Positions 1 to 64,000 of a DNA stretch of 64,000 bases are shown in pieces. The stretch covers positions 372,001-436,000 of the forward strand of contig WASS01000020.1 of the NCBI GenBank assembly GCA_009712635.1, read 5' to 3'. A model generated the notes under the pieces. That model worked only from the letters and a program-made list of their open reading frames with translations, had not been told where the DNA came from and did not search any database. Position 1 is the stretch's first letter. Every line of letters begins with the position of its first letter. The translations under genes were made by a program, and so were the position numbers. This DNA is from Hungatella sp. (GTDB taxonomy: Bacteria; Bacillota; Clostridia; Lachnospirales; Lachnospiraceae).

Positions 1-811
1 CAATCATCATGGAAATCGACTGGGAATCCACACTGTCTAACATCCCGATTCCGATCTGAACCGTTCTCATTTTATCTGAACCTGTAACAAGAAGGGGCCA
101 CAAATACATATTCCAGGCATTGATGAAGGTATATACTGCCATGGCACCTATGGCTGATTTCGTAAGAGGTATGAGGATGCTGTAAATGAATCTTAAGTCA
201 GAGCATCCGTCTATCCGGGCCGATTCGTATAATGATATGGGAAACGATTTATAAAACTGCCGGAATAAAAAGATACCCATAGCAGATGTCAGATAAGGAA
301 TAATTAAAACCTTATAGCTGTCAAGCCACCGAAATCCGCTTACCGTTAAGTAATTGGATATAATCGTCGCTTCTCCAGGTATCATCATGGTCGCCATCAC
401 AAGCATAAACAGCAGATTTTTGCCCTTAAATTCCAGAAAGGAAAATGAGAATGCTGCCAGTGAACAGGATACGATCTGCCCTGCAGTGATACAGCCTGCT
501 ACTAAAAATGAATTAATAATAAAACGGGTTAAAGGTATTTTAACCATTGCCTGACGAAAATTATCAAGTGTTGGTGTTGCCGGTATTAAATTCATACTGG
601 TTGTAAACAGTTCACCTGAAGGCATAAGCGCTATGCTGACGGCATATAAAAGCGGAAGCAGAAGAAACAAAGCCATAAGAAGATTAATCCCGGTCAAAGC
701 CAGTCTGGCAACCCTGCGGCGAAAAACCGCTTTCTTTAATGCCTCTCTTTTCAGATTCTCAAGTTCTTCTCTGCTGATATCTTTTACAGCCCTGGAAATA
801 ACAGTTTCCAT
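1..811 (-). CDS. ugpE: ABC transporter permease, UgpE/MalG-like (3' part off the left edge)
   Basis: Inner-membrane permease of a carbohydrate or glycerophosphodiester ABC importer. Its ATG shares one base with the stop codon of the upstream permease (TGATG), so the two are translationally coupled. About 270 codons are visible without a stop and the C-terminus lies outside the window. There is a cytoplasmic basic N-terminus, then several hydrophobic segments. The cytoplasmic EAA loop that docks on the ATPase is recognisable near the end (YESARIDGCSDLRF, followed by IPL). The later segment WPLLVTGSDKMRTVQIGI resembles UgpE-type glycerol-3-phosphate permeases more than MalG. The family call is firm; the substrate is inference, because the binding-protein gene is not in view. 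Confidence 0.82.
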   Translation of the reverse strand, partial: METVISRAVKDISREELENLKREALKKAVFRRRVARLALTGINLLMALFLLLPLLYAVSIALMPSGELFTTSMNLIPATPTLDNFRQAMVKIPLTRFIINSFLVAGCITAGQIVSCSLAAFSFSFLEFKGKNLLFMLVMATMMIPGEATIISNYLTVSGFRWLDSYKVLIIPYLTSAMGIFLFRQFYKSFPISLYESARIDGCSDLRFIYSILIPLTKSAIGAMAVYTFINAWNMYLWPLLVTGSDKMRTVQIGIGMLDSVDSQSISMMI

Positions 812-1677
812 CAATAGTGTACTCCTTTCTTTTCCAATCGAAACATACATAAAGTCAGAACCATAATGATGACAAACAAAATCACAGACTGGGCTGCTGC
901 GCTGCCAAAACGGTAATTAAAAAATGCATCCCGGTAAATGGAATAAACAATTAAATTGGTGGATTCACCCGGTCCTCCCATGGTTAATACTTTAACCTGG
1001 CCGAAGGACTGAAACGCCTGAATAATATTCACAACCAGCGTATAGAACAAAATCGGGCTTAAACCAGGTAGTGTCAGGCGGAAAAATTTCTGGAATGAAT
1101 TGGCTCCGTCTACCGACGCCCTCTCATAAATAACTTCATCAATATTACTTAAACCAGCGCTAAAGTAAAGAAAGTTAATGCCGCTGTTAAGCCACGCTGT
1201 TAAAAGTGCCACACAAATCAGTGCATATCTGGGGTCGCTGATCCAGTTAATATGTAATCCCAGGATCTTATTAACGATTCCAATAGCCGGATGAAGCATG
1301 ATTTTAAATATCATAGCGGCTGAGCTGGAAGCGATTGCCATTGGGAGCGCATAAGCAGTGCTGAATATCCGGATCCCTGGAAAAGACTGATTGCATAATA
1401 CGGCAGTGATAAGACCGAGAAGCATACTGACACTTACTACAATCAGTACAAATACAACCGTTACAAAAAGGCTGTTAAAAAAAGACGCTGAGCTTAAAAG
1501 CTCGGAATAATTTCCTGCACCCACAAACAACTTTGCCTGACCCATTTTATTTGTTTTAAAAAGGCTTAAATAAATAGTTTTGAAAAATGGGAAAAACAGA
1601 AAAATCGCAAAAATTGCCATGGCTGGAGCGATGTATCCATATGGACTTAATTTTCTCGTAACTAATTTATAATTCAT
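811..1677 (-). CDS. ugpA: ABC transporter permease, UgpA-like
   Basis: First permease of the importer, 288 aa, the usual family length. It has an N-terminal membrane segment (about residues 15-35), a periplasmic stretch and further hydrophobic segments. The EAA loop reads YERASVDGANSFQKFF and is followed by LPGLSP. The C-terminal part with GGPGESTNLIVYSIY and FGSAAAQS is close to E. coli UgpA, which supports a glycerol-3-phosphate or glycerophosphodiester importer, although general sugar permeases share much of this. It lies 11 bases after the ATPase gene and overlaps the next permease by one base, so the three form one operon. Start ATG at 1677. Confidence 0.85.
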   Translation of the reverse strand: MNYKLVTRKLSPYGYIAPAMAIFAIFLFFPFFKTIYLSLFKTNKMGQAKLFVGAGNYSELLSSASFFNSLFVTVVFVLIVVSVSMLLGLITAVLCNQSFPGIRIFSTAYALPMAIASSSAAMIFKIMLHPAIGIVNKILGLHINWISDPRYALICVALLTAWLNSGINFLYFSAGLSNIDEVIYERASVDGANSFQKFFRLTLPGLSPILFYTLVVNIIQAFQSFGQVKVLTMGGPGESTNLIVYSIYRDAFFNYRFGSAAAQSVILFVIIMVLTLCMFRLEKKGVHY

Positions 1678-1688
1678 TGGATTACTCC

Positions 1689-2789
1689 TTAACGGTATAA
1701 TATGTTTTCTTCTGTCTCCATATCAAACAGCAAAATACGGCTCATGTCTGCAAAGATGGATATTTCCTTTCCCCCTTCAGATGGAAAATCCGGTTTCAGT
1801 CTGGCACATACCGGGCTTCTTCCTATTTTTCCATGAAGTAGGATTTCAGATCCCAGAACTTCTTTTATCTCCACATTCAATTTCAGTTCCTGATCTTTGG
1901 AACCAGTTTCATGCAAATCCTCGGGACGGATACCCAGATATACTCTTCTACCCAGATAGTCACCATCCATAAGCCTTTTTGCGCATTCCTCATTTACAAA
2001 CAATCTGTTTTTTGAAAACTCCACACAAATCCGTTCTTCTCTTCTCTCCACCCAGACTGGAATGAAATTCATGGAAGGGGATCCGATGAAGCCAGCTACA
2101 AATTTATTGATTGGATTCGTATATAGAACTTTTGGTTCAGCAGCCTGTAATATAACCCCGGAATTCATAACCACAATTCTTGTGCCCAAAGTCATTGCCT
2201 CTACCTGATCATGAGTTACATATATAATGGTTGCCCCAAGCTCCTTGTGTATCTTAGATAATTCAACCCTCATCTGTGTTCTCAGCTTTGCATCCAGATT
2301 GGACAGTGGCTCATCCATCAGATAAGCTTTGGGTTCACGGACAATCGCACTCCCAATGGCCACTCTCTGCTTTTGACCGCCGGATAAAGCGTGGGGTTTC
2401 CGGACCAATAAGTGGCTGATGCATAAAACATCTGCCGCTTTTCTCACTCGCTGATCAATTTCCGTTTTTACAACATTTCGTACTCGCAAACTAAATGCCA
2501 TGTTCTCATAAACAGTCAGATGAGGATAAAGAGCATAGGACTGAAACACCATGGATAGATCTCTTTTTTGGGGAACAGTCAGATTCATTAATTCTCCGTC
2601 TATCCATAGCTCCCCGGAGGATATTTCCTCGAGCCCGGCTATCATCCGCAGTGTAGTAGATTTTCCGCAGCCCGATGGACCTACCAGAATCAGAAACTCC
2701 TGATCTCTTATATCCAGATTGAAATTCTTCACCGCAATCTGACCATTTTTAAATGTTTTGCATACATTTACCAAAGATAGACTTGCCAT
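1689..2789 (-). CDS. ugpC: ABC transporter ATP-binding protein, UgpC/MsmX/MalK type
   Basis: Cytoplasmic ATPase that energises the two permeases encoded downstream. 366 aa, as expected for the MalK/UgpC family: ABC domain followed by a C-terminal OB/TOBE-like regulatory domain (from about residue 240). Walker A GPSGCGKST is at 37-45, the Q-loop near 83, the signature LSGGQ at 135-139, Walker B LMDEP at 157-161, and the switch histidine follows in THDQVEAM. It is the first gene of the visible operon and is divergent from glmS. In some Firmicutes one such ATPase serves several importers; its place here suggests it serves at least this one. A weak promoter candidate (TTTTCA, 16 bases, TAAAAT) lies upstream in 2790-2860. 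Confidence 0.9.
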   Translation of the reverse strand: MASLSLVNVCKTFKNGQIAVKNFNLDIRDQEFLILVGPSGCGKSTTLRMIAGLEEISSGELWIDGELMNLTVPQKRDLSMVFQSYALYPHLTVYENMAFSLRVRNVVKTEIDQRVRKAADVLCISHLLVRKPHALSGGQKQRVAIGSAIVREPKAYLMDEPLSNLDAKLRTQMRVELSKIHKELGATIIYVTHDQVEAMTLGTRIVVMNSGVILQAAEPKVLYTNPINKFVAGFIGSPSMNFIPVWVERREERICVEFSKNRLFVNEECAKRLMDGDYLGRRVYLGIRPEDLHETGSKDQELKLNVEIKEVLGSEILLHGKIGRSPVCARLKPDFPSEGGKEISIFADMSRILLFDMETEENILYR

Positions 2790-2885
2790 ATGATGCTGCT
2801 TCCTTTCTTATATCCTGACTTCATTTTAGAGAACCCATGTAAAATGAAAAAGAATCTTTTAGTAAAATGAATGTAAATCATGCTA

Positions 2886-2914
2886 TTGACGCACAAAGAA
2901 AGAAAAGTTATAAT
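2886..2914 (+). promoter_or_regulatory. sigma-A promoter of glmS
   Basis: TTGACG at 2886-2891, a 17-base spacer and a perfect TATAAT at 2909-2914. It faces the ribozyme and glmS; transcription would start near 2921, about 40 nt upstream of the ribozyme cleavage site. The AGGAGG-like stretch at 2929-2935 has no useful start codon after it and ends up in the short 5' cleavage fragment. Confidence 0.85.
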
Positions 2915-2957
2915 AAACTAAATTTATGAAGGAGGCATAAATACAAATAGCAAAGCT

Positions 2958-3160
2958 AAGCGCCATGCACCTGAGGATACGATCGTGAACGTTTTCGCAT
3001 GAAAACGGTATCCAGGGTTAACGAGGTGAAGGGTTATCGAATATTCGGCGGATGCCCTTCCATGCCAGCCGGGCGTGTATCCATTGTGAAATATGCAGGT
3101 AACTGCAAAACAACCACTCTGGAACCGGTATATGCAGGAGAAAACCTGGTAGACAAATTG
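2958..3160 (+). ncRNA. glmS self-cleaving ribozyme-riboswitch (3' boundary approximate)
   Basis: Catalytic RNA in the glmS leader that, in characterised members, cleaves itself when bound to glucosamine-6-phosphate and so lowers glmS mRNA. The hallmark A|GCGCC is at 2959-2964, placing cleavage between 2959 and 2960. A stem follows (GGATAC/GTATCC around an inner CGTTTT/AAAACG hairpin), then the conserved core GTTAACGAGG at about 3014-3025, then TTATCGAATATTCGGCGGAT and the arms GAAGGG/CCCTTC. A GCAG-GTAA-CTGC tetraloop hairpin marks the 3' domain. Position directly upstream of glmS fits. The 3' end is not defined by eye. Confidence 0.9.
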
Positions 3161-3200
3161 CTGTCCGTTTTTACAAACGATGGAAGACAGCTTGTTTTTG
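3160..3200 (+). terminator. possible attenuator hairpin between ribozyme and glmS
   Basis: GCTGTC (3160-3165) pairs with GACAGC (3186-3191), with an inner CGTTT/AAACG hairpin and a six-base bulge, followed by TTGTTTTTG. The shape resembles a weak intrinsic terminator in the leader, but the bulge makes it uncertain and it may be part of the ribozyme's peripheral structure. The remaining leader, 3201-3247, shows nothing recognisable. Confidence 0.3.
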
Positions 3201-3261
3201 TGTGCGCAATTGACAGATTCAGATCATAAATTAATAGAGCATTGAAAAAGGAGATTATATT

Positions 3262-5079
3262 ATGTGTGGAATTATAGGATATACAGGACCTTTGGATTCA
3301 AAGAAAATATTGCTGGAAGGACTTTCCCAGCTGGAATACCGTGGATATGACAGTGCAGGAATTGCTCTTTGTATGGAAAATTCCAGAATTCAGTTAGTAC
3401 GTCATACCGGAAAAGTTTCTAATCTGAAAAAGGGCTGTGAGGACATAAGCCAGGTATCCCATTGTGGACTGGGACACACCAGATGGGCAACCCACGGTGG
3501 TGTCACTACGGAAAACACCCATCCTCACAGAGCAGGACGGGTAATACTGGTTCACAATGGAATTATAGAAAACTATCATCAGCTCACCACTGACTTTCAC
3601 CTGGAAGGAAAGCTTCTCTCTGAAACAGACAGCGAAGTTGCAGCATGGGTTCTTGAAAGTCTTTATGACGGAAATCCGGCAGAAGCTATTTCAAAGCTGG
3701 TTACCCATTTAAAAGGGTCTTACAGCTTCTGTATGATGTTTGAAGATCATCCCGGGGAAATCTATGCAATCCGGAACGTAAGTCCTCTTGTGGCTGCATA
3801 TACCCACTCAGGTTCCTTTGTAGCATCGGATCTGACTGCGCTGATTCCTTATACGAGACAATATTTTGTAGTGCCTGAGGATCACATTTTAAGACTTACC
3901 TCCTACAAAGTCCATTTATATGACCTGGACTTAAAGGAGCAGGAACCGGAAATTCTGGAAGTGAACTGGAATATGGATGCTGCCATGAAAAACGGTTTTC
4001 CTCATTTCATGCTGAAGGAAATACACGAACAGCCGGACGCGTTAAAAAACACCATACTCCCCCGTCTTGCAAAGGGGCTGCCTGATTTTACCGACGATCA
4101 GATACCTGACTATATATTTAAAGACTGTAACCAGGTTCAGATTGTGGCCTGCGGGACTGCCATGCATGCCGGTATGGCTGCAAGAGCCTTAATGGAACCC
4201 CTACTTCGAATTCCGGTTACAGTATCCATCGCATCAGAATTCCGGTATGAAGATCCACTGGTTGATGATAAAACCCTGGTTATTATTATCTCCCAATCCG
4301 GTGAGACCATCGATACCCTGGCAGCTCTTCGTCTGGCTAAAAGCTATGGTTCCAGAACCCTTTCGGTCGTTAATGTAAAAGGCTCGACCATTGCAAGAGA
4401 AAGCGATTATGTGCTCTATACCCACGCAGGCCCTGAGATTGCAGTAGCCAGCACAAAAGCCTACTCCGTTCAGCTGGCTGCCCTCTATATGGTTTGCTGC
4501 CGTATGGCCCTTGTAAGGGAAAAATACAGCGTGGCAGAGGCAGAGGATTTCATGAAGAAACTCCTTGACTCCATTCCTGCCATGGAAGCCATGATAGAAA
4601 AAAAGGATATGGTGAAAGCACTGGTAACCCATTTAATCAATAAGCCGGATGCCTTTTTCATTGGGCGTGGACTTGATTACGCATTCTCTCTTGAGGGTGC
4701 ATTAAAATTAAAGGAAATTTCTTATATTCATGCGGAAGCCTACGCTGCCGGCGAATTAAAACACGGTACCATTGCTCTTATCACACAGGATGTACCCGTA
4801 ATTGCCATTGCCACCCAGGAAAATGTCTTTTTAAAGACCATATCCAATATCAGGGAAGTAAAAGCAAGAGGTGCCTTTGTTATTCTGCTTACAAAAGAAA
4901 GTTTGAATGTAGATCCCGGCATTGCAGATATCCAGATTAATATTCCGGATATCGGAGATCGTTTCACAGTATTTCCCATTGCAGTGGTTTTACAGCTCAT
5001 TGCTTATTATGCATCTGTAGGGAAAAATTTAGATGTGGATCAGCCCAGGAATCTGGCTAAATCCGTGACTGTAGAATAG
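3262..5079 (+). CDS. glmS: glutamine--fructose-6-phosphate aminotransferase (isomerising)
   Basis: Makes glucosamine-6-phosphate from fructose-6-phosphate and glutamine, the first committed step to UDP-GlcNAc, peptidoglycan and teichoic acids. 605 aa, full length. MCGIIGY at the N-terminus exposes the nucleophilic Cys2 of the class II glutaminase domain (about residues 2-220). Two SIS sugar-isomerase domains follow (about 285-420 and 455-590; SQSGETIDT is a sugar-phosphate motif), and the C-terminus ends LAKSVTVE. An AAAGGAG site sits about 8 bases before the ATG. Transcribed alone: ribozyme leader upstream, strong terminator directly downstream. Confidence 0.97.
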   Translation: MCGIIGYTGPLDSKKILLEGLSQLEYRGYDSAGIALCMENSRIQLVRHTGKVSNLKKGCEDISQVSHCGLGHTRWATHGGVTTENTHPHRAGRVILVHNGIIENYHQLTTDFHLEGKLLSETDSEVAAWVLESLYDGNPAEAISKLVTHLKGSYSFCMMFEDHPGEIYAIRNVSPLVAAYTHSGSFVASDLTALIPYTRQYFVVPEDHILRLTSYKVHLYDLDLKEQEPEILEVNWNMDAAMKNGFPHFMLKEIHEQPDALKNTILPRLAKGLPDFTDDQIPDYIFKDCNQVQIVACGTAMHAGMAARALMEPLLRIPVTVSIASEFRYEDPLVDDKTLVIIISQSGETIDTLAALRLAKSYGSRTLSVVNVKGSTIARESDYVLYTHAGPEIAVASTKAYSVQLAALYMVCCRMALVREKYSVAEAEDFMKKLLDSIPAMEAMIEKKDMVKALVTHLINKPDAFFIGRGLDYAFSLEGALKLKEISYIHAEAYAAGELKHGTIALITQDVPVIAIATQENVFLKTISNIREVKARGAFVILLTKESLNVDPGIADIQINIPDIGDRFTVFPIAVVLQLIAYYASVGKNLDVDQPRNLAKSVTVE

Positions 5080-5100
5080 AATTATTTTCATGAAACATTA

Positions 5101-5141
5101 AAACAGGCGTATCGCTCTAAACTGGCGATATGCCTGTTTTA
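5101..5141 (+). terminator. intrinsic terminator of glmS
   Basis: A 15-bp stem, AAACAGGCGTATCGC (5101-5115) with GCGATATGCCTGTTT (5125-5139) and one G-U pair, with a 9-base loop and a T-run ending the stem. It lies 21 bases after the glmS stop. Confidence 0.85.
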
Positions 5142-5164
5142 ACTTGTATCCTGCTAATCCATGG

Positions 5165-5193
5165 TTGACGGATCAGATAAAAAGGATTATAAT
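5165..5193 (+). promoter_or_regulatory. sigma-A promoter of the tetR gene
   Basis: TTGACG at 5165-5170, 17-base spacer, TATAAT at 5188-5193. The probable TetR operator starts four bases after the -10 box, covering the transcription start, which is the classical arrangement for autorepression. Confidence 0.8.
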
Positions 5194-5197
5194 GGTA

Positions 5198-5216
5198 ATT
5201 GAATGAATGGTTCAAT
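5198..5216 (+). promoter_or_regulatory. probable TetR operator, copy 1 (autoregulatory)
   Basis: Dyad ATTGAA-n7-TTCAAT, 19 bp, over the start point of the tetR promoter. The identical 19 bp recur at 5935-5953 before the lipoprotein gene and were not noticed elsewhere in the window. Assignment to the adjacent TetR protein is inference from symmetry, repetition and position. Confidence 0.7.
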
Positions 5217-5232
5217 AAGTGAGGTGGAATGA

Positions 5233-5895
5233 ATGGAAAACAGAATGAAATTAATATTTGACACAGCCAGTCATTTATTTATCAACAAGGGGTATTCTCG
5301 GACACAAATGAAGGACATCGCAAAGGAAATTGGTTTATCTACCGGTATGCTCTATATATATTTCACAGGAAAGAGAGAACTATTAAGTTTTCTACTTAAA
5401 GCAACCATAGATCCATCATTTATTACTCAGGAGTTTGAGTTGCCTATCCAATCCCAGCTATTCGATAACTTGGATCTGGAAATTATGGAAGCATTTGAAC
5501 AAAATACTAAATCATTTTCTGCACATTTAGATGATATTACCAATTATCCCCTGGAGCAAATGTTGTCCAACGCATTTGATGTCATTTCAAAGTACGGGAT
5601 CGGCTGTTTACTCATTGAAAAAAATCCTGATGATTTGGGAAAACTCACTGCCTATTATAAGGAATACCGGCAAAAATTTTACAATCAGGTTTTATCATAC
5701 ATCACACTGTATATTCAAAACGGAACTTTCCGTCAGATTGATTATCCACAATACGTTGCACGCTTAATCATAGAAACAATGTCATGGTGGGGAATGCATA
5801 TTACCAATGATGCCTACGAAATCCAAAAAGATATTTCTGTTGAAACAGCGAAAAGTATTTGCATGGATAGCTTGATTCACGCTTATAAAAGATAA
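5233..5895 (+). CDS. TetR/AcrR family transcriptional regulator
   Basis: 220 aa, typical TetR length. The N-terminal helix-turn-helix covers about residues 8-52 (ASHLFINKGYSRTQMKDIA, then EIGLSTGMLYIYF), a strong family match; the rest is a divergent helical ligand-binding domain that does not reveal the ligand. Start ATG at 5233 after GAGGTGG. It probably represses itself and the downstream lipoprotein/VTT pair through the two identical dyads at 5198 and 5935. Genes of this arrangement often answer membrane- or envelope-active compounds, but nothing here identifies the inducer. Confidence 0.9.
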   Translation: MENRMKLIFDTASHLFINKGYSRTQMKDIAKEIGLSTGMLYIYFTGKRELLSFLLKATIDPSFITQEFELPIQSQLFDNLDLEIMEAFEQNTKSFSAHLDDITNYPLEQMLSNAFDVISKYGIGCLLIEKNPDDLGKLTAYYKEYRQKFYNQVLSYITLYIQNGTFRQIDYPQYVARLIIETMSWWGMHITNDAYEIQKDISVETAKSICMDSLIHAYKR

Positions 5896-5923
5896 TTTTT
5901 ACGGGGCTGCTGCTCCGTAAAAA
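5896..5923 (+). other. inverted repeat after tetR
   Basis: TTTTTACGGGGC (5896-5907) pairs with GCTCCGTAAAAA (5912-5923) around a TGCT loop. There is no T-run beyond the stem in either direction, so it is at most a weak terminator or an mRNA-end stabiliser between tetR and the next gene. Confidence 0.5.
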
Positions 5924-5925
5924 AA

Positions 5926-5953
5926 TATAGTTTCATTGAATGAATGGTTCAAT
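5926..5953 (+). promoter_or_regulatory. probable TetR operator, copy 2, with weak promoter, before the lipoprotein gene
   Basis: The same 19-bp dyad ATTGAA-n7-TTCAAT as before tetR lies at 5935-5953. A TATAGT -10-like box at 5926-5931 stands three bases upstream, mirroring the four-base gap at copy 1. No good -35 box is seen, so this promoter would be weak or need help; read-through from tetR is also possible. Confidence 0.6.
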
Positions 5954-5983
5954 TAGTCAGATTCTGAAAAGGAGTATAATGTT

Positions 5984-6910
5984 ATGAAACGCAATTCAAT
6001 ATCATTGGCCTGTGCTGCTTTTTTCCTCTTTGTAATAGTAACCAGCTGCGGAGGGCAAAAAACAACTTCACTGGTAAACACTCTTACCTTCGATGCTGAT
6101 GATTTTAACAGCATTCGGCTTGATTATGATGCAGATGATATTTATGTTTTAGAAAGTAATCAAGCCAACGTGGTATTAAAAGAATATATGAACGAAAACA
6201 AAGAGAGCTATTACGCCAAAACCTCCTCAAAAAACGGTGAACTTCTGATTACAGAGGGAAAAAGGCCAAGGCGTTCCAGTTTTGAATCTTATATAGAAAT
6301 TTACATTCCAAAAAATAATACAAAAAACTTATCCCTGCATTCAACAAGCGGAACCATTCGTTCTGAAATTGTTCTGCTTGTACCAGGTAATTTTTCCGTT
6401 GATACGACCAGCGGCACCGTGGAAATTTCCAATGTAAAGGCTTCAGCAATAAAAGCTGCCAGTGCAAACGGAAGTCTGAGTTTTAAAAATATTGATGCAG
6501 AGAAAATTGACGTACAGACTGCCAACGCCGCAACTTTAATGAATGAGATAAACGGAACAATCCTCTATCTATCAAAAGGAGGAAAACTGACCGCATCCCA
6601 GCTTAGCGGTTCCGGTTCCTTTCACGCTTCAGGAGAGGGTTCCCTTGACATTTCCTATGTCGATGTAACAGGCGATATTTCTGCATATTCAAAAAATGGT
6701 ACGCTTACGTTAACTGTTCCTGATTCACTTGCTTTTCAATTTTCAGCTGTAACCAAACAAGGATCTATTCAAACCTCTTTTTCAGAGCAGCTTGCATTTA
6801 CGGATCACACTGCTTTGGGATCTGTAGGAGCTTATCCTGATAAAACCATTGCATTGGAAACTCGAAATGGAGATATGAAAGTATCAAGGCGATCCTATGA
6901 AAAAAAATAA
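5984..6910 (+). CDS. DUF4097-type beta-strand-repeat lipoprotein
   Basis: 308 aa, start ATG after AAAGGAG. The N-terminal lipoprotein signal (hydrophobic stretch to about residue 19, then VTSC with Cys22) predicts a cell-surface lipid anchor. The remainder has no membrane segment and is a run of short beta-strand repeats with repeated N, S, G and T turns (TSGTIRSE, TTSGTVEISN, NGSLSFKN, KNGTLTLTV, RNGDMKVSR), typical of DUF4097 'putative adhesin' proteins. The function of the family is poorly known; links to envelope stress and sensing have been suggested for relatives. It overlaps the next gene by 14 bases. Confidence 0.78.
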   Translation: MKRNSISLACAAFFLFVIVTSCGGQKTTSLVNTLTFDADDFNSIRLDYDADDIYVLESNQANVVLKEYMNENKESYYAKTSSKNGELLITEGKRPRRSSFESYIEIYIPKNNTKNLSLHSTSGTIRSEIVLLVPGNFSVDTTSGTVEISNVKASAIKAASANGSLSFKNIDAEKIDVQTANAATLMNEINGTILYLSKGGKLTASQLSGSGSFHASGEGSLDISYVDVTGDISAYSKNGTLTLTVPDSLAFQFSAVTKQGSIQTSFSEQLAFTDHTALGSVGAYPDKTIALETRNGDMKVSRRSYEKK

Positions 6911-7610
6911 TGGTTCTGTAATACGATGGGTACTTGTAATTGCTTTGTTTTTCTCTCTCATGCTTGCTCTTGCTTTCCTATCATTCCCTTATATCACTCT
7001 TTTATCAGAGCCTGAGATACAGCAGAAATTAAAAATGGAGGTTACTTCTTTTGGCTTGATGGGCTGGCTTCTTGTTCTATGCATTCAGATAATCCAGATA
7101 GTGATTGCGTTTATACCTGGTGAACCCGTCGAAATTCTGGCAGGAGCCTTGTATGGATGGGCTGGCGGAGTTTTTCTTTGTCTTCTAGGGTGTGTAATCG
7201 CCTCCTCTGGCATTTTTATAATTTCCAAAAGGTTTGGAACTTCCTTTGCTGAAAACCTGATCAGAACAGACAGACTTGATAAATTTACATTTCTGAAAGA
7301 TACTAAGAAATTAGAAACCATAGTATTTATTCTGTTTTTAATTCCCGGAACTCCAAAGGATATGTTGACATATGTAGTTGGAACCAGTTCCATGAAGTTA
7401 ATTCCATTCCTGGCTATCTCAACTCTTGCACGCCTTCCTTCTGTCCTGTCCTCCACTATCATCGGATCTGCAATACGGGAGGGCCAATGGATAATGAGTG
7501 CTTCTGTTTTTGCTTTTACTGCCGTGTTAGGTATCATTGGAATTAAGTACCAGGATGGTATGATTGGTTTTTGTAAAAGAATAGGTAAAAAAATAAATGG
7601 TATGGAATAA
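6897..7610 (+). CDS. VTT-domain (TVP38/TMEM64, DedA-like) membrane protein
   Basis: 237 aa polytopic membrane protein. N-terminal membrane helix (about 10-32), then the VTT core: a re-entrant segment FIPGEPVEILAG (about 72-83), the glycine-rich GALYGWAGG, a further helix, and the second half-motif IPGTPKDMLTYVVG. VTT proteins are implicated in lipid scrambling and in tolerance to membrane stress; which lipid is unknown here. It overlaps the lipoprotein gene by 14 bases, so the two are translationally coupled and probably share TetR control. Confidence 0.85.
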   Translation: MKKNNGSVIRWVLVIALFFSLMLALAFLSFPYITLLSEPEIQQKLKMEVTSFGLMGWLLVLCIQIIQIVIAFIPGEPVEILAGALYGWAGGVFLCLLGCVIASSGIFIISKRFGTSFAENLIRTDRLDKFTFLKDTKKLETIVFILFLIPGTPKDMLTYVVGTSSMKLIPFLAISTLARLPSVLSSTIIGSAIREGQWIMSASVFAFTAVLGIIGIKYQDGMIGFCKRIGKKINGME

Positions 7611-7615
7611 TGGGG

Positions 7616-7655
7616 AAGGCTGGAATTTTCACTAATATACGAAAATTCCAGCCTT
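7616..7655. terminator. bidirectional hairpin between convergent operons
   Basis: Perfect 15-bp stem AAGGCTGGAATTTTC / GAAAATTCCAGCCTT with a 10-base loop, between the plus-strand VTT gene and the minus-strand yhfW-like gene, six or fewer bases from each stop. T-runs are weak on both sides. Confidence 0.7.
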
Positions 7656-7660
7656 CTCTC

Positions 7661-8881
7661 CTATCTTCTGTCTGATAGCTCATTTAGAAAAGATTCTCCA
7701 TTTTGTGGTTTCATTGTATTAAAATAATCACAGACAGATGCGCCTGCATCGGAAAGACTTTTTCTTCGTCCGATATTTCTGCCAGTCACCCCTTTTTTGT
7801 ATACCAGAAGAGGGACACATTCTCTCGTATGTCTGCTGTGACCAATTAAAGGATCATTTCCATGGTCAGCCATTACAACTAGAATATCATCCGATGTCAG
7901 TTCAGAAATCAATTCTCCGATTCCCCTGTCAGCAATCTCCAGAATCTCCTTGTAGTTTTTGGTAGACTGAGAGTGACCTGCAAGATCTGTTTCCTGTACA
8001 TTGGTACAGACAAATCCCTGAGTCATGGCTTTTGTCTCACGAATTGTCAGATCCATAACCTCTTTTGTAGGTACGCAGGAAATGCTTAATCCCTTGTCGT
8101 TTGCAACAATGTCCGCCACTTTACCGATTAATGTACAGGAATAGCCCTCGTTTGTCAGTATTGTAGGAGCCTGTACGTTCTGGTCTACTCCATATCCTAA
8201 GTGTCTGCACTGATATCCACGCTCATAGGATTTTGATTTTACTGAGGAGATACCAATAAAGCGATTCTGCTTTACTTCTTCTGCCTGAAACAGATCCTCC
8301 ATCGTATTTCCATTTCCACCAAATACAATGACACGGCCAACTAAGGCAATTTCTCTTACCTTTCGGGCAATTTCGTATTCTTTTTCAAATGATATGAAAT
8401 CCAGTGGAGCCGTTACATTGTAGCACATGCCAGGATCTGCTTCCAGATTATCTGCTACTGTTACATATTGATCCACAAGAAGATATCGCAAACCCTGATT
8501 TTCCATAATCTGAACGTCATGCCCACTTGCCTTAAGATGGTTTTTTATTTCATCCACCTTCTCCTGGAACGGATGAATCCTGGGTTCTTTCGGAAGTGTC
8601 CCCATGATTTCCTGATGTCCCATAAAAGTATCCGCACCAAAATGCATCAGCTGGCAGCTGCCGTAATTTGCCTCAGGAGAAAATTTCATCCGTTCACTTT
8701 CTTCCCCATATGCATTCATCAGACCAAGTTTTTCAAGGGTTGGAAGCTTTAAATCCGGGTAATCCTTTAAAATGCTTTTTAAGGTATTGGCCCTTTCATC
8801 TCCCGGCCTGACTCTTGCAGCATCATCCATTGTCCCAATACCAAATCCATCTAAAACGATAACAATAAACCTTTTTTTCAT
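7661..8881 (-). CDS. yhfW: phosphopentomutase-like metalloenzyme, YhfW type
   Basis: 406 aa, alkaline-phosphatase superfamily, DeoB-like. The N-terminal metal site is VLDGFG (Asp11). ADTFMGHQE places a catalytic Thr at 85 and His at 89, where phosphopentomutases carry the phosphorylated Thr in DTxxGH. C-terminal metal ligands are seen in DLAGH, MADHGND and GHSRHT. The DeoB consensus differs in detail, and the neighbours match the E. coli yhf operon, so this is YhfW rather than the nucleoside-salvage enzyme. It probably moves or transfers a phosphate on an unknown compound. Last gene of the operon; its ATG overlaps the yhfX stop by four bases. Confidence 0.85.
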   Translation of the reverse strand: MKKRFIVIVLDGFGIGTMDDAARVRPGDERANTLKSILKDYPDLKLPTLEKLGLMNAYGEESERMKFSPEANYGSCQLMHFGADTFMGHQEIMGTLPKEPRIHPFQEKVDEIKNHLKASGHDVQIMENQGLRYLLVDQYVTVADNLEADPGMCYNVTAPLDFISFEKEYEIARKVREIALVGRVIVFGGNGNTMEDLFQAEEVKQNRFIGISSVKSKSYERGYQCRHLGYGVDQNVQAPTILTNEGYSCTLIGKVADIVANDKGLSISCVPTKEVMDLTIRETKAMTQGFVCTNVQETDLAGHSQSTKNYKEILEIADRGIGELISELTSDDILVVMADHGNDPLIGHSRHTRECVPLLVYKKGVTGRNIGRRKSLSDAGASVCDYFNTMKPQNGESFLNELSDRR

Positions 8882-10035
8882 TTTTTCATCCCCATGCTGT
8901 TATAGATCCCGGCAATATACGGTTTTTTCTCTTTTAAGCCTTCTACCAATACAACATCAGACCTGGTTACAAATATCTGAAAACGAAAAGCCATTACAAC
9001 AGTATCCCCTACTGAGCACTCCTTTTCCAATCCAATATAGTAATCAATATTTTCATCGGACGGTGGGGTTACGCCCATTTTTACCGAATCTTCAAGGGAT
9101 ACGCCAACCAATGCATTTTGCAAATGGGAACGCCTGTAATAGCCGCCTCCATAACAATAAGCCTGCCCCATAAAATTATGGGATACTTCACTTACGTATG
9201 TTACACATGGTAGTTCCGGCATCATTTTTACTGCATGCATTGGAGTTGTTCCAGAAAGCCCATGACCTGGTTCTCCGCAGTTGCCGCCCTGCTCCTTTAT
9301 TTTTTCCAAAGCATGGATACAGGTTCCGGAAGGAGTATCTATAACACTGCAGTCAATTCCGTTTCTGTTAAGAATTTCCACTGCCTGTTTTACTGTATTC
9401 ATATTTTCGGTGGCTCTTAGATCTCCAGCAGTTTCATCATATAAAAAACAGGGGAAAGACGTTACACCTGTAATAGTGACACAGGGATACAGACGCTTTA
9501 TCCGTGCCGTAAGCGCTTCTAACTCATTCAGATGAAACCCTGCTGTCTGCCCGGAATATATCATATCTGAATCATTGTAAACACGTAAAATCACATCCTG
9601 AATCACTCCCAGCTTCTTGGCTGCCTCATGTATCCGGCTGATTTTCTCCTCCGAATAAACCGTAATCATCTTTGGGCGATAGGCCACAAACTCCTCAATC
9701 TGGGAGTTGGGGATTTGCACCAGATGACCGATATTGGCTATGGGAATCCGATGATTCATCAGAATTCTGGCTTCCCTGTAATCAACTGCCACGGCTCCTT
9801 CAAAGCCAAGTTCCATCAGTTTTCCCGCAAGGTATGGGTTCCTTCCCACCTGTTTCAGCATAAAAAACAGCCGGATTCCCATTTTCTTTGCTTCCTTAAG
9901 CATCAGAGCAGCATTTTCCAGAAATGTGTCCACGTCTATCACATAGGAATCCGGTTGGATTTGTCCGCTTTGATGCATTTGAAAGGAAACCTCTGCTAAA
10001 TCCCTGTTTCGTTTTACTGTCTGCTCTAAAAACAT
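8878..10035 (-). CDS. yhfX: PLP-dependent alanine-racemase-like protein, YhfX type
   Basis: 385 aa, fold type III PLP enzyme. The barrel opens with DSYVIDVDTF, and FMLKQVGRN holds the probable Schiff-base Lys61. A C-terminal beta domain follows (VVMAFRFQIF, then SDVVLVEG). Family members racemise or epimerise amino acids or decarboxylate diamino acids; for YhfX itself I know no settled substrate. ATG at 10035 follows the yhfS stop with no gap, and its end overlaps yhfW by four bases. Alternative reading: a D-threonine-aldolase-like or ornithine-racemase-like enzyme. The operon context favours YhfX. Confidence 0.85.
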   Translation of the reverse strand: MFLEQTVKRNRDLAEVSFQMHQSGQIQPDSYVIDVDTFLENAALMLKEAKKMGIRLFFMLKQVGRNPYLAGKLMELGFEGAVAVDYREARILMNHRIPIANIGHLVQIPNSQIEEFVAYRPKMITVYSEEKISRIHEAAKKLGVIQDVILRVYNDSDMIYSGQTAGFHLNELEALTARIKRLYPCVTITGVTSFPCFLYDETAGDLRATENMNTVKQAVEILNRNGIDCSVIDTPSGTCIHALEKIKEQGGNCGEPGHGLSGTTPMHAVKMMPELPCVTYVSEVSHNFMGQAYCYGGGYYRRSHLQNALVGVSLEDSVKMGVTPPSDENIDYYIGLEKECSVGDTVVMAFRFQIFVTRSDVVLVEGLKEKKPYIAGIYNSMGMKK

Positions 10036-11130
10036 CTATATCACTCTTTCCGCTGCTTCTTTTAATATACGTAAAATGGTATCAGCTCCCGAACGCATGG
10101 GATTGATACGAATCATGCGCTTTTTAAGTGCCGGATCTGTATTCTGAAATGTCCCGGATATCTTGTAAAACATAGGTACAATCTCATATTTTGACTCTGC
10201 TCCCACCGGATTGGGCGCTGCTCCTAATTTTTCTGCTTCTTTAAGAACTTTCTCAGCAATCTCTTCTTTAAACTCCACCAGAAGGACCTTTGACTGTGCA
10301 TTTGCAAGAAACGCCTGCTTTACGCAAGGTATCTCACCTGAATTCAGCCGTTTTACACATTCTTCATTTACCTCTGCCTGTATGGCAAGAGCCACCGGCG
10401 CATATGCAAAACCACGGAGTACTTCAAGTGCCTCATGTCCCTGCACCTGCATACCACCAGAATAATTTTCTTTCACCAGCTTTTCAATATAGACGGCCTT
10501 TCCAACAATTACGCCGACCCCCTCCGGTCCCAGAAGTTTAAACGCTGAAAAACAGGAAAGATCAGCGCCGCACTGAATTCCAATCCGGCTGACTTTCATG
10601 ACGGCGTAATTGTCATCAGTGAGAACTGGCAGACCGCCGCTTCCTTTTATTGTTTTCACCACCTGCGCCATATCGTAGGCATCCTCTGGTTTCTGTCTTG
10701 TATACTGGATCAGTGCGCCTTTTAACCCCGGGTTCTCTTTTATTACCTGCTTTATCTCACTTAAGTCATTATAATCTGCCTCAACCGCCGAAATGTTCAT
10801 CATTTCCATGGAAACAGCCGTAGTATTGTAGACAGGCGCTTTGTGAACCAGTATTTTTTCACCTGGCTTTAACATGCTGTGAAGTCCCAGGCGAATGGCT
10901 CCCGTTCCTGCCCCTCTCACCAGAATACAGGCTTCAGCATCAAAAATATCTGCAATTACCTGTTCTGCTTTCTGAGTTATGACAGGTTTATTGATCCCTG
11001 GAGTGACTCCTAAATCTCCCTGTGTCAGTATTTCATGTCCTTCAAATCTTTTCGTAATGCAGTCTATGATTTTAAATTGCAGTCTGGCTGCTTCCTGAAC
11101 GGATAAACTGTTAAGTGGACTGGTATTCAT
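10036..11130 (-). CDS. yhfS: PLP-dependent aminotransferase-like protein, YhfS type
   Basis: 364 aa, fold type I PLP enzyme. The cofactor phosphate site is GAGTGAIR (about 73-80), TDDNYAVMK carries the pyridine-binding Asp (about 172), and SAFKLLGPEG carries the probable PLP Lys198. It is short for a class V transaminase or cysteine-desulfurase relative but comparable with YhfS. The reaction is unknown: aminotransfer, elimination and C-S or C-C lyase chemistry all occur in this fold. ATG at 11130 follows AGGAGGCG. Placed between php and yhfX. Confidence 0.82.
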   Translation of the reverse strand: MNTSPLNSLSVQEAARLQFKIIDCITKRFEGHEILTQGDLGVTPGINKPVITQKAEQVIADIFDAEACILVRGAGTGAIRLGLHSMLKPGEKILVHKAPVYNTTAVSMEMMNISAVEADYNDLSEIKQVIKENPGLKGALIQYTRQKPEDAYDMAQVVKTIKGSGGLPVLTDDNYAVMKVSRIGIQCGADLSCFSAFKLLGPEGVGVIVGKAVYIEKLVKENYSGGMQVQGHEALEVLRGFAYAPVALAIQAEVNEECVKRLNSGEIPCVKQAFLANAQSKVLLVEFKEEIAEKVLKEAEKLGAAPNPVGAESKYEIVPMFYKISGTFQNTDPALKKRMIRINPMRSGADTILRILKEAAERVI

Positions 11131-11131
11131 G

Positions 11132-12010
11132 TTACGCCTCCTGTTTTAATATCCTGTTGGGATTATCAATCATCAACTGCTCAATCTGCTCCTCAGACAA
11201 TCCATATTCCAAAAGCATGGGAAGAAATGTTTCTATCAAATATGCATAGCCCGGTCCTCCCCACTTCTTTAAATGTGACTTTCTTGTAATATCCATGGAT
11301 AGCACCACCTGATCCAGATAACCTTCTTTGGCAATTCGTTTCAACATCTGGGCGCGGAATGTATCCGGACAGTAATTAATTTTTCCTACCGTATCAAATC
11401 CAATATTTACGCCTTCTTTCAATACCGAAATAATGGTATCTGGATTTTGTGACAGATCCAGATGCCCGATAATAATGTTTTCCGGCTTTACTCCTTCGGC
11501 TTTTAAATATTCTGCCTGCTCCAGAGCCATGGTTCCAAGGGTAGTATGGGTCGTGACAACTGCACCGGTTTGTACGGCTGCAAGAGCCATGGAATCAAAA
11601 ACTTTCCGTTCCATTTCAGTAAAGGTATCCTTACTGGTGCCGAATTCCCCGATTACACTTGCCTTAATTCCTGTATTTACAATCCCTTCTGAGATTTCTT
11701 TTACCGCTAGCTCTGCCAGTTCCCTTACTGACATGGTATAAACAAATTCCGGAAGAAAGGGCTCCTTATAAAACCCGGTCGCTGAAAGAATCTGTATTCC
11801 GGTGTTTTCTTCCATCAGGCGGCAGTAATTGGAGTTTCGTCCCATGCCAATGTTGGTTACATCGAGGATTCTTCTTACCCCAAGTTCATACAGTCGGCAC
11901 AGTTCTTTTTGTGACTCCTCAAAGCAATCCAGACGGCAGTCCTCATCATTCTTGATTCCCGATAAATCTATGGTGATGTGTTCATGCATCAGTGTATATC
12001 CTTTTTTCAT
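11132..12010 (-). CDS. php: phosphotriesterase homology protein (Php/YhfV)
   Basis: 292 aa amidohydrolase-superfamily TIM barrel with a complete binuclear metal site: His9 and His11 (MHEH), bridging Glu122 (IGEFG), His155 (TTHTT), His183 (IGHLD) and Asp240 (LSMD). A bridging Glu instead of a carboxylated Lys is typical of Php rather than of true phosphotriesterases. It is expected to hydrolyse a small ester, lactone or amide; the natural substrate is not settled. ATG at 12010 follows AGGAGG. Encoded between the amidase-like gene and yhfS. Confidence 0.9.
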   Translation of the reverse strand: MKKGYTLMHEHITIDLSGIKNDEDCRLDCFEESQKELCRLYELGVRRILDVTNIGMGRNSNYCRLMEENTGIQILSATGFYKEPFLPEFVYTMSVRELAELAVKEISEGIVNTGIKASVIGEFGTSKDTFTEMERKVFDSMALAAVQTGAVVTTHTTLGTMALEQAEYLKAEGVKPENIIIGHLDLSQNPDTIISVLKEGVNIGFDTVGKINYCPDTFRAQMLKRIAKEGYLDQVVLSMDITRKSHLKKWGGPGYAYLIETFLPMLLEYGLSEEQIEQLMIDNPNRILKQEA

Positions 12011-12025
12011 AAGCTCCTCCTCTCT

Positions 12026-13015
12026 TTACTGGTGATAATACATGTCAAAATTCATGAAATACCGTTGAATTAATGGGGAAGGCTGATTTTGGTATGACCT
12101 TGCCAGCTGAAACATGTAAGCGACATCCTCCGGCCTGCTTTCGCAAATAAGAACTTTGCATCGGCCAAGTCCTTTTGCAGGAACGGTCAGTGCTGTTTTT
12201 CCGCTCATATTAACAACCCGCATCAGCCCTTTGCCAGACCGGCTCTGACATTTTGCCGTTTCTTCATCGAAATGTCCAAATATACTGTCACCAGGAGCAT
12301 TCACATCTACCGGACCTTCCGTAGATATAACAATAGTACGTGACTTCACAACACTTTTTAAATATTCGATCAATGGTTCCCGGCTTCCATAAATGTCTGG
12401 CAGGTCATGGCATTTTTCCGTCTTAACGATTGTGTAAGTGTCTTCCTTGGGCTGAAACTTGGTTATGTCGTATCCAAACAAAGGGTTTAACAGCTTTTCC
12501 ATGGTATCAAGATCTCTGGTAATGGCGCCTATGGCAGGCTGAAACCCGATTCCATCTGTTGAAATCCTATGATAACGGATCATTTTCTCCTGCTCGATCA
12601 TGGGAGAGATAAAACCGTAAAGATTGAGAGCGGCGGCTGGGGCAAGCACGCTGCCCCCGCCATCCGTTCCAATACCCGCATCATTGATTCCATAAAATAC
12701 ATTTAGGGCAGTACCGCTGCTGGATCCGGTCATCCAGTTCCCAGTGATGGGATTAATAAGCTGTAAGTCAATAGCCCTTCCTCCTAAAGCCATCTGATCC
12801 GTTGTATGAATCAGGAATCCCCTATCCTCCAGCCGTTCTTTTAGTTCTGCCGGTATGGCGTCTGTATTTTTAATTCCCGTATACCAGACCTCACCCTGGT
12901 TCTCCAAAAAAGAAGCCGCTCTGTCAATAATACCTGGTTTTACGGTAATAACGGTATGATAGGGATCTTTCAGAGCAAGAAATGTCTTTTTTGCATAATG
13001 TACAATCTTATCCAT
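12026..13015 (-). CDS. short amidase-signature family hydrolase in the yhf operon
   Basis: 329 aa, shorter than the usual 450-500 aa of the amidase-signature family, yet the catalytic set is intact: Lys26 (TVKPG), cis-Ser98 in TGSSSG and nucleophile Ser122 in GTDGGGSVLAP. Spacings of 72 and 24 residues are near those of fatty-acid amide hydrolase (75 and 24). The missing length is in the C-terminal half. It probably cleaves an amide or ester in the compound handled by the operon. I know of no counterpart in the E. coli yhf operon. Gaps of 9 and 15 bases to yhfT and php show co-transcription. The substrate is unknown. Confidence 0.78.
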   Translation of the reverse strand: MDKIVHYAKKTFLALKDPYHTVITVKPGIIDRAASFLENQGEVWYTGIKNTDAIPAELKERLEDRGFLIHTTDQMALGGRAIDLQLINPITGNWMTGSSSGTALNVFYGINDAGIGTDGGGSVLAPAAALNLYGFISPMIEQEKMIRYHRISTDGIGFQPAIGAITRDLDTMEKLLNPLFGYDITKFQPKEDTYTIVKTEKCHDLPDIYGSREPLIEYLKSVVKSRTIVISTEGPVDVNAPGDSIFGHFDEETAKCQSRSGKGLMRVVNMSGKTALTVPAKGLGRCKVLICESRPEDVAYMFQLARSYQNQPSPLIQRYFMNFDMYYHQ

Positions 13016-13024
13016 AAAATGACC

Positions 13025-14335
13025 TTATTTCGCAACAGGAACTGCGATGAGTCCAATCAGTAAAAGCAGATTCATCAGTATACCAAATACGATACATGCC
13101 ACCGGTCCAACAGCAAGATCTACGATTGGTTTTTTTGCTTTCTTATTTAACAGAAATGCCCCAATTACAAACAGTGCTCCAATTCCTGTATATCCTGAGG
13201 CAGCCACAGACATTTTTTCAGCTGCCACAATTCCTCCTGCCAGCAGTGAAACCTCAAGCACCTTATTCATGGAAGTTCTGACGTATTCACCCATGTCTTT
13301 CACACCAGGGAAACGATCCATGCCCTTTGCGAATATATTAATGAGATAAATTTCAGCAACCATAACTGCAAAACCAAGAATAAAGGCAACAATGGGATTG
13401 CCATGGAAAAACAATCCAATTACAAAAACAAATGTGCATCCTGCCACACCATACACTCCAGTAACAATGGCAGTGGTAAATACAAGCGGAATAAAACCGA
13501 TTGCTCTTGCCAGAGCGGTCAGACCGGCGTTGCTGTACTCTTGTTTTGCTAACAATGCCAGGGATGCCGGATCACCTGCTACGATGGAGAGACTGGTTCC
13601 TGCCGCAAGCAGTCCGCCCATAATTGCAAGAAGCAGCCATTTCTTACGAATCCGGAGAATATTGCCTTCAAAGCCCTGGGTAAGTACCTCATTGGTATTT
13701 TCAGTTCCTTTGCGCTGTGCAGCAAAAACAATCATTAATATCATTCCTGCTAACATTGCCATGCCTTCTGCATTTAAAGTAACCTTACCAGCTCCTAATG
13801 TAAAAACTCCAAATTTTTTAATCAGATAATAAACCAGAATCGTTACCCCTCCAGCTGTCATACCTTTCTTAAATCCATGCTGATAAGCAATGCCAACTGC
13901 AGGGAATATGGCAAATGCCACTGTTATATAGCCAGATACACTTCCTAAATCACTAGTAAAATTATAAGGAAGATAACCAAAGAATTTAACTATAAATTCC
14001 AGTCCTGCCAGAATGGCAACACCATAAACCGCTCCGATAGCTGCCGATAGTATCATACCGTTTCTGCTGTTATTACAGAAGGAACCAATCATATCTGTGG
14101 TCAGCAGTAAACAGTGGATGAGAATAATACTTGCTGCTATGGAAGTGGGAATACCAAATCCAATTACCAGTCCGAAGCTGATGGCGAAACTCATGGCTGC
14201 TAATTCTTTCCGGCTGATTTCTCCATTAAAATACTGACCTGCAATCGGTCGGAAACCATCATTAAATACTGCAATTCCCTGGTTAGAAAGAACAGAAGCC
14301 AACGCTCCAATTAATGTAATTACAATATATTTCAT
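13025..14335 (-). CDS. yhfT: YhfT-type multi-pass transport protein
   Basis: 436 aa with ten or more predicted membrane segments, rich in G and A (SFGLVIGFGIPTSIAAS; GAVYGVAILAGLEF; GGLLAAGTSLSIVAG). The length equals that of E. coli YhfT as I recall it. The general look recalls EIIC-type or related permeases, but no phosphotransferase motif is seen. It is presumably the transporter that brings the operon's substrate into the cell. Four bases separate it from yhfU, consistent with a functional pair. Confidence 0.8.
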   Translation of the reverse strand: MKYIVITLIGALASVLSNQGIAVFNDGFRPIAGQYFNGEISRKELAAMSFAISFGLVIGFGIPTSIAASIILIHCLLLTTDMIGSFCNNSRNGMILSAAIGAVYGVAILAGLEFIVKFFGYLPYNFTSDLGSVSGYITVAFAIFPAVGIAYQHGFKKGMTAGGVTILVYYLIKKFGVFTLGAGKVTLNAEGMAMLAGMILMIVFAAQRKGTENTNEVLTQGFEGNILRIRKKWLLLAIMGGLLAAGTSLSIVAGDPASLALLAKQEYSNAGLTALARAIGFIPLVFTTAIVTGVYGVAGCTFVFVIGLFFHGNPIVAFILGFAVMVAEIYLINIFAKGMDRFPGVKDMGEYVRTSMNKVLEVSLLAGGIVAAEKMSVAASGYTGIGALFVIGAFLLNKKAKKPIVDLAVGPVACIVFGILMNLLLLIGLIAVPVAK

Positions 14336-14339
14336 ATAA

Positions 14340-14708
14340 TTATACCCCCTCTTTTTCGCTGATTGCCTTTAACAGAACCGGAAGAACCTCATCTTTATGC
14401 TGGGCTGTAAAACCGAAGGCTTTTTTCCCTTTTTCTACCTCTTCCCGTATAAATGCTTCGCTTTTAATCTGGCCTGGCATGGAAATAGTGGAACAGGATT
14501 TAGAGCCTAACAGCGCCAGTGCCATTGCAAGGGCTCCGCCCCCTCCTGTATTACAAGCCCCCACATAATAATCATATTTCCCTTCCTTGACTCCCATGGC
14601 ACCATCAAGGTCACCCTTAATTTCGATCTCAGCTTTTCCATTCATCAGCTGACTCACAATTTTAGCGATTTCTTCCTTGTCAATCTGGCCCCCAACCACA
14701 ATTTTCAT
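14340..14708 (-). CDS. yhfU: YhfU-like (DUF2620) small glycine-rich protein
   Basis: 122 aa from ATG 14708, which follows AAAGGAGG by six bases; a longer frame back to 14753 would translate the ribosome binding site, so it is rejected. A beta-alpha start (MKIVVGGQIDKEEIA) is followed by a conserved-looking VGACNTGGGGALAMALALLG loop near the middle. Cytosolic, with no membrane segment. DUF2620 proteins have no known activity; an adjacent transporter gene suggests a soluble transport subunit, but the Cys does not sit where EIIB domains carry theirs. Confidence 0.78.
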   Translation of the reverse strand: MKIVVGGQIDKEEIAKIVSQLMNGKAEIEIKGDLDGAMGVKEGKYDYYVGACNTGGGGALAMALALLGSKSCSTISMPGQIKSEAFIREEVEKGKKAFGFTAQHKDEVLPVLLKAISEKEGV

Positions 14709-14763
14709 TTTGCTACCTCCTTTTTTCTCCTTTATATAAATGCGATTTCGCATTCACACCTTG

Positions 14764-15123
14764 TTATGTAAGCAGGTTACAAAGATGAACGGCTAAAAAA
14801 TCCTTTTCTGATTGTGGAAACTGAATTTCAGTTTCCTGCAAAAGTTCATCCCTGAGTTCCTGCGCCTGCCTGAAAACCGGCTCATCCATTACACTTTTTA
14901 AAACCTCACTGTCCAACGCAGTCTCATCTTCACCACTTAAAATTCTCTGCACTGCCATGGCAAGATGGGTAATGAACATCACCGCTTTTGATTCTTCCAA
15001 ATCCGGTATTTCAGCCAGAATACGCACCACGGCTATTTTTGAGAAACTGGCTGCTTCCTTACAAATTACATGATTCTCTTCCAGAATGTTCAGACGTTCC
15101 ATTAAAAGTTCATTTAGATTCAT
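14764..15123 (-). CDS. yhfY: YhfY-like PRD-domain protein
   Basis: 119 aa from ATG 15123 (GGGGGAAATC before it); a TTG four codons upstream is less likely because it would use up that site. All-helical, with the two histidine positions expected of a PTS regulation domain: His in ITHLAMAVQR and His in AVHLCNLL. PRDs are normally phosphorylated by HPr or EIIB in antiterminators and activators; a free-standing PRD without a nucleic-acid-binding domain is unusual and suggests a sensor that acts on YhfZ or the transporter. The yhf-type dyad at 15140-15161 lies in its leader. Confidence 0.72.
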   Translation of the reverse strand: MNLNELLMERLNILEENHVICKEAASFSKIAVVRILAEIPDLEESKAVMFITHLAMAVQRILSGEDETALDSEVLKSVMDEPVFRQAQELRDELLQETEIQFPQSEKDFLAVHLCNLLT

Positions 15124-15139
15124 GATTTCCCCCAAGTCT

Positions 15140-15161
15140 AATGTACATTATTTTGTATATT
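15140..15161 (-). promoter_or_regulatory. probable YhfZ operator, copy 1 (enzyme genes)
   Basis: 22-bp dyad AATnTACA-n6-TGTAnATT in the 44-bp gap between yhfZ and yhfY. It differs from copy 2 (16133-16154) at a single base. This would let the regulator control yhfY to yhfW separately from its own promoter; the promoter boxes here are not clear. Confidence 0.65.
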
Positions 15162-15179
15162 GATAGATTAAAAACCCAA

Positions 15180-16115
15180 TTAAAAAAAGGGTTCTCTTTT
15201 CTTTTCTCTTACATCACGTATGATAGCTGTAACCTGTGCTGCATGAATATATTTTAATAACATTGCTTTTAAGTACTCCTCTTCTTTTCCAATCACAAGA
15301 ACAGCCGTAGAAAACAGATTATTGTAATCAGAGTCTGCAAGAAATGCCACTTTCACGGAATCATGCTTATTTTCCAGAATGTCATCATAATTCCAGACAC
15401 CCGCATCTATGATTCCCTCTTTTAATGCGGTTAAAGTCTGCTGTGTTCTGATGGGAACCAGCGTCACATTCCTGCCATGAATGATGTTTCTTGTAATGCA
15501 GCTTTGATCCAGGGAATTGCTGTCATAAGCCACTCTCATTCCATCCTGTATACTGTCATATCCGGAATCAGCCAAAAGCAGTACATGCCTGGAAAGAAAA
15601 CTTCCAGGACCAAAATTCATTGCTATTTCAATCTGTTTTCCATCTTTTATGGATTGTTCAGCAGCAAACTGGGAACATAGTGCAAAATGATAGGTTCCTG
15701 ATTCCACCAGCTCTATACGTCCCACTGCTCCTCTTGCATAAGCCATGTTAAAGTTTAAAGCAGAAAATTGTTCATACATGGCAGTAGCCAGCCCTTCATA
15801 CGTTACAGAATAAGGCAGAGGCATAATTCCCATAACCCCTCTGGGCATACAGTTCTCCTGCAGCCTCTTATGATCCAGTGATGTAATATAAGTTCCCTGA
15901 TGACCATGATTTTCTAAAACAACCGCATTACTATCCTTCAAAAAAGCAAACGCATTCTGTATCGTTCCACGGGAAACTCCGAATTTTTCCTGATACTCCG
16001 ATATGGGAAGAAGTCTGTCTCCCACATTTCTGGACATTAAATCAAGAGCCAGCAGGCTTTTTGTTACTCCGGTTTTCTGATATAAACTCCCATACCCCAG
16101 GTCCTTTTCTTTCAT
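15180..16115 (-). CDS. yhfZ: YhfZ-type regulator: winged helix plus solute-binding-like domain
   Basis: 311 aa. The N-terminal GntR-like winged helix spans about residues 20-80 (LLPISEYQEKFGVSRGTIQNAF, read as helix-turn-helix; wing YITSL). The rest resembles a type II periplasmic binding fold (PYSVTYEGLATAMYEQF; later VAYDSNSLDQ and GIIDAGVWNYDDI), suggesting direct sensing of a small molecule. First gene of the operon. Two near-identical dyads flank it, one downstream of its own promoter and one before yhfY, so it probably represses both transcripts. Confidence 0.82.
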   Translation of the reverse strand: MKEKDLGYGSLYQKTGVTKSLLALDLMSRNVGDRLLPISEYQEKFGVSRGTIQNAFAFLKDSNAVVLENHGHQGTYITSLDHKRLQENCMPRGVMGIMPLPYSVTYEGLATAMYEQFSALNFNMAYARGAVGRIELVESGTYHFALCSQFAAEQSIKDGKQIEIAMNFGPGSFLSRHVLLLADSGYDSIQDGMRVAYDSNSLDQSCITRNIIHGRNVTLVPIRTQQTLTALKEGIIDAGVWNYDDILENKHDSVKVAFLADSDYNNLFSTAVLVIGKEEEYLKAMLLKYIHAAQVTAIIRDVREKKREPFF

Positions 16116-16132
16116 CCAATCACGCTCTCATC

Positions 16133-16154
16133 AATTTACATTATTTTGTATATT
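16133..16154 (-). promoter_or_regulatory. probable YhfZ operator, copy 2 (autoregulatory)
   Basis: 22-bp dyad AATnTACA-n6-TGTAnATT starting four bases after the -10 region of the yhfZ promoter, so a bound protein would block initiation. One base differs from copy 1 at 15140-15161. Confidence 0.7.
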
Positions 16155-16157
16155 CAA

Positions 16158-16186
16158 ACATTATCACATTCACGGGAAAATGTCAA
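16158..16186 (-). promoter_or_regulatory. promoter of the yhf-type operon
   Basis: TTGACA (16181-16186 on the minus strand), 17 bases, TAATGT (16158-16163); GATAAT two bases earlier is a better -10 match but at 15-base spacing. The -35 box abuts the terminator stem of the upstream gene. Confidence 0.6.
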
Positions 16187-16217
16187 CGGACATTTCCTCT
16201 GTTTAAAGAAATGTCCG
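16187..16217 (-). terminator. terminator of the cytidylate-kinase-like gene
   Basis: 10-bp stem CGGACATTTC / GAAATGTCCG with an 11-base loop, about 20 bases after the gene's stop. In the minus direction it is followed by TTGACATTTT, so its U-run overlaps the yhfZ -35 box. Confidence 0.65.
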
Positions 16218-16238
16218 CTTTTTAAATCTATTATTTAT

Positions 16239-16880
16239 TTACTGCTGTTTGTCTTTTCCCTTACCTTTTACTTCAATATACTTCAGTATCATATCTACTG
16301 CTCCATCCACTCCAATGGGACTGCGATTTATACATAAATCGTAGCTTCTTACATCTCCCCACTTTTTATTGGAATAGTAGTTATAATAACTGGAACGCTT
16401 TTTGTCTGTCTTAACCATAACTTCTTTTGCCTTTGCATCATCAATCTGGTACAGCTCTTTTAAGGATTGTATCTTATCTTTGTCATCTGATGTAATAAAT
16501 ACAGAAACAAGATTGGGATCGTCTGCCAGTGCATAGTCCGCACACCTTCCGACAATAACACAGGATTCTTCTTCTGCCAGTTTCTTAATCGTATCAAACT
16601 GTGCCAGAAAAATCTTATGATTAATGGGCATATCCATATAACCAGAACTTGTTAATCCAACATTGTATGTATCCATAACCAGAGAATATAAAAAGCTATT
16701 GGTAGGCTTTTCATCATGGCTTTGAAATAATTCCTCACATAATCCACTGTTCTTGGCAGCCAGTGCCAGTAACTCTTTATCATAGCATTTAATACCAAGG
16801 GCTGCCGCCACTTTCTCACCAATAACCTTACCAGAACTTCCGCACTGCCTTCCAATCGCAATCACTAAGTTTTCACTCAT
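16239..16880 (-). CDS. cytidylate-kinase-like P-loop protein
   Basis: 213 aa from ATG 16880 (GGAAGGAG upstream; a GTG three codons earlier is less likely). The N-terminal P-loop AIGRQCGSSGK resembles the 'cytidylate kinase-like' (AAA_26) family common in clostridia, which carries GRQxGSGG-type loops. It continues with YDKELL and VIVGRCADY and a basic lid (KTDKKRSSYYNYY). The true substrate is unproven; the housekeeping cmk gene looks different. It is monocistronic between its own -10 box and a terminator. Confidence 0.8.
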   Translation of the reverse strand: MSENLVIAIGRQCGSSGKVIGEKVAAALGIKCYDKELLALAAKNSGLCEELFQSHDEKPTNSFLYSLVMDTYNVGLTSSGYMDMPINHKIFLAQFDTIKKLAEEESCVIVGRCADYALADDPNLVSVFITSDDKDKIQSLKELYQIDDAKAKEVMVKTDKKRSSYYNYYSNKKWGDVRSYDLCINRSPIGVDGAVDMILKYIEVKGKGKDKQQ

Positions 16881-16913
16881 ATCGATCACTCCTTCCAGTT
16901 ATCTTATAATACT

Positions 16914-16942
16914 ATTATACAACTAAATTTCTGAAAAATCCA
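16914..16942 (-). promoter_or_regulatory. candidate promoter of the cytidylate-kinase-like gene
   Basis: Perfect TATAAT (16914-16919, minus strand) 34 bases before the start codon; 17 bases upstream the -35 is poor (TGGATT). Confidence 0.45.
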
Positions 16943-16976
16943 TATTTTATCCATATTTAACAGTTATTATCGAAAT

Positions 16977-17007
16977 AAAAACCACCTGGATCTTGTGATC
17001 TAGGTGG
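16977..17007 (-). terminator. terminator overlapping the rluD stop codon
   Basis: 11-bp stem CCACCTAGATC / GATCCAGGTGG with one G-U pair and a 4-base loop, followed by TTTTTATTT on the minus strand. The 5' arm contains the stop codon TAG (17000-17002), so the last codons of the gene are part of the terminator. Confidence 0.85.
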
Positions 17008-17914
17008 CACGTAATTTTCTTAATAAATCTTCAAAATAATCGGGTAATGGCGCATGAAACTCCATATATTCCCCTGTGGTGGGGTGAACAATTCCCAATA
17101 CTCCTGCATGCAGAGTCTGCCCGGTTAATTTGTACGGACTTTTTGAGGGACCATAAACCACATCCCCTAAAAGCGGATGACCGATACTGGCCATGTGAAC
17201 GCGGATCTGGTGGGTACGCCCCGTTTCCAGCTGGCATTCCACATAGGTAAACTGTTTAAATCGTTCCAGAACACGAAAATGTGTGGTTGCTTCTCTTCCG
17301 TTTTTTTCATTCACACTCATCTTTTTCCGGTCAACGGGATGACGTCCGATAGGGGCAGAAACAGTGCCTTCCTCTTCCTTTAGAACACCATGGACGATTG
17401 CATAATACTTTCTTGTAATGGAGTGGTCTTTCAGCTGCTGTGCAATGGAATTGTGAGAGTTGTCATTTTTGCACACAATTAAAACGCCTGTGGTATCCAT
17501 ATCAATGCGGTGAACGATACCCGGACGCATCACTCCATTAATTCCTGACAAGTCATCACGGCAATGGGCCATCAGAGCGTTTACCAGCGTACCGTTAAAA
17601 TGTCCGGCAGCTGGATGAACCACCATGCCTTTGGGCTTATTTATGAGAATAATATCTTTATCTTCATAAAGAATGTCCAGATCCATTTCTTCTGGTTCAA
17701 TCTCCAGTTCAACCGCATCCGGAATGGTTAGCTGAATTTTATCTCCAGTACTTACTTTATAATTGCTTTTTACTGGTTTACCATCTACCAGAACTTTTTC
17801 ATCCTTTAAAAGTTTTTGCAAATAAGACCGGGATATGTCCTGGTTTCGATCGCTTAAATACCGGTCAATGCGGATTGCTGATTCGCCCGCTTCTACAAAA
17901 TATTCCTGATTCAA
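17000..17914 (-). CDS. rluD: RluA/RluD-family 23S rRNA pseudouridine synthase
   Basis: 304 aa. N-terminal S4 RNA-binding domain (about 15-75) and an RluA catalytic domain with GIVHRIDMDTTG, the catalytic Asp138 in the HRxD motif, plus GRTHQIRVH and HPLLGD. Converts uridines in large-subunit rRNA to pseudouridine; the exact sites cannot be told from sequence, and several paralogues are usual in clostridia. ATG at 17914 overlaps the lspA stop by four bases. Last gene of the run from the HlyD-like gene to here, ending in a terminator. Confidence 0.88.
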   Translation of the reverse strand: MNQEYFVEAGESAIRIDRYLSDRNQDISRSYLQKLLKDEKVLVDGKPVKSNYKVSTGDKIQLTIPDAVELEIEPEEMDLDILYEDKDIILINKPKGMVVHPAAGHFNGTLVNALMAHCRDDLSGINGVMRPGIVHRIDMDTTGVLIVCKNDNSHNSIAQQLKDHSITRKYYAIVHGVLKEEEGTVSAPIGRHPVDRKKMSVNEKNGREATTHFRVLERFKQFTYVECQLETGRTHQIRVHMASIGHPLLGDVVYGPSKSPYKLTGQTLHAGVLGIVHPTTGEYMEFHAPLPDYFEDLLRKLRAT

Positions 17915-18429
17915 GCCTGTTCCTCCTTTTTACGAAAAGACAGGCATTGTAAGTCTTCTTCTTTATAATAAAATAAAAATAAGAGCAGAAAAATGAACAT
18001 GGAAACCGTAACGTAACAGTCAGCCACATTAAAAATAGGAAAATCAATTAATTTAAAATACAAAAAGTCTACCACATAACCTCTGGTGAACCGGTCTATC
18101 ATATTTCCCACTGCACCTGCTGATAAAAACATGGCAACCAGGTGTAACGGAATGTATTTTTTTGTGGCAGGCATCCGGCTGATGCTATAAACGGCACATC
18201 CCAGCACCAATACTGCAATCAAAAGAAAAAAGAACTGTTTTCCCTGCAGCATGCCAAACGCAGCTCCACGGTTTTCAGAATAGTATAATTCAAACACACC
18301 GTTCCAGACAGAATAGGGTTTCTGGCCCATTAAATGCCTCACTGCAAGTAATTTCGTCCATTGATCCAATCCTATGGCACAAAAAAAGCCAATGAACATT
18401 CCTATGATTAAATTTGTTTTTTGTTTCAT
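17911..18429 (-). CDS. lspA: lipoprotein signal peptidase (signal peptidase II)
   Basis: 172 aa, the usual size. Four membrane helices; the catalytic Asp pair is Asp112 in GNMIDRF and Asp137 in NVADCYV; SENRGAAFGML is the conserved periplasmic loop. Removes signal peptides from diacylated prolipoproteins, such as the several lipobox proteins in this window. ATG at 18429; ten bases after aroB and coupled to the pseudouridine synthase gene by a four-base overlap. Confidence 0.93.
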   Translation of the reverse strand: MKQKTNLIIGMFIGFFCAIGLDQWTKLLAVRHLMGQKPYSVWNGVFELYYSENRGAAFGMLQGKQFFFLLIAVLVLGCAVYSISRMPATKKYIPLHLVAMFLSAGAVGNMIDRFTRGYVVDFLYFKLIDFPIFNVADCYVTVSMFIFLLLFLFYYKEEDLQCLSFRKKEEQA

Positions 18430-18438
18430 GAGTTCTCC

Positions 18439-19527
18439 TTAGATTAAAATTTGGGACAGCCCTTCTGCCATTTCCTCATCAGTAACGGTCTTATCAACAA
18501 AGGCTTTGCCTATCTGCTCCAGTAAAATGAAGCGTATGGTTCCCGAATCCATTTTTTTATCACTCTTTGTAGTCTTTACTATTTCAGCTGGGGATAAACC
18601 AGAGACTGTAACCGGCATATGATACAGCTTCATCACATCTAACAGCGCTGGAATCTGATCCTCGTGGAGAAATCCACGTTTGACGGAGACAGCCATAGCG
18701 GCTATACATCCCAGACCAACGCAGTGCCCATGCAAAAGGCTGAAATCACAAAGTTTCTCAATTGCATGTCCCAGTGTATGTCCCAGATTCAAAAGTGCCC
18801 GATCTCCCTGTTCGGTAGGATCTTTTTCAACCACATCCCGCTTAATCCGATTGCTGACAGTCACCATCTCACTTAGAATATCAAGATTCCGGTTTTGTAT
18901 TTCACTGCCATGTTCTGTCAGCCACTGGTAATAGGAAGCCTCCTTGATCAGACCATGTTTAATAACCTCTCCCATTCCGGAAGAGAATTGCTCCTGTGAT
19001 AATGACTTTAAGGAAGCTACGTTAGTATAAACCAGCTTTGGCATATGAAATGCACCAACCATGTTTTTATAAGCATCGAAATCAACACCGGTCTTTCCGC
19101 CAATGCTTGAATCAACCTGAGAAAGAAGGGTGGTAGGCACCTGTATAAAGGAAATTCCTCTGAGATAAGTGGCGGCTGCGAAACCGCAAAGATCCCCCAC
19201 AACACCGCCGCCTAATGCCAGCAGATAATCGTGTCTGTCAAACTGTTTCATGATAAGTGTTTCGTATAAATCCCTTACTGTGTTCAGATTCTTATGTTCT
19301 TCTCCTGCAGGAAAAATAAAATGTTCTGTTTTGTGAAAGCAGCTGGAAATAATGTGTTCAACTTCATTCAGATAAAGAGGAGCCACGTTGGTGTCTGTAA
19401 CAATACAAACCTTCCGCTCCCCTAAGTTCATTTTACCAAGTTCTTCTTTCAGCCCATCAAACGAAGTTTCCATCACGATATCGTAAATAAAGGTACCATC
19501 CATATGTACCGGCATTCTGCTTCCCAT
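18439..19527 (-). CDS. aroB: 3-dehydroquinate synthase
   Basis: Second step of the shikimate pathway, DAHP to 3-dehydroquinate; NAD- and zinc-dependent. 362 aa from ATG 19527, which has GGAGG nine bases upstream; the frame stays open 30 codons further but without a ribosome binding site. NAD-binding LALGGGVVGDLCGF, substrate and zinc residues in KHGLIKE and NLGHTLGHAIE, and DKK near the C-terminus are present. The neighbours are not other shikimate genes; it sits between sepF and lspA. Confidence 0.93.
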   Translation of the reverse strand: MGSRMPVHMDGTFIYDIVMETSFDGLKEELGKMNLGERKVCIVTDTNVAPLYLNEVEHIISSCFHKTEHFIFPAGEEHKNLNTVRDLYETLIMKQFDRHDYLLALGGGVVGDLCGFAAATYLRGISFIQVPTTLLSQVDSSIGGKTGVDFDAYKNMVGAFHMPKLVYTNVASLKSLSQEQFSSGMGEVIKHGLIKEASYYQWLTEHGSEIQNRNLDILSEMVTVSNRIKRDVVEKDPTEQGDRALLNLGHTLGHAIEKLCDFSLLHGHCVGLGCIAAMAVSVKRGFLHEDQIPALLDVMKLYHMPVTVSGLSPAEIVKTTKSDKKMDSGTIRFILLEQIGKAFVDKTVTDEEMAEGLSQILI

Positions 19528-19690
19528 GCTGCTTTTCCTCCATTGCATCTTTACTCTATGTCCAAAAGCCGTGGACGATAATATGGAAGAAAGCAAACAA
19601 TTTTCCATTGTCAGCAAAAAGATAATGCTGATTTGGAAAAATGCCTGCTTGTCCCATTAAGAGAAACCAATATTTCTTTGAAAAAATCTG

Positions 19691-20209
19691 TTAAAGGCGT
19701 AAATTCATACCGCCCATATCCAGACTTCCGCTGTTTAATAAATCCTGAAAATCACCGGAAAGCTCAACTGATTCCGGAGTTGCTATAAAAATATAATTGG
19801 ATATTTTCTGTAAATTACCATTCATGGAATAAGTAGCACCGGATGTAAAATCTATAATTCTCTGAGCTACCTCAGTATGAATACCTTCCATATTCAGTAC
19901 AACTGCCTTACCGGCAAGCATATGGTCACAAATTTCTTTGGCATCCTCAATTGAGGTAGGCTTAACCATGGAAACTTCCATTGTACGAGACTGCTTCATG
20001 GGGACTACCTTAGGAGAGCGTGATAAGAAACGTGGCTTTTGTTCATACTCCTCTTCCTCATAGTACTCATCTTCTGTCTTTTTGGAAAAGAGGGGTTTCT
20101 TCGCATGTTTATCGCTATCATCTTCATAGTCGTCATCTAAATAGTAATCATCTTCATCATCTGTATCATTCAAGCGCATGCTATCCATCAATTTGCCTAA
20201 AATGCTCAT
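19691..20209 (-). CDS. sepF: cell division protein SepF
   Basis: 172 aa. N-terminal amphipathic membrane-binding start (MSILGKLMDSMRL), an acidic, Tyr-rich disordered linker (about 15-70; DDEDDYYLDDDYEDD), and a C-terminal beta-alpha core that polymerises and binds the FtsZ tail (KPTSIEDAKEICDHMLAG; VVLNMEG; RIIDFTSGATY). Aligns and anchors FtsZ at midcell. ATG at 20209 overlaps yggS by four bases, the usual yggS-sepF pair. Confidence 0.92.
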   Translation of the reverse strand: MSILGKLMDSMRLNDTDDEDDYYLDDDYEDDSDKHAKKPLFSKKTEDEYYEEEEYEQKPRFLSRSPKVVPMKQSRTMEVSMVKPTSIEDAKEICDHMLAGKAVVLNMEGIHTEVAQRIIDFTSGATYSMNGNLQKISNYIFIATPESVELSGDFQDLLNSGSLDMGGMNLRL

Positions 20210-20919
20210 ACTTCATTCTCTCCAATCTTATATCTTGTACCAAAAATTCCGGTACCGACTCTTACCAGAGTAGCTCCTTCCTCTATGGCAATTTCATAGT
20301 CTCCGGTCATACCCATTGAGAGCATATTCATATTAACATTATCAATGTTTTTCCTTTGCATGTCAACATAAAATTGATTTAATTCTTTAAAAACAGGACG
20401 ATTTTGCTCAGAATTTTCTACAAAAGGTGCAATAGTCATGAGTCCTTTTATACTTATATGGGGAAAAACAGAAATATCACGGATTGCCTGTTCTGCCTCT
20501 TCCAAACGAAAGCCAAACTTGGATTCTTCGTCTGCAACGTTTACTTCTAAAAGGATGTCCACACAGATCCCTCTCTTTGCTGCTTCTTCCTCGATCTGTT
20601 CTGCCAGTCTGACTGAATCAACACTGTGGATCAACACAGCTTTATCAATTACCTGTTTCACCTTATTGCGTTGCAGGTGGCCAATCATATGCCAGCGTAT
20701 ATCATCGGGAAGCAGCTCATATTTATCACAGATTTCCTGAACTTTGTTCTCTCCAAAATCCCGGATTCCCGATTGGTAAGCCTCACGAATCATATCAGCA
20801 GGTTTAGTCTTACTGACCGCGATTAAAGTAACCTCACTGCGATCCCGCCCACATCTTTTACAGGCTTCTTCTATCCTGTTTTCCACGATTAAAAGATTTT
20901 CTTTCACCAAGTTTATCAC
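20206..20919 (-). CDS. yggS: pyridoxal-phosphate homeostasis protein, YggS/PLPBP family
   Basis: 237 aa, single fold-III barrel. PLP-binding Lys37 in IAVSKTKP; HMIGHLQRNK, HSVDS and the C-terminal SMGMTGDYEIAI phosphate-binding motif with VRVGTGIFG are all typical. No enzyme activity is known; it buffers free PLP. Encoded between the HlyD-like gene (three-base gap) and sepF (overlap). Confidence 0.93.
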   Translation of the reverse strand: MINLVKENLLIVENRIEEACKRCGRDRSEVTLIAVSKTKPADMIREAYQSGIRDFGENKVQEICDKYELLPDDIRWHMIGHLQRNKVKQVIDKAVLIHSVDSVRLAEQIEEEAAKRGICVDILLEVNVADEESKFGFRLEEAEQAIRDISVFPHISIKGLMTIAPFVENSEQNRPVFKELNQFYVDMQRKNIDNVNMNMLSMGMTGDYEIAIEEGATLVRVGTGIFGTRYKIGENEV

Positions 20920-20922
20920 CTC

Positions 20923-22362
20923 TTATTGATAAATTAATTCTCCCTCATTAACAGTCTGTGCATTGAGGACAATATGGTCATATACAGCAAGTCCATAGGT
21001 CATATTCTTTTTCACAGTATAATATTCATCATTGGAAACCAGAACATCAATCTGCTTAAAGACGGCATAACCCTTGTTGATATTATATACCCCCTGCAGA
21101 GAATTGCTGGCTCCGATCTGATACCGCTCTGTAGAGTTAGGCTTTACAATGTAGTCCCCAGCTTTAAAGCCGTCAGCCTGATCCATCTCTATGTAATAAT
21201 TATTCCCCTCAGAATAATAAATTTCCGTGGGAACAAATACCACGGAGGTCCCTGAGTCCGAATAGACTTCTTTATTAAAACCAGTATTAGAGCTGTCACC
21301 GCCCTGAGTCATATAGTCCATGGGAACAAGGTAAAAATCCTTCTTTGTTACAGCTGTCACAGGAATCTTAAGCCCGTCTACCCGGTCGGATACAATTTCA
21401 AAATTCACATAACGATCCGAAACAAACTGTACCATATATTTGTCTAAATCAATCTTGCCAAAGCTTTTTCCATCGGTTCCTGTAATGACAGAAAAGCTTC
21501 CGGTTGCCTTTAAATCACGACCTGAAAATCCCACAGTCAGATTCTTTTTATCCCCATATGCTTTTATATCATCCTCTGACATGGGAAATACCACTGACCA
21601 TTGATCTGAGGTGATGGTTTTATAGACTGGCGCTCCTTTTTCAATCAGCTTTCCTGATTGAGTCTTGTTTTTTGCATAGCTGCTGCGGTCAAATGAGGCC
21701 TCGGAAATACCCGATGGCTGCAAACCTTCAAACGAATCCACACCATAGGATACAATTCCTGCCTGATCTGCTTTCACCTGTTCAAAACTGATCCCGGCCT
21801 CATCCATCATACTGCCCAGATTATCCAGTGCGTTAAGATTCATATATTCCATTACTTCAGATTCCAGAGCATATTTTATATCATATACTGAGCGAAACTG
21901 ATTATTGTCATAAGTAAGGCTGAATGCGGTCAGCTGTTTTTTTAATTCAGTCAGATTTTCTGAAGTCAATGTTACATTGTCCTGTGAATGGTCTGCAAGA
22001 AACGAAGTAATGCTTCCGGTTTCATCAATGGAGTAAACCCTTGTCCCAGCCGCTGCCCGCTTTCCTTCCCGCACATAATAATTCACATAGCCGGAACGGT
22101 CTGCATTCTTTACTTCTTCCTGTCTAAGTATAATCCCCGTATAGTCTTTGCTGTTAACGATACTGCCTTCCTGTACTTCATAGAACTGTACCTTATCTCT
22201 TCTCGCGTAAGTGATTACACTAAAGACCATATAGATGAAAATCAGGGCAAAAATAATCATACCAACATTGATATTCAGAGGCCGCCGATAGCGGATGATC
22301 TTTTTGCTTTTTTTAGGATGTACAGCCTTCTTTGATGGCTGTGTTGCCTTTTGTTTAGCCAA
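20923..22362 (-). CDS. HlyD-like membrane-anchored protein
   Basis: 479 aa. Basic cytoplasmic N-terminus (about 1-30), one membrane helix (GMIIFALIFIYMVFSVI), then a long outside domain opening with a biotinyl-lipoyl-like barrel (VQEGSIVNSKDYTGII; VNYYVREGKRAAAGT), a short helical part and a beta-rich C-terminus. Such proteins are labelled HlyD efflux adaptors, but no ATPase or permease gene is next to it. TTG start at 22362 with GGAGG seven bases upstream. Co-transcribed with yggS and sepF, which hints at an envelope or division role (inference). Confidence 0.7.
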   Translation of the reverse strand: MAKQKATQPSKKAVHPKKSKKIIRYRRPLNINVGMIIFALIFIYMVFSVITYARRDKVQFYEVQEGSIVNSKDYTGIILRQEEVKNADRSGYVNYYVREGKRAAAGTRVYSIDETGSITSFLADHSQDNVTLTSENLTELKKQLTAFSLTYDNNQFRSVYDIKYALESEVMEYMNLNALDNLGSMMDEAGISFEQVKADQAGIVSYGVDSFEGLQPSGISEASFDRSSYAKNKTQSGKLIEKGAPVYKTITSDQWSVVFPMSEDDIKAYGDKKNLTVGFSGRDLKATGSFSVITGTDGKSFGKIDLDKYMVQFVSDRYVNFEIVSDRVDGLKIPVTAVTKKDFYLVPMDYMTQGGDSSNTGFNKEVYSDSGTSVVFVPTEIYYSEGNNYYIEMDQADGFKAGDYIVKPNSTERYQIGASNSLQGVYNINKGYAVFKQIDVLVSNDEYYTVKKNMTYGLAVYDHIVLNAQTVNEGELIYQ

Positions 22363-22388
22363 CCTGACGCCTCCTTTCCCTTCTAGCT

Positions 22389-22417
22389 ATTATAAAAGGA
22401 AAATTTAAAAAATTCAA
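22389..22417 (-). promoter_or_regulatory. sigma-A promoter of the HlyD-yggS-sepF operon
   Basis: TTGAAT (22412-22417), 17 bases, perfect TATAAT (22389-22394), minus strand, 27 bases upstream of the TTG start. Confidence 0.75.
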
Positions 22418-22424
22418 GCATAAT

Positions 22425-22450
22425 ATGGAAGGTGTGGTACAGCCTTCCAT
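22425..22450 (-). other. second hairpin downstream of the P-loop gene
   Basis: ATGGAAGG / CCTTCCAT stem with a 10-base loop. It follows the stronger terminator at 22461-22493 and lies just upstream of the next promoter, possibly a backup terminator. Confidence 0.5.
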
Positions 22451-22460
22451 TTATTTTATG

Positions 22461-22493
22461 CAAATAATAAAGGGGACTGGCACCCAGTCCCCT
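22461..22493 (-). terminator. terminator of the small P-loop gene
   Basis: 10-bp stem AGGGGACTGG / CCAGTCCCCT with a 3-base loop, then TTTATTATTT on the minus strand, 14 bases after the stop codon. Confidence 0.85.
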
Positions 22494-22507
22494 ATTCCTA
22501 TCTATGA

Positions 22508-22927
22508 TTATAATGAAACAACCACATTAGCCCTGGTGTTCCCCGGTATATTCTCCGCATCTACAGAAACGCTGAGAACGAAGGTAATATGATACTTTTC
22601 ACCAATCTTTTCCAAAGTCGCTATGGTTTCTGATATGTCTTCTCCTTCCAGACATGCCAGCTTTAAAAAGCTGTCAAAGAACATCATCTCCAAATCATGA
22701 TCCTGAGATATGATACCACAGATAAAACCAATAAATCCTTCGCTTGAAGTAATCGGATACTCATTGACGTTAATGAGGCGGATCTTGTTGCTTAACTCAT
22801 ACATGTGCTTCGAACTTTTGTCCAAATATACAATAGAACCCTTTGAGTCTTTTACGGCGGAATTAGCTCTGTCTAACAGATGCTTTGTTTTCCCCTTACC
22901 CTTTTTTCCTGCTATTATCTGCACCAT
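22508..22927 (-). CDS. small P-loop protein of unknown function
   Basis: 139 aa, start ATG after AGGAGGAG. Walker A AGKKGKGKTK is at 6-15, with a Walker-B-like MMFFDS about residue 80. No other nucleotide-binding features and no membrane segment. Lys-rich P-loops of this kind occur in small clostridial proteins of unassigned function. Monocistronic: good promoter at 22985-23013 and a strong terminator. Kinase-like, chaperone-like or a DNA-linked ATPase are all possible; I do not recognise it further. Confidence 0.7.
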   Translation of the reverse strand: MVQIIAGKKGKGKTKHLLDRANSAVKDSKGSIVYLDKSSKHMYELSNKIRLINVNEYPITSSEGFIGFICGIISQDHDLEMMFFDSFLKLACLEGEDISETIATLEKIGEKYHITFVLSVSVDAENIPGNTRANVVVSL

Positions 22928-22984
22928 AGCACTCTCCTCCTTGCGTTATATGATTTGTATAAAAAGTCTATTCAGATTAATATA

Positions 22985-23013
22985 ATTATAGTACAAATTC
23001 ATAAGAAAGGCAA
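22985..23013 (-). promoter_or_regulatory. sigma-A promoter of the small P-loop gene
   Basis: TTGCCT (23008-23013), 17 bases, TATAAT (22985-22990), minus strand. It starts four bases after the carboxypeptidase stop codon, which has no terminator of its own. Confidence 0.75.
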
Positions 23014-23016
23014 TCA

Positions 23017-23985
23017 CTATTCTACAATTTTATTCAGGATATTTGACATGTTATCATATAGTCCGGCATGATCCCTGGCTTTTAAAACCACTGATATATA
23101 CTCATTTTTTGATGAATCAGAACTTCCCATAATCAGGCAGCTTCCTGCCGAAAGAGTGGTCCCGGTTTTACCTCCTAGTACCGTTAGTCCGTCAGGAGTC
23201 TTACGCTCTCCCGTCATATACCAGTTGGTACCTTTCCAGATTGCGTTTACTGTCTTCCCGTCACCGCCCTGATAAGAGGTTTTATATTCAGCCGTACCGA
23301 TGATTTTACGAAATTCCGGATACTTCAAAGCTTCATTAAATATCAGATACAGATCGTACGCCGTGGTATAGTGATCTTCATCACTGAGACCATGTGGATT
23401 TACAAAATGTGTCCCTGTCGCTCCCAGCTTTTTTGCCTCGTCATTCATCATTTGGGCAAACTGATCAACACTTCCCGCCATATTAACTGCAATGGCAACA
23501 CCTGCATCATTACCAGATGGGATCATAAGACCATAAAGAAGCTGCTCCATAGTCAGCTTATCTCCTGGTTTTATGCCACATAAGCTGGCACCCGACTCCT
23601 TAATTACAGCATCTTTCGTCACTGTCACCTCATCGGACAGATTTCCGTACTTAACTGCCAGAAGTGCAGTCATCGTCTTGGTAATGCTTGCGGGATATAA
23701 TTTTTCAAAAGGATTCTTCGCAAAAATCACATTATTATCAGATAAATCAAATACAGCGGCAGCTTCTGCTGTCACTGAACTATCCGAATCAGCAGTATCT
23801 TTCGATACCACACAAAGATCATGAGCAAAGGTTTCCGATTTACCAGCCACAGAAGCGGACTGGTAAAGGGCGGTCCTCTCAGAAAATTCATAAGGATTGT
23901 CAAGTTTATGAAGACCAGCACAGCCCGTCAGGAATAATGCGCTTAAGATGATGCAGCCTGATGTCACAAAAACTTTTCTCTTCAC
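23017..23985 (-). CDS. D-alanyl-D-alanine carboxypeptidase, lipoprotein form (S11, DacF/PBP5-like)
   Basis: 322 aa. Lipoprotein signal with lipobox LTGC (Cys22), then the S11 peptidase domain: SITK at 100-103, SGN at 157-159 and KTG at 273-275. Trims the terminal D-Ala of peptidoglycan stem peptides, limiting cross-linking. It lacks the C-terminal amphipathic anchor of PBP5, as expected if the N-terminal lipid holds it. GTG start at 23985 with GAGGT eight bases upstream. 15 bases after mgsA, at the end of the rod/min cluster. Confidence 0.88.
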   Translation of the reverse strand: MKRKVFVTSGCIILSALFLTGCAGLHKLDNPYEFSERTALYQSASVAGKSETFAHDLCVVSKDTADSDSSVTAEAAAVFDLSDNNVIFAKNPFEKLYPASITKTMTALLAVKYGNLSDEVTVTKDAVIKESGASLCGIKPGDKLTMEQLLYGLMIPSGNDAGVAIAVNMAGSVDQFAQMMNDEAKKLGATGTHFVNPHGLSDEDHYTTAYDLYLIFNEALKYPEFRKIIGTAEYKTSYQGGDGKTVNAIWKGTNWYMTGERKTPDGLTVLGGKTGTTLSAGSCLIMGSSDSSKNEYISVVLKARDHAGLYDNMSNILNKIVE

Positions 23986-24000
23986 TTATATCTACCTCTG

Positions 24001-24396
24001 CTATTTATACATCTCTCGCCATTCCAGATCGCCGCGTTCCAGAGATTTAATTAACAACTCTGCTGTGGCCAGATTGGTTGCAAGAGGGATATTATGCATA
24101 TCGCAGGTTCTCATAATATTTACAATATCCGGTTCATGGGATTTCTGTGTCAGAGGATCCCGCAGGAAGATCACAAGGTCAATCTCATTGTGCTCGATCT
24201 GAGATCCCAACTGCTGTTCTCCTCCCAGATGACCTGCCAGATATTTATGAACATTCAAGTTTGTGACTTCCTCAATCAAACGTCCTGTTGTTCCTGTCGC
24301 ATATAACATATGCTTACTTAAAATACCTCTGTACGCAATGCAGAAATTCTGCATCAGTTTTTTCTTTGAATCATGGGCAACTAATCCTATATTCAT
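24001..24396 (-). CDS. mgsA: methylglyoxal synthase-like protein with Glu in place of catalytic Asp
   Basis: 131 aa from ATG 24396 (GGAGGT eight bases upstream; a 16-codon upstream extension lacks such a site). Converts dihydroxyacetone phosphate to methylglyoxal in known members. [16 protein letters not shown] and [12 protein letters not shown] match the family, with His8, Asp9, His87 and Asp90 at positions equivalent to E. coli His19, Asp20, His98 and Asp101. The catalytic Asp71 of E. coli is replaced by Glu60 (GGEQQLG), and the preceding SGP is AGH. Activity may be altered. It follows rodA, its usual neighbour in clostridia. Confidence 0.85.
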
Positions 24397-24412
24397 AACG
24401 ATATACCTCCTT

Positions 24413-25534
24413 TTAATTACCGATTTTGCGTTGCAGTCCAACATTCAGTACCAGGCCCATTCCCATAAAAATACTGGTTAGAGAGCTCACTCCCGAACTG
24501 ACAAAGGGAAGCGGCAGACCTGTATTTGGAAAGATCTGTGTCGCCACCGCGATGTTAGAAAAAGCCTGGAACCCGATCAGGGCTGCCATACCGGTGCAAA
24601 TCAGTCTGCCGGACATGTCTTTTGCTTTGGATGCAGTATAAAGACATTCAAATACAACCAGTCCAATAAGAGCAATGACAATCACACTGCCTCGAAATCC
24701 CATCTCTTCACCGATAATGGCAAAGATAAAATCCGTTTCACCGGCTGATAAAAAGTTTCCGTCTTTCACAGAAGCAATGGTTGTATTAAAAAGTCCCTTT
24801 CCCTGTAGCTGTCCGGAACTGATTGCCATAATTGAATTCTTTTGCTGGTATAAGTTTTCCGCATACTGTTCCGCATGAGGATAAATCCACGCAAGGATAC
24901 GCCGCGCCTGATAATCGTGTATGAACGGAATTAAGCCCTTAGTCAGCAGATAGATAAACAGCATACCTGCCGGTATTGCAATAGCCAGAACGCCACCAAT
25001 CCACCGGTAACTGATACCGGCTGAAAACACCATACACAGTATGATGACTGTAACAACCAGACTGGTAGATAAATTGGGTTCTGCAAAGATAAGACTTATG
25101 GGGAACGCCGCCAGCAAAGCAGCCAGTCCCACCATAACAGGCGTATTCATCTTTTCCTGGTATTTGTTCCAATACCAGGAAAAGAATACGATAAGCCCTA
25201 TTTTCGCAAATTCAGAGGGCTGGATCCCAATGCCCATGATGTTTATCCATCTGGTCGCACCTCCTGCCGTATGTCCCATGACAAGAACCGCTCCCAGCAA
25301 TAGGATGCATAGTCCATAAACCAGAACATAAAGCTTTACGATTTTACGATAGTCTATGATGGAAAGTACAATTGCCATTACAATCCCCACCATTACGCCG
25401 ATAATCTGTTTCGTCACTAAACCTGAATTTTGGTTGGAGGCACTAGCCACCACTAAAATTCCAATCACTGCCAGCGACAGCATGTACAAAACTAACCGGT
25501 AATTATAATATTTAAAATTGTAGTCAGTAAACAT
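24413..25534 (-). CDS. rodA: SEDS peptidoglycan glycosyltransferase RodA
   Basis: 373 aa, about ten membrane helices. SEDS landmarks are seen: [14 protein letters not shown], the extracellular loop before [22 protein letters not shown] and FVSSGVSS near the end. Polymerises glycan strands with its cognate class B PBP, here the PBP2 encoded upstream in the same cluster, in the elongation machinery. ATG at 25534, three bases after minE. FtsW or SpoVE is the alternative; the mre/PBP2 context favours RodA. Confidence 0.9.
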
Positions 25535-25536
25535 AG

Positions 25537-25815
25537 TCAGTATATCCCCTTATCAGGTACATCGCGAATAGGGATGTTTGCATAAAGCACCGGTGTAAAA
25601 CGTTCACAATCCGGTTGCTTTAATTTCTTCATCTGTATCTCTATTCTGTCGGAATCAATATCCATGTATCGTGAAACAACACGGATCATATCGTCTTTTA
25701 TCATCTGCATGATCTCAGGAGAACAGTCAGCCTTGTCCGCAACCAGCAAAAGTTTCAGACGATTTCTTGCAATTTCTCCTGAATTCTTCTTACGGAATAC
25801 AGGAAACAGGTTCAT
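25537..25815 (-). CDS. minE: cell division topological specificity factor MinE
   Basis: 92 aa. N-terminal membrane and MinD-binding start (MNLFPVFRKK), contact helix region NRLKLLLVADKADC, and a C-terminal dimer domain with VVSRYMDID and EIQMK. Stimulates MinD ATPase so that MinCD is cleared from midcell. ATG after GGAGGG; 11 bases after minD. Confidence 0.92.
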   Translation of the reverse strand: MNLFPVFRKKNSGEIARNRLKLLLVADKADCSPEIMQMIKDDMIRVVSRYMDIDSDRIEIQMKKLKQPDCERFTPVLYANIPIRDVPDKGIY

Positions 25816-25826
25816 ATCAGACCCTC

Positions 25827-26618
25827 CTATGCTCTCTTTAAGAGATGCGAGAGTCGAAAGAACAGACCTTCCCGTACTGCCGGATTCTGAATCGGGATAT
25901 TCTCACCGATAATTCTCCTGCATACGTCCATATAGGCCTGTCCGGCTGGAGTCCCCATGCCAACAAGAGGCTCTCCCTGATTGCTGGAAATGACAATATC
26001 CTCGTCATCCGGAACCGCACCAATAATATCAATGGCCAGAATGTCCATGACGTCATCAAGAGACATCATATCTCCCCTTTTTACCATATCAGCCCGGATT
26101 CTGTTAACAATCAGTTCTATGCTGCCCATATCAGCAGCTTCCAAAAGACCAATAATCCGGTCTGCATCCCGGATTGCGGACACCTCCGGAGTTGTTACAA
26201 CAATGGCTCTGTCAGCACCTGCAATTGCGTTCTGAAAGCCCTGTTCAATTCCCGCCGGACAATCTAACAGAATGTAATCAAAATCATCTCTTAAATCATC
26301 CACCAGTTTTACCATCTGCCCGGGTGTAACTGCGGTCTTGTCCCGTGTCTGGGCTGATGGAAGTAAAAATAAATTCGGGTATCTTTTGTCTTTAATCAGG
26401 GCCTGCTTCATACGGCAGTTTCCCTCTACCACATCTACAAGATTGTAGACAATGCGGTTTTCCAGACCCATAACCACGTCTAAGTTCCGAAGTCCGATAT
26501 CTGTATCTATCAGGACTACCTTCTTACCCAGAATCGCCAGTCCGGTACCAACATTGGCAGAAGTTGTCGTCTTGCCTACCCCGCCTTTTCCAGAAGTGAT
26601 TACGATGATCTCGCTCAT
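25827..26618 (-). CDS. minD: septum site-determining protein MinD
   Basis: 263 aa ParA/Mrp-type ATPase. Deviant Walker A GKGGVGKTT at 10-18, switch DTDIGLRN, LDCPAG (Walker B), and a C-terminal amphipathic membrane-targeting helix (LFFRLSHLLKRA). Binds the membrane as an ATP dimer, recruits MinC and responds to MinE. ATG at 26618 after CAGGAGG. Part of the minC-minD-minE set. Confidence 0.95.
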   Translation of the reverse strand: MSEIIVITSGKGGVGKTTTSANVGTGLAILGKKVVLIDTDIGLRNLDVVMGLENRIVYNLVDVVEGNCRMKQALIKDKRYPNLFLLPSAQTRDKTAVTPGQMVKLVDDLRDDFDYILLDCPAGIEQGFQNAIAGADRAIVVTTPEVSAIRDADRIIGLLEAADMGSIELIVNRIRADMVKRGDMMSLDDVMDILAIDIIGAVPDDEDIVISSNQGEPLVGMGTPAGQAYMDVCRRIIGENIPIQNPAVREGLFFRLSHLLKRA

Positions 26619-26653
26619 ACCATATCCTCCTGTTTTTTATACCTCATTCTATT

Positions 26654-27322
26654 TTACCTTAATTTTCGGAATATTTCCACACTTTTTTTCATTGGTTTTA
26701 TAAGGACTTTATTATTCTCCAGATACGCCTTCATTGGTCCCCGCCCAAGGCGGCGGCTTCTGCCGTCCAGTCCTGAAGTACAGTCTGCAATCCGAAGCTG
26801 GGAAGGTGCCATTTCCAGGGCTGTAATCAGTGCGCCTTTATTCCCTGCCACGCCTGCACATACGGTGCCGGACAATTTGCCAAGAACGATTACATTGCCC
26901 TTTGCCAGGACTTTTGCACCCTTTAATACATCTCCAATGATTACAATGCTTGCTTCTGATTCCAAAGTCTCTCCATTTTGTAAATTGCCTTTGAAAAACT
27001 GTCCCGTCTGGCAGGATAGTTCCATCAGCTTCTCATTCAGTGCTTTTTCACATCGCTTCATGCGGTTTGCATCAGTATCCACCAGACAAATAATTTCCAC
27101 ATTGGAATTTTCCGTAATCTGGTTTATGATAGAGAATTCTTCCGCAGGAGTAACCTCTCTGCCTTCAATTGTCAGAGTCATTTGTGCGGATCCCCAGAAT
27201 TTGGCATGATCTCCGAATTTCTTCCCAATGTCAGAAAGAAGCTGAGGGAAGGGGATGTCCGGATCCAGGATAACAGTCATACCTGCTTTGTTGCTTTTTA
27301 TTACTACGGTATCATGCATCAT
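26654..27322 (-). CDS. minC: septum site-determining protein MinC
   Basis: 222 aa. N-terminal FtsZ-inhibiting domain (about 1-100) and C-terminal beta-helix that binds MinD (DVLKGAKVLAKGNVIVLGKLSGTV; LGRGPMKAYLENN). Blocks Z-ring assembly away from midcell. GAGGTGAT precedes two consecutive ATG codons, so the start is 27322 or 27319. 18 bases after the PBP2 gene, 35 before minD. Confidence 0.92.
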   Translation of the reverse strand: MMHDTVVIKSNKAGMTVILDPDIPFPQLLSDIGKKFGDHAKFWGSAQMTLTIEGREVTPAEEFSIINQITENSNVEIICLVDTDANRMKRCEKALNEKLMELSCQTGQFFKGNLQNGETLESEASIVIIGDVLKGAKVLAKGNVIVLGKLSGTVCAGVAGNKGALITALEMAPSQLRIADCTSGLDGRSRRLGRGPMKAYLENNKVLIKPMKKSVEIFRKLR

Positions 27323-27339
27323 ATCACCTCTTATCCTCG

Positions 27340-30204
27340 TTAATCGCGAATGTTGACCTTCGCTGCATCCAGGGCGCCTGCGTTTACAATGGATTCTAAG
27401 TCTATGTAGCCATAATAATACTTATAGACATTCTTCGCAATGTTAGCGGCGTTCGATGATGAATAGCCATACGGAATATTCACTGTTACACAGATTTCCG
27501 GATTGTCATATGGCGCATAAGAAATGAAGAACGCATGATTCGGCTTATTGCGGGCTTCCTGGGCAGTTCCGGTCTTACCGGCAATTTCCACTTCCAGATC
27601 CGCAAATAATCTCTTAGTCGAACCGTTAGCAATCACTTCTCTCATTCCCTGTTGTACAGTATCCCACGTTGAGCCCGCCGCGTCAATATGAGAAGAAATC
27701 TCAGGGGTATAATCTTTAATCAGATTACCTTCAGAATCCGTTGTTTTATCAAGTAAACTGAGTTCAAAAACAGTTCCCCTGTTTGCTATGGCAGCAACAT
27801 ACCTTGACAACTGGACATTGGTATAAGCATGGCTTCCCTGTCCCATGGCGGAACGTTCCGGCGCTTCTTTGGAAATCTGCGGATCCAGCTCGCCAATCTC
27901 CACACCAGATTTATGATCCAGTCCAAATTTTGATGCATAGCTTCGTAAAACCTCCAGTCCTAAATCAGGAGAATAAATTCCGTTTCCATCTGTAGAAAGA
28001 CGGTGGCCTAAATCTGCAAAGAAATAGTTACAGGAGTTTTCAATTCCGCCAACAATGTTAAGCGGACCATGCTGGCCGGAATAGATCCAGCACTTGATGG
28101 GAGGTTCCACGTCAGTATAAATTCCGGAGCAGTTAATGGTTTCCTCGGCGGTGATCGCATGCTCTTCAAGAGCTGCAACTGCTGTAATCGGTTTGAATGT
28201 GGACCCTGGTGCTTTTCGCGTCTGTGTTGCATTATTATAAAGGGGGAGGGATAAATCCGCCTGAAGCTGGCTGAAATAAGAGCCATCCCCTATCCTGTTA
28301 TTATCGTACCCCGGATAGGAAACCAGTGCAAGCACTTCTCCGGTTTTATCATTGGTCACTACCACTCCTGCATTACAGGGGGACAGGGCTAACTGAGCAG
28401 GAGTGATCTCCAGTGCTGACAGCTTTTTTAAAAGAAACGTATATGCATCACCAGTCGCTCTTAATTCGGCAATGTCCTGTTCATTCTCCTTTATTACGCC
28501 CTGATCGTATAAAGCCAGGCATAATTCCTGCCCGGTTATGGTATCATTATTAATTAAATACCGGTAGATCTTCTTGGTAAAGCTCCTGTCCTGTTCCAGC
28601 TTGGCTGACACATAAGTTACCAACGCTTCAAAGGTATCATCTGCACTGGAATACTTAACGTCTGTTTCCAGTTTCGTGGTATCAATCCAGCCGTTTGCGA
28701 TTCCATAATAAAGATAATCCCTCAGGCTTATTTCATCTGATTTCCATGCCTGAAATTCGTCACTGGATGCGTCTATGGCCTCTGCCTTTACGATTCCCAC
28801 AGTAGGCTCGGAAAGATAGCTGTAAATATAAAACAGATAGGCTTTCATATCTTCCGGAAGATTTTTCATAACTGTTGCATGAGGACTCATCAGTTCACTG
28901 CGAAGCTGGTCTAATATCTCTTTCCTTGAAGCTTCATACTTCCGGTATATGTTCTTTTCTGTATCTGATGCTTCCTCTGATTCAATCTCCTTTAAAGACA
29001 GGACATTGTTATTGATCAGCTGAAAATAAGCATCTTTTACGGGAATCTTCATATTGGATCCGTCTGTCGTGCTGCCCGTCTGGTAATCTCCATTTACAAT
29101 GGTTTTGATTAAAACCCCAGCGAGAGACTGTTCAATCAAATGGTAGATGCCTTTTTGCAGATCTGCATCCAATGTTAAGTAAACGTCATTGCCGGCAAGA
29201 GAATCCGTCTGATCCTTGGTTTCCCGGATTCTTCCCACACTGTCTTTATAAATTGTCTTTTTCCCCTTGGTTCCCTGAAGTTCATGCTCCATGGTATACT
29301 CAATGCCTGTCCGCCCTACAATATCATTGATATCATAGTCATCTTTCCGGCTCTGCAGATTCTCCAGCTGTTCCTCTGGAACCTTTCCTGTATATCCGAT
29401 AACAGGGGCAAAGGGAATACTGTCGTTATAAGCCCGGATTGTGGTCTCTTCCACGGTGACCCCCTGCAGATCTCCGATATGTTCCAGGATATCGGCTACC
29501 GTATCGTCCGATACTTCTGTGGCCACCGCAGTCGTTTCATACTTTCGGTACAGCATGAGACGGAGGGCATATTTAATATTAATAATATCCAGTGCCTCCT
29601 GATCAGTCAGGGCAACGGGGTTCCCGTCAGAATCTTTTAAACTCTTTAAGCCGTTATCTTCACAGATCCGATCAAACAGTTCTCTGGCACTTAAATTGGA
29701 AGGATAAAGACCTTTTGCATCATCTAAGTCCTCTACCTTCTTCAGTCCGTAATAATCCCTGAGGAAGCGTTTTCTTGCAGATTCAGAAGAAGAAGTATAA
29801 ACCATATCGCCATTGGAATCAACGGCTATTTCAAATTTACCCTCTACGTTTTCTCCATGCTTTTTAAGAATCTGCACCAGTCTTAAATACATGCGGTTTT
29901 TATCATCTGTTTTTTTATAGGCACCGTTATCCTGTACCATAACTGTGTAAGCCAGTTTATTATATGCCAGCACCTTTCCGGTTCTGTCATAGATGTTTCC
30001 TCTTGAGCCTGCAGTTGTAATGGTCTGCTCTGTAATCTGCAGGTAATCGCTTAAGGCTTTTTCACCATTAATAATCTGCATATTAAAAAGTGTGTGAACC
30101 AGTCCGGTATACATGGCCAAACAGATGATTCCAAGAATAAAAAGACGGGATGAAGCAGCTTTCCTGAATACATCTCTTATGATCTCCATTAAATCCCTAA
30201 ACAA
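27340..30204 (-). CDS. mrdA: class B penicillin-binding protein 2 (elongation transpeptidase) with large insertion
   Basis: About 950 aa; elongation PBP2 proteins are often 600-700. One N-terminal membrane helix, then a PBP dimerisation domain (SRGNIYDRTG; GRTGIEYTME). In a frame read back to 30228, residues about 365-615 are an extra, mostly helical, charged segment without similarity I recognise, before the transpeptidase domain: STFK at 676-679, SCN at 732-734, KTG at 885-887. The start is uncertain: TTG at 30204 has a strong GAGGTGAT seven bases upstream; ATG 30189 has only AGGG. Either start overlaps mreD or nearly so. Partner of RodA. Confidence 0.88.
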   Translation of the reverse strand: MFRDLMEIIRDVFRKAASSRLFILGIICLAMYTGLVHTLFNMQIINGEKALSDYLQITEQTITTAGSRGNIYDRTGKVLAYNKLAYTVMVQDNGAYKKTDDKNRMYLRLVQILKKHGENVEGKFEIAVDSNGDMVYTSSSESARKRFLRDYYGLKKVEDLDDAKGLYPSNLSARELFDRICEDNGLKSLKDSDGNPVALTDQEALDIINIKYALRLMLYRKYETTAVATEVSDDTVADILEHIGDLQGVTVEETTIRAYNDSIPFAPVIGYTGKVPEEQLENLQSRKDDYDINDIVGRTGIEYTMEHELQGTKGKKTIYKDSVGRIRETKDQTDSLAGNDVYLTLDADLQKGIYHLIEQSLAGVLIKTIVNGDYQTGSTTDGSNMKIPVKDAYFQLINNNVLSLKEIESEEASDTEKNIYRKYEASRKEILDQLRSELMSPHATVMKNLPEDMKAYLFYIYSYLSEPTVGIVKAEAIDASSDEFQAWKSDEISLRDYLYYGIANGWIDTTKLETDVKYSSADDTFEALVTYVSAKLEQDRSFTKKIYRYLINNDTITGQELCLALYDQGVIKENEQDIAELRATGDAYTFLLKKLSALEITPAQLALSPCNAGVVVTNDKTGEVLALVSYPGYDNNRIGDGSYFSQLQADLSLPLYNNATQTRKAPGSTFKPITAVAALEEHAITAEETINCSGIYTDVEPPIKCWIYSGQHGPLNIVGGIENSCNYFFADLGHRLSTDGNGIYSPDLGLEVLRSYASKFGLDHKSGVEIGELDPQISKEAPERSAMGQGSHAYTNVQLSRYVAAIANRGTVFELSLLDKTTDSEGNLIKDYTPEISSHIDAAGSTWDTVQQGMREVIANGSTKRLFADLEVEIAGKTGTAQEARNKPNHAFFISYAPYDNPEICVTVNIPYGYSSSNAANIAKNVYKYYYGYIDLESIVNAGALDAAKVNIRD

Positions 30205-30730
30205 TCGTAGAATCACCTCTTTTTTCAATCTCTTCCAAATGGCGGTTCATAATCAGGAATACCCTGTAAAGCAGAAGCGTAGTCACAACAGTAAAGATAA
30301 TCTCAGGTAAAACCAGATTAATAAAGTAAAAACCGATCCGTAATTTTTGTCGAATCAAAAAGCGGAACACATAGATATAAAAATTATAGGCCAGTTCATT
30401 CAGCACACTCATAATTAACGGCAGTGTTATATAATCTTCATAGTAATATCTGGTACAGATTCCGTTAACATAGCCCATAATAATAAAAATCAGGGTATAA
30501 AATCCAAAGGGACCGCTGTAAAACAAATCCATAAGAAGACCTGCTAACAGACCATAGTACATTCCTGCTTCTTTCCCATGTATAAATCCAAAAGAAAAAG
30601 TGAGAATTAACAGCAGGTTGGGTGTAGCCGATAGAAACGGAAGCAGGGGAAATATACAGTTTTGGATGGTAAATGCCAGTATAATAAGCAGTACGTTGAA
30701 TAAAATCCGTCTCATGTTACTCCTTTTCAC
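30197..30730 (-). CDS. mreD: rod shape-determining protein MreD
   Basis: 177 aa, about five to six membrane helices (NCIFPLLPFLSATPNLLLIL; GMYYGLLAGLLMDLFYSGPFG). Membrane member of the elongation complex with MreC and PBP2. The ATG shares a base with the mreC stop, and its 3' end carries the ribosome binding site of the PBP2 gene. Confidence 0.88.
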   Translation of the reverse strand: MKRSNMRRILFNVLLIILAFTIQNCIFPLLPFLSATPNLLLILTFSFGFIHGKEAGMYYGLLAGLLMDLFYSGPFGFYTLIFIIMGYVNGICTRYYYEDYITLPLIMSVLNELAYNFYIYVFRFLIRQKLRIGFYFINLVLPEIIFTVVTTLLLYRVFLIMNRHLEEIEKRGDSTIV

Positions 30731-31659
30731 TATTGGGAAGCGCTTTCGCTCTCTGCAGCCTGGGTTGACTGGGCTGTGGTTTCTGCAGTGTCTCCTCCTT
30801 CTGCAGCCGGAGCAGACTCCCCTTCCTTCATCATATCAGCTTTCAACTGGGTTATTACAAGTACCTCCTGAAGGCTGCCAAACTCTGCGGCAGGAATTAA
30901 ATAACCGGATTTAGTTACATTGTTGGTATCGTTGGTGATATCGGAAGCATATCCCACTAAAATTCCAGGTAAATACACAGAACTGATATTGGAGGTTACA
31001 ATCTTATCTCCGTCTTTTAAATCGCTGTCTTTTAATACATTGGTAATTCTTAACCTGCCATCTTTAAAGAGAGTTAAGTCACCGGCAACAATGCAGCTGT
31101 CACCAGACTGCATGGCCATACCGCTGACCCGGCTGGAGTCATCGATAATGGACCGTACCGTAGCATAATTGGCACCTACATCGGTAACAATGCCCACAAG
31201 ACCGCCGCCTGCCACCACATTCATATCTGTGGCAATTCCATCCTTCGAACCTTTGTCAATTCGAAACACTTTAAACCAGTTGCTTGAATCGTTGGCAATG
31301 ACTCTGGCTCCCACTTTTGTATACTGGCCATATTGCTGATCCAGACTGTAAAGTTCTCTTAATCGTTTTAATTCAAATTCCTCTGACTGCAGCCTGGTGT
31401 TTTCCTCAGTCAGCTGGTTGATAAGATCTTTCATATCTTTATTCTCAATCATTGCATTCCTGAGTTTGGAATAATCCCTGAACTCATCATAAATAGCCGA
31501 CCCCACTGAATTAACTCCGGACTGTACTGGGATGAGAACATATCCCACACCTGTACGCAACGGTGTAAGCCACTCATCATGAACGGATGTCAGTCCGATG
31601 AGCAGGACACAAAAAACTGTTAATGCAATCAGAATATATTTACTGCGTTTTGGTTCCAT
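30730..31659 (-). CDS. mreC: rod shape-determining protein MreC
   Basis: 309 aa. N-terminal membrane helix (about 8-27), a coiled coil (about 65-105; NQLTEENTRLQSEEFELKRL), then the two beta-barrels (VIANDSSNWFKVFRIDKGS; VAGGGLVGIVTDVG) and a Ser/Ala/Thr-rich disordered tail (about 280-309). Scaffold linking MreD and the PBP2-RodA pair. It starts directly after radC; mreB, normally between them, is absent here. Confidence 0.92.
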   Translation of the reverse strand: MEPKRSKYILIALTVFCVLLIGLTSVHDEWLTPLRTGVGYVLIPVQSGVNSVGSAIYDEFRDYSKLRNAMIENKDMKDLINQLTEENTRLQSEEFELKRLRELYSLDQQYGQYTKVGARVIANDSSNWFKVFRIDKGSKDGIATDMNVVAGGGLVGIVTDVGANYATVRSIIDDSSRVSGMAMQSGDSCIVAGDLTLFKDGRLRITNVLKDSDLKDGDKIVTSNISSVYLPGILVGYASDITNDTNNVTKSGYLIPAAEFGSLQEVLVITQLKADMMKEGESAPAAEGGDTAETTAQSTQAAESESASQ

Positions 31660-32355
31660 CTATACGATTCCCCGTTCTTTTAAACTGATATAGGAATTAT
31701 CTCCTATAATAATATGATCTAACAGTCTGATACCAATTAAATCTCCTGCTTCCTTCACCCTGCGGGTAATAGAAAGATCCTCTCTGCTGGGCGCCGGATC
31801 TCCGCTTGGATGATTGTGGACCAGAACCAGGCTGACTGCATGATACTTAACCGCTTCAATGAAAATCTCTCTGGGAGAAACAACAGAAGTGTTCACTGTT
31901 CCCTGAGAGATCATAATGTCCTTAATAAGGGCACCTTTTGTATTTAAGAGCATGACAAAAACCAGCTCCTGTTCTCTGTGGCGCATATCCTCCACAAAAT
32001 AATTTACAATATCCTGTGGACGATGAAAATCAGTTCCTTTTAAACTGGCCGTCCGTTTCCAGATTCGTTTGGACAATTCCCCAATGCATAATAACTGGGC
32101 GCCTTTCACACGGCCGATTCCCTTAACCTGCATCAGTTCCTGCATGGAAAGATGCAAAAGCCCTAAAATACCCTCCCTCGGATAGTTTAAGGCCAGTATC
32201 TTTTGTGCCAGTGCAAGAGAGTTGTCCTCTCTGGAACCTGTCCGGATAATAATGGACAGAAGTTCTGCATCACTTAAACCTTCCGGTCCTTCTCTCAGAC
32301 ACTTTTCACAGGGTCTTTCATCCTTTGGGATGTCTTTCATCGTTATACGTTCCAT
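31660..32355 (-). CDS. radC: RadC-family JAB/MPN-domain protein
   Basis: 231 aa from ATG 32355, with AGGAGG three bases upstream; a longer frame opens at 32394 without a ribosome binding site, and the usual RadC N-terminus agrees with the shorter form. Helix-hairpin-helix region (MQVKGIGRVKGAQL) and C-terminal JAB domain with the metal-site motif HNHPSGDPAPSREDL. Despite its name the DNA-repair role is doubtful; the function is unresolved. Marks the radC-mre-min gene order typical of Firmicutes. Confidence 0.88.
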   Translation of the reverse strand: MERITMKDIPKDERPCEKCLREGPEGLSDAELLSIIIRTGSREDNSLALAQKILALNYPREGILGLLHLSMQELMQVKGIGRVKGAQLLCIGELSKRIWKRTASLKGTDFHRPQDIVNYFVEDMRHREQELVFVMLLNTKGALIKDIMISQGTVNTSVVSPREIFIEAVKYHAVSLVLVHNHPSGDPAPSREDLSITRRVKEAGDLIGIRLLDHIIIGDNSYISLKERGIV

Positions 32356-32404
32356 ATGCCTCCTACGGTTACTCTCCAGGTACGCAACAGACATATGTAG
32401 AATC

Positions 32405-32656
32405 TTAAATCAATCGATATGTTACCAGAGCTGCAGCCATTCCAATAATGCCGCCCATGGTAATTTTAATGTTAATGCCGAAGGTTATGACCAGAACACC
32501 AAAATTAACAATTAACGGAGCATCAAACCCGAATGACTGGCCAGCATTCAGCCAGGAAAGCCATGGGATTGTCTTAGTCAGATCTCCGACAAAGCCGCCA
32601 AGCACAACACCGGCAAGCATAAGAAGAAGCATTACCCAGTAGTTTTTACCTCTCAT
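32405..32656 (-). CDS. DUF4321 small membrane protein
   Basis: 83 aa with two membrane helices (WVMLLLMLAGVVLGGFVGD and a C-terminal IGMAAALVTYRLI) flanking a short outside stretch. Matches my memory of DUF4321, found next to radC-mreBCD in clostridia; function unknown, perhaps an accessory of the elongation complex. First gene of the radC-mre-min-rod run; ATG follows AGGAG. Confidence 0.7.
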   Translation of the reverse strand: MRGKNYWVMLLLMLAGVVLGGFVGDLTKTIPWLSWLNAGQSFGFDAPLIVNFGVLVITFGINIKITMGGIIGMAAALVTYRLI

Positions 32657-32710
32657 CTGTTATGATACTCCTTTTTGTTTCCTGGCAGGATTGCCCATAC
32701 CTGTCAAAAT

Positions 32711-32739
32711 ATTTTAGCATAATTTTACTGCTGTGTACA
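32711..32739 (-). promoter_or_regulatory. candidate promoter of the DUF4321-radC-mre-min-rod cluster
   Basis: Extended -10 TGCTAAAAT (TAAAAT at 32711-32716), 17-base spacer, weak -35 TGTACA (32734-32739), minus strand, in the 90-base gap before the DUF4321 gene. Confidence 0.45.
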
Positions 32740-32746
32740 CCCCTTT

Positions 32747-34027
32747 TTACAATACAATCAAACCTGCATCAAGAAGCTTCTGGAGTGACATCAGTATTCC
32801 AAGCTTTGCGTGATACCAGGTAAGACCGCCCTGAAAATATACTGCATAAGGAGGTTTAATTGGGGCATCCGCACTTAATTCAATGGAAGATCCCTGTACA
32901 AAAGCCCCGGCTGCCATAATGACAGGGGCATCGTATCCGGGCATATCCCATGGCTCTGGAGTAACGAAGCTGTCCACCGGTGCGGCTGCCTGGATTCCCT
33001 GGCAGAAAGCGATTACGCCTTCCGGATTTCCAAAGGTGACTGCCTGGATAATATCATGACGTGACTGGCGGCCGTCAGGTACAACCGCAAAGCCCAGGCT
33101 CTCATACACATTGGCTGCAAAAACAGCTCCCTTTAACGCGCCTGCTACTACAGTAGGAGAAAGAAACAGACCCTGATAGAATGACTGATTCAGTCCCAGA
33201 CTGGCTCCAACTTCCTTTCCAAGTCCGGGTGCAGTGAGACGGTAAGACGCACGGTCAATGCAGTCGGTTCTTCCTGCAATATATCCTCCTATGGGAGCAA
33301 GACCGCCGCCAGGATTTTTAATCAGGGATCCAACGATCATATCCGCTCCTACATCAGAAGGTTCCATACGCTCCACAAACTCACCATAGCAGTTATCTAC
33401 CATACAGATAATTTCCGGCTTTATGTTTTTAATAAATGCAATCAGCTCGCCGATCTGTGAAACGGAAAATGTGGGACGGGTATCGTATCCCTTGGAACGC
33501 TGGATGGTAACCAGACGTGTTTTTTCGTTAATTGCTTTTTCAATGGATTCATAATCAAAGGTTCCGTCGGGAAGAAGATCTACCTGACGGTATACGACGC
33601 CGTATTCTTTCAGGGAACCAACACTCTCCCTGATTCCAATCACTTCCTCCAGAGTATCATAAGGCTTACCGGCAGGTGATAACAGTTCATCTCCAGGACG
33701 AAGGTTTCCCGATAATGCAATAGAAAGTGCATGAGTTCCGCTGATTAAATTCGGTCTTACCAGCGCGCTTTCCGTATGAAAAACACTGGCGTATACTGCT
33801 TCCAGCGTATCCCTCCCCAGATCGTTGTAACCGTAACCAGTGGTCGCTGCAAAATGAATGTCACTGACCCGGTTCTCCTGCATGGCTTTAATGACCTTCA
33901 TCTGATTGAATTCTGCATTTTTATCAATCTCTTCAAATCTGGCTTTTAATTTCCCTTCAATTTTTGTTCCAAAATCCAGCACACTCCGGCTGATGCCAAG
34001 CTCTTCATATATACTGTCAATTTCCAT
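32747..34027 (-). CDS. methionine gamma-lyase-family PLP protein (YnbB-like, 'aluminium resistance')
   Basis: 426 aa fold type I PLP enzyme. SGTHALSIAL is the cofactor phosphate region, MVDNCYGEFVE holds the pyridine-binding Asp, and SLIKNPGGGLAP contains the probable PLP Lys. It matches the B. subtilis YnbB family, commonly annotated as methionine gamma-lyase-like. The substrate is not established. Four bases after miaA, last gene of the miaB/mutSL-miaA run. Confidence 0.85.
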   Translation of the reverse strand: MEIDSIYEELGISRSVLDFGTKIEGKLKARFEEIDKNAEFNQMKVIKAMQENRVSDIHFAATTGYGYNDLGRDTLEAVYASVFHTESALVRPNLISGTHALSIALSGNLRPGDELLSPAGKPYDTLEEVIGIRESVGSLKEYGVVYRQVDLLPDGTFDYESIEKAINEKTRLVTIQRSKGYDTRPTFSVSQIGELIAFIKNIKPEIICMVDNCYGEFVERMEPSDVGADMIVGSLIKNPGGGLAPIGGYIAGRTDCIDRASYRLTAPGLGKEVGASLGLNQSFYQGLFLSPTVVAGALKGAVFAANVYESLGFAVVPDGRQSRHDIIQAVTFGNPEGVIAFCQGIQAAAPVDSFVTPEPWDMPGYDAPVIMAAGAFVQGSSIELSADAPIKPPYAVYFQGGLTWYHAKLGILMSLQKLLDAGLIVL

Positions 34028-34030
34028 GAT

Positions 34031-34981
34031 CTAATCGTTCTCCAATCCAATGATCTCATTTGTGTCCTGCACAATCTTTTTCAACACCTGTTCCAGGTCA
34101 TAGTCAAATTCAGGAAGATACAAATCCCTGACTTCCCGTTCCCGTTTAAACCAGGTGATCTGCCGTTTGGCAAAATGTCTGGTATCCCGTTTCAGAATAT
34201 AAACTGCCTCCTCAAGGGTACAGTCTCCCTGAAGATAATCCAGTATCTCCTTATATCCCAGCCCCTGCATGGACACCATATTTCTGGTGCAGCCCATCTT
34301 TTTCAGCATTTTCACTTCTTCAACCAGCCCCTGTTCCATCATTAAATCCACCCGCCGGTCAATTCTCTGATACAACGTCTCCCGGTCCATGTTTACAGTA
34401 TAATAAAGGAAATCGTAGGGGGAAGCTTTTTCCCTCTCCCTGCGGTTATGTTCTGAAATCTTTTCTCCCGTCTGCCGGAAAAACTCAATGGCTCGGATTA
34501 CCCGCTTTCTGTTGTTGGGATGAATTTCCCCAGCAGCATCGGGATCCAGCTTTTGAAGCAGTTCATGTAGGTATTCCCCGCCTTTTTCGTTTCCCAACAG
34601 TTCCAGTTCCTCCCGAATGGAGGAGTCTTCGCCGTTATCGGTAAAATCAATATCGTAAAGAAGTGCCTGTATATAGAAACCGGTACCGCCTGTCACAATA
34701 GGAATATTTCCATGAGAGTAAATAGTATTCACTGCATCCTTGGCCATTTTCTGAAAAACTGCAACATTAAATTCCTCATCTGGATTTAAGACATCAATTA
34801 AATAATGGGGAACTCCTTTTTTCTCTTCTTCTGTGATTTTAGCAGATCCAATGTCCATATGGCGGTAAACCTGCATGGAGTCTGCACTGATAATTTCCCC
34901 TCCGATAGCTCGTGCCAGACGAACGGACAAATCTGTCTTGCCTGCAGCGGTAGGACCGGTAATAATAATTAATGGTTTCAT
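34031..34981 (-). CDS. miaA: tRNA dimethylallyltransferase
   Basis: 316 aa. P-loop GPTAAGKT at 9-16, isoprenoid and tRNA recognition in SADSMQVYRHMDIGSAK and GGTGFYIQALLYD, and an insertion domain with the C-terminal RHFAKRQITWFKRE. Adds a dimethylallyl group to A37 of tRNAs reading UNN codons; the product is the substrate for MiaB, encoded in the same gene run. Shares one base with mutL. Confidence 0.95.
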   Translation of the reverse strand: MKPLIIITGPTAAGKTDLSVRLARAIGGEIISADSMQVYRHMDIGSAKITEEEKKGVPHYLIDVLNPDEEFNVAVFQKMAKDAVNTIYSHGNIPIVTGGTGFYIQALLYDIDFTDNGEDSSIREELELLGNEKGGEYLHELLQKLDPDAAGEIHPNNRKRVIRAIEFFRQTGEKISEHNRREREKASPYDFLYYTVNMDRETLYQRIDRRVDLMMEQGLVEEVKMLKKMGCTRNMVSMQGLGYKEILDYLQGDCTLEEAVYILKRDTRHFAKRQITWFKREREVRDLYLPEFDYDLEQVLKKIVQDTNEIIGLEND

Positions 34982-36954
34982 CAGACAATCCTCTTAAATT
35001 TCTTTTCTAGTTCATATTTACTCATGGAAATGATGGTCGGTCTTCCATGGGGGCAGGCATAGGGATTTTCCAGTTTTAAAAGCTGGTCAATCAGTTCATT
35101 GGCTTCTGCTGATGACAGGGTATTTCCTCCCTTTACTGCCGCTTTGCAGGACATGGAAGCCACCTTTTCATAAATAATACCCGGATTGTTAAATGACATA
35201 TCATCGGACAAACCGTCAATCATTTCAATCAAAAGTTCTTTCTTCGCAATGGAAAACAGATTGGCCGGCACCCCTCTTACTGCAAATTCTCTCCCGCCAA
35301 AGGGTTCTATTTCAAAGCCCATATCTGTAAAAACGGATAAATGCCGGTTCAGCAAAAGTTCTTCATTCCGGTTTAAGGTCAGAATAATGGGAGGATTGAT
35401 TACCTGGGAAGTATATTCCCTGGTTTTAAGTGTTGCCATGGTTTTCTCATATAAAACCTTTTCATGGGCTGCATGCTGATCAATAATATAAAGCTGGTCA
35501 GAAAATTCCACCAGCCAGTAAGTATCAAACACCTGACCGATTAATTTATGCTTTTTGCGGGACTCTGCTTCTAATAGCTTACCGTCAAACAAATCCAGCT
35601 GTTCTGCTTTTGGTTCCTGTTTTTGCTCCTGCTTTTGTTCCTGTTCTGAACCATGTATCATTTCACTCTGCTTCACAGGCTCCGACCAACTCACAGAACG
35701 GATTTCCTCTGGCACGGAAGCCGGCGGTGCAAGCCAGTTTTCTTCCAGGGTATTTGCTTCTTTCACTGCTTCAGGCTGGGGAGGAATCAGTCGTTTAGGA
35801 AAAGGGCTTCCTTCAGAAAGCTTTTTTTCCTGAGAAGCAGCCGTCTGGTTTAACGCCATCAGCCTGTGATTTTCAAAAGGCTCCGGTGTGGGCTGAAACT
35901 TCTTTCCAGGCATTGCTTCTTTGGTTTCTTCCCCTTTTTTAGCCAGACTGACCTCCGGAATCAATTCTTTATGGGCAAGAGCATTGGCCACCGCCTGATA
36001 AACCATATGGTAAATCATTTCACCGTCGCGGAAACGAAGTTCCATTTTGGTGGGGTGAACATTTACATCAAGCAGTTCCGGTTCTATGGTAAAATGAAGC
36101 ATGGTAAATGGATACTTGTGCTGCATCATAAAAGGCCGGTAAGCTTCTTCAATGGCCCGTGAAATAATACTGCTTTTAATAAATCTTCCATTGATAAAAT
36201 AATTCTCATAATTGCGGTTGCCTCTGGCAATCACCGGTTTTCCGATAAAACCATGGACGGTTACCTCTCCCTTTTTTACGGAAACCTCTAAAAGGTTAGA
36301 TGCAATCTCTCTGCCAAATACCGTATATATAATATCTTTCAGATTATGGTTGCCGGAGGTGTGAAGCTTGTTCTGATTGTTCTGTATGAAACGTATGGAT
36401 ACCTCCGGATGGGATAATGCCAGCTTTTCTACCAGATCAGCCACATGGGCACCTTCCGTAACCGGAGTTTTTAAAAACTTTTTTCTTGCCGGAGTATTGA
36501 AAAATAAGTTTCTGGCAATGAAGGTGGTCCCTTCGGGGGCTCCGATTTCTTCCATGGAGCGTTCAATACCGCCTTCAATCTGATATCTGGTACCTGTTAA
36601 TCCCACACTGGTTTTCGTAATTATTTCCACCTGGGAAACAGATGCGATACTGGCAAGAGCCTCACCTCGAAACCCTAATGAGGACACAGTAAAAAGATCC
36701 TCAACGGATTTAATCTTACTGGTGGAATGGCGCAGGAAAGCAAGGGAAACCTCTTCCTTTGGGATACCGCAGCCATTATCCGTCACACGGATAAATGTGG
36801 TTCCCCCTTCTTTGATTTCCACCGTAACAGCCGTTGCCTTTGCATCAATTGCGTTCTCCAAAAGCTCCTTTACCACAGAAGCAGGGCGCTCAACCACTTC
36901 TCCTGCTGCTATTTTATTAATCGTATTTTGATCCAGTACGGTTATATTTGCCAT
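34981..36954 (-). CDS. mutL: DNA mismatch repair protein MutL
   Basis: 657 aa. N-terminal GHKL ATPase (VKELLENAIDA; DNGCGIP; GFRGEALASI), a Gln/Glu/Lys-rich linker (about 340-450) and a C-terminal domain with the endonuclease motif DQHAAHE (492-498) and CPHGRP (634-639). So this is a nicking MutL, as in bacteria without MutH. QLDLF at 452-456, just before the C-terminal domain, looks like a beta-clamp-binding motif. ATG at 36954, 18 bases after mutS. Confidence 0.96.
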   Translation of the reverse strand: MANITVLDQNTINKIAAGEVVERPASVVKELLENAIDAKATAVTVEIKEGGTTFIRVTDNGCGIPKEEVSLAFLRHSTSKIKSVEDLFTVSSLGFRGEALASIASVSQVEIITKTSVGLTGTRYQIEGGIERSMEEIGAPEGTTFIARNLFFNTPARKKFLKTPVTEGAHVADLVEKLALSHPEVSIRFIQNNQNKLHTSGNHNLKDIIYTVFGREIASNLLEVSVKKGEVTVHGFIGKPVIARGNRNYENYFINGRFIKSSIISRAIEEAYRPFMMQHKYPFTMLHFTIEPELLDVNVHPTKMELRFRDGEMIYHMVYQAVANALAHKELIPEVSLAKKGEETKEAMPGKKFQPTPEPFENHRLMALNQTAASQEKKLSEGSPFPKRLIPPQPEAVKEANTLEENWLAPPASVPEEIRSVSWSEPVKQSEMIHGSEQEQKQEQKQEPKAEQLDLFDGKLLEAESRKKHKLIGQVFDTYWLVEFSDQLYIIDQHAAHEKVLYEKTMATLKTREYTSQVINPPIILTLNRNEELLLNRHLSVFTDMGFEIEPFGGREFAVRGVPANLFSIAKKELLIEMIDGLSDDMSFNNPGIIYEKVASMSCKAAVKGGNTLSSAEANELIDQLLKLENPYACPHGRPTIISMSKYELEKKFKRIV

Positions 36955-36972
36955 GGCACCTGCTCCTTTTTC

Positions 36973-39627
36973 CTATTGCCAGCGATTTTTTAATTTAGTC
37001 TGCAGACGGTATAACGTATTCAGGGCATCTATGGGTGTCATATTGCCCAGTTCAAGTTCCCCTAATTCCCGGATAATATCGTCATCCTTTACCGTATCAA
37101 ACAGTGACATCTGCTGTAAATCCACTTCATCCGGCTTTGGAACAGCCTTTCGCTGGGTTATGCCGCCATTTGCTTCCGCAATTTCTTTTGCTTTTGCTGT
37201 AATATCCGCATCGCTTAACTCTGCAAGCAGTTCCTTTGCTCTGATTATGACAGTATCCGGAACGCCAGCCAGCTTGGCAACCTGGATTCCATAGCTTTTA
37301 TCGGCTCCGCCTTTAATAATTTTTCTTAAGAAAACAATATCATCGCCCTGCTCTTTCACAGCGATGCAATAGTTATTGACCCCGCCCATGGTTCCTTCTA
37401 ATTCGGTTAGTTCATGATAATGAGTGGCAAACAGTGTCTTTGCACCAAGAAGCTTTTGGTTGCTGATGTGCTCCACTACCGCCCATGCAATACTCAGGCC
37501 GTCGAAGGTACTGGTTCCTCTTCCAATCTCATCCAGGACAATCAGACTGTTTTTAGTCGCATTTCTAAGAATATTGGCAACCTCTGTCATCTCCACCATA
37601 AAGGTACTCTGACCGGAGGCCAGATCATCAGAAGCTCCCACCCTGGTAAAGATCCGGTCACAGATTCCTATGTTCGCTTCATCTGCAGGGACAAAACAGC
37701 CAATCTGAGCCATGAGCACAATCAAAGCCGTCTGCCTCATGTAAGTTGATTTTCCTGCCATGTTAGGTCCGGTTATAATAGACAGCCGGTTTTTGCCATT
37801 GTCCAGATAAACATCATTGGATACAAACATATCATCCCGAAGCATCTTTTCTACTACCGGATGGCGTCCGTTTTTAATATCAATGATACCTTTTTCATTA
37901 ATCTGGGGTTTTACATAATTATTTCTTGTTGCAACAGAAGATAAGGAAACCAGCACATCAATGCCTGCAATGGCTCTGGCGCTTTTTTGAATTCTCAGTA
38001 CCTTGGAAGCAATGGTATCACGGACTTCACAAAACAAGTCATATTCCAAGGAAAAAAGCTTATCTTCAGCCCCCAGTATAATGTCTTCCAGTTCTTTCAG
38101 CTCATTGGTGGTATAACGCTCTGCATTGGCCAGCGTCTGCTTTCTGATAAAATAATCCGGCACAAGGTCCTTAAAGGAATTGGTCACTTCAAAATAGTAT
38201 CCAAATACTTTGTTATATTTTACTTTCAGATTCTTGATTCCGCTTTTTTCTTTTTCTTTTGCCTCTAAGTCTGCCAGCCAGGTTTTTCCTTCTGTTTTTG
38301 CACTGCGAAGCTTATCCGCCTCTTCATGAAAACCTTCCCGTATGATTCCGCCCTCTCTGATGGAAACAGGCGGGTCTTCTATAATTGCACGCTCGATATA
38401 ATCCTTAATGTCATCAAGTGGATCCAGTTCGTTGTATAAATCAGTTAAAAGTTCGCTGGTAAATTCCTTCAGCAGCGTCTTAATATGGGGAAGCATCTCC
38501 AATGAACTTTTAAATGCAATTAAATCTCTTGGATTTGCGGTCTTATAGCTGATCCTTCCGATCAGACGTTCCAGATCATAGATGGGATTTAAATACTCAC
38601 CAATCTCTTCTCTGGATATGTAATTCATATTCAGCTCTTCAATGGCATTCTGACGCCCGATAATCTCAGATTTGTGAATCAGAGGCTGTTCCACATAGGT
38701 ACGCAGCATTCTGGCTCCCATAGCCGTTTTGGTGCGGTCAAGAACCCATAAAAGGCTTCCCCTTTTTTGCTTTTCCCTAAGGGTTTCAAGAAGCTCTAAG
38801 TTTCTTCTGGTAGAAGTATCGATTATCATGTACTGCCCGGTGGAATAAGGGGTGATCGTCGTGATATGGGACAGGCTGCTTTTCTGGGTCTCATACATGT
38901 ACTGCATCACTGCACCGGCTGCAATTACACCCATATCGTAATCATCAAGCCCAAGCCCGGTAAGGGTTCCTACCTGATAATGCTCACGTAAAATTTTTCT
39001 GCAGACTTCGTCGGAAAAATAATGATGATCCAGAGATGAAACAACAGTTTGATACCGGTTTTTTATGTCTTCTATGTCCACGCCTGACACGTAAAAGGCT
39101 TCATTGCAAATGATCTCAGAAGGTGAAAATTTATTGATTTCATCGATCAGCTCCCGATCCGATTCCACTTGCGTCACAAGAAAGTCTCCGGTGCTGATAT
39201 CAGTCACGGCGATTCCAAATGCTTCTCCGATGTAAACAACCCCCATGAGATAATTATTTCTTGTTTCATCAAGAGCCTGCGCGCTGGTTATGGTTCCGGG
39301 AGTTACCACACGGATTACTTCCCGCTTTACAAGTCCCTTCGCCTGTCTGGGATCTTCCATCTGTTCGGCGATGGCGACTTTGTATCCCTTTTGAACCAGA
39401 CGGTTTAAATAGGTTTCAACAGCATGATGAGGAACGCCGCACATAGGTGCCCGTTCCTCTAATCCGCATTCTTTTCCTGTTAAAGTTATTTCCAGCTCTC
39501 TGGATACCGTAATCGCATCTTCAAAAAACATTTCATAAAAGTCACCCAGTCTGTAAAATAAAAGACAGCCCGGGTATTCTTTTTTTGTTTCTAAATAATG
39601 AGCCATCATTGGCGATAATCCAGCCAT
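36973..39627 (-). CDS. mutS: DNA mismatch repair protein MutS
   Basis: 884 aa. Mismatch-reading domain I with the Phe-x-Glu motif in RLGDFYEMF, clamp and lever domains, Walker A GPNMAGKSTYMRQ, Walker B LIVLDEIGRGTST and FATHYHEL. Near the end QMSLF (839-843) is a beta-clamp-binding motif. Recognises mismatches and recruits MutL. ATG at 39627 after AGAGGAAAC. Confidence 0.97.
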   Translation of the reverse strand: MAGLSPMMAHYLETKKEYPGCLLFYRLGDFYEMFFEDAITVSRELEITLTGKECGLEERAPMCGVPHHAVETYLNRLVQKGYKVAIAEQMEDPRQAKGLVKREVIRVVTPGTITSAQALDETRNNYLMGVVYIGEAFGIAVTDISTGDFLVTQVESDRELIDEINKFSPSEIICNEAFYVSGVDIEDIKNRYQTVVSSLDHHYFSDEVCRKILREHYQVGTLTGLGLDDYDMGVIAAGAVMQYMYETQKSSLSHITTITPYSTGQYMIIDTSTRRNLELLETLREKQKRGSLLWVLDRTKTAMGARMLRTYVEQPLIHKSEIIGRQNAIEELNMNYISREEIGEYLNPIYDLERLIGRISYKTANPRDLIAFKSSLEMLPHIKTLLKEFTSELLTDLYNELDPLDDIKDYIERAIIEDPPVSIREGGIIREGFHEEADKLRSAKTEGKTWLADLEAKEKEKSGIKNLKVKYNKVFGYYFEVTNSFKDLVPDYFIRKQTLANAERYTTNELKELEDIILGAEDKLFSLEYDLFCEVRDTIASKVLRIQKSARAIAGIDVLVSLSSVATRNNYVKPQINEKGIIDIKNGRHPVVEKMLRDDMFVSNDVYLDNGKNRLSIITGPNMAGKSTYMRQTALIVLMAQIGCFVPADEANIGICDRIFTRVGASDDLASGQSTFMVEMTEVANILRNATKNSLIVLDEIGRGTSTFDGLSIAWAVVEHISNQKLLGAKTLFATHYHELTELEGTMGGVNNYCIAVKEQGDDIVFLRKIIKGGADKSYGIQVAKLAGVPDTVIIRAKELLAELSDADITAKAKEIAEANGGITQRKAVPKPDEVDLQQMSLFDTVKDDDIIRELGELELGNMTPIDALNTLYRLQTKLKNRWQ

Positions 39628-39654
39628 TCTCTTTTGTTTCCTCTTTTCTTCTGT

Positions 39655-41097
39655 TTATGGTCTTAACGTTCCCATATAGTAAAATCCCTTTGATTCATCT
39701 AGATATACGTCCACTATTGTTCCGATCAGAGAAGGATCTCCTTTAAAATGGACTGTTGTGTTGCTGCTTAACCGTCCGGTTAAATAGCCTTCTTTATGGT
39801 CATTTACTTCCTCTGCCAGAACCTTCTGAACCGTATGAACTTCCCTGCCGCAAACTTCAGATGAAATCTGCTGAACTAAGGACAGCAATCGGTCAAACCG
39901 GTCCTTTACAACTTCATCCGGTATCTGGTCTTCCATTTTCGCTGCCGGTGTTCCGGTGCGCTTGGAATAGATAAAGGTAAAGGCGCTGTCAAAACGTACT
40001 TTTCTCACTACGTCTAAGGTTTCTAAAAAGTCTTCCTCAGTTTCCCCTGGAAATCCTACAATAATATCGGTTGTAAGGGAAATATCCGGCATGGCAGTAC
40101 GAATTTTATCCACAAGTTCCAGATATTTTTCTTTTGTATATCTCCGGTTCATAAGCTTTAAGATCCGGCTGCTTCCTGACTGGAGAGGAAGATGAATGTG
40201 GCGGCATACTTTTTGGGAATTTTTCATCGCCTCAATCAGTTCATCGGATAAATCCTTTGGATGGGATGTCATAAAACGGATGCGCTCCAAACCTTCCACC
40301 TCATCTGCCTGGGAAAGAAGTTCCGCAAAGCTGACAGGTTCTTCCAGTGTTTTTCCATAGGAATTAACATTCTGTCCCAGCAGCATGATTTCTACCACAC
40401 CGTCATCTGCAAGTCCTTTAATTTCAGTAATAATGTCTTTGGGGCTGCGGCTGCGTTCTCTTCCTCTTACGTAAGGTACGATACAATAGCTGCAGAAATT
40501 ATCACAGCCAAACATGATGTTAACACCGGACTTAAACGAATATTTTCTGTCTGCCGGAAGGTCTTCCACCACCTGGTCTGTTCCCTTCCAGATGTCAACC
40601 ACCATCTTTTTGGCCTCCAGACGCTGGTATAAAAGCTCTGCCAGCTTATAGATGTTATGAGTACCAAAAATAACGTCTACAAACCGGTAGCTCTTTTTAA
40701 TCTTTTCTACCACATCCTCTTCCTGCATCATACATCCGCAAAGGGCGATTATCATATCAGGGTTCTTCTTTTTCAGGCTGTTTAAAACTCCAAGTCTTCC
40801 GTAAACCTTCAGATTGGCATTCTCTCTTACCGTACAGGTGTTATAAAGAACAAAATCCGCCTCTTCGGTATCTGTCTGTACAAACCCGACAGCTTCTAAA
40901 ATTCCTTCAAGCTTTTCGGAATCTCTGGAATTCATCTGACAGCCAAATGTCTGGGTGCAAAAGGTCATGGGGCGTCCAAGCTCTTCACTGCGGCGTTTTA
41001 CATACCCACTGACTTTTGCCATAAAATAATATTGTCTCTCAGGTTCTCTTACCGGTACTTCCCCTGTTAAATCTATCTGATCTATATCAATCTGCAT
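39655..41097 (-). CDS. miaB: tRNA-2-methylthio-N6-dimethylallyladenosine synthase
   Basis: 480 aa methylthiotransferase. N-terminal UPF0004 domain with cluster cysteines Cys53 (TFGCQMN), Cys88 (NTCTVRE) and Cys122 (CGCMMQ); radical-SAM cluster Cys198, 202 and 205 (CDNFCSYCIVPYVRG); C-terminal TRAM domain (about 410-480). Adds the methylthio group to i6A37 of tRNA. First gene of a miaB-mutS-mutL-miaA run behind a strong promoter; 27 bases separate it from mutS. Confidence 0.95.
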   Translation of the reverse strand: MQIDIDQIDLTGEVPVREPERQYYFMAKVSGYVKRRSEELGRPMTFCTQTFGCQMNSRDSEKLEGILEAVGFVQTDTEEADFVLYNTCTVRENANLKVYGRLGVLNSLKKKNPDMIIALCGCMMQEEDVVEKIKKSYRFVDVIFGTHNIYKLAELLYQRLEAKKMVVDIWKGTDQVVEDLPADRKYSFKSGVNIMFGCDNFCSYCIVPYVRGRERSRSPKDIITEIKGLADDGVVEIMLLGQNVNSYGKTLEEPVSFAELLSQADEVEGLERIRFMTSHPKDLSDELIEAMKNSQKVCRHIHLPLQSGSSRILKLMNRRYTKEKYLELVDKIRTAMPDISLTTDIIVGFPGETEEDFLETLDVVRKVRFDSAFTFIYSKRTGTPAAKMEDQIPDEVVKDRFDRLLSLVQQISSEVCGREVHTVQKVLAEEVNDHKEGYLTGRLSSNTTVHFKGDPSLIGTIVDVYLDESKGFYYMGTLRP

Positions 41098-41147
41098 CTG
41101 AAAAAATCCCTTTCATTCGTTCTGTTTTTAAACCCTTTATCAAAAGC

Positions 41148-41176
41148 ATTTTACATGAAACACCATAAAATGTCAA
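41148..41176 (-). promoter_or_regulatory. sigma-A promoter of miaB-mutS-mutL-miaA
   Basis: Perfect TTGACA (41171-41176), 17-base spacer, TAAAAT (41148-41153), minus strand, about 50 bases before the miaB start. Confidence 0.8.
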
Positions 41177-41226
41177 CTTTGCCAGACAGTTCTCCCGATT
41201 TTTTGAAACCGCAGCCAACAGCCTTT

Positions 41227-42738
41227 TTAGTAAGACGACCGAACCGTAACAGGCTCTGCTCCCACATTCTGGGTAAAGAACTCATCATGTTCTACTAACA
41301 ACATGGCCGGCTGAAATTTCAGTATCAGGTTTTCAATCTGGATTCTGGAGTATACATCGATAAAGTTTAATGGTTCATCCCATATATAAAGGTGAGCCTG
41401 CTCACATAAACTGCGAGCAATTAAAACTTTTTTCTTTTGTCCCTCACTAAATGTTTCCATGGGCTTTTGAAATTGTTCCCTTGAAAAATCCAGTTTCCTT
41501 AACAGTGCTTTAAACAGGGAATCCTCTACACCGCACTGTATTCCGTATTCTGTCAGACTTCCCTTTAAAAAGGAGGTGTCCTGGGAAACGTAGGAGATCT
41601 TCATTCCGCTTGCAGTTTCAATGGTCCCCTGGTAATCAATGGGATCACCCGCTGCTTTATTACCCAAAATCAATTTCAGAATGGTTGTTTTTCCGCTGCC
41701 ATTCTTTCCCTGAAGGGATATTCTCTGTCCCTGTTCAAGGCTTAGGCTGACCGGATCGCACACTGGTCCCTGGTAAAACGGGATAACATCTTTTAATACA
41801 AGAAGTATGCCGGAATGATGCTTTAATGGATACAGCTTTAAATCTTCTGCTTCCTCAATATTTTTTAACAGATCCTTTTTATCATCAATTGCCTGGTTCT
41901 GCCTGCGCTCCAGACTTTTTCTGCGCATCTGCATGCGCCTTGACTTTTCACCCACATAGGCTCTTGTATCAATGGACTTTTCGTGAATCATCGATTTTTT
42001 TCCTATTTTTGTGGATTCGACTTTATCCGCCCATTCTCCTGATTGTCTGGCTGCTGCTTCCAGATGTCGGATATCCTTCTTTAAACGTTCATTTTCCGAC
42101 TGTTCATATTGATCTTTTCTCTGGCGGTTTTCGTACCACATGGAGAAATTGCCTTTTTGAACCTCAATATCAGCGCGGTTAATGGATAAAATATGGTCGA
42201 CCGAATCATCTAAAAACTTACGGTCATGGGATACGAGAATAAATCCTTTTTTGCCGTTTAAATACTGACTGACCAATTCTCTTCCTTCCCTGTCCAAATG
42301 ATTGGTGGGTTCATCAATAAGCAGAAAATTGCCCTCCCGTAAAAACAACGCAGCCAGTAAAACCTTGGTTCGTTCTCCATTTGACAGAGTATTGTAGGGC
42401 CGATAAAGCACATCTTCTGAAACCTTAAGCTTTGTCAGCTCTCTTTTTATTTCCCAGTATGGGCAGTCGCCCAGAATGGAATTGATTATATCAAGGGTCT
42501 GTGCTTCCTTGTCCTCCACTTCATAGGGAAAGTAATCAAATGTAACGCTTGATACAATACTTCCTGTATATTCCATCCGGTTCATAAGAAGATTTAAAAA
42601 TGTAGTCTTCCCCCGCCCGTTTCTTCCTGTAAAACCAAGCTTCCAGTCTGTATCCAGCTGAAACGTAGCGTGTTCAAATACCGGATCGCTGCTTCCTTCG
42701 TAAGTAAATGAAAGATCTGTAACCTGAATCAATGACAT
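41227..42738 (-). CDS. Lsa-type ABC-F ribosome-protection ATPase
   Basis: 503 aa from ATG 42738, with GGAGGG six bases upstream; an ATG two codons earlier touches that site. Two ABC domains without membrane segments: Walker A TGRNGRGKTT, signature LSNGERTK and LIDEPTNHLD in the first; GKNGSGKTT, FSEGQKKK and IWDEPLNFIDV in the second. The long charged linker (about 190-310) is the ribosome-probing arm. The second signature and the EPLNFIDV box resemble Lsa and related ABC-F proteins that displace pleuromutilins, lincosamides and streptogramin A from the ribosome. Drug range cannot be read from sequence. Confidence 0.87.
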   Translation of the reverse strand: MSLIQVTDLSFTYEGSSDPVFEHATFQLDTDWKLGFTGRNGRGKTTFLNLLMNRMEYTGSIVSSVTFDYFPYEVEDKEAQTLDIINSILGDCPYWEIKRELTKLKVSEDVLYRPYNTLSNGERTKVLLAALFLREGNFLLIDEPTNHLDREGRELVSQYLNGKKGFILVSHDRKFLDDSVDHILSINRADIEVQKGNFSMWYENRQRKDQYEQSENERLKKDIRHLEAAARQSGEWADKVESTKIGKKSMIHEKSIDTRAYVGEKSRRMQMRRKSLERRQNQAIDDKKDLLKNIEEAEDLKLYPLKHHSGILLVLKDVIPFYQGPVCDPVSLSLEQGQRISLQGKNGSGKTTILKLILGNKAAGDPIDYQGTIETASGMKISYVSQDTSFLKGSLTEYGIQCGVEDSLFKALLRKLDFSREQFQKPMETFSEGQKKKVLIARSLCEQAHLYIWDEPLNFIDVYSRIQIENLILKFQPAMLLVEHDEFFTQNVGAEPVTVRSSY

Positions 42739-42744
42739 AGACAT

Positions 42745-42777
42745 CCCTCCAAATATTGCAGAAAATAAATTTCTGCA
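42745..42777 (-). promoter_or_regulatory. hairpin next to the ABC-F ribosome binding site
   Basis: TGCAGAAA / TTTCTGCA stem (42757-42764 with 42770-42777) with a 5-base loop, six bases upstream of the GGAGGG at 42745-42750. It may restrict or space translation initiation. Confidence 0.45.
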
Positions 42778-42778
42778 T

Positions 42779-42812
42779 AAAAAACAGCTGCAAGAATCAT
42801 ATTTCTCACAGC
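42779..42812 (-). terminator. leader terminator T2 of the ABC-F gene
   Basis: GCTGTGAGAA (42803-42812) pairs with TTCTTGCAGC (42787-42796), ten pairs including two G-U, loop of six, then TGTTTTTT on the minus strand. It precedes the ABC-F start by about 40 bases, so it would stop transcription before the gene. Its 3' arm can instead pair with a leader segment at 42901-42909. Confidence 0.7.
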
Positions 42813-42822
42813 CGAATCGGTC

Positions 42823-42846
42823 AAAAAGAACAGGCACGGCCGTTCT
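42823..42846 (-). terminator. leader terminator T1 of the ABC-F gene
   Basis: AGAACGGC / GCC-T-GTTCT stem with one bulged T and a CGT loop, followed by TTTT. An upstream direct repeat of its 3' arm (minus-strand GTGCCTGTT at 42912-42920 and again at 42829-42837) could pair with the 5' arm and prevent it. Confidence 0.6.
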
Positions 42847-42900
42847 CCTTGCAGATAGTGTCTATTTGGGGACACAAAAAGGGCTAGAGAATGAAGTAAT

Positions 42901-42920
42901 ATTCTTGCAAAAACAGGCAC
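42901..42920 (-). promoter_or_regulatory. candidate antiterminator segment in the ABC-F leader
   Basis: Minus-strand GTGCCTGTTTT followed by TTGCAAGAAT. The first part can pair with the 5' arm of T1. TGCAAGAAT pairs perfectly over nine bases with the 3' arm of T2 (42789-42797) or, over 11-12 bases, with the segment that starts at the leader stop codon (42963-42974). The three-way choice is the core of the proposed switch. Confidence 0.55.
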
Positions 42921-42973
42921 AATAAAAAAAGATATAAAAATATCCTAATCATCATGCAGTTACTTTACAAGAA

Positions 42974-42985
42974 TTATTTCTTCAT
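42974..42985 (-). CDS. three-codon leader ORF (Met-Lys-Lys-stop) before the ABC-F gene
   Basis: ATG AAG AAA TAA with an unusually good ribosome binding site, AAGGGGTG at 42991-42998, five bases upstream. About 24 bases separate it from the expected transcription start. Its stop codon's last base begins the segment that can pair with 42901-42912, so a ribosome held at the stop codon would free that segment. Very short leader ORFs are known before other Gram-positive ABC-F genes; this one is my assignment from spacing and context. Confidence 0.6.
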   Translation of the reverse strand: MKK

Positions 42986-43015
42986 CCTTTCACCCCTTCC
43001 ATTTCTTATGACGGT

Positions 43016-43044
43016 AGTTTATCATACAATAATTAAATTGTCAA
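43016..43044 (-). promoter_or_regulatory. promoter of the ABC-F leader
   Basis: Perfect TTGACA (43039-43044), 17-base spacer, TAAACT (43016-43021) with a TG extension (TGATAAACT), minus strand. It lies between motB and the leader ORF, giving an untranslated leader of about 270 nt. Confidence 0.75.
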
Positions 43045-43068
43045 ACAATAATACTCTGTTTTATCACG

Positions 43069-43773
43069 TCAATTCGCCCTTCCCGTAATAGTAATTTCTA
43101 CTCTTCGGTTTTGAGCCCTGCCGCTTTCCGTGTCATTTGACGCAATCGGATTATAATGAGAATTTCCCTCAATGGACATTTTGTCAGCTTCCAGACCCAT
43201 GGCTGTCATCTGATTTAAAACTGAAACTGCACGGTCTACCGACAACTGCCAGGAGTCCGCTTCATTAGCCTGATCGCGGTTGCCTAAGTCAGCCGTATTT
43301 CCTGTAATTGTAATATGGTTGATATCGGTATAAATTGACTGCAGGCTGCTGCTTATTTCCTGAATAACCGGTTTGCTTTCCGGCAGAATAACTGCCGTAT
43401 TGGGACTGAACAGCATGGCATCCTTTAAATGGATGGTAACTGAGGAGCCAGTGGAACTTAAATCTATCATCTGCCCCAGGTTATTGTCAGATATATAATT
43501 CTGCAGTGCTTTATATACTTTCTCAAGATTATCTGCCGGCTGCATTCCCGTTACTGTTCCGCCTGAGCTTCCATCTGAAGTCTGTGAGGTATGGTTTAAT
43601 ACCTGCTCCAGCCCCTGTGACATCTGTTTTACCTTAACAGTGTCAACCGAACTCATTCCATACATAATAATAAACAGAGCCAGAAGCAGAGTAATCATAT
43701 CAGAATATGTAAGAAGCCAGCGGTCAGAGTTGTCTTTCTCTCCATCATCTGTGTCCATCATTCTTTTTCGCAT
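43069..43773 (-). CDS. motB: flagellar motor stator protein MotB (OmpA/MotB family)
   Basis: 234 aa. Short cytoplasmic N-terminus, one membrane helix with the proton-binding Asp25 (LLTYSDMITLLLALF), a linker, and a C-terminal OmpA-like peptidoglycan-binding domain (about 100-234; ITGNTADLG, SVDRAVSVL, GRAQNRRVEI). Pairs with MotA to form the proton-driven stator. ATG at 43773, 18 bases after motA. No other flagellar genes are in the window. Confidence 0.9.
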   Translation of the reverse strand: MRKRMMDTDDGEKDNSDRWLLTYSDMITLLLALFIIMYGMSSVDTVKVKQMSQGLEQVLNHTSQTSDGSSGGTVTGMQPADNLEKVYKALQNYISDNNLGQMIDLSSTGSSVTIHLKDAMLFSPNTAVILPESKPVIQEISSSLQSIYTDINHITITGNTADLGNRDQANEADSWQLSVDRAVSVLNQMTAMGLEADKMSIEGNSHYNPIASNDTESGRAQNRRVEITITGRAN

Positions 43774-43791
43774 CTTGATACCTCCCCTGTC

Positions 43792-44598
43792 CTAATTATC
43801 AATTCCCTGCTTATAGCGTTTTCCGCCATCAGAAAAGGCCTGAAAATAAAGTGCAAGTTCGTTTTCAATGTTTCTGGAGGTGTTTCCGTTGGCAATCATA
43901 CATACACCGTCAACAATCATTTCCTTCTGGATATGCTTTCGTTTCAACTGTGTCTTTAATTTGGTTGCAATGGGAAGATATACAATATTTGCGAGAAATA
44001 CACCATACAAAGTAGCGATAAATGCAGTACCAATGGATCCGGCAAGCTTCGATGGATCATCAAAGCCAGAGGCTAAAACCATAATCAGTCCCATAACCGT
44101 TCCGATTACGCCCATAGTGGGAGAATATCCTGCGGCCGCCTCAAATACACTGACTTCAATGCTCTTTTGCTGAACATATGCCCTGATATCCGACTCCAGC
44201 GTGTACTGAATGGATTCAGGAGATTTTAATTCCTGAATCAGTACCAGTCCTTCCTTCAGCAGCAAGTATTCTTCCTGATTCAATTCAGGATCACGGCTGA
44301 TATCCTCTAAACAGGTTACTCCATCTGCTCTGTAACGGTTTGCTATCATGGAAATCTTACTAATCATTTTTTCCATACTGGCAGAATGGGGGTGTTTAAA
44401 GCTTTTAAACATAGCCTTCATCGCCATCGCTATATCGTTAAGTGAAAAAGAGGCAACAACAGCTCCTACTGTCCCGCCGCAAACAATAATAAAAGGGCTT
44501 AATAAAAATAGGGACGAAATAACTCCATGTTCCAGCGAATAGCCTGTTAAAAGTGCTGCCGCTCCAATTATAATACCAATAATCAGTGAAAAATCCAT
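43792..44598 (-). CDS. motA: flagellar motor stator protein MotA
   Basis: 268 aa from ATG 44598, preceded by AAAGGAG; a TTG seven codons earlier would translate that site. Four membrane helices, with the cytoplasmic domain between helices 2 and 3 (DIAMAMKAMFKSFKH; RADGVTCLEDI) and the conserved C-terminal pair (SPTMGVIGTVMGLIMVLA; GTAFIATLYGVFLANIVYLP). Forms the stator channel around MotB. Confidence 0.9.
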   Translation of the reverse strand: MDFSLIIGIIIGAAALLTGYSLEHGVISSLFLLSPFIIVCGGTVGAVVASFSLNDIAMAMKAMFKSFKHPHSASMEKMISKISMIANRYRADGVTCLEDISRDPELNQEEYLLLKEGLVLIQELKSPESIQYTLESDIRAYVQQKSIEVSVFEAAAGYSPTMGVIGTVMGLIMVLASGFDDPSKLAGSIGTAFIATLYGVFLANIVYLPIATKLKTQLKRKHIQKEMIVDGVCMIANGNTSRNIENELALYFQAFSDGGKRYKQGIDN

Positions 44599-44754
44599 AT
44601 TATTCTCCTTTATGTCCAACGATTGATTACAGCTATAATTTTACCATATGCTGTAAAACATAGATGCTAAAATATTGCTAATATTAATTTCAAAATATCA
44701 ATTTGTTGGCATATATCAGAATAAACCGTAACCGTCATTTCTGACACAGAAGAA

Positions 44755-45999
44755 TTATGGACGAATCTGTCCATTTCCATATATAATATATTTGGTGGTA
44801 GTCAGTTCTTTCAACCCCATAGGACCTCTTGCATGAAGTTTCTGAGTGCTGATTCCAATCTCAGCCCCAAATCCAAACTCATATCCATCGGTAAACCGCG
44901 TCGACGCATTCACATAAACAGCGGCTGCGTCAATCTCATTTAAAAACTTCTGAGCATTATTATAATCATTAGTGATAATCGCTTCTGAATGCTTGGTATT
45001 ATAACGGTTAATATGAGAAATGGCTTCCTCCACTGAATCAACAAGCTTTAAGGAAACAATATAATCCAAATACTCGGTACCCCAGTCTTCTTCCGCTGCA
45101 GGTATAAAGTCCTTCACAATCTTACAAGCTTCCTGATCTGCCCTGACTTCCACTGATTTTGTTGAAAGGCGCTGGTTTAAAAGAGGCAGGAACCGGGCTG
45201 CAATCGCCCGATGTACCAAAAGGGACTCACAGGCATTGCAAACGCCGATTCTCTGGGTCTTGGCATTGAAGATAATATCCAGAGCCATGTCAAAGTCTGC
45301 CGATTGATCTACGAAGATATGACAGTTCCCAGTACCGGTCTCAATCACAGGTATGGTGCTGTTATCCACAACACTCTTTATAAGCCCTGCTCCGCCTCTG
45401 GGAATCAGCACATCTACATATTCACGAAGACGCATAAACTCTTTCGTCTTTTCTCTGTCCGTATCCGTTATGAGCTGAAGAATATTCTCTGGCAGCCCTG
45501 CACGGGATAACCCGGTTCTTAACCATTTAACAATTGCTTTATTGGACTCCAGTGCATCACTTCCGCCTTTTAAAATCACTGCATTGCCAGATTTGAAACA
45601 AAGTCCGAAAGCATCGGCAGTCACATTGGGTCTTGCCTCATATATAATTCCAACAACGCCGAGCGGAACTCTTTTCTGTCCAATAGTAAGACCGTTGGGG
45701 CGCATCTTCATGGAAATAACTTCCCCCACCGGATCCTCTAAAGCTGCCACTGCCAAAAGTCCCTCTGCCATATCTTCGATCCGCTTGGGGCTCAGCTCCA
45801 GACGGTCTATGAGGCCCTGGCTCATTCCTGCTGCCGTTGCCTTGATCACATCATCCTGATTGGCAGACAGAATCTCCGCCTCTCCTTCCAGCAAGGCGGC
45901 GGCGGCCGCTTTCAGTCCTTCCTCTTTTTTTGCAGAGCCAATGATTCCTATAATTCCTGTCACTTCTTTCGCCTGTCTGCCTATCTCAGTTATAGTCAT
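44755..45999 (-). CDS. proA: gamma-glutamyl phosphate reductase
   Basis: 414 aa, aldehyde-dehydrogenase superfamily. [11 protein letters not shown] holds the catalytic Cys; [21 protein letters not shown] and IPRGGAGLI are typical of ProA; C-terminal [11 protein letters not shown]. Reduces glutamyl-5-phosphate to the semialdehyde, second step of proline synthesis, after ProB encoded three genes upstream. 18 bases after the cyclo-ligase gene. Confidence 0.95.
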
Positions 46000-46017
46000 A
46001 AAGAACCTGCCTTTCTT

Positions 46018-46560
46018 TTAAGGAATAATAATCATATCTACTGTTTTATCATGAGGATCTGCAGGGATCCTGTCAAATATCTGAAAATCGTAAGCAATGG
46101 CGATTCTCTTATGATCCGGTTCCTTTTCAAAGAACCGGTCATAATATCCGCCTCCGTACCCCAGCCGGTTTTTGTTTTTATCAAAAGCAATTCCCGGTAC
46201 TACCATGGGCGCCTGGGTATCATTGATTTTTAAACAGGCAGCCTTGGGTTCCATTATCCCCATAGTACCTTCTTCCAGATCTGATTTTCCTGTAATGACA
46301 TAAAAATCCAGATTTTTTCCTGATACTTTGGGAACTGCCACGCATTTACCCTGTTTTAATAAATGCTCCATGAATTTCCAGGTACCGGCTTCATGACGCA
46401 TGGAGGCATAGCAGTAAATGCAGAAAGCTCTGTTAATCTCCTCCAGTTCCAGAAGTCTCAGACAGATCTCATCATCCCACCTGGCTTCCTGTGACACGCT
46501 AAGACCACTGCGATGTTCCTTAACCCATTTACGAATCTCATTCTTCTCCGACATTACCAT
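46018..46560 (-). CDS. 5-formyltetrahydrofolate cyclo-ligase
   Basis: 180 aa, the usual size for YgfA/MTHFS. RLGYGGGYYDRF is the nucleotide-binding hallmark; AVPKVSG and VPGIAFDKN are also conserved. ATP-dependent return of 5-formyl-THF to the folate pool. Starts inside the end of the DUF896 gene (23-base overlap); the ATG at 46560 or the one two codons later may be used. Confidence 0.92.
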   Translation of the reverse strand: MVMSEKNEIRKWVKEHRSGLSVSQEARWDDEICLRLLELEEINRAFCIYCYASMRHEAGTWKFMEHLLKQGKCVAVPKVSGKNLDFYVITGKSDLEEGTMGIMEPKAACLKINDTQAPMVVPGIAFDKNKNRLGYGGGYYDRFFEKEPDHKRIAIAYDFQIFDRIPADPHDKTVDMIIIP

Positions 46561-46759
46561 ATTTTTTTCCCAGATCTGTAACAGTGCCGTCTGCTTCCTG
46601 AATGGAAATATTGTTTAAGTTTCCTCGTAAGCTGCCTCGTATGGCTTCAATATATTCTTTTCTCAAAGCTGCCTGTTCTGCCTTTTCTTCTTCCGACAGT
46701 CCGGTTGCTTTTGATTTATGATAAAGTGTGTTAATCCGATCGATCTTATCCTGATTCAT
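46538..46759 (-). CDS. DUF896 (YnzC/YaaV-like) small protein
   Basis: 73 aa, soluble, helical: DKIDRINTLYHKSK, GLSEEEKAEQAALRKEYIEAIR and GSLRGNLNNI match the DUF896 pattern, two helices followed by a flexible tail. Function unknown; a B. subtilis relative is SOS-linked. Sits between proB and the cyclo-ligase gene, ATG after GGAG. Confidence 0.88.
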   Translation of the reverse strand: MNQDKIDRINTLYHKSKATGLSEEEKAEQAALRKEYIEAIRGSLRGNLNNISIQEADGTVTDLGKKYGNVGEE

Positions 46760-46769
46760 CCTGCTCTCC

Positions 46770-47642
46770 TTAATACTCGTAATTAATATAGGTCATTAAA
46801 TCAAAATCATGATTGGGGTGGGCCAGAAACAGCGTTCCCTTTTCCTGCCCATCTAAAATCTGGCTGATGATTTCCACATGATCTCCGTTGGCAATCACCA
46901 TATCACAGCCACTGTCAGTTGCAATCCGGGCTGCCGCCAGTTTGGCAGACATTCCTCCTGTACCAACATCACTGCCTGATGATGATTTTCCCATATCCAT
47001 CAGCTCCGGTGTGATTTCTCTTACAAGGCTGATAAACCGGGCGTCTTGGTTCTGCCTGGGGTCATCGGAATAAAGTCCGTCAATATCAGATAAAAGGATG
47101 AGAAGATCTGCCCCGATTAAGGCAGCTACCACTGCTGAGAGCCTGTCATTATCACCGAAATTATCCACAAGGGGTATCTCTGAGGTTGAAACAGTATCAT
47201 TCTCATTCACAACCGGAATCGTTCCCAGTTTTAAAAGTTCATCAAATGTGTTCTGTGCATTAAAACGGCTGTTTTCACTGACCATGGTATTCTTAGTAAG
47301 AAGCACCTGTGCTGCTATCTGGTTGTATTCTGCAAACAGCTTTTGATACACCATCATAAGCCTTGCCTGCCCCACAGCTGCAAACGCCTGCTTCTCTGAT
47401 ATGGTAACAGGTCTTGTGTGACGGCCAAGAGCCTGCCGTCCTGCTGCAATTGCACCGGAAGAAACCAAAACCACTTCTTTCCCCTGTCCTTTTAAATCGC
47501 AAATTACCCGGATGAGCTTTTCAATCTTCATCAGATTCAAGTCTCCGGTATGAGTATGGGTTAAGGAAGAAGATCCGATTTTAATTACAATTCGATTTTT
47601 ATCCTTCAGCTTAATACGTTCCTCAATATTCATCTTCTTCAT
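46770..47642 (-). CDS. proB: glutamate 5-kinase without PUA domain
   Basis: 290 aa amino-acid kinase domain only: VIKIGSSSLTH, LVSSGAIAAGRQAL, NENDTV, FGDNDRLSA and GTGGMSAKLAAA. Phosphorylates glutamate for proline synthesis. The C-terminal PUA domain of longer ProB proteins is missing, as in some short bacterial forms. Two in-frame ATGs (47642 and 47633) are possible. First gene of the proline operon, with its own promoter. Confidence 0.93.
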   Translation of the reverse strand: MKKMNIEERIKLKDKNRIVIKIGSSSLTHTHTGDLNLMKIEKLIRVICDLKGQGKEVVLVSSGAIAAGRQALGRHTRPVTISEKQAFAAVGQARLMMVYQKLFAEYNQIAAQVLLTKNTMVSENSRFNAQNTFDELLKLGTIPVVNENDTVSTSEIPLVDNFGDNDRLSAVVAALIGADLLILLSDIDGLYSDDPRQNQDARFISLVREITPELMDMGKSSSGSDVGTGGMSAKLAAARIATDSGCDMVIANGDHVEIISQILDGQEKGTLFLAHPNHDFDLMTYINYEY

Positions 47643-47670
47643 CCGCTTTCTAAATTACTTTTTATCTGAT

Positions 47671-47699
47671 ATCTTACATCATTTTTTAATATACGTCAA
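47671..47699 (-). promoter_or_regulatory. promoter of the proB operon
   Basis: TTGACG (47694-47699), 17-base spacer, TAAGAT (47671-47676), minus strand, 29 bases before the proB start and directly after the upstream gene's stop. Confidence 0.65.
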
Positions 47700-47700
47700 T

Positions 47701-49296
47701 TTAGAATGAAAAGCTTTTATACCGGCTGGCAATGGCTTCTGCAACTTTCAGCCCATCCATTGCGGCGGATGTGATTCCGCCTGCATAGCCTGCGCCTTCG
47801 CCACATGGGTAAATTCCTCTGATCCTGCTTTCCAACGCCTCATCTCTGGTAATTCTGACCGGAGATGAAGTCCTGCTTTCCACGCCTGCCAGTATGGCAT
47901 CCTGTCTGCGAAAGCCTCGGATTTTTCCTTCAAAAGCCTCGACGCCTTCTATAATGGATTCCGATATATAGTCCGGAAGCATCTCTCTCATATTGGTGAA
48001 TTCATATCCGCCCTTCAATGCCGGTTTCACGTCTCCAAAGGTGCTTGAACTGCAATTATTCTTAAAATCTCCGTAAAGCTGGATTGGTATATTACCCTTA
48101 CCCAGCTGATAAGCCGCCTCTTCCAGTTTTCTCTGGTAAGCAATTCCTGCAAGAGGAGAGTCATCGTCAAAGTCATCAGGAGTTACAGTAACGATCAGCG
48201 CACTGTTTGCATTTTCTCCATCCCGCTTATGATAACTCATTCCATTGACTGCCAGCCGTCCTTCTTCTGAAGAAGCGTTCACCACATATCCCCCGGGACA
48301 CATGCAAAATGTGTAGATCCCTCTTCCGCTTTTACACTGATGGGTAAGTTTATAATCCGCTGCCCCAAGAACCTCCGGAGCGTCTTTCCCATACTGGGAA
48401 CGGTTAATTTCTTCCTGGGGGTGCTGGATTCTGAGTCCGACAGCAAATGCTTTGGCTTCCATGGGAACCCCTCTTCGTTCCAGCACATGAAACGTATCTC
48501 TGGCACTGTGTCCGATGGCAAGAATTAAAGTATTCACAGGAATTTCTTCCTTTTCATTTACCATTACACCAGAGATATCCCCGTCTTTTATCAGTATGTC
48601 AGTAACAAGACTGTTAAAACGGACCTCTCCGCCGAGACGAATAATTTCTTCTCTCATATTTTTTACGATTTTGCTAAGTACATCCGTACCGATATGAGGC
48701 TTGTTCACATATAAAATAGATGGATCTGCTCCGAATTCCACAAACAGTTCCAAAACTTTACGGTTCCGCATCACAGGATCCTTAACCAGAGTATTTAATT
48801 TTCCGTCAGAAAAAGTTCCTGCTCCGCCTTCTCCAAACTGTACGTTGCTATTTGGATTTAATGCTCCGCCATTCCAGAAACCATCCACTGATTGCTGTCT
48901 CTTATCAACATCTTCTCCCCGTTCCAGAACAAGGGGACGGTATCCGCTTCTTGCCAGCATAACTGCACAAAACAATCCTGCTGGACCTGACCCTACAATA
49001 ACCGGACGGTTTGCCAACGTTTCTGTCCCGCACTGCGGAAACTGATATTCCTTTTTCACTGCCAGTGTAACATTGGCATCTTTCACTCTATGTACAATTG
49101 ATTCTTCGTCTTTTGTCTCAATGTCAATGGTGTAGATAAAACGAATGGCATCTTTTTTACGGGCATCCACCGATTGTTTGATTATTTCATAAAATGTCAT
49201 CCCAGTTACCGGAATTCGAAGTAATTTTGAAACCTTTACCAGTAAATCTTCTTTGGTATGATTCACTCCAAGTTTTAATTGACTAATTCTTATCAT
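47701..49296 (-). CDS. FAD-dependent oxidoreductase (COG2509-like)
   Basis: 531 aa. N-terminal small domain (about 1-95), then an FAD Rossmann motif VGSGPAGLFCAVMLARSG and a second conserved part GEGAGYAGGITSAAMDG near the end. The inner motif GEGGAGTFSDGKLNT is characteristic of this family of predicted dehydrogenases of unknown substrate. Follows the HI0933-like flavoprotein gene by eight bases, so the two are probably co-transcribed. Confidence 0.85.
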   Translation of the reverse strand: MIRISQLKLGVNHTKEDLLVKVSKLLRIPVTGMTFYEIIKQSVDARKKDAIRFIYTIDIETKDEESIVHRVKDANVTLAVKKEYQFPQCGTETLANRPVIVGSGPAGLFCAVMLARSGYRPLVLERGEDVDKRQQSVDGFWNGGALNPNSNVQFGEGGAGTFSDGKLNTLVKDPVMRNRKVLELFVEFGADPSILYVNKPHIGTDVLSKIVKNMREEIIRLGGEVRFNSLVTDILIKDGDISGVMVNEKEEIPVNTLILAIGHSARDTFHVLERRGVPMEAKAFAVGLRIQHPQEEINRSQYGKDAPEVLGAADYKLTHQCKSGRGIYTFCMCPGGYVVNASSEEGRLAVNGMSYHKRDGENANSALIVTVTPDDFDDDSPLAGIAYQRKLEEAAYQLGKGNIPIQLYGDFKNNCSSSTFGDVKPALKGGYEFTNMREMLPDYISESIIEGVEAFEGKIRGFRRQDAILAGVESRTSSPVRITRDEALESRIRGIYPCGEGAGYAGGITSAAMDGLKVAEAIASRYKSFSF

Positions 49297-49303
49297 ATTT
49301 TAT

Positions 49304-50518
49304 TTATCCTCTTCCTGCATGGATTCCAGCCGTGATTCCACTGGACCATGCCCACTGTAAGTTGTAACCTCCACAAATTCCGTCTACATCAAGAATCTCT
49401 CCTGAAAAATAGAGTCCCCTGGTCAGTTTTGATTCCATTGTAACTGGATCTACCTCTCTTGTATCCACGCCTCCGCTGCATACCTGAGCCTGGTCAAAGG
49501 TGTTGGTAGAAACGATGATTGTTTTTAACTCCTTGATACAGTGTACCAGATTTTTAATCTCTTTCTCTGGTATCTCTTTCACCCAGGATTCTCTGCCAAT
49601 ACCAGACTCTTTTAAAAGGATCTTTGCCAGCTTTGAATTTAAGACACCATGCAAGAATTCATCTGCCGGTCTGTATCCAAATTGTCTGTGCCGGGTTAAA
49701 AGAAGCTTCTCTAAGTCAGTAAGGGAAAGCTCCGGAAGAAAATCCAGCTGTGCCTCAGCCTTTCTCCCTTCATTCAGGGCTCTTGCCGCATATCTGCTGA
49801 TCTGGAAAACAGGGATTCCGGAGATTCCATAATCTGCGATCTGAAGCTCTCCTCTGTCTGAGGCCGCCGTTTTCCCATCTATCTTAAGAGTCACAAGCGC
49901 ATCCGTTCGGACTCCTGCCGCCTGTTTGTACCATTTTTCCTTACAGCGAAGCTGAACCAGAGCCGGCAGAGGCTCTATAATATGATGCCCCAGCTTTCTT
50001 GCAAGGCTATAACCGCTGCCGTCAGATCCTGTTTTGGGAGCTGCCATGGAACCAGCTGCAAGAATAATCCTGTCACATCTTTGTTTTCCATGATCCGTAA
50101 TTACAGTCAGATCCTTTTTGATTTCTCTTACAGGACACTCCGTCTTAATCCGGACACCCAGATGTTCCAGTTCAAAAAGCATTGCCTCCAAAACAGTGGA
50201 TGCCTGTCCCGAGTTTGGATACACATATCCGTTTCGTTCTGTCAGAACGATTCCCAGCTCTTTAAAAAAATCCATGGTCTGGCTTACCGTGACTGCATGA
50301 AGTGCAGGAAATACAAAATCCGGCTGATTTCCCCTGTAAGCATCTTTGGGAACCTGGAGATTCGTAATATTGCACTTCCCGTTGCCGGTTGAAAGAAGTT
50401 TCTTTCCCGGCCTGGCTGTATGTTCCATAATAGTAACAGAAGCTCCCTCTCTGGCTGCTGAAATGCCCGCTGCCAGACCAGAAGCTCCAGCCCCTATAAT
50501 TATGATCTGTTGTTTCAT
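49304..50518 (-). CDS. HI0933-family FAD-binding oxidoreductase
   Basis: 404 aa from ATG 50518, preceded by GGAGGACAGG; the frame extends upstream to 50575 without a site. FAD motif IIGAGASGLAAGISAARE at the N-terminus, GNGKCNITN, ILAAGSMAAPKTGSDGSG, and the C-terminal GEILDVDGICGGYNLQWAWSSG, all HI0933/YhiN landmarks. Sometimes annotated BaiN or YtfP; the reaction is not known. Confidence 0.9.
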   Translation of the reverse strand: MKQQIIIIGAGASGLAAGISAAREGASVTIMEHTARPGKKLLSTGNGKCNITNLQVPKDAYRGNQPDFVFPALHAVTVSQTMDFFKELGIVLTERNGYVYPNSGQASTVLEAMLFELEHLGVRIKTECPVREIKKDLTVITDHGKQRCDRIILAAGSMAAPKTGSDGSGYSLARKLGHHIIEPLPALVQLRCKEKWYKQAAGVRTDALVTLKIDGKTAASDRGELQIADYGISGIPVFQISRYAARALNEGRKAEAQLDFLPELSLTDLEKLLLTRHRQFGYRPADEFLHGVLNSKLAKILLKESGIGRESWVKEIPEKEIKNLVHCIKELKTIIVSTNTFDQAQVCSGGVDTREVDPVTMESKLTRGLYFSGEILDVDGICGGYNLQWAWSSGITAGIHAGRG

Positions 50519-50586
50519 CCTGTCCTCCTTACATTCAGTCAGACCTATTGTATCTGCTTTATGGTAAAATATCAATCACATTTCAT

Positions 50587-50973
50587 TTAACTTGTATAGG
50601 ATTCCAGATAATTAAATACTTCAACCATGGAAGAAAACCAGATTCCGTCCATCAGCTTTCCTCTTTCTTCTTCCGGAAAATCTGTCACCGGCATATGGGT
50701 GTAAAGACAGATGGTTGTTTTATCCTGATAGAGGACGAGTAAATACCCATCCTCTGATACAAGATAATACTTATCCTTACTTTCAGCATTGGCAGGCTTT
50801 GCCTCTTCCTGATTTATGACTATCTGCGCTTCCGTCACAGTTTCGGTTTCTATGGTTGCCCCAGGGAGGGCCTCCTCCGGTCGTACACTGTCTTTGGTAA
50901 TGGCAAAGCCGACTCCCAGACAGATCGCAGATGCCGCAACAAATAATAGAAAGCAGAACATATACTTCTTCAT
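50587..50973 (-). CDS. small membrane-anchored protein with BofC-like C-terminal motif
   Basis: 128 aa. An N-terminal membrane anchor or signal (MFCFLLFVAASAICLGVGFAI), a Glu/Thr-rich linker (about 30-65), then a compact domain, KDKYYLVSEDGYLLVLYQDK, which resembles the C-terminal domain of BofC-type sporulation proteins. Gene order (next to sporulation-linked genes) is compatible. The family call is a guess from a short motif. ATG after AAGGAGG. Confidence 0.6.
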   Translation of the reverse strand: MKKYMFCFLLFVAASAICLGVGFAITKDSVRPEEALPGATIETETVTEAQIVINQEEAKPANAESKDKYYLVSEDGYLLVLYQDKTTICLYTHMPVTDFPEEERGKLMDGIWFSSMVEVFNYLESYTS

Positions 50974-51027
50974 GAGTTAATACCTCCTTCACGTAAGTAT
51001 AGTATCTGCTTTCTTCTTACATTTTAA

Positions 51028-52704
51028 TCACAAAAGATGGTATTTTCTTGCAATACCTGCCAATTTTCTTCCTCCTGGAAAGCCATTTAACTCTGATTCA
51101 TCAACACACTGGAATTTTAACAGTAAAACTCCGTATACAATCACTGCTGCAGCGACAGCTGCTAAAACTCCCAATATGTTATGTTTTAAGACAGCATGTA
51201 CCAGGAAATAGACACCATAACAGACAGCACCCATAATTCCCGCTGCCAGAGTGGGAAGAAAGAATGTTTTTTTAATCTCCTGTCTGTAATTTAAATATTT
51301 CCGGATGGAAAGGCCGTTGAGCAGGCACATGGTGAGCGCAAACAATATATTGGAATATAAAACTCCATAGATCCCCATCTTAAAGGGATACAGCATCACC
51401 CAAAGGATTCCTACATGAAGGATCAGGGAAATAATTGCATTCTTTAAAGGTGTCTTCATATGATTAATGCCCTGAAGGACTGCATTGGTTACCGTTGACA
51501 GGGAGAAAAATACAACGGCTGAGGAACCATAGATCATCATCTTAATCAGGGAAACGTTATCACTTCTGCTAAACAACAGATTACAGATCGGTCCTGCAAG
51601 GACAGTCAGTCCCACTGTGGATGGAATTGCAATGATCATGGAAAAACGAATTACCATGGATATCTTTCTAATAATCTGGGGTCTGCTTCTTTCTGCCACC
51701 GCCTGTGACAGGGATGGAATTAAGGCAGAAGCAAGAGAATTGGCTATTGCCACCGGAATATTAAAAAGAAGCCGGTACTTACCGGAATAGATTCCCCAGT
51801 TAGCGGCAATTTCAGGAGCTCCCATTCCCATAGAAGCCATGCTGATACCATAAATGCTGTTATCCACAACAATGCTGATATTGTACGCCACACTGCTGAA
51901 TACAATGGGAAGAACCGTCATAATCAGTACAGTCGACAAACTTCCATACGTCTCCAAATATCCGGAGCGGTCTCTTCTTGCCTGCCGTTTCATAACAGGC
52001 CGGTAGCTGAGCAGGATAAATAAAAGGAATAAAAGCCCGGCAAGTGCACCTGCTCCAGTACCTATGGTTCCACCTGCCGCACCAAACGCATAGGAATACT
52101 GGGTAGACCCGTAGAGCGCATTGGAACGGACTCCCTCCTGAAAGAGCATGGCTGCTGCATAGATACTGATCACAGCATTGACAATCTGCTCAAAAATCTG
52201 GGATATGGCTGTTGGAAGCATGGTGCCAATTCCCTGAAAATATCCTCTGAAGACCCCGAGATACGCAATAATCAAAATCGTGGGAGCCAATGTTTTGAGG
52301 GCATAGCTGGTATAGGGCATCTTTAAAAAGTCATTGGCAAATAAATCCGCTCCAAACCATAAAACTGCGGCTCCCAGACCCCCTACCACCGTTCCATAAA
52401 ACAAAGATACTTTCAGCACCTTTATGGAATTAATATATTCCTTTCTCGCCAGCCTTACAGCAACCATCTTGGAAACTGCAGTAGGAAGACTGTAGGAGGA
52501 GACAATCAATAAAATGGAGTAGATGGAGAATGCCGAGCTGTAATAGCCGTTCCCTTCATCTCCCAGAATATCTGCAAGGGGGATCCGGTAAAACATTCCG
52601 ATTATCCGGACTATAATACCTGCAGCCGCAAGTATAATTCCCTGAACCAGGAAGTTGGAAGCACCCTTTTTATTTGTTTTTCTGCCTGTCTTACTGTTTT
52701 CCAT
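51028..52704 (-). CDS. SpoVB/MurJ-like polysaccharide flippase
   Basis: 558 aa with about 14 membrane helices and a MATE/MOP fold (FLVQGIILAAAGIIVRIIGMFYRIPLADILGDEGNGYY at the start, in several segments). Resembles SpoVB and the related lipid-II or polysaccharide flippases of clostridia (FRGYFQGIGTM; SLSQAVAERS; NAVLQGINHMKTP). It might serve spore cortex synthesis or vegetative lipid II export; sequence alone does not decide. Starts 14 bases inside the end of the DUF3048 gene. Confidence 0.87.
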   Translation of the reverse strand: MENSKTGRKTNKKGASNFLVQGIILAAAGIIVRIIGMFYRIPLADILGDEGNGYYSSAFSIYSILLIVSSYSLPTAVSKMVAVRLARKEYINSIKVLKVSLFYGTVVGGLGAAVLWFGADLFANDFLKMPYTSYALKTLAPTILIIAYLGVFRGYFQGIGTMLPTAISQIFEQIVNAVISIYAAAMLFQEGVRSNALYGSTQYSYAFGAAGGTIGTGAGALAGLLFLLFILLSYRPVMKRQARRDRSGYLETYGSLSTVLIMTVLPIVFSSVAYNISIVVDNSIYGISMASMGMGAPEIAANWGIYSGKYRLLFNIPVAIANSLASALIPSLSQAVAERSRPQIIRKISMVIRFSMIIAIPSTVGLTVLAGPICNLLFSRSDNVSLIKMMIYGSSAVVFFSLSTVTNAVLQGINHMKTPLKNAIISLILHVGILWVMLYPFKMGIYGVLYSNILFALTMCLLNGLSIRKYLNYRQEIKKTFFLPTLAAGIMGAVCYGVYFLVHAVLKHNILGVLAAVAAAVIVYGVLLLKFQCVDESELNGFPGGRKLAGIARKYHLL

Positions 52705-53845
52705 AAATTTCTACTTTGGGAGAATCCTGTGCCGAAACAATGCAAACCCAGGTTTTCCCCTGGTTCAGGATGATCTCGTTATTCTCCATATCGTAATAAT
52801 GTGTGGGCCCGAATTCTCCATCCTTAGACCATTTCACCGGAATAGCCCGGCCCCCGGTCACATACATTCCGAACGAATCATTGTGAACATTAATGTTAAG
52901 ATATTCGGTTGTTGCATAATGAGCAGAGGGACAATACTGCAGTATGATATTCTTCACTTTGATCTGACCTTCGTCTCCCTGATGAGCTTTTCCATACTGA
53001 TATCTGTAATAAAGCCCGTCATCCTCATGATACTCAAACCATGGCTTGTTATAAACATAGCCAGGATAAACCTTATAAGCATCCTTTACATTCTCTGCAT
53101 GTTCTAAGGTTACCTCTTTACCTGTTTTGGCAAACCGGTAGTGTCCCTTATATTCAGAATTATATTCCTTTTTAAAGCCCAGCTTTTCTATGGACTTGTT
53201 TAAACGGTCTCCGCTGGTATAGGCATTATGAGGCGATTTCCGGTCAGAAGAACGAAAATATGCCACAGAACCAATGGCCTCAAGACCATTGATATGATCT
53301 AAGTTGGACAAATAAGGTTTAGCAAAGGTGCTCTGCCCGAAATGGGCATAAACAGCATCAAATTCACGTGCAAAGTATGTATAATATGTCCGGCAGCTTC
53401 TGACCGAACCGATTCTTTTAAGATTATCATAATCTTCTATAATAGCCATATACCGGTTCATTCCGCCTTCTACCGGAGCTTCATAAACAACTCCTGCACG
53501 ATTGATTCCATATTGAGGCAAAGCCTCCTTATCATTGCTCATCATCACCGCTACCGGTCTCCGGTTTCCGATTGATGCATCCACCATCTCCCCGGTTAAG
53601 TAACTGCGGATTTTTCCATCTTTTTCGATACGTTCTTCATTGGTATAGTATTCACCGGATTCAGTCTCTTCACCGGAGGATTGCTCTGTACTGCTGTTTA
53701 TGCGGATCTCTTCTGTCGATTGTTCTTTCTGTGATTCTGACTGCAGATTTGTAACAGATACTTCCTCGTATTTTTTACTGCAGCCAGTTAACAAGGCAGC
53801 AGACAGCATTCCTATTGCAAAACCAAACCATACCCCTTTTCTCAT
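52691..53845 (-). CDS. DUF3048 lipoprotein (YerB-like)
   Basis: 384 aa. Lipoprotein signal with lipobox LTGC (Cys22), a Ser/Glu-rich linker (about 30-70), then the DUF3048 domain: NRRPVAVMMSNDKEALPQ, YEAPVEGGMNRYMAI, GSVRSCRTYY and the C-terminal part ending FVCIVSAQDSP-like (here TWVCIVSAQDSP). Surface-anchored, function unknown. Overlaps the end of ybeY by four bases. Confidence 0.88.
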   Translation of the reverse strand: MRKGVWFGFAIGMLSAALLTGCSKKYEEVSVTNLQSESQKEQSTEEIRINSSTEQSSGEETESGEYYTNEERIEKDGKIRSYLTGEMVDASIGNRRPVAVMMSNDKEALPQYGINRAGVVYEAPVEGGMNRYMAIIEDYDNLKRIGSVRSCRTYYTYFAREFDAVYAHFGQSTFAKPYLSNLDHINGLEAIGSVAYFRSSDRKSPHNAYTSGDRLNKSIEKLGFKKEYNSEYKGHYRFAKTGKEVTLEHAENVKDAYKVYPGYVYNKPWFEYHEDDGLYYRYQYGKAHQGDEGQIKVKNIILQYCPSAHYATTEYLNINVHNDSFGMYVTGGRAIPVKWSKDGEFGPTHYYDMENNEIILNQGKTWVCIVSAQDSPKVEIYGKQ

Positions 53846-54339
53846 CTTACGTATCCCCTCCGGCTTAAAATTTCTTCCTGCTTTTGTTCCATCACAAGGC
53901 GCTCTTCATCCTGCATATGGTCATAACCGAATAAATGCAGCATGCTGTGAGCAATTAAAAATGCCATCTCCCGTTCTATGGAATGCCCGTATTTTTCTGC
54001 CTGCTCCTCAACCTTATCAACAGAAACCACAATATCTCCCAGAAGGAGCTCTCCTGTCTCCGGGTTAAATGAATCAAAGGATTCCTCTTCCAGATGATCA
54101 AAATCAGATGGTGATTCATATTCAATCATGGGAAAGGAAAGTACATCTGTAGGACTGTCAATGTTTCTGTATTCCTGATTGATCTGTCGGATATCTTCGT
54201 TATCAGTAATCAAGACATTAATCTCTGCCTCATAAGGGCAGTTTTCATAGTCTATGGCTTCCTCTGCTACACTGGTTATAATCTCTTCATAGGGAATTTT
54301 CAGCTTTTTCTCCGCTTCGTATTCTATATTAATCGTCAT
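53842..54339 (-). CDS. ybeY: endoribonuclease YbeY (16S rRNA maturation)
   Basis: 165 aa. Zinc motif HSMLHLFGYDH with His131, His135 and His141; NQEYRNIDSPTDVLSFP is the other family signature. Processes the 3' end of 16S rRNA and takes part in ribosome quality control. Overlaps phoH upstream by 11 bases, a conserved pair. Confidence 0.95.
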   Translation of the reverse strand: MTINIEYEAEKKLKIPYEEIITSVAEEAIDYENCPYEAEINVLITDNEDIRQINQEYRNIDSPTDVLSFPMIEYESPSDFDHLEEESFDSFNPETGELLLGDIVVSVDKVEEQAEKYGHSIEREMAFLIAHSMLHLFGYDHMQDEERLVMEQKQEEILSRRGYVR

Positions 54340-55345
54340 AATGTGCCTTTCTTCCTGTGACTGGTTTCACTTTTCTGTCACTGGTCTTTTTCTTTGACTC
54401 AAATTCATCATAAGCCTGTACAATTTTTTGAACCAGCGGATGGCGGACTACGTCACTGCTGGTCAGCTGGCAAAAGCTGATATCATCAATTTTCTTTAAG
54501 ATTCTCATGGCCATATCAAGACCTGAAACAGCTCCTGCCGGAAGATCCTTCTGGGTCTGGTCACCGGTAACAATCACCTTGGAACCAAAACCAATTCTTG
54601 TTAAGAACATCTTCATCTGGGCTGGCGTGGTGTTCTGAGCCTCATCAAGGATAATAAATGCGTTATCCAGAGTTCTGCCGCGCATATAAGCCAGAGGAGC
54701 CACCTCAATCAGCCCCTTTTCTGCATTGTGGAGATAGCTTTCAGCACCCATGATCTGATAGAGCGCATCGTAAAGCGGTCTTAAATAGGGATCGATCTTA
54801 CTTTGAAGATCACCGGGCAGAAAACCCAGCTTCTCCCCGGCTTCAATTGCAGGTCTGGTCAAAATAATTCTGTTTACCTCACCGTTTTTAAACGCCTGAA
54901 TTGCCATCGCCATGGCCAGATAAGTCTTACCGGTTCCGGCCGGACCGATTCCGAATACCACCATCTTTTTTCTGATCTGATCTACATACTGTTTCTGTCC
55001 CAGAGTCTTTGGCTTAACCGGTTTTCCGTTAATGGTTCTGCATATAATGTCCTTATCTATCTCAAGAATCTGATTGTCGCTTTCTGTAAAGGAAAGGGAA
55101 AGAGCATAATCCACATTCTGCTCTGCGATCACATTCCCCCGTTTGGAAAGCTCAATCAGATTGCTGAATACACTTTTTGCTCTTTGTACCATCTGTTCCG
55201 GACCGATAATTTTAAGTGCTCCATCCCTGGCAATCATGGTAACATGAAGGGTCCGTTCTATTTTTTTCAAGTAGCTGTCAAATTGTCCGCATACATTCTT
55301 CTCGTGTTCAATGGGGATATCTATGATAGTTTCAATTACGCTCAT
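54329..55345 (-). CDS. phoH: PhoH-family ATPase
   Basis: 338 aa. N-terminal KH-like region, then a P-loop domain with Walker A GPAGTGKT (134-141), Walker B AFIILDEAQN and TGDQTQKDLP. Predicted RNA-linked ATPase; usually adjacent to ybeY. Start 55345 overlaps yqfD by 14 bases. Confidence 0.93.
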   Translation of the reverse strand: MSVIETIIDIPIEHEKNVCGQFDSYLKKIERTLHVTMIARDGALKIIGPEQMVQRAKSVFSNLIELSKRGNVIAEQNVDYALSLSFTESDNQILEIDKDIICRTINGKPVKPKTLGQKQYVDQIRKKMVVFGIGPAGTGKTYLAMAMAIQAFKNGEVNRIILTRPAIEAGEKLGFLPGDLQSKIDPYLRPLYDALYQIMGAESYLHNAEKGLIEVAPLAYMRGRTLDNAFIILDEAQNTTPAQMKMFLTRIGFGSKVIVTGDQTQKDLPAGAVSGLDMAMRILKKIDDISFCQLTSSDVVRHPLVQKIVQAYDEFESKKKTSDRKVKPVTGRKAHYDD

Positions 55346-56576
55346 TTGAATTATTTGTCTCCTCCGGTTCCTCAGTTGTCTGCATCTCCAGTGCTTGCTG
55401 TTTTCCTAATGGTTCTTCCGTCACAAAATCCATGGTAACCCGGCACAAAGATTCATTATCTAGTATTTTAACATGATTTTCCAGAATTTGTACCCCCTTT
55501 TCCAATAATTTTTTCTGGAAGTTCTGATTCATCTGATCAGACAGTTCTTTCTTCTCTTCTTCTGTGTAAGGACGTTCATATGATATATATTCTTTCCCGG
55601 TTATCCTGCCCACATAGATGGGTAAATAAAAATTTTCAAATAAATGAAGCTGGGTTTCCTCCATGGTACGTTTCCACGAGGTTCCTTCCGGTCTTGGTCT
55701 CATAAGAAGAAATGAAAACTTAAATGCTTTTACATATCGTCCTTTTCTCACTTTTCCTGTCTCTACATCAATGGTTTTAAAAAGAGGAATATTCCTGTTA
55801 TAATGATACTCCGTTCTTGCCGTAATATCCCCGTCAGAGTGTACATAATGGGTATTCACAATTTCTTCATTATCTCCGATGATGGGAAGTGTACCGCTGA
55901 CCAGCACATCTCCGGCTTTCACCTGATCCCCGATTTTCACCTGGGGAACTCCGCTTCTGACAATCATGGAGGTGATCGTGCCGTCTTTCTGGGCAACAAG
56001 ATCACAGGGAGTTTCATCCCTGACCGGAATATCAGAGAGCACCTCGTTTTCTTTTATCTTAACCAAAAGTCTGGTACCTGATACCCTTGCAGAAACCCAG
56101 GTGATCTCCGGAAAACGGGTTCTTAGAGATTCTTCCAGCACATCACAGTCAATTTTAGATTTTTTCATTCCATAACGGATCTCCTCTGATTCACAGAACT
56201 TCAAAAGAGTGTCGTATGTATACATCTGATTTCCATCAAATTCAATATCCCAGATAAACAGGGAAAGAGCATAAAGAATCATGAGAAAGCCCAAAAATCC
56301 AGCTGCATAAAATTTTCTTCTTCGGTTTCGGTATAAAAAAAAAGGAAGTCCAAACTTTTTCAAAATTCTAAGTCTGACCTTCGATTTACGGACAAGAGGC
56401 TTGATTTTACGAAATCCCGGTACCGTAATAAAAAACCGGTATGTATGACCAATATGAAATACATCCCAAACCTCTATTTCATGTGCGCTGCACATATTAA
56501 AAAAGCGCTCCGGAGAAAAACCGGTCATCTCAACTAAAAGATATCCAAAAAAGCGATGATTCAACCATATAAGCAC
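55332..56576 (-). CDS. yqfD: sporulation protein YqfD
   Basis: 414 aa. Cytoplasmic N-terminus, one membrane helix at about 91-110 (YAAGFLGFLMILYALSLFIW), then an outside domain with WVSARVSGTRLLVKIKENEV and PVRDETPCDLVAQKDGTI. Spore-specific protein family in Firmicutes, role unclear. GTG start at 56576 with GGAGGTG upstream. It follows yqfC, as in other spore formers. Confidence 0.9.
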   Translation of the reverse strand: MLIWLNHRFFGYLLVEMTGFSPERFFNMCSAHEIEVWDVFHIGHTYRFFITVPGFRKIKPLVRKSKVRLRILKKFGLPFFLYRNRRRKFYAAGFLGFLMILYALSLFIWDIEFDGNQMYTYDTLLKFCESEEIRYGMKKSKIDCDVLEESLRTRFPEITWVSARVSGTRLLVKIKENEVLSDIPVRDETPCDLVAQKDGTITSMIVRSGVPQVKIGDQVKAGDVLVSGTLPIIGDNEEIVNTHYVHSDGDITARTEYHYNRNIPLFKTIDVETGKVRKGRYVKAFKFSFLLMRPRPEGTSWKRTMEETQLHLFENFYLPIYVGRITGKEYISYERPYTEEEKKELSDQMNQNFQKKLLEKGVQILENHVKILDNESLCRVTMDFVTEEPLGKQQALEMQTTEEPEETNNSNERN

Positions 56577-56601
56577 GTAATTACACCTCCATTATTCCCG
56601 G

Positions 56602-56868
56602 TTAATCAAATTCCAGGGACTTAATGTAACCGTTAATTTTCATTTCCTCATTGGTGTAATACTCGATCATCAGGCGGCTTCCACCGATGATAACCCGGCA
56701 GTTTTTTGCCTGAATCTTGATTAAACAGTCGGTATATAAAATAATACTTCTGTAATTTTCGATCACAACACTATGGCGGCCCAAAAACGACACAAGCACC
56801 TCTCCAAGAACCACATCCTTTGGAAGTCTTAAGGCGGAAGCTGCTTTTACCTTTGTTTCCTCCAGCAT
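56602..56868 (-). CDS. yqfC: sporulation protein YqfC (YabP/YqfC family)
   Basis: 88 aa from ATG 56868 (GAGAGG upstream); a TTG at 56913 would lie inside the predicted promoter and is rejected. LPKDVVLGEVLVSFLGR, VIENYRSII and INGYIKSLEF match YabP/YqfC proteins. Made in the mother cell in B. subtilis. First gene of the yqfC-yqfD-phoH-ybeY series, behind a sigma-E-like promoter. Confidence 0.88.
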   Translation of the reverse strand: MLEETKVKAASALRLPKDVVLGEVLVSFLGRHSVVIENYRSIILYTDCLIKIQAKNCRVIIGGSRLMIEYYTNEEMKINGYIKSLEFD

Positions 56869-56902
56869 GACTTTTTCGCCTCTCTCTGATTTCTTCTTTT
56901 CT

Positions 56903-56931
56903 ACTATATGCAATCGAGACAGGGAAAATTC
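56903..56931 (-). promoter_or_regulatory. candidate sigma-E-type promoter of yqfC
   Basis: GAATTTT (56925-56931), 14-base spacer, CATATAGT (56903-56910), minus strand, close to the mother-cell sigma-E consensus (KMATATT, 14-15, CATACAnT). No sigma-A promoter is seen. Family knowledge (yqfCD are sigma-E genes in B. subtilis) supports it. Confidence 0.5.
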
Positions 56932-56950
56932 TATCGCTCATAAAAAGACG

Positions 56951-56982
56951 AAAAAACCCCTGGTCACGAAAAGAGACCAGGG
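56951..56982 (-). terminator. terminator of rpsU
   Basis: 8-bp stem CCCTGGTC / GACCAGGG with a 9-base loop, then GTTTTTTCG on the minus strand, 17 bases after the rpsU stop. Confidence 0.85.
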
Positions 56983-56998
56983 ATTCATCTTTTAAGAA

Positions 56999-57175
56999 TT
57001 AGTTATATTTACGTTTTCTTGCAGCTTCAGACTTTTTCTTACGTCTTACGCTTGGCTTTTCGTAATGCTCTCTCTTACGAATTTCCTGCTGGATACCTGC
57101 TTTTGCACAGTTTCTTTTGAATCTGCGTAAAGCGCTATCTAAGCTCTCGTTGTCTTTAACGATTACATTTGACAT
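56999..57175 (-). CDS. rpsU: 30S ribosomal protein S21
   Basis: 58 aa, strongly basic: [19 protein letters not shown], then [20 protein letters not shown] and a Lys/Arg-rich tail ending RKRKYN. Standard bS21 sequence and size. Small-subunit protein at the mRNA exit region, involved in initiation. Monocistronic: promoter at 57252-57279, terminator at 56951-56982. GGAGGGAGG lies about ten bases before the ATG. Confidence 0.97.
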
Positions 57176-57196
57176 AGCTCACACCTAACCTCCCTC

Positions 57197-57225
57197 CAGT
57201 TGTGTACTTGTGCATAATACAACTG
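57197..57225 (-). other. hairpin in the rpsU leader
   Basis: CAGTTGT / ACAACTG stem (57219-57225 with 57197-57203) with a 15-base loop, abutting the S21 ribosome binding site. A possible control or stability element. Confidence 0.4.
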
Positions 57226-57251
57226 TTTGGGTATTTTATAGCACTGATATG

Positions 57252-57279
57252 ATTATAGCATAATTCTGCCATACGTCAA
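57252..57279 (-). promoter_or_regulatory. sigma-A promoter of rpsU
   Basis: TTGACG (57274-57279), 16 bases, TATAAT (57252-57257) with an extended TGC, minus strand. Confidence 0.85.
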
Positions 57280-57315
57280 GAAAAATTTTTTATATTTTTT
57301 CAATTAATCCTGCTA

Positions 57316-59955
57316 TTAATTCAGTTGTTCAGCCACTACTTCAGCTACTTTGGATAAGCATGCATCTACTCCTGCCGGATTCTTTCCGCCAGCCTGAGCC
57401 ATATTTGGACGTCCGCCGCCGCCTCCTCCTACAAGGGAAGCAATGGCTTTAATCAAGTTGCCTGCATGGGCTCCTTTTTTCTGAGCCTCATCTGTAACAG
57501 CAGCCATTAAATTAACTTTTCCATCCTGAACAGATGCGATGACGATTACCCCTTCTCCCAGCTTGTCTTTTAACTGGTCGCCTAAGTTTCTAAGGCCATT
57601 CATATCCACATCAAGAACCTTTACAGCCAGGACTTTCATTCCCTTTACTTCTGTTACCTGATCCATAACATCTCCCAGGGAGTCATTGGCCAGCTTACTC
57701 TTTAACTTCTCGTTTTCAGAATGAAGAGCCTTGATCTCTTCCAGAAGAGATTCGATCTTTGCCGTCAGGGAAGCAGGTGTGGTCTTTGCAGTTTTTGCTG
57801 CTTCATGCAGAGTTAATTCTGTCTCTTTATAATAGTTCATTAAGCCGTCACCGGTTAATGCCTCGATTCTGCGGACACCAGCCGCAATACCAGTTTCTGA
57901 CAGGATCTTAAAGGATCCGATCACTCCTGTATTGGAAATATGAGTACCGCCGCAAAGTTCTGTTGAGAAGTCACCCATTTTTACTACACGGACACTGTCA
58001 CCATATTTTTCGCCGAATAACGCCATGGCGCCAGACTTTTTCGCCTCTTCCAGAGTCATGATCTCGGTCTGTACAGGAAGAGATTCTTTGATTTTTTCAT
58101 TCACAAGAGTCTCAACCTTAAGGATCTCCTCCGGTGTTAACGCTGAAAAATGAGTAAAGTCAAAACGAAGTCTGTCTCCGTCTACGAAAGATCCCGCCTG
58201 CTCTACATGGTTTCCAAGTACAGTTCTTAATGCCTTCTGAAGAAGATGAGTTGCACTGTGGTTCTTTCCTGTATTCTGACGATTCTTTTCGCATACCTTA
58301 CAGGTAACTTTATCACCGGTCTGAAGCATGCCTTTTACAACTCTTCCCACATGGCCGACTTTGCCGCCCTGAAGGTGAATGGTATCTTCTACTTTAAATT
58401 CTCCGGTTTCACAGACAATCACACCGGTATCCCCCTGCTGACCGCCCATGGTTCCGTAAAAGGAAGTTTTTTCCGTAACAATTGTTCCGGTTTCTCCGTC
58501 AGTTAAAGCTTCCACAAGATCACTTTCACTGGTAAGTGCAGTGATTACCGTATCACAAACCAGACTGTTGTAGCCTGTAAATTCCGTGGTAAGAGATGGA
58601 TCAATGGACTGATAAACCGTTACATCTGCGCCCATATAATTGGTGGTCTTTCTTGCGTTTCTGGCAGTCTCCCGCTGTTTTTGCATGGCTGCCTTAAAGC
58701 CTGCTTCATCCACACCAAACTGCTTTTCTTCCAGAATCTCAAGAGTTAAATCAAGAGGGAACCCATAGGTATCATAAAGCTTAAACGCATCCTCTCCGGA
58801 AAGAACCTTGATGCCTTTTTTTACCATATCCTCTTCCAGATCATTTAAAATGGCAAGACCCTGGTCAATAGTCTTGTTAAACTTATCTTCTTCCTGTGTA
58901 AGAACCTTTAATATCATGGCCTTTTTCTCTTCCAGTTCCGGGTAGCCATCCTTTGAAAGCTCAATCACAGTAGTCGATAAATCGGCAAGGAATTTGCCCT
59001 CAATCCCAATCAGTCTTCCATGACGGGCAGCCCTTCTTAAAAGACGGCGCAGTACATATCCTCTTCCTTCATTAGACGGCATAATTCCATCGGAAATCAT
59101 AAAAGTACAGGAACGAACATGATCGGTGATGAGACGGAGGGATACATCAACATCCCCATCCTTTTTATACTCTGTATTAGCAAGGGTTGCAACGCGGTTT
59201 AAAAGCGCTTTAATTGTATCTACATCGAAAATGGAATCCACATCCTGAACCACTACTGCAAGACGTTCCAGACCCATGCCTGTATCTATATTCTTCTGCT
59301 TTAATTCTTCATAGTTTCCCTGACCGTCGTTCTCAAACTGGGTAAATACGTTATTCCATACTTCCATATAACGGTCACAGTCACAGCCTACGGTACAGCC
59401 TGGCTTTTTACAGCCATACTTTTCGCCGCGGTCATAATAAATCTCAGAACAGGGACCACAAGGACCTGCTCCGTGCTCCCAGAAGTTATCTTCCTTACCA
59501 AACCGGAAGATACGTTCTGGCGCAATACCGATCTCTTTGTTCCAGATCTCAAATGCTTCATCATCGTCTAAGTATACGGAAGGATACAGCCTGTCCGGAT
59601 CCAGTCCGACTACCTCTGTTAAAAATTCCCATGACCAGTGAATTGCTTCATTCTTAAAGTAATCTCCGAATGAAAAATTGCCAAGCATCTCAAAAAATGT
59701 GCCATGGCGGGCAGTCTTGCCAACATTCTCAATATCACCGGTTCTGATACACTTCTGGCAGGTTGTTACTCGTTTTCTTGGAGGAATCTCCTGACCTGTA
59801 AAATAAGGTTTTAAGGGTGCCATACCCGAGTTGATCAATAACAAGCTGTTATCATTATGTGGAACCAGGGAGAAGCTTTTCATCGCTAAATGTCCCTTAC
59901 TCTCAAAGAATTCCAGGTACATTCTCCTCAGTTCATTCACACCGTAGTTATTCAC
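57316..59955 (-). CDS. alaS: alanyl-tRNA synthetase
   Basis: 879 aa, full length. Catalytic domain with NNYGVNELRRMYLEFF at the start, LVPHNDNSLLLINSGM and GCDCDRYMEVWN; editing domain with HSATHLLQKAL and the Cys in CGGTHISNTG (both His motifs and the Cys for metal binding present); C-terminal Ala-rich coiled part and the glycine-rich C-Ala segment GGGGGGRPNMAQAGG. Charges tRNA-Ala and clears Ser and Gly mischarges. GTG start at 59955 with GGAGG eight bases upstream. No T-box is seen. Confidence 0.97.
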   Translation of the reverse strand: MNNYGVNELRRMYLEFFESKGHLAMKSFSLVPHNDNSLLLINSGMAPLKPYFTGQEIPPRKRVTTCQKCIRTGDIENVGKTARHGTFFEMLGNFSFGDYFKNEAIHWSWEFLTEVVGLDPDRLYPSVYLDDDEAFEIWNKEIGIAPERIFRFGKEDNFWEHGAGPCGPCSEIYYDRGEKYGCKKPGCTVGCDCDRYMEVWNNVFTQFENDGQGNYEELKQKNIDTGMGLERLAVVVQDVDSIFDVDTIKALLNRVATLANTEYKKDGDVDVSLRLITDHVRSCTFMISDGIMPSNEGRGYVLRRLLRRAARHGRLIGIEGKFLADLSTTVIELSKDGYPELEEKKAMILKVLTQEEDKFNKTIDQGLAILNDLEEDMVKKGIKVLSGEDAFKLYDTYGFPLDLTLEILEEKQFGVDEAGFKAAMQKQRETARNARKTTNYMGADVTVYQSIDPSLTTEFTGYNSLVCDTVITALTSESDLVEALTDGETGTIVTEKTSFYGTMGGQQGDTGVIVCETGEFKVEDTIHLQGGKVGHVGRVVKGMLQTGDKVTCKVCEKNRQNTGKNHSATHLLQKALRTVLGNHVEQAGSFVDGDRLRFDFTHFSALTPEEILKVETLVNEKIKESLPVQTEIMTLEEAKKSGAMALFGEKYGDSVRVVKMGDFSTELCGGTHISNTGVIGSFKILSETGIAAGVRRIEALTGDGLMNYYKETELTLHEAAKTAKTTPASLTAKIESLLEEIKALHSENEKLKSKLANDSLGDVMDQVTEVKGMKVLAVKVLDVDMNGLRNLGDQLKDKLGEGVIVIASVQDGKVNLMAAVTDEAQKKGAHAGNLIKAIASLVGGGGGGRPNMAQAGGKNPAGVDACLSKVAEVVAEQLN

Positions 59956-59973
59956 GTTACTGTCCTCCGTTTG

Positions 59974-60123
59974 TTATTTAGTCTCATTCGCACCAGCTGC
60001 GGCACTGGCGGCGTCTTTATGATCTCTGTATTTCTTTCCGCATACAATTCCTCCCCAGGAAATAAACAGGAAAAACAGGAATTTAATAGCGGTTCCCAGG
60101 AAACTTGCAAATATTTCTGTCAT
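59974..60123 (-). CDS. 49-aa single-span membrane protein before alaS
   Basis: ATG at 60123 with GGGAGG eight bases upstream, 49 codons, stop 19 bases before the alaS start. One membrane helix (AIKFLFFLFISWGGIVCG), then a short basic-to-polar tail (KKYRDHKDAASAAAG). A real gene is supported by the ribosome binding site and the hydrophobic pattern; the family is not recognised. Co-transcribed with alaS, so a housekeeping-linked membrane role is possible but not shown. Confidence 0.6.
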   Translation of the reverse strand: MTEIFASFLGTAIKFLFFLFISWGGIVCGKKYRDHKDAASAAAGANETK

Positions 60124-60228
60124 TATTTTTTCCTCCCGAAAGTTATTATAATATCGCTCATTTTATTATCCTATCACAAGGAATTTTATTTAGCAAGATA
60201 TTCATTTGTTATTTTTTTTACACAATAG

Positions 60229-60257
60229 AAAAAAGTACGGCAAAAACCGTACTTTTT
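60229..60257 (-). terminator. terminator after the LprI-like gene
   Basis: AAAAAGTACGG / CCGTACTTTTT stem around a 6-base loop, followed by T residues on the minus strand, nine bases after the stop codon. Symmetric, so it may work in both directions. Between it and the 49-aa gene (60124-60228) only AT-rich sequence is seen. Confidence 0.85.
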
Positions 60258-60265
60258 AGTTCCTT

Positions 60266-61111
60266 CTATGGAGAAAGAAATTCCTCATACTCTGTGATCA
60301 GGTCATAAGCTCTCTCTCTGGTGGATTCGGCGAGAGAAGCAGTATATTCCAGTTCTTCCAGAGAACCGCCGCTGTACTTCTTCGCAGCTTCCTCCGCTTT
60401 CAAATCCCTGTCTTTAATCCAGGACTGCTGTGATGCTTCCAGCTTTCTTTTTGAGTCTTCGGGCAGGCTTTCAGAAATCACCTCATATATGGTATTCTGC
60501 TCCCGGTTCCATAGCTTCAGTTCCTTGTCAGCCAGGGCCTTCATGGAATATGTGTTAGAGTCTGCAGAATCCTCTCTCATCTTTTTAATCTGGGCATCCA
60601 GCTCTTTGAAATGCTTTCTGAAATAATCGGCGCTTTCATCAGGAGCTGCCGCCTGAGCTGTCTTGGCCTTTGAATCCGGAGTAATCGGTGTAATGACTGG
60701 TTCCGGACCTACTGACTGGGTTTCACTTTCTTCGGATGGTTCTGTATCTCCTGCAGCCGGCTCTGCCATAAGTGCACGCTTCATCATCGGACCCTGGGTA
60801 TCCTGAAGCTGGGCAGTATCGCTATTCTCTTCAGAGGTGGTTGATTCCGAAGATGCTTCTGTTTCAACGACAGCTGATTTCTTCTGTACTTCTTTTTGCA
60901 TCATGATATCCGGAGAGATCTCCCGGACAGTATCGCTTCCTGCTGCTTTTTCTTCTTTTGAAAGCGGGCTGTCCTCGGAATATCCTGAAACTACGGAAGA
61001 ATTCGTTGTGCTGTCTTTACCATTTACAAAGCTGAAGGTAGCAAAGGTCACCAATATACCGATGACCAGTATACTTCCTATTACAAACCAAATCCCTCTG
61101 TTTCTATTCAT
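60266..61111 (-). CDS. membrane-anchored LprI-like (DUF1311) protein
   Basis: 281 aa. N-terminal membrane anchor (IWFVIGSILVIGILVTFATF), a long low-complexity Ser/Glu/Ala/Thr linker (about 35-165), and a C-terminal helical domain, about 165-281, with LDAQIKKM, LWNREQNTIYEVI and KLEASQQSWIKDRDLKAEEAA, the LprI pattern (Leu-x-Asn/Glu-x3-Tyr, then a Q-x2-W-x3-R-D motif). LprI proteins inhibit lysozyme in mycobacteria; whether this one does is unknown. Confidence 0.72.
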   Translation of the reverse strand: MNRNRGIWFVIGSILVIGILVTFATFSFVNGKDSTTNSSVVSGYSEDSPLSKEEKAAGSDTVREISPDIMMQKEVQKKSAVVETEASSESTTSEENSDTAQLQDTQGPMMKRALMAEPAAGDTEPSEESETQSVGPEPVITPITPDSKAKTAQAAAPDESADYFRKHFKELDAQIKKMREDSADSNTYSMKALADKELKLWNREQNTIYEVISESLPEDSKRKLEASQQSWIKDRDLKAEEAAKKYSGGSLEELEYTASLAESTRERAYDLITEYEEFLSP

Positions 61112-61235
61112 GACTTTTCATCCTAACATGATTTAATAAAATTACCATATCACAAATAAAAAAGAAAGAAAATAGGAAACTGGATTTAGTAAGAGATTGT
61201 AAGAGATATGTAAGTTTTATCACAACTTTATCTCT

Positions 61236-61715
61236 TTAGGAAATGCCTTCATCCGTAAGCAGATCATGTCCGTCAGCTGCACTGGTCGCCAGAACATCAC
61301 ACCTTTCATTCATCGGATGACCAGCATGTCCTTTTACCCAGTGAAAGGTTACCTGATGCATCTCTTTTGCCCTCAGCAGACGCTCCCATAAATCAATATT
61401 CTTTACAGGACCGCTCTTTCCTCTTTTCCAGTCATTTTTCACCCAGTTATCAATCCAGTGCTGGTTGAATGCATCTGTTAAATATTTGGAATCTGAATAC
61501 AGCTCCACCTGGCATGGGCGTGTTAACGCTTCCAGACCTATTATGGCAGCCATCAGCTCCATCCGGTTGTTCGTAGTTTTCACATATCCTGCAGACATGG
61601 ATTTTTCATGGAGCTGCCCTGCGGAATCTGTAAACTGCAAAATCGCGCCGTAACCTCCCGGTCCGTCAGGATTTCCTCTTGCAGCTCCATCTGTAAATAA
61701 TTGTACCTTTGTCAA
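61236..61715 (-). CDS. rnhA: ribonuclease HI
   Basis: 159 aa. DEDD metal site: Asp9 (FTDGAARGN), Glu53 (NRMELMAA), Asp75 (YSDSKYL) and Asp140 (ERCDVLA), with the catalytic-loop His in KGHAGH. Cleaves RNA in RNA-DNA hybrids. Follows the beta-CASP gene by 21 bases. Confidence 0.95.
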
Positions 61716-61736
61716 TTTCTCACGTTCTCCTTATTC

Positions 61737-63338
61737 TCATCTGTCCCATTTATCACACAATGAATTAATCTGATCCGCAAATTTAGCCAGATCTTTATTG
61801 GCTCCGCCTTCATTATGACGGATCACCTGCAGCAGACGCTCACCTGCAGCAAACAGCCGGCCGTAAACACCAACCGGTTTTTTAGCAGTTTCAGGCGCTT
61901 TGACCACTGCGATTCCTTCTGTTTCATCCACCCATCTGCCAAGAACCAGATCATAGATGGAACCGGAATAGGGTGCGCTCACTTCGTAAGCATACTCTTT
62001 TCTTAAAAGCTGTTCAAAGGAATTGCAGACCAGATCATCGCCATGAACCAAAAATACTTGTCGCGGTTTTTCTTCAAATGCATTCAACCAGGCAATCAAT
62101 CCTTCCATATCTGCGTGGGAACTCATCCCACCCATCTGTTCAATATGGGCCTCCACCTGTATGGTTTCACCAAAAAGCCTTACATCGGTGCTTCCATCGA
62201 TCAGGCTTCTGCCAAGCGTCCCTATGGACTGATAGCCCGTAAAGACAATGGTACACTCCGGGCGCCACAGATTGTGTTTTAAATGGTGCCGGATACGTCC
62301 GGCATCGCACATTCCTGCAGCCGATATAATAACTTTGGGCTTTGAATTAAAATTGATGTTTCTGGAATCTTCACTGGTTACGGAAAGCTTTAGACCAGGA
62401 AATGATATGGGATTAATCCCATTCATAACCAGATCCCTGGTTTCCTCATCATAACAATCTGCCAGATTGTCTTTAAAAATCTGCGTTGCCTCAACGGCAA
62501 GAGGGCTGTCAACGTATACCTCAAATCCATCGTGTCCTGTAATCCGTTTCTCGGTCTTAATCCGCCGGAACATATAAAGCAGCTCCTGGGTTCTTCCTAC
62601 AGCAAAAGCAGGTATTACCACATTCCCGCCCCGGTCAAGGGTTTTTTGGACAATGCCTGCAAGCACACTCACATGATCCGGTATTTTGCCATGGAGACGA
62701 TCCCCGTAGGTACATTCCATCACTACATAATCGGCATCCTTTATATATTGTGGATCCCGGATTAACGGCTTGTTCTTGTTGCCGATATCGCCGGAGAAAA
62801 CAATTTTCCTGGAGCAGTTTTCTTCTCTGATCCAGGTTTCAATGGAAGCGGAACCAAGAAGATGACCCACGTCGGTAAACCGAATGGTGAAGCCATCTTC
62901 CAGTTCTACTTTTTCGTTATACTGATAGGACCGGAACAGTTCCAATACCCCCATGGCATCATTCATTCCGTAAAGGGGCTCTTCTTCCGGAAGACCTGCA
63001 CGCCTTGCTTTCCGATTTTTCCATTCTGCCTCTGACTCCTGAATGTGGGCGCTGTCCTTTAACATAATTGCACAAAGATCAGCTGTGGCATCGGTTGAAA
63101 TCACCTTTCCCCGAAAGCCTCTGGCATAAATAAAAGGAAGCAACCCTGCATGGTCAATGTGGGCGTGTGTCAGCAGCACATAATCAATCTGGGCGTAGCT
63201 GACAGGCAGGCTGGCATTTTCGAATCGGTCAATCCCCTGCTCCATTCCGCAGTCCACAAGAACCCTTAACCCTGCCGCTTCCAGATAATGACAGCTTCCG
63301 GTTACCTCGTGGGCTGCGCCGATGAATGTCAATTTCAT
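61737..63338 (-). CDS. MBL-fold/beta-CASP RNA nuclease (YsH1/CPSF-like)
   Basis: 533 aa. Metallo-beta-lactamase core with metal site His58, His60, Asp62 and His63 (LTHAHIDHAG), an inserted beta-CASP domain (VVIPAFAVGRTQELLY; IVFTGYQSIGTLGR), and the C-terminal motif SSHADMEGL. Predicted zinc-dependent RNase, related to the archaeal CPSF2 and RNase J group; not RNase J itself. Promoter at 63369-63398; rnhA follows. Confidence 0.9.
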   Translation of the reverse strand: MKLTFIGAAHEVTGSCHYLEAAGLRVLVDCGMEQGIDRFENASLPVSYAQIDYVLLTHAHIDHAGLLPFIYARGFRGKVISTDATADLCAIMLKDSAHIQESEAEWKNRKARRAGLPEEEPLYGMNDAMGVLELFRSYQYNEKVELEDGFTIRFTDVGHLLGSASIETWIREENCSRKIVFSGDIGNKNKPLIRDPQYIKDADYVVMECTYGDRLHGKIPDHVSVLAGIVQKTLDRGGNVVIPAFAVGRTQELLYMFRRIKTEKRITGHDGFEVYVDSPLAVEATQIFKDNLADCYDEETRDLVMNGINPISFPGLKLSVTSEDSRNINFNSKPKVIISAAGMCDAGRIRHHLKHNLWRPECTIVFTGYQSIGTLGRSLIDGSTDVRLFGETIQVEAHIEQMGGMSSHADMEGLIAWLNAFEEKPRQVFLVHGDDLVCNSFEQLLRKEYAYEVSAPYSGSIYDLVLGRWVDETEGIAVVKAPETAKKPVGVYGRLFAAGERLLQVIRHNEGGANKDLAKFADQINSLCDKWDR

Positions 63339-63368
63339 AAAAGCCCTCCTTTTGTATTTGTTTTTCCT

Positions 63369-63398
63369 ATTATACCATTAATTTAGATAATAATGCAA
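63369..63398 (-). promoter_or_regulatory. promoter of the beta-CASP-rnhA pair
   Basis: TTGCAT (63393-63398), 18 bases, TATAAT (63369-63374) with an extended TGG, minus strand. The -35 box lies within the 3' end of spoIVA. Confidence 0.75.
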
Positions 63399-64000
63399 AT
63401 CATACCGCCATTACTATCGTTAATAATTTTTTGGAGGGTGTCCTGCAGCTTCATCTGACAGTCTTCCGTAAGCTGGGATACTTTTGTCTGAATTCCGTCT
63501 TCTACAATTTGTTCAATGGATTTTCCAAAGATATTGGTGTTCCAGATACCTTCTTCACTTTCCCTTGCATTTTCCTTAATATAGGCAATTAAATCCTCTG
63601 CCTGCTGCTCACTTCCTACGATTGGGGCAATCTCAGTCTGAATATGAGCTTTGATTAAATTAATGGAAGGGGCTTCCGCACGCATTTTTACACCGTACTT
63701 ATTTCCATGTTTAATCACCTCAGGCTCATCAAGCATAATTTCCGAACGTTCCGGAGTCACAACTCCATAACCTTTCAGTCTGACCTGGCTCATGGCCTGA
63801 TTGACCTTTTCATACTCTTTTTTCATTTTTGCAAGCTCACTTAAGGTCTGCATCAGCTGATATTCCCCTTCAATGGGAATTCCCACGTAATCACTTAAAA
63901 TCTGATAGTAATAGCTGTCATCCACATCCATATCAACGGATACGCTTCCGTCTGCCATATTCATGTTCTGGATTTTAATCCCGCGGATACTTTCTGTTTC
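63383..64000 (-). CDS. spoIVA: stage IV sporulation protein A, C-terminal part (gene runs off the right edge)
   Basis: The frame is open from the window end to the stop at 63383, about 205 codons. VDDSYYYQILSDYVG, QLMQTLSEL, GVVTPERSEIMLDEP, NIFGKSIEQIVEDGI and the end KIINDSNGGMICIII match the C-terminal region of SpoIVA, the ATPase that polymerises on the forespore membrane and anchors the spore coat. The N-terminal ATPase part is outside the window. An essential coat gene in endospore formers. Confidence 0.93.
   Translation of the reverse strand, partial: ETESIRGIKIQNMNMADGSVSVDMDVDDSYYYQILSDYVGIPIEGEYQLMQTLSELAKMKKEYEKVNQAMSQVRLKGYGVVTPERSEIMLDEPEVIKHGNKYGVKMRAEAPSINLIKAHIQTEIAPIVGSEQQAEDLIAYIKENARESEEGIWNTNIFGKSIEQIVEDGIQTKVSQLTEDCQMKLQDTLQKIINDSNGGMICIII

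Follow-up and report, generated by a model that had tools for sequence, protein, structure and literature searches.

A predicted ribosome-mediated attenuator with a very short uORF in the leader of an Lsa-like ABC-F gene

In a 64,000-nt window of a Hungatella sp. contig (WASS01000020.1, positions 372,001 to 436,000), a leader of about 270 nt (about 43009-42739, minus strand) lies directly 5' of a 503-codon ABC-F gene (41227-42738, minus strand), the position occupied by ARE-ABCF attenuators, with a MotB-like gene on its other side. The locus raises the question of what this leader would sense and how the signal would reach the gene. A first-pass annotation had proposed that a ribosome stalled at the stop codon of a Met-Lys-Lys ORF releases a middle segment, which breaks two tandem terminators and lets the ABC-F gene be read. 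Folding, covariation, conservation and the joint occurrence of element and gene all support the device class, whereas a stall at the stop codon looks less likely and the first terminator is probably not regulated. In all likelihood, then, this leader controls an Lsa-like ABC-F gene by transcription attenuation that is mediated by ribosomes, as in VmlR and CplR.

The Lsa-like gene and its leader

The closest solved structure to the ABC-F protein is Lsa(A) (E 1e-116). The protein passes the general NCBIfam model for ribosomal-protection ABC-F proteins (NF000355; 443.1 against a cut-off of 380) but, at 678.8 bits over residues 1-495, stays under the curated cut-off of 750 of the Lsa family model (NF000167); for this reason the gene is called Lsa-like, and its drug spectrum is treated as presumptive. 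It probably protects ribosomes from antibiotics, with a presumed role in resistance. Most of its nearest protein relatives (90-97% identity) bear the name Lacrimispora. The Lacrimispora gene and leader also occur, at 96-98% protein identity, in L010 and L051, two MAGs whose titles ('Paenibacillaceae bacterium', SIG288 and SIG286) are probably wrong. An in-frame GTG at 42837 with AGGAG upstream would give the ABC-F protein 33 extra residues (window 42739-42837); this longer N-terminus was ruled out, as the codon is not conserved, being GCG in L095 and lying in a stretch that is absent in L096 and L097. A glmS ribozyme is present elsewhere in the window (2948-3133, plus strand, 49.3 bits).

The features of the locus, in the direction of transcription, are as follows:

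43016-43044, minus strand: promoter of sigma-A type, TTGACA-17-TAAACT, with TG before the second hexamer
42991-42998, minus strand: uORF ribosome-binding site AAGGGGTG, mostly sequestered in the anti-antiterminator stem
42974-42985, minus strand: uORF Met-Lys-Lys-stop, ATGAAGAAATAA, seen in the sequence, its frame conserved in the genus
42949-42996, minus strand: segment 1, the 5' arm of the anti-antiterminator, holding the uORF and most of its SD
42880-42925, minus strand: segment 2, the 3' arm of the anti-antiterminator and the predicted antiterminator arm once freed
42858-42875, minus strand: small GTGTC/GACAC hairpin between segment 2 and T2
42823-42846, minus strand: T1, a bulged hairpin plus U5, lineage-specific, folding in both states
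42779-42814, minus strand: T2, an intrinsic terminator with its stem at 42814-42785 and its U tract at 42784-42779, both arms predicted targets of segment 2
42757-42777, minus strand: 8-bp hairpin TGCAGAAA/TTTCTGCA between T2 and the ribosome-binding site of the gene
41227-42738, minus strand: Lsa-like ABC-F gene, 503 aa, ATG start, GGAGGG 5' of the start

The promoter that had been annotated is confirmed, with 10 of 12 hexamer positions matching, and it is retained in close relatives although the sequence upstream of it differs; the transcript presumably starts near 43009. The Met-Lys-Lys ORF (42985-42974) holds as well, with a ribosome-binding site that ends 5 nt ahead of it and of which the free fold pairs 42996 to 42992. 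From 43009 to the end of T2, the leader folds at -85.3 kcal/mol (z -8.5), and 0 of 200 shuffles were as stable, so the annotated structure stands up against chance. In the core fold, segments 1 and 2 form a stem of 40 pairs (42996-42949 with 42925-42880; the 1:2 stem), or 47 pairs including the apical hairpin, and T2 forms separately from it. The pairing of 42963-42974 with 42901-42912 that was noticed earlier is real but amounts to the centre of this longer stem. Near the apex of the stem, a T-rich stretch (42926-42935) is largely retained in the genus alignment; RNA polymerase might pause there and so be brought into step with the ribosome on the uORF. A further in-frame ORF downstream of the uORF, spotted by eye in the window sequence, was rejected, having ATA for a start codon in L093 and a changed length in L096.

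In the proposed mechanism, ribosomes would start and finish the three-codon ORF fast when no drug is present, segment 1 would re-pair with segment 2, T2 would fold and transcription would stop before the gene. A blocker of the peptidyl transferase centre, which the cases of Lsa(A), VmlR and CplR suggest would be a pleuromutilin, a lincosamide or streptogramin A, would freeze the ribosome on the AUG, where it would cover segment 1 and so free segment 2. Segment 2 would then seize the emerging 5' arm of T2 and after it the 3' arm, T2 would not form and the gene would be transcribed. We infer the stall, the drugs that cause it, and termination and readthrough in the cell.

Conservation in the genus and the position of the start codon

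DNA comparison finds the leader in 22 of the 25 genus genomes, and protein comparison finds the gene in 23; for G012, the additional genome, the leader was taken from L132. A covariance model of the 1:2 stem, R1, finds one place per genome in the same 23 genomes as the gene, on the coding strand and, more weakly, on the opposite strand of the same hairpin; R1 was built from these leaders, so that its matching them is by construction, while the single place per genome is not. The other two genomes, G010 (67% complete) and G015, have neither an R1 match nor the gene. The upstream context varies: the window has the MotB-like gene, and several relatives have a sequence there that matches the final codons of proA from the window.

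Over 22 distinct leaders, 96.2% of the cells of the 40-pair stem are paired, as against 46.0-55.8% when slid, and 6 of its pairs (21 cells) are changed on both sides, as against 2.5 (5.7) in shuffles. With the apical hairpin included there are 13 two-sided pairs (6.0 in shuffles), 7 of which lie in that hairpin. The antiterminator is paired in 89.0% of cells in the genus leaders and shows little covariation; its GCAAGAA core, paired in both states, is nearly invariant, as is expected of an arm that both states share. All covariation counts, for the 1:2 stem, T2 and the antiterminator, were made on 23 rows, 22 of them distinct.

Conservation of the MKK ORF was borne out for the ORF but not for its peptide. 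All 23 genus leaders have a tiny uORF of 2-3 codons in this position, and it reads MKK (10), MK (5), MKL (4), MN (2), MI (1) or MEL (1). Across the 169 leaders scanned, genus included, 72 have a strict three-element core, defined as a word near the uORF, its exact complement and a like word further down. An earlier scan of 100 leaders had found the longest repeated word before the T-rich tail to be at least 7 nt in 57, as against 10 of 300 shuffles, a few of those 57 words being T-rich words other than the core. In 64 of 71 strict-core leaders (the 72 with copy L051 dropped) an AUG precedes the core by 8-13 nt, and a GTG stands at that spacing in 4 of the remaining 7. The shortest frame from that ATG has at most 7 codons in 64 of 64 leaders, which is true of 32% of the 553 other ATGs that these leaders contain, and the ATG is directly followed by a stop codon (AUG-stop) in 15 of the 64, as against 1.4% of the other ATGs. 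Three near-strict rows bring the AUG-stop leaders to 18, all in one Paenibacillaceae clade of 23; they use TAA, TAG and TGA, and a Paenibacillus urinalis plasmid copy is likewise AUG-TGA. Other strict-core leaders have uORFs of 5-7 codons, and the 97 leaders without the strict core include some with imperfect-core short uORFs or other short uORFs (MRK, MRI) and some of another leader type. On a tree of 84 proteins, which drops L051, L063, L085, L042 and the truncated L015 (135 aa) and includes 19 listed leaders, most of them near-strict, whose uORF length was set by hand, the length class of the uORF requires 14 changes.

The uORF peptide therefore looks free and the position of the AUG fixed, a pattern to be read with caution, as the stop bases also pair in the stem, the rows are related and the near-strict rows were hand-chosen. 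Taken one by one, the bases of the stop codon are paired in 18, 17 and 17 of the 18 AUG-stop leaders; within the AUG, the A has no partner in 11 of them and the U in 6, yet both are invariant. Since pairing constrains the stop bases too, that the immediate stop is itself selected is held with moderate confidence.

The peptide and the position of the stop vary, whereas the distance from AUG to core is nearly constant, so that a decisive stall at the start codon is more likely than one at the stop of MKK, which the first-pass annotation had proposed. For Lsa-like ABC-F leaders in general, the balance tilts slightly towards the initiating ribosome as the sensor, with the 8-13 nt spacing from AUG to switch under selection and the stop and peptide left to drift. 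On an AUG-stop frame, no peptide bond would ever be made, and the drug would be sensed as a block of the first reaction, which would be fMet release in AUG-stop leaders and the first peptide bond in the others; the spacing would match the edge of the initiation footprint.

In the same leader, the stall might instead be set by the MKK peptide or its stop codon, through nascent-peptide or codon-specific arrest or through lysine starvation at the Lys codons, and MKK is indeed invariant in the window's own clade (9 of the 23 genus leaders, plus L108). The available part of the vmlR study also reports weaker induction for the VmlR variant MRK than for MIN (PMC9226507). However, the MKK nucleotides pair in the stem as well, which helps explain their local conservation, their place is taken by MK, MI, MN, MKL or MEL in the genus, by AUG-stop in Paenibacillaceae and by 5-7 codons elsewhere, and the repeated changes of length class on the tree count against a stall of this kind, making it distinctly unlikely. 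Instead of the conserved peptide of a nascent-peptide arrest, frames of 1, 2, 3 or 5-7 codons with differing residues are found, and lysine-starvation sensing by the KK codons was rejected in view of MI, MN, MKL and AUG-stop at the same place.

Outside the genus, R1 was run over 73 sources (72 loci and the window). At E <= 0.01, coding-strand matches to the leader itself came from 10 of the 72 loci, with the best match in L016 (1.1e-13), followed by L041, L043 and L021; 7 of the 10 are AUG-stop leaders, and a match away from the leader was seen in one source only (L067). Among 200 family genomes, R1 matches the own genome and 4 others, in each of the 4 before an ABC-F gene; three of these places are just upstream of Lsa-like genes and the fourth is before a 45%-identical ABC-F. 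A relative of the gene at E <= 1e-150 is present in 69 of the 200, own genome included, and R1 matches 3 of the 68 others, plus one genome with a more distant relative. R1 is thus narrow, the general core is wider than R1, and many relatives have other leaders.

Several further leaders were observed before Lsa-type genes. The plasmid lsa(E) of Enterococcus faecalis (L212) and three Lachnospiraceae genomes (L168-L170) share the same MYNFSC uORF and the same spacings, an identity that suggests recent transfer; the presence of the same core before plasmid-borne lsa(E) bears on plasmid-borne inducible resistance. Five Lacrimispora genomes (G005, G006, G009, G019 and G020) have a paralogue, another Lsa-type gene (L135-L139) at 56-57% identity, headed by a MINFSC-type leader of its own. 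Some Lsa-type genes (L061, L067, L073, L211 and L213) are preceded by a different kind of leader ORF, of which MSNLDTIVTHVILCISR in L213 is an example; in most cases an inverted repeat of CTCCGTA/TACGGAG type comes after it. A related ORF, read by eye, follows the first MINFSC attenuator in L135-L139, which are possibly tandem attenuators.

Terminators and the predicted switch

T2 comprises 12 pairs plus U6, was picked up by the terminator scan and has 95.8% of its cells paired over 22 distinct genus leaders, almost without covariation. T1 is not among the 4 sites of that scan and folds in every state examined, whether or not a ribosome footprint is masked. Of the two terminators annotated in tandem, T2 is therefore real, whereas T1 is not conserved and folds in both states; T1 is probably not controlled by the switch, and T2 alone looks like the regulated terminator. 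Regulation of T1 and T2 together, in tandem, would be in keeping with the T1 hairpin and U5 found in 7 of 23 genus leaders, window included, but T1 is missing in three others (L096, L097 and L132) and replaced by unrelated sequence in 13. With T1 folding free and masked alike, joint regulation is quite improbable, and T1 was rejected as a second regulated terminator for this folding and for its lineage specificity. The annotated repeat of the T1 arm, GTGCCTGTT, is present in the window from 42920 and 42837 but is not conserved, L095 differing at both places. In L132 (G012), the uORF (MEL) and the 1:2 stem are retained and T2 looks degraded; this leader is possibly constitutive or translationally regulated.

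When a ribosome footprint over the uORF was masked in the folding, segment 2 was freed and paired with both arms of T2, as 42910-42897 with the 3' side (42788-42801) and as 42891-42882 with the 5' side (42803-42813). The pairing that the first-pass annotation had proposed between the middle segment and the T2 3' arm is confirmed (42910-42901 with 42788-42797); the one with the 5' arm goes beyond that annotation. At equilibrium, the antiterminator outweighs the terminator in 0 of 71 unmasked leaders, in 34 of 71 with a 31-nt mask on the AUG (6 of 20 genus, 16 of 18 AUG-stop, 9 of 28 long and 3 of 5 other leaders) and in 0 of 71 with a mask of the same size in the apical region, the loss of the 1:2 core under the AUG mask being partly by construction, as this mask covers much of the core. 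The set of 71 is without L045, L051, L063 and L085 but includes three near-strict leaders, L019, L025 and L033, and its 20 genus leaders are those other than L131 and L132, which have no strict core.

The window leader itself reaches a mean antiterminator probability of 0.10 at equilibrium under the AUG mask. Its minimum-energy folds to 42779 switch with masks on codon 2 or 3; with the AUG mask, transcripts to 42788 and 42785 switch and the transcript to 42779 does not, and with a slightly different AUG mask the switch occurs at 42779 too. Extended by 79 bases, to 42700, all three masked minimum-energy folds re-form T2. Equilibrium folding was therefore set aside as proof of the switch, being weak on both counts (34 of 71 leaders, and T2 re-formed in the window to 42700). 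In transcripts that end before the T2 3' arm, segment 2 captures the T2 5' arm under the AUG mask, by a mean over 0.5, in 20 of 20 genus leaders (mean 0.84 masked versus 0.21 free), in 14 of 18 AUG-stop leaders, in 19 of 28 long ones and in 3 of 5 others; capture without a mask is seen in 1 genus, 2 AUG-stop, 9 long and 1 other leader. A kinetic switch during transcription is plausible on these models. Since the antiterminator uses both T2 arms, the conflict between alternative pairings that had been pointed out earlier can resolve during transcription, although equilibrium folds by themselves do not decide the point.

The switch could also act mainly on translation, by hiding or exposing the gene's own ribosome-binding site, as contributes in cplR, where according to the accessible part of the source the SD sits in the terminator stem (PMC10201436). 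A start-proximal helix does touch the site in folds to 42700, but the GGAGGG (42750-42745) lies outside both T2 and the antiterminator, and the helix over part of it is predicted alike in the free and the three masked folds, which leaves translational attenuation very improbable. A structured leader of ~270 nt, taken alone, would fit a riboswitch for a metabolite, a gene for a trans-acting sRNA or a pair of terminators without regulation, and Rfam ncr1575 (RF02452) aligns end to end, but at 22.1 bits (E 0.5) it is far under the gathering score of 60, no Rfam family matches the leader at its gathering score and the uORF at fixed spacing would be left unexplained, so that this group of readings is extremely improbable.

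Comparison with known attenuators

Read as a ribosome-mediated transcription attenuator, the window leader is, on its sequence, a well-supported candidate for a new member of the ARE-ABCF attenuators in Lacrimispora. The same attenuation logic has been demonstrated by experiment for the vmlR and cplR leaders in the portions of the two studies available (PMC9226507; PMC10201436). Like the present leader, the Bacillus subtilis vmlR leader (uORF MIN) has a tiny uORF in an anti-antiterminator stem, an antiterminator, an intrinsic terminator and an ABC-F target, while its ABC-F subfamily and its uORF are different ones. As far as the available text of that study describes it, the SD of the vmlR uORF is unpaired and precedes the stem, with the uORF itself in a bulge, whereas here the uORF and most of its SD are inside the 40-pair stem; vmlR also has a separate hairpin over the SD of the gene (PMC9226507). 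The Clostridioides difficile cplR leader (uORF MR[I/M]), shown to be drug-inducible, resembles the window leader in a 5' hairpin that sequesters the uORF and a terminator before the ABC-F gene. In the portion of that source at hand, the cplR terminator stem also holds the gene's SD, whereas T2 ends ~40 nt before the gene (PMC10201436).

For the Streptomyces ARE5 genes tiaA and are5sc, toeprints in the accessible text place the stall caused by lincosamides, streptogramin A and a pleuromutilin at the uORF start codon; these systems differ in belonging to another phylum and in having a nine-codon uORF (tiaA) or a TTG-started one (are5sc) (PMC12421871). Lsa(A), the closest protein subfamily, is known here by its uORF consensus, the four codons MAGN obtained with uORF4u in the part of the source available (PMC10201436), whereas the strict-core uORFs have 1, 2, 3 or 5-7 codons. 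Among the matches listed from the open-access literature, no mention of Lacrimispora with an ABC-F uORF was found, and the titles and abstract openings listed yielded no bacterial AUG-stop or one-codon drug-sensing uORF, the start-stop sites of PMC9841429 being of another kind as far as its available text goes.

Published ABC-F uORFs are described by peptide consensus, and several were found with uORF4u, whose default minimum is given in the accessible documentation as nine nucleotides, or three codons (PMC10219788); one- and two-codon frames can thus be missed. Set beside these systems, the present leaders would represent a variant of the family in which two codons, or just a start and a stop, can make up the sensor frame, and the spacing from AUG to switch is what is conserved. 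A one-codon sensor would separate start-codon stalling from nascent-peptide effects, and would make what the ribosome senses on ABC-F leaders directly testable.
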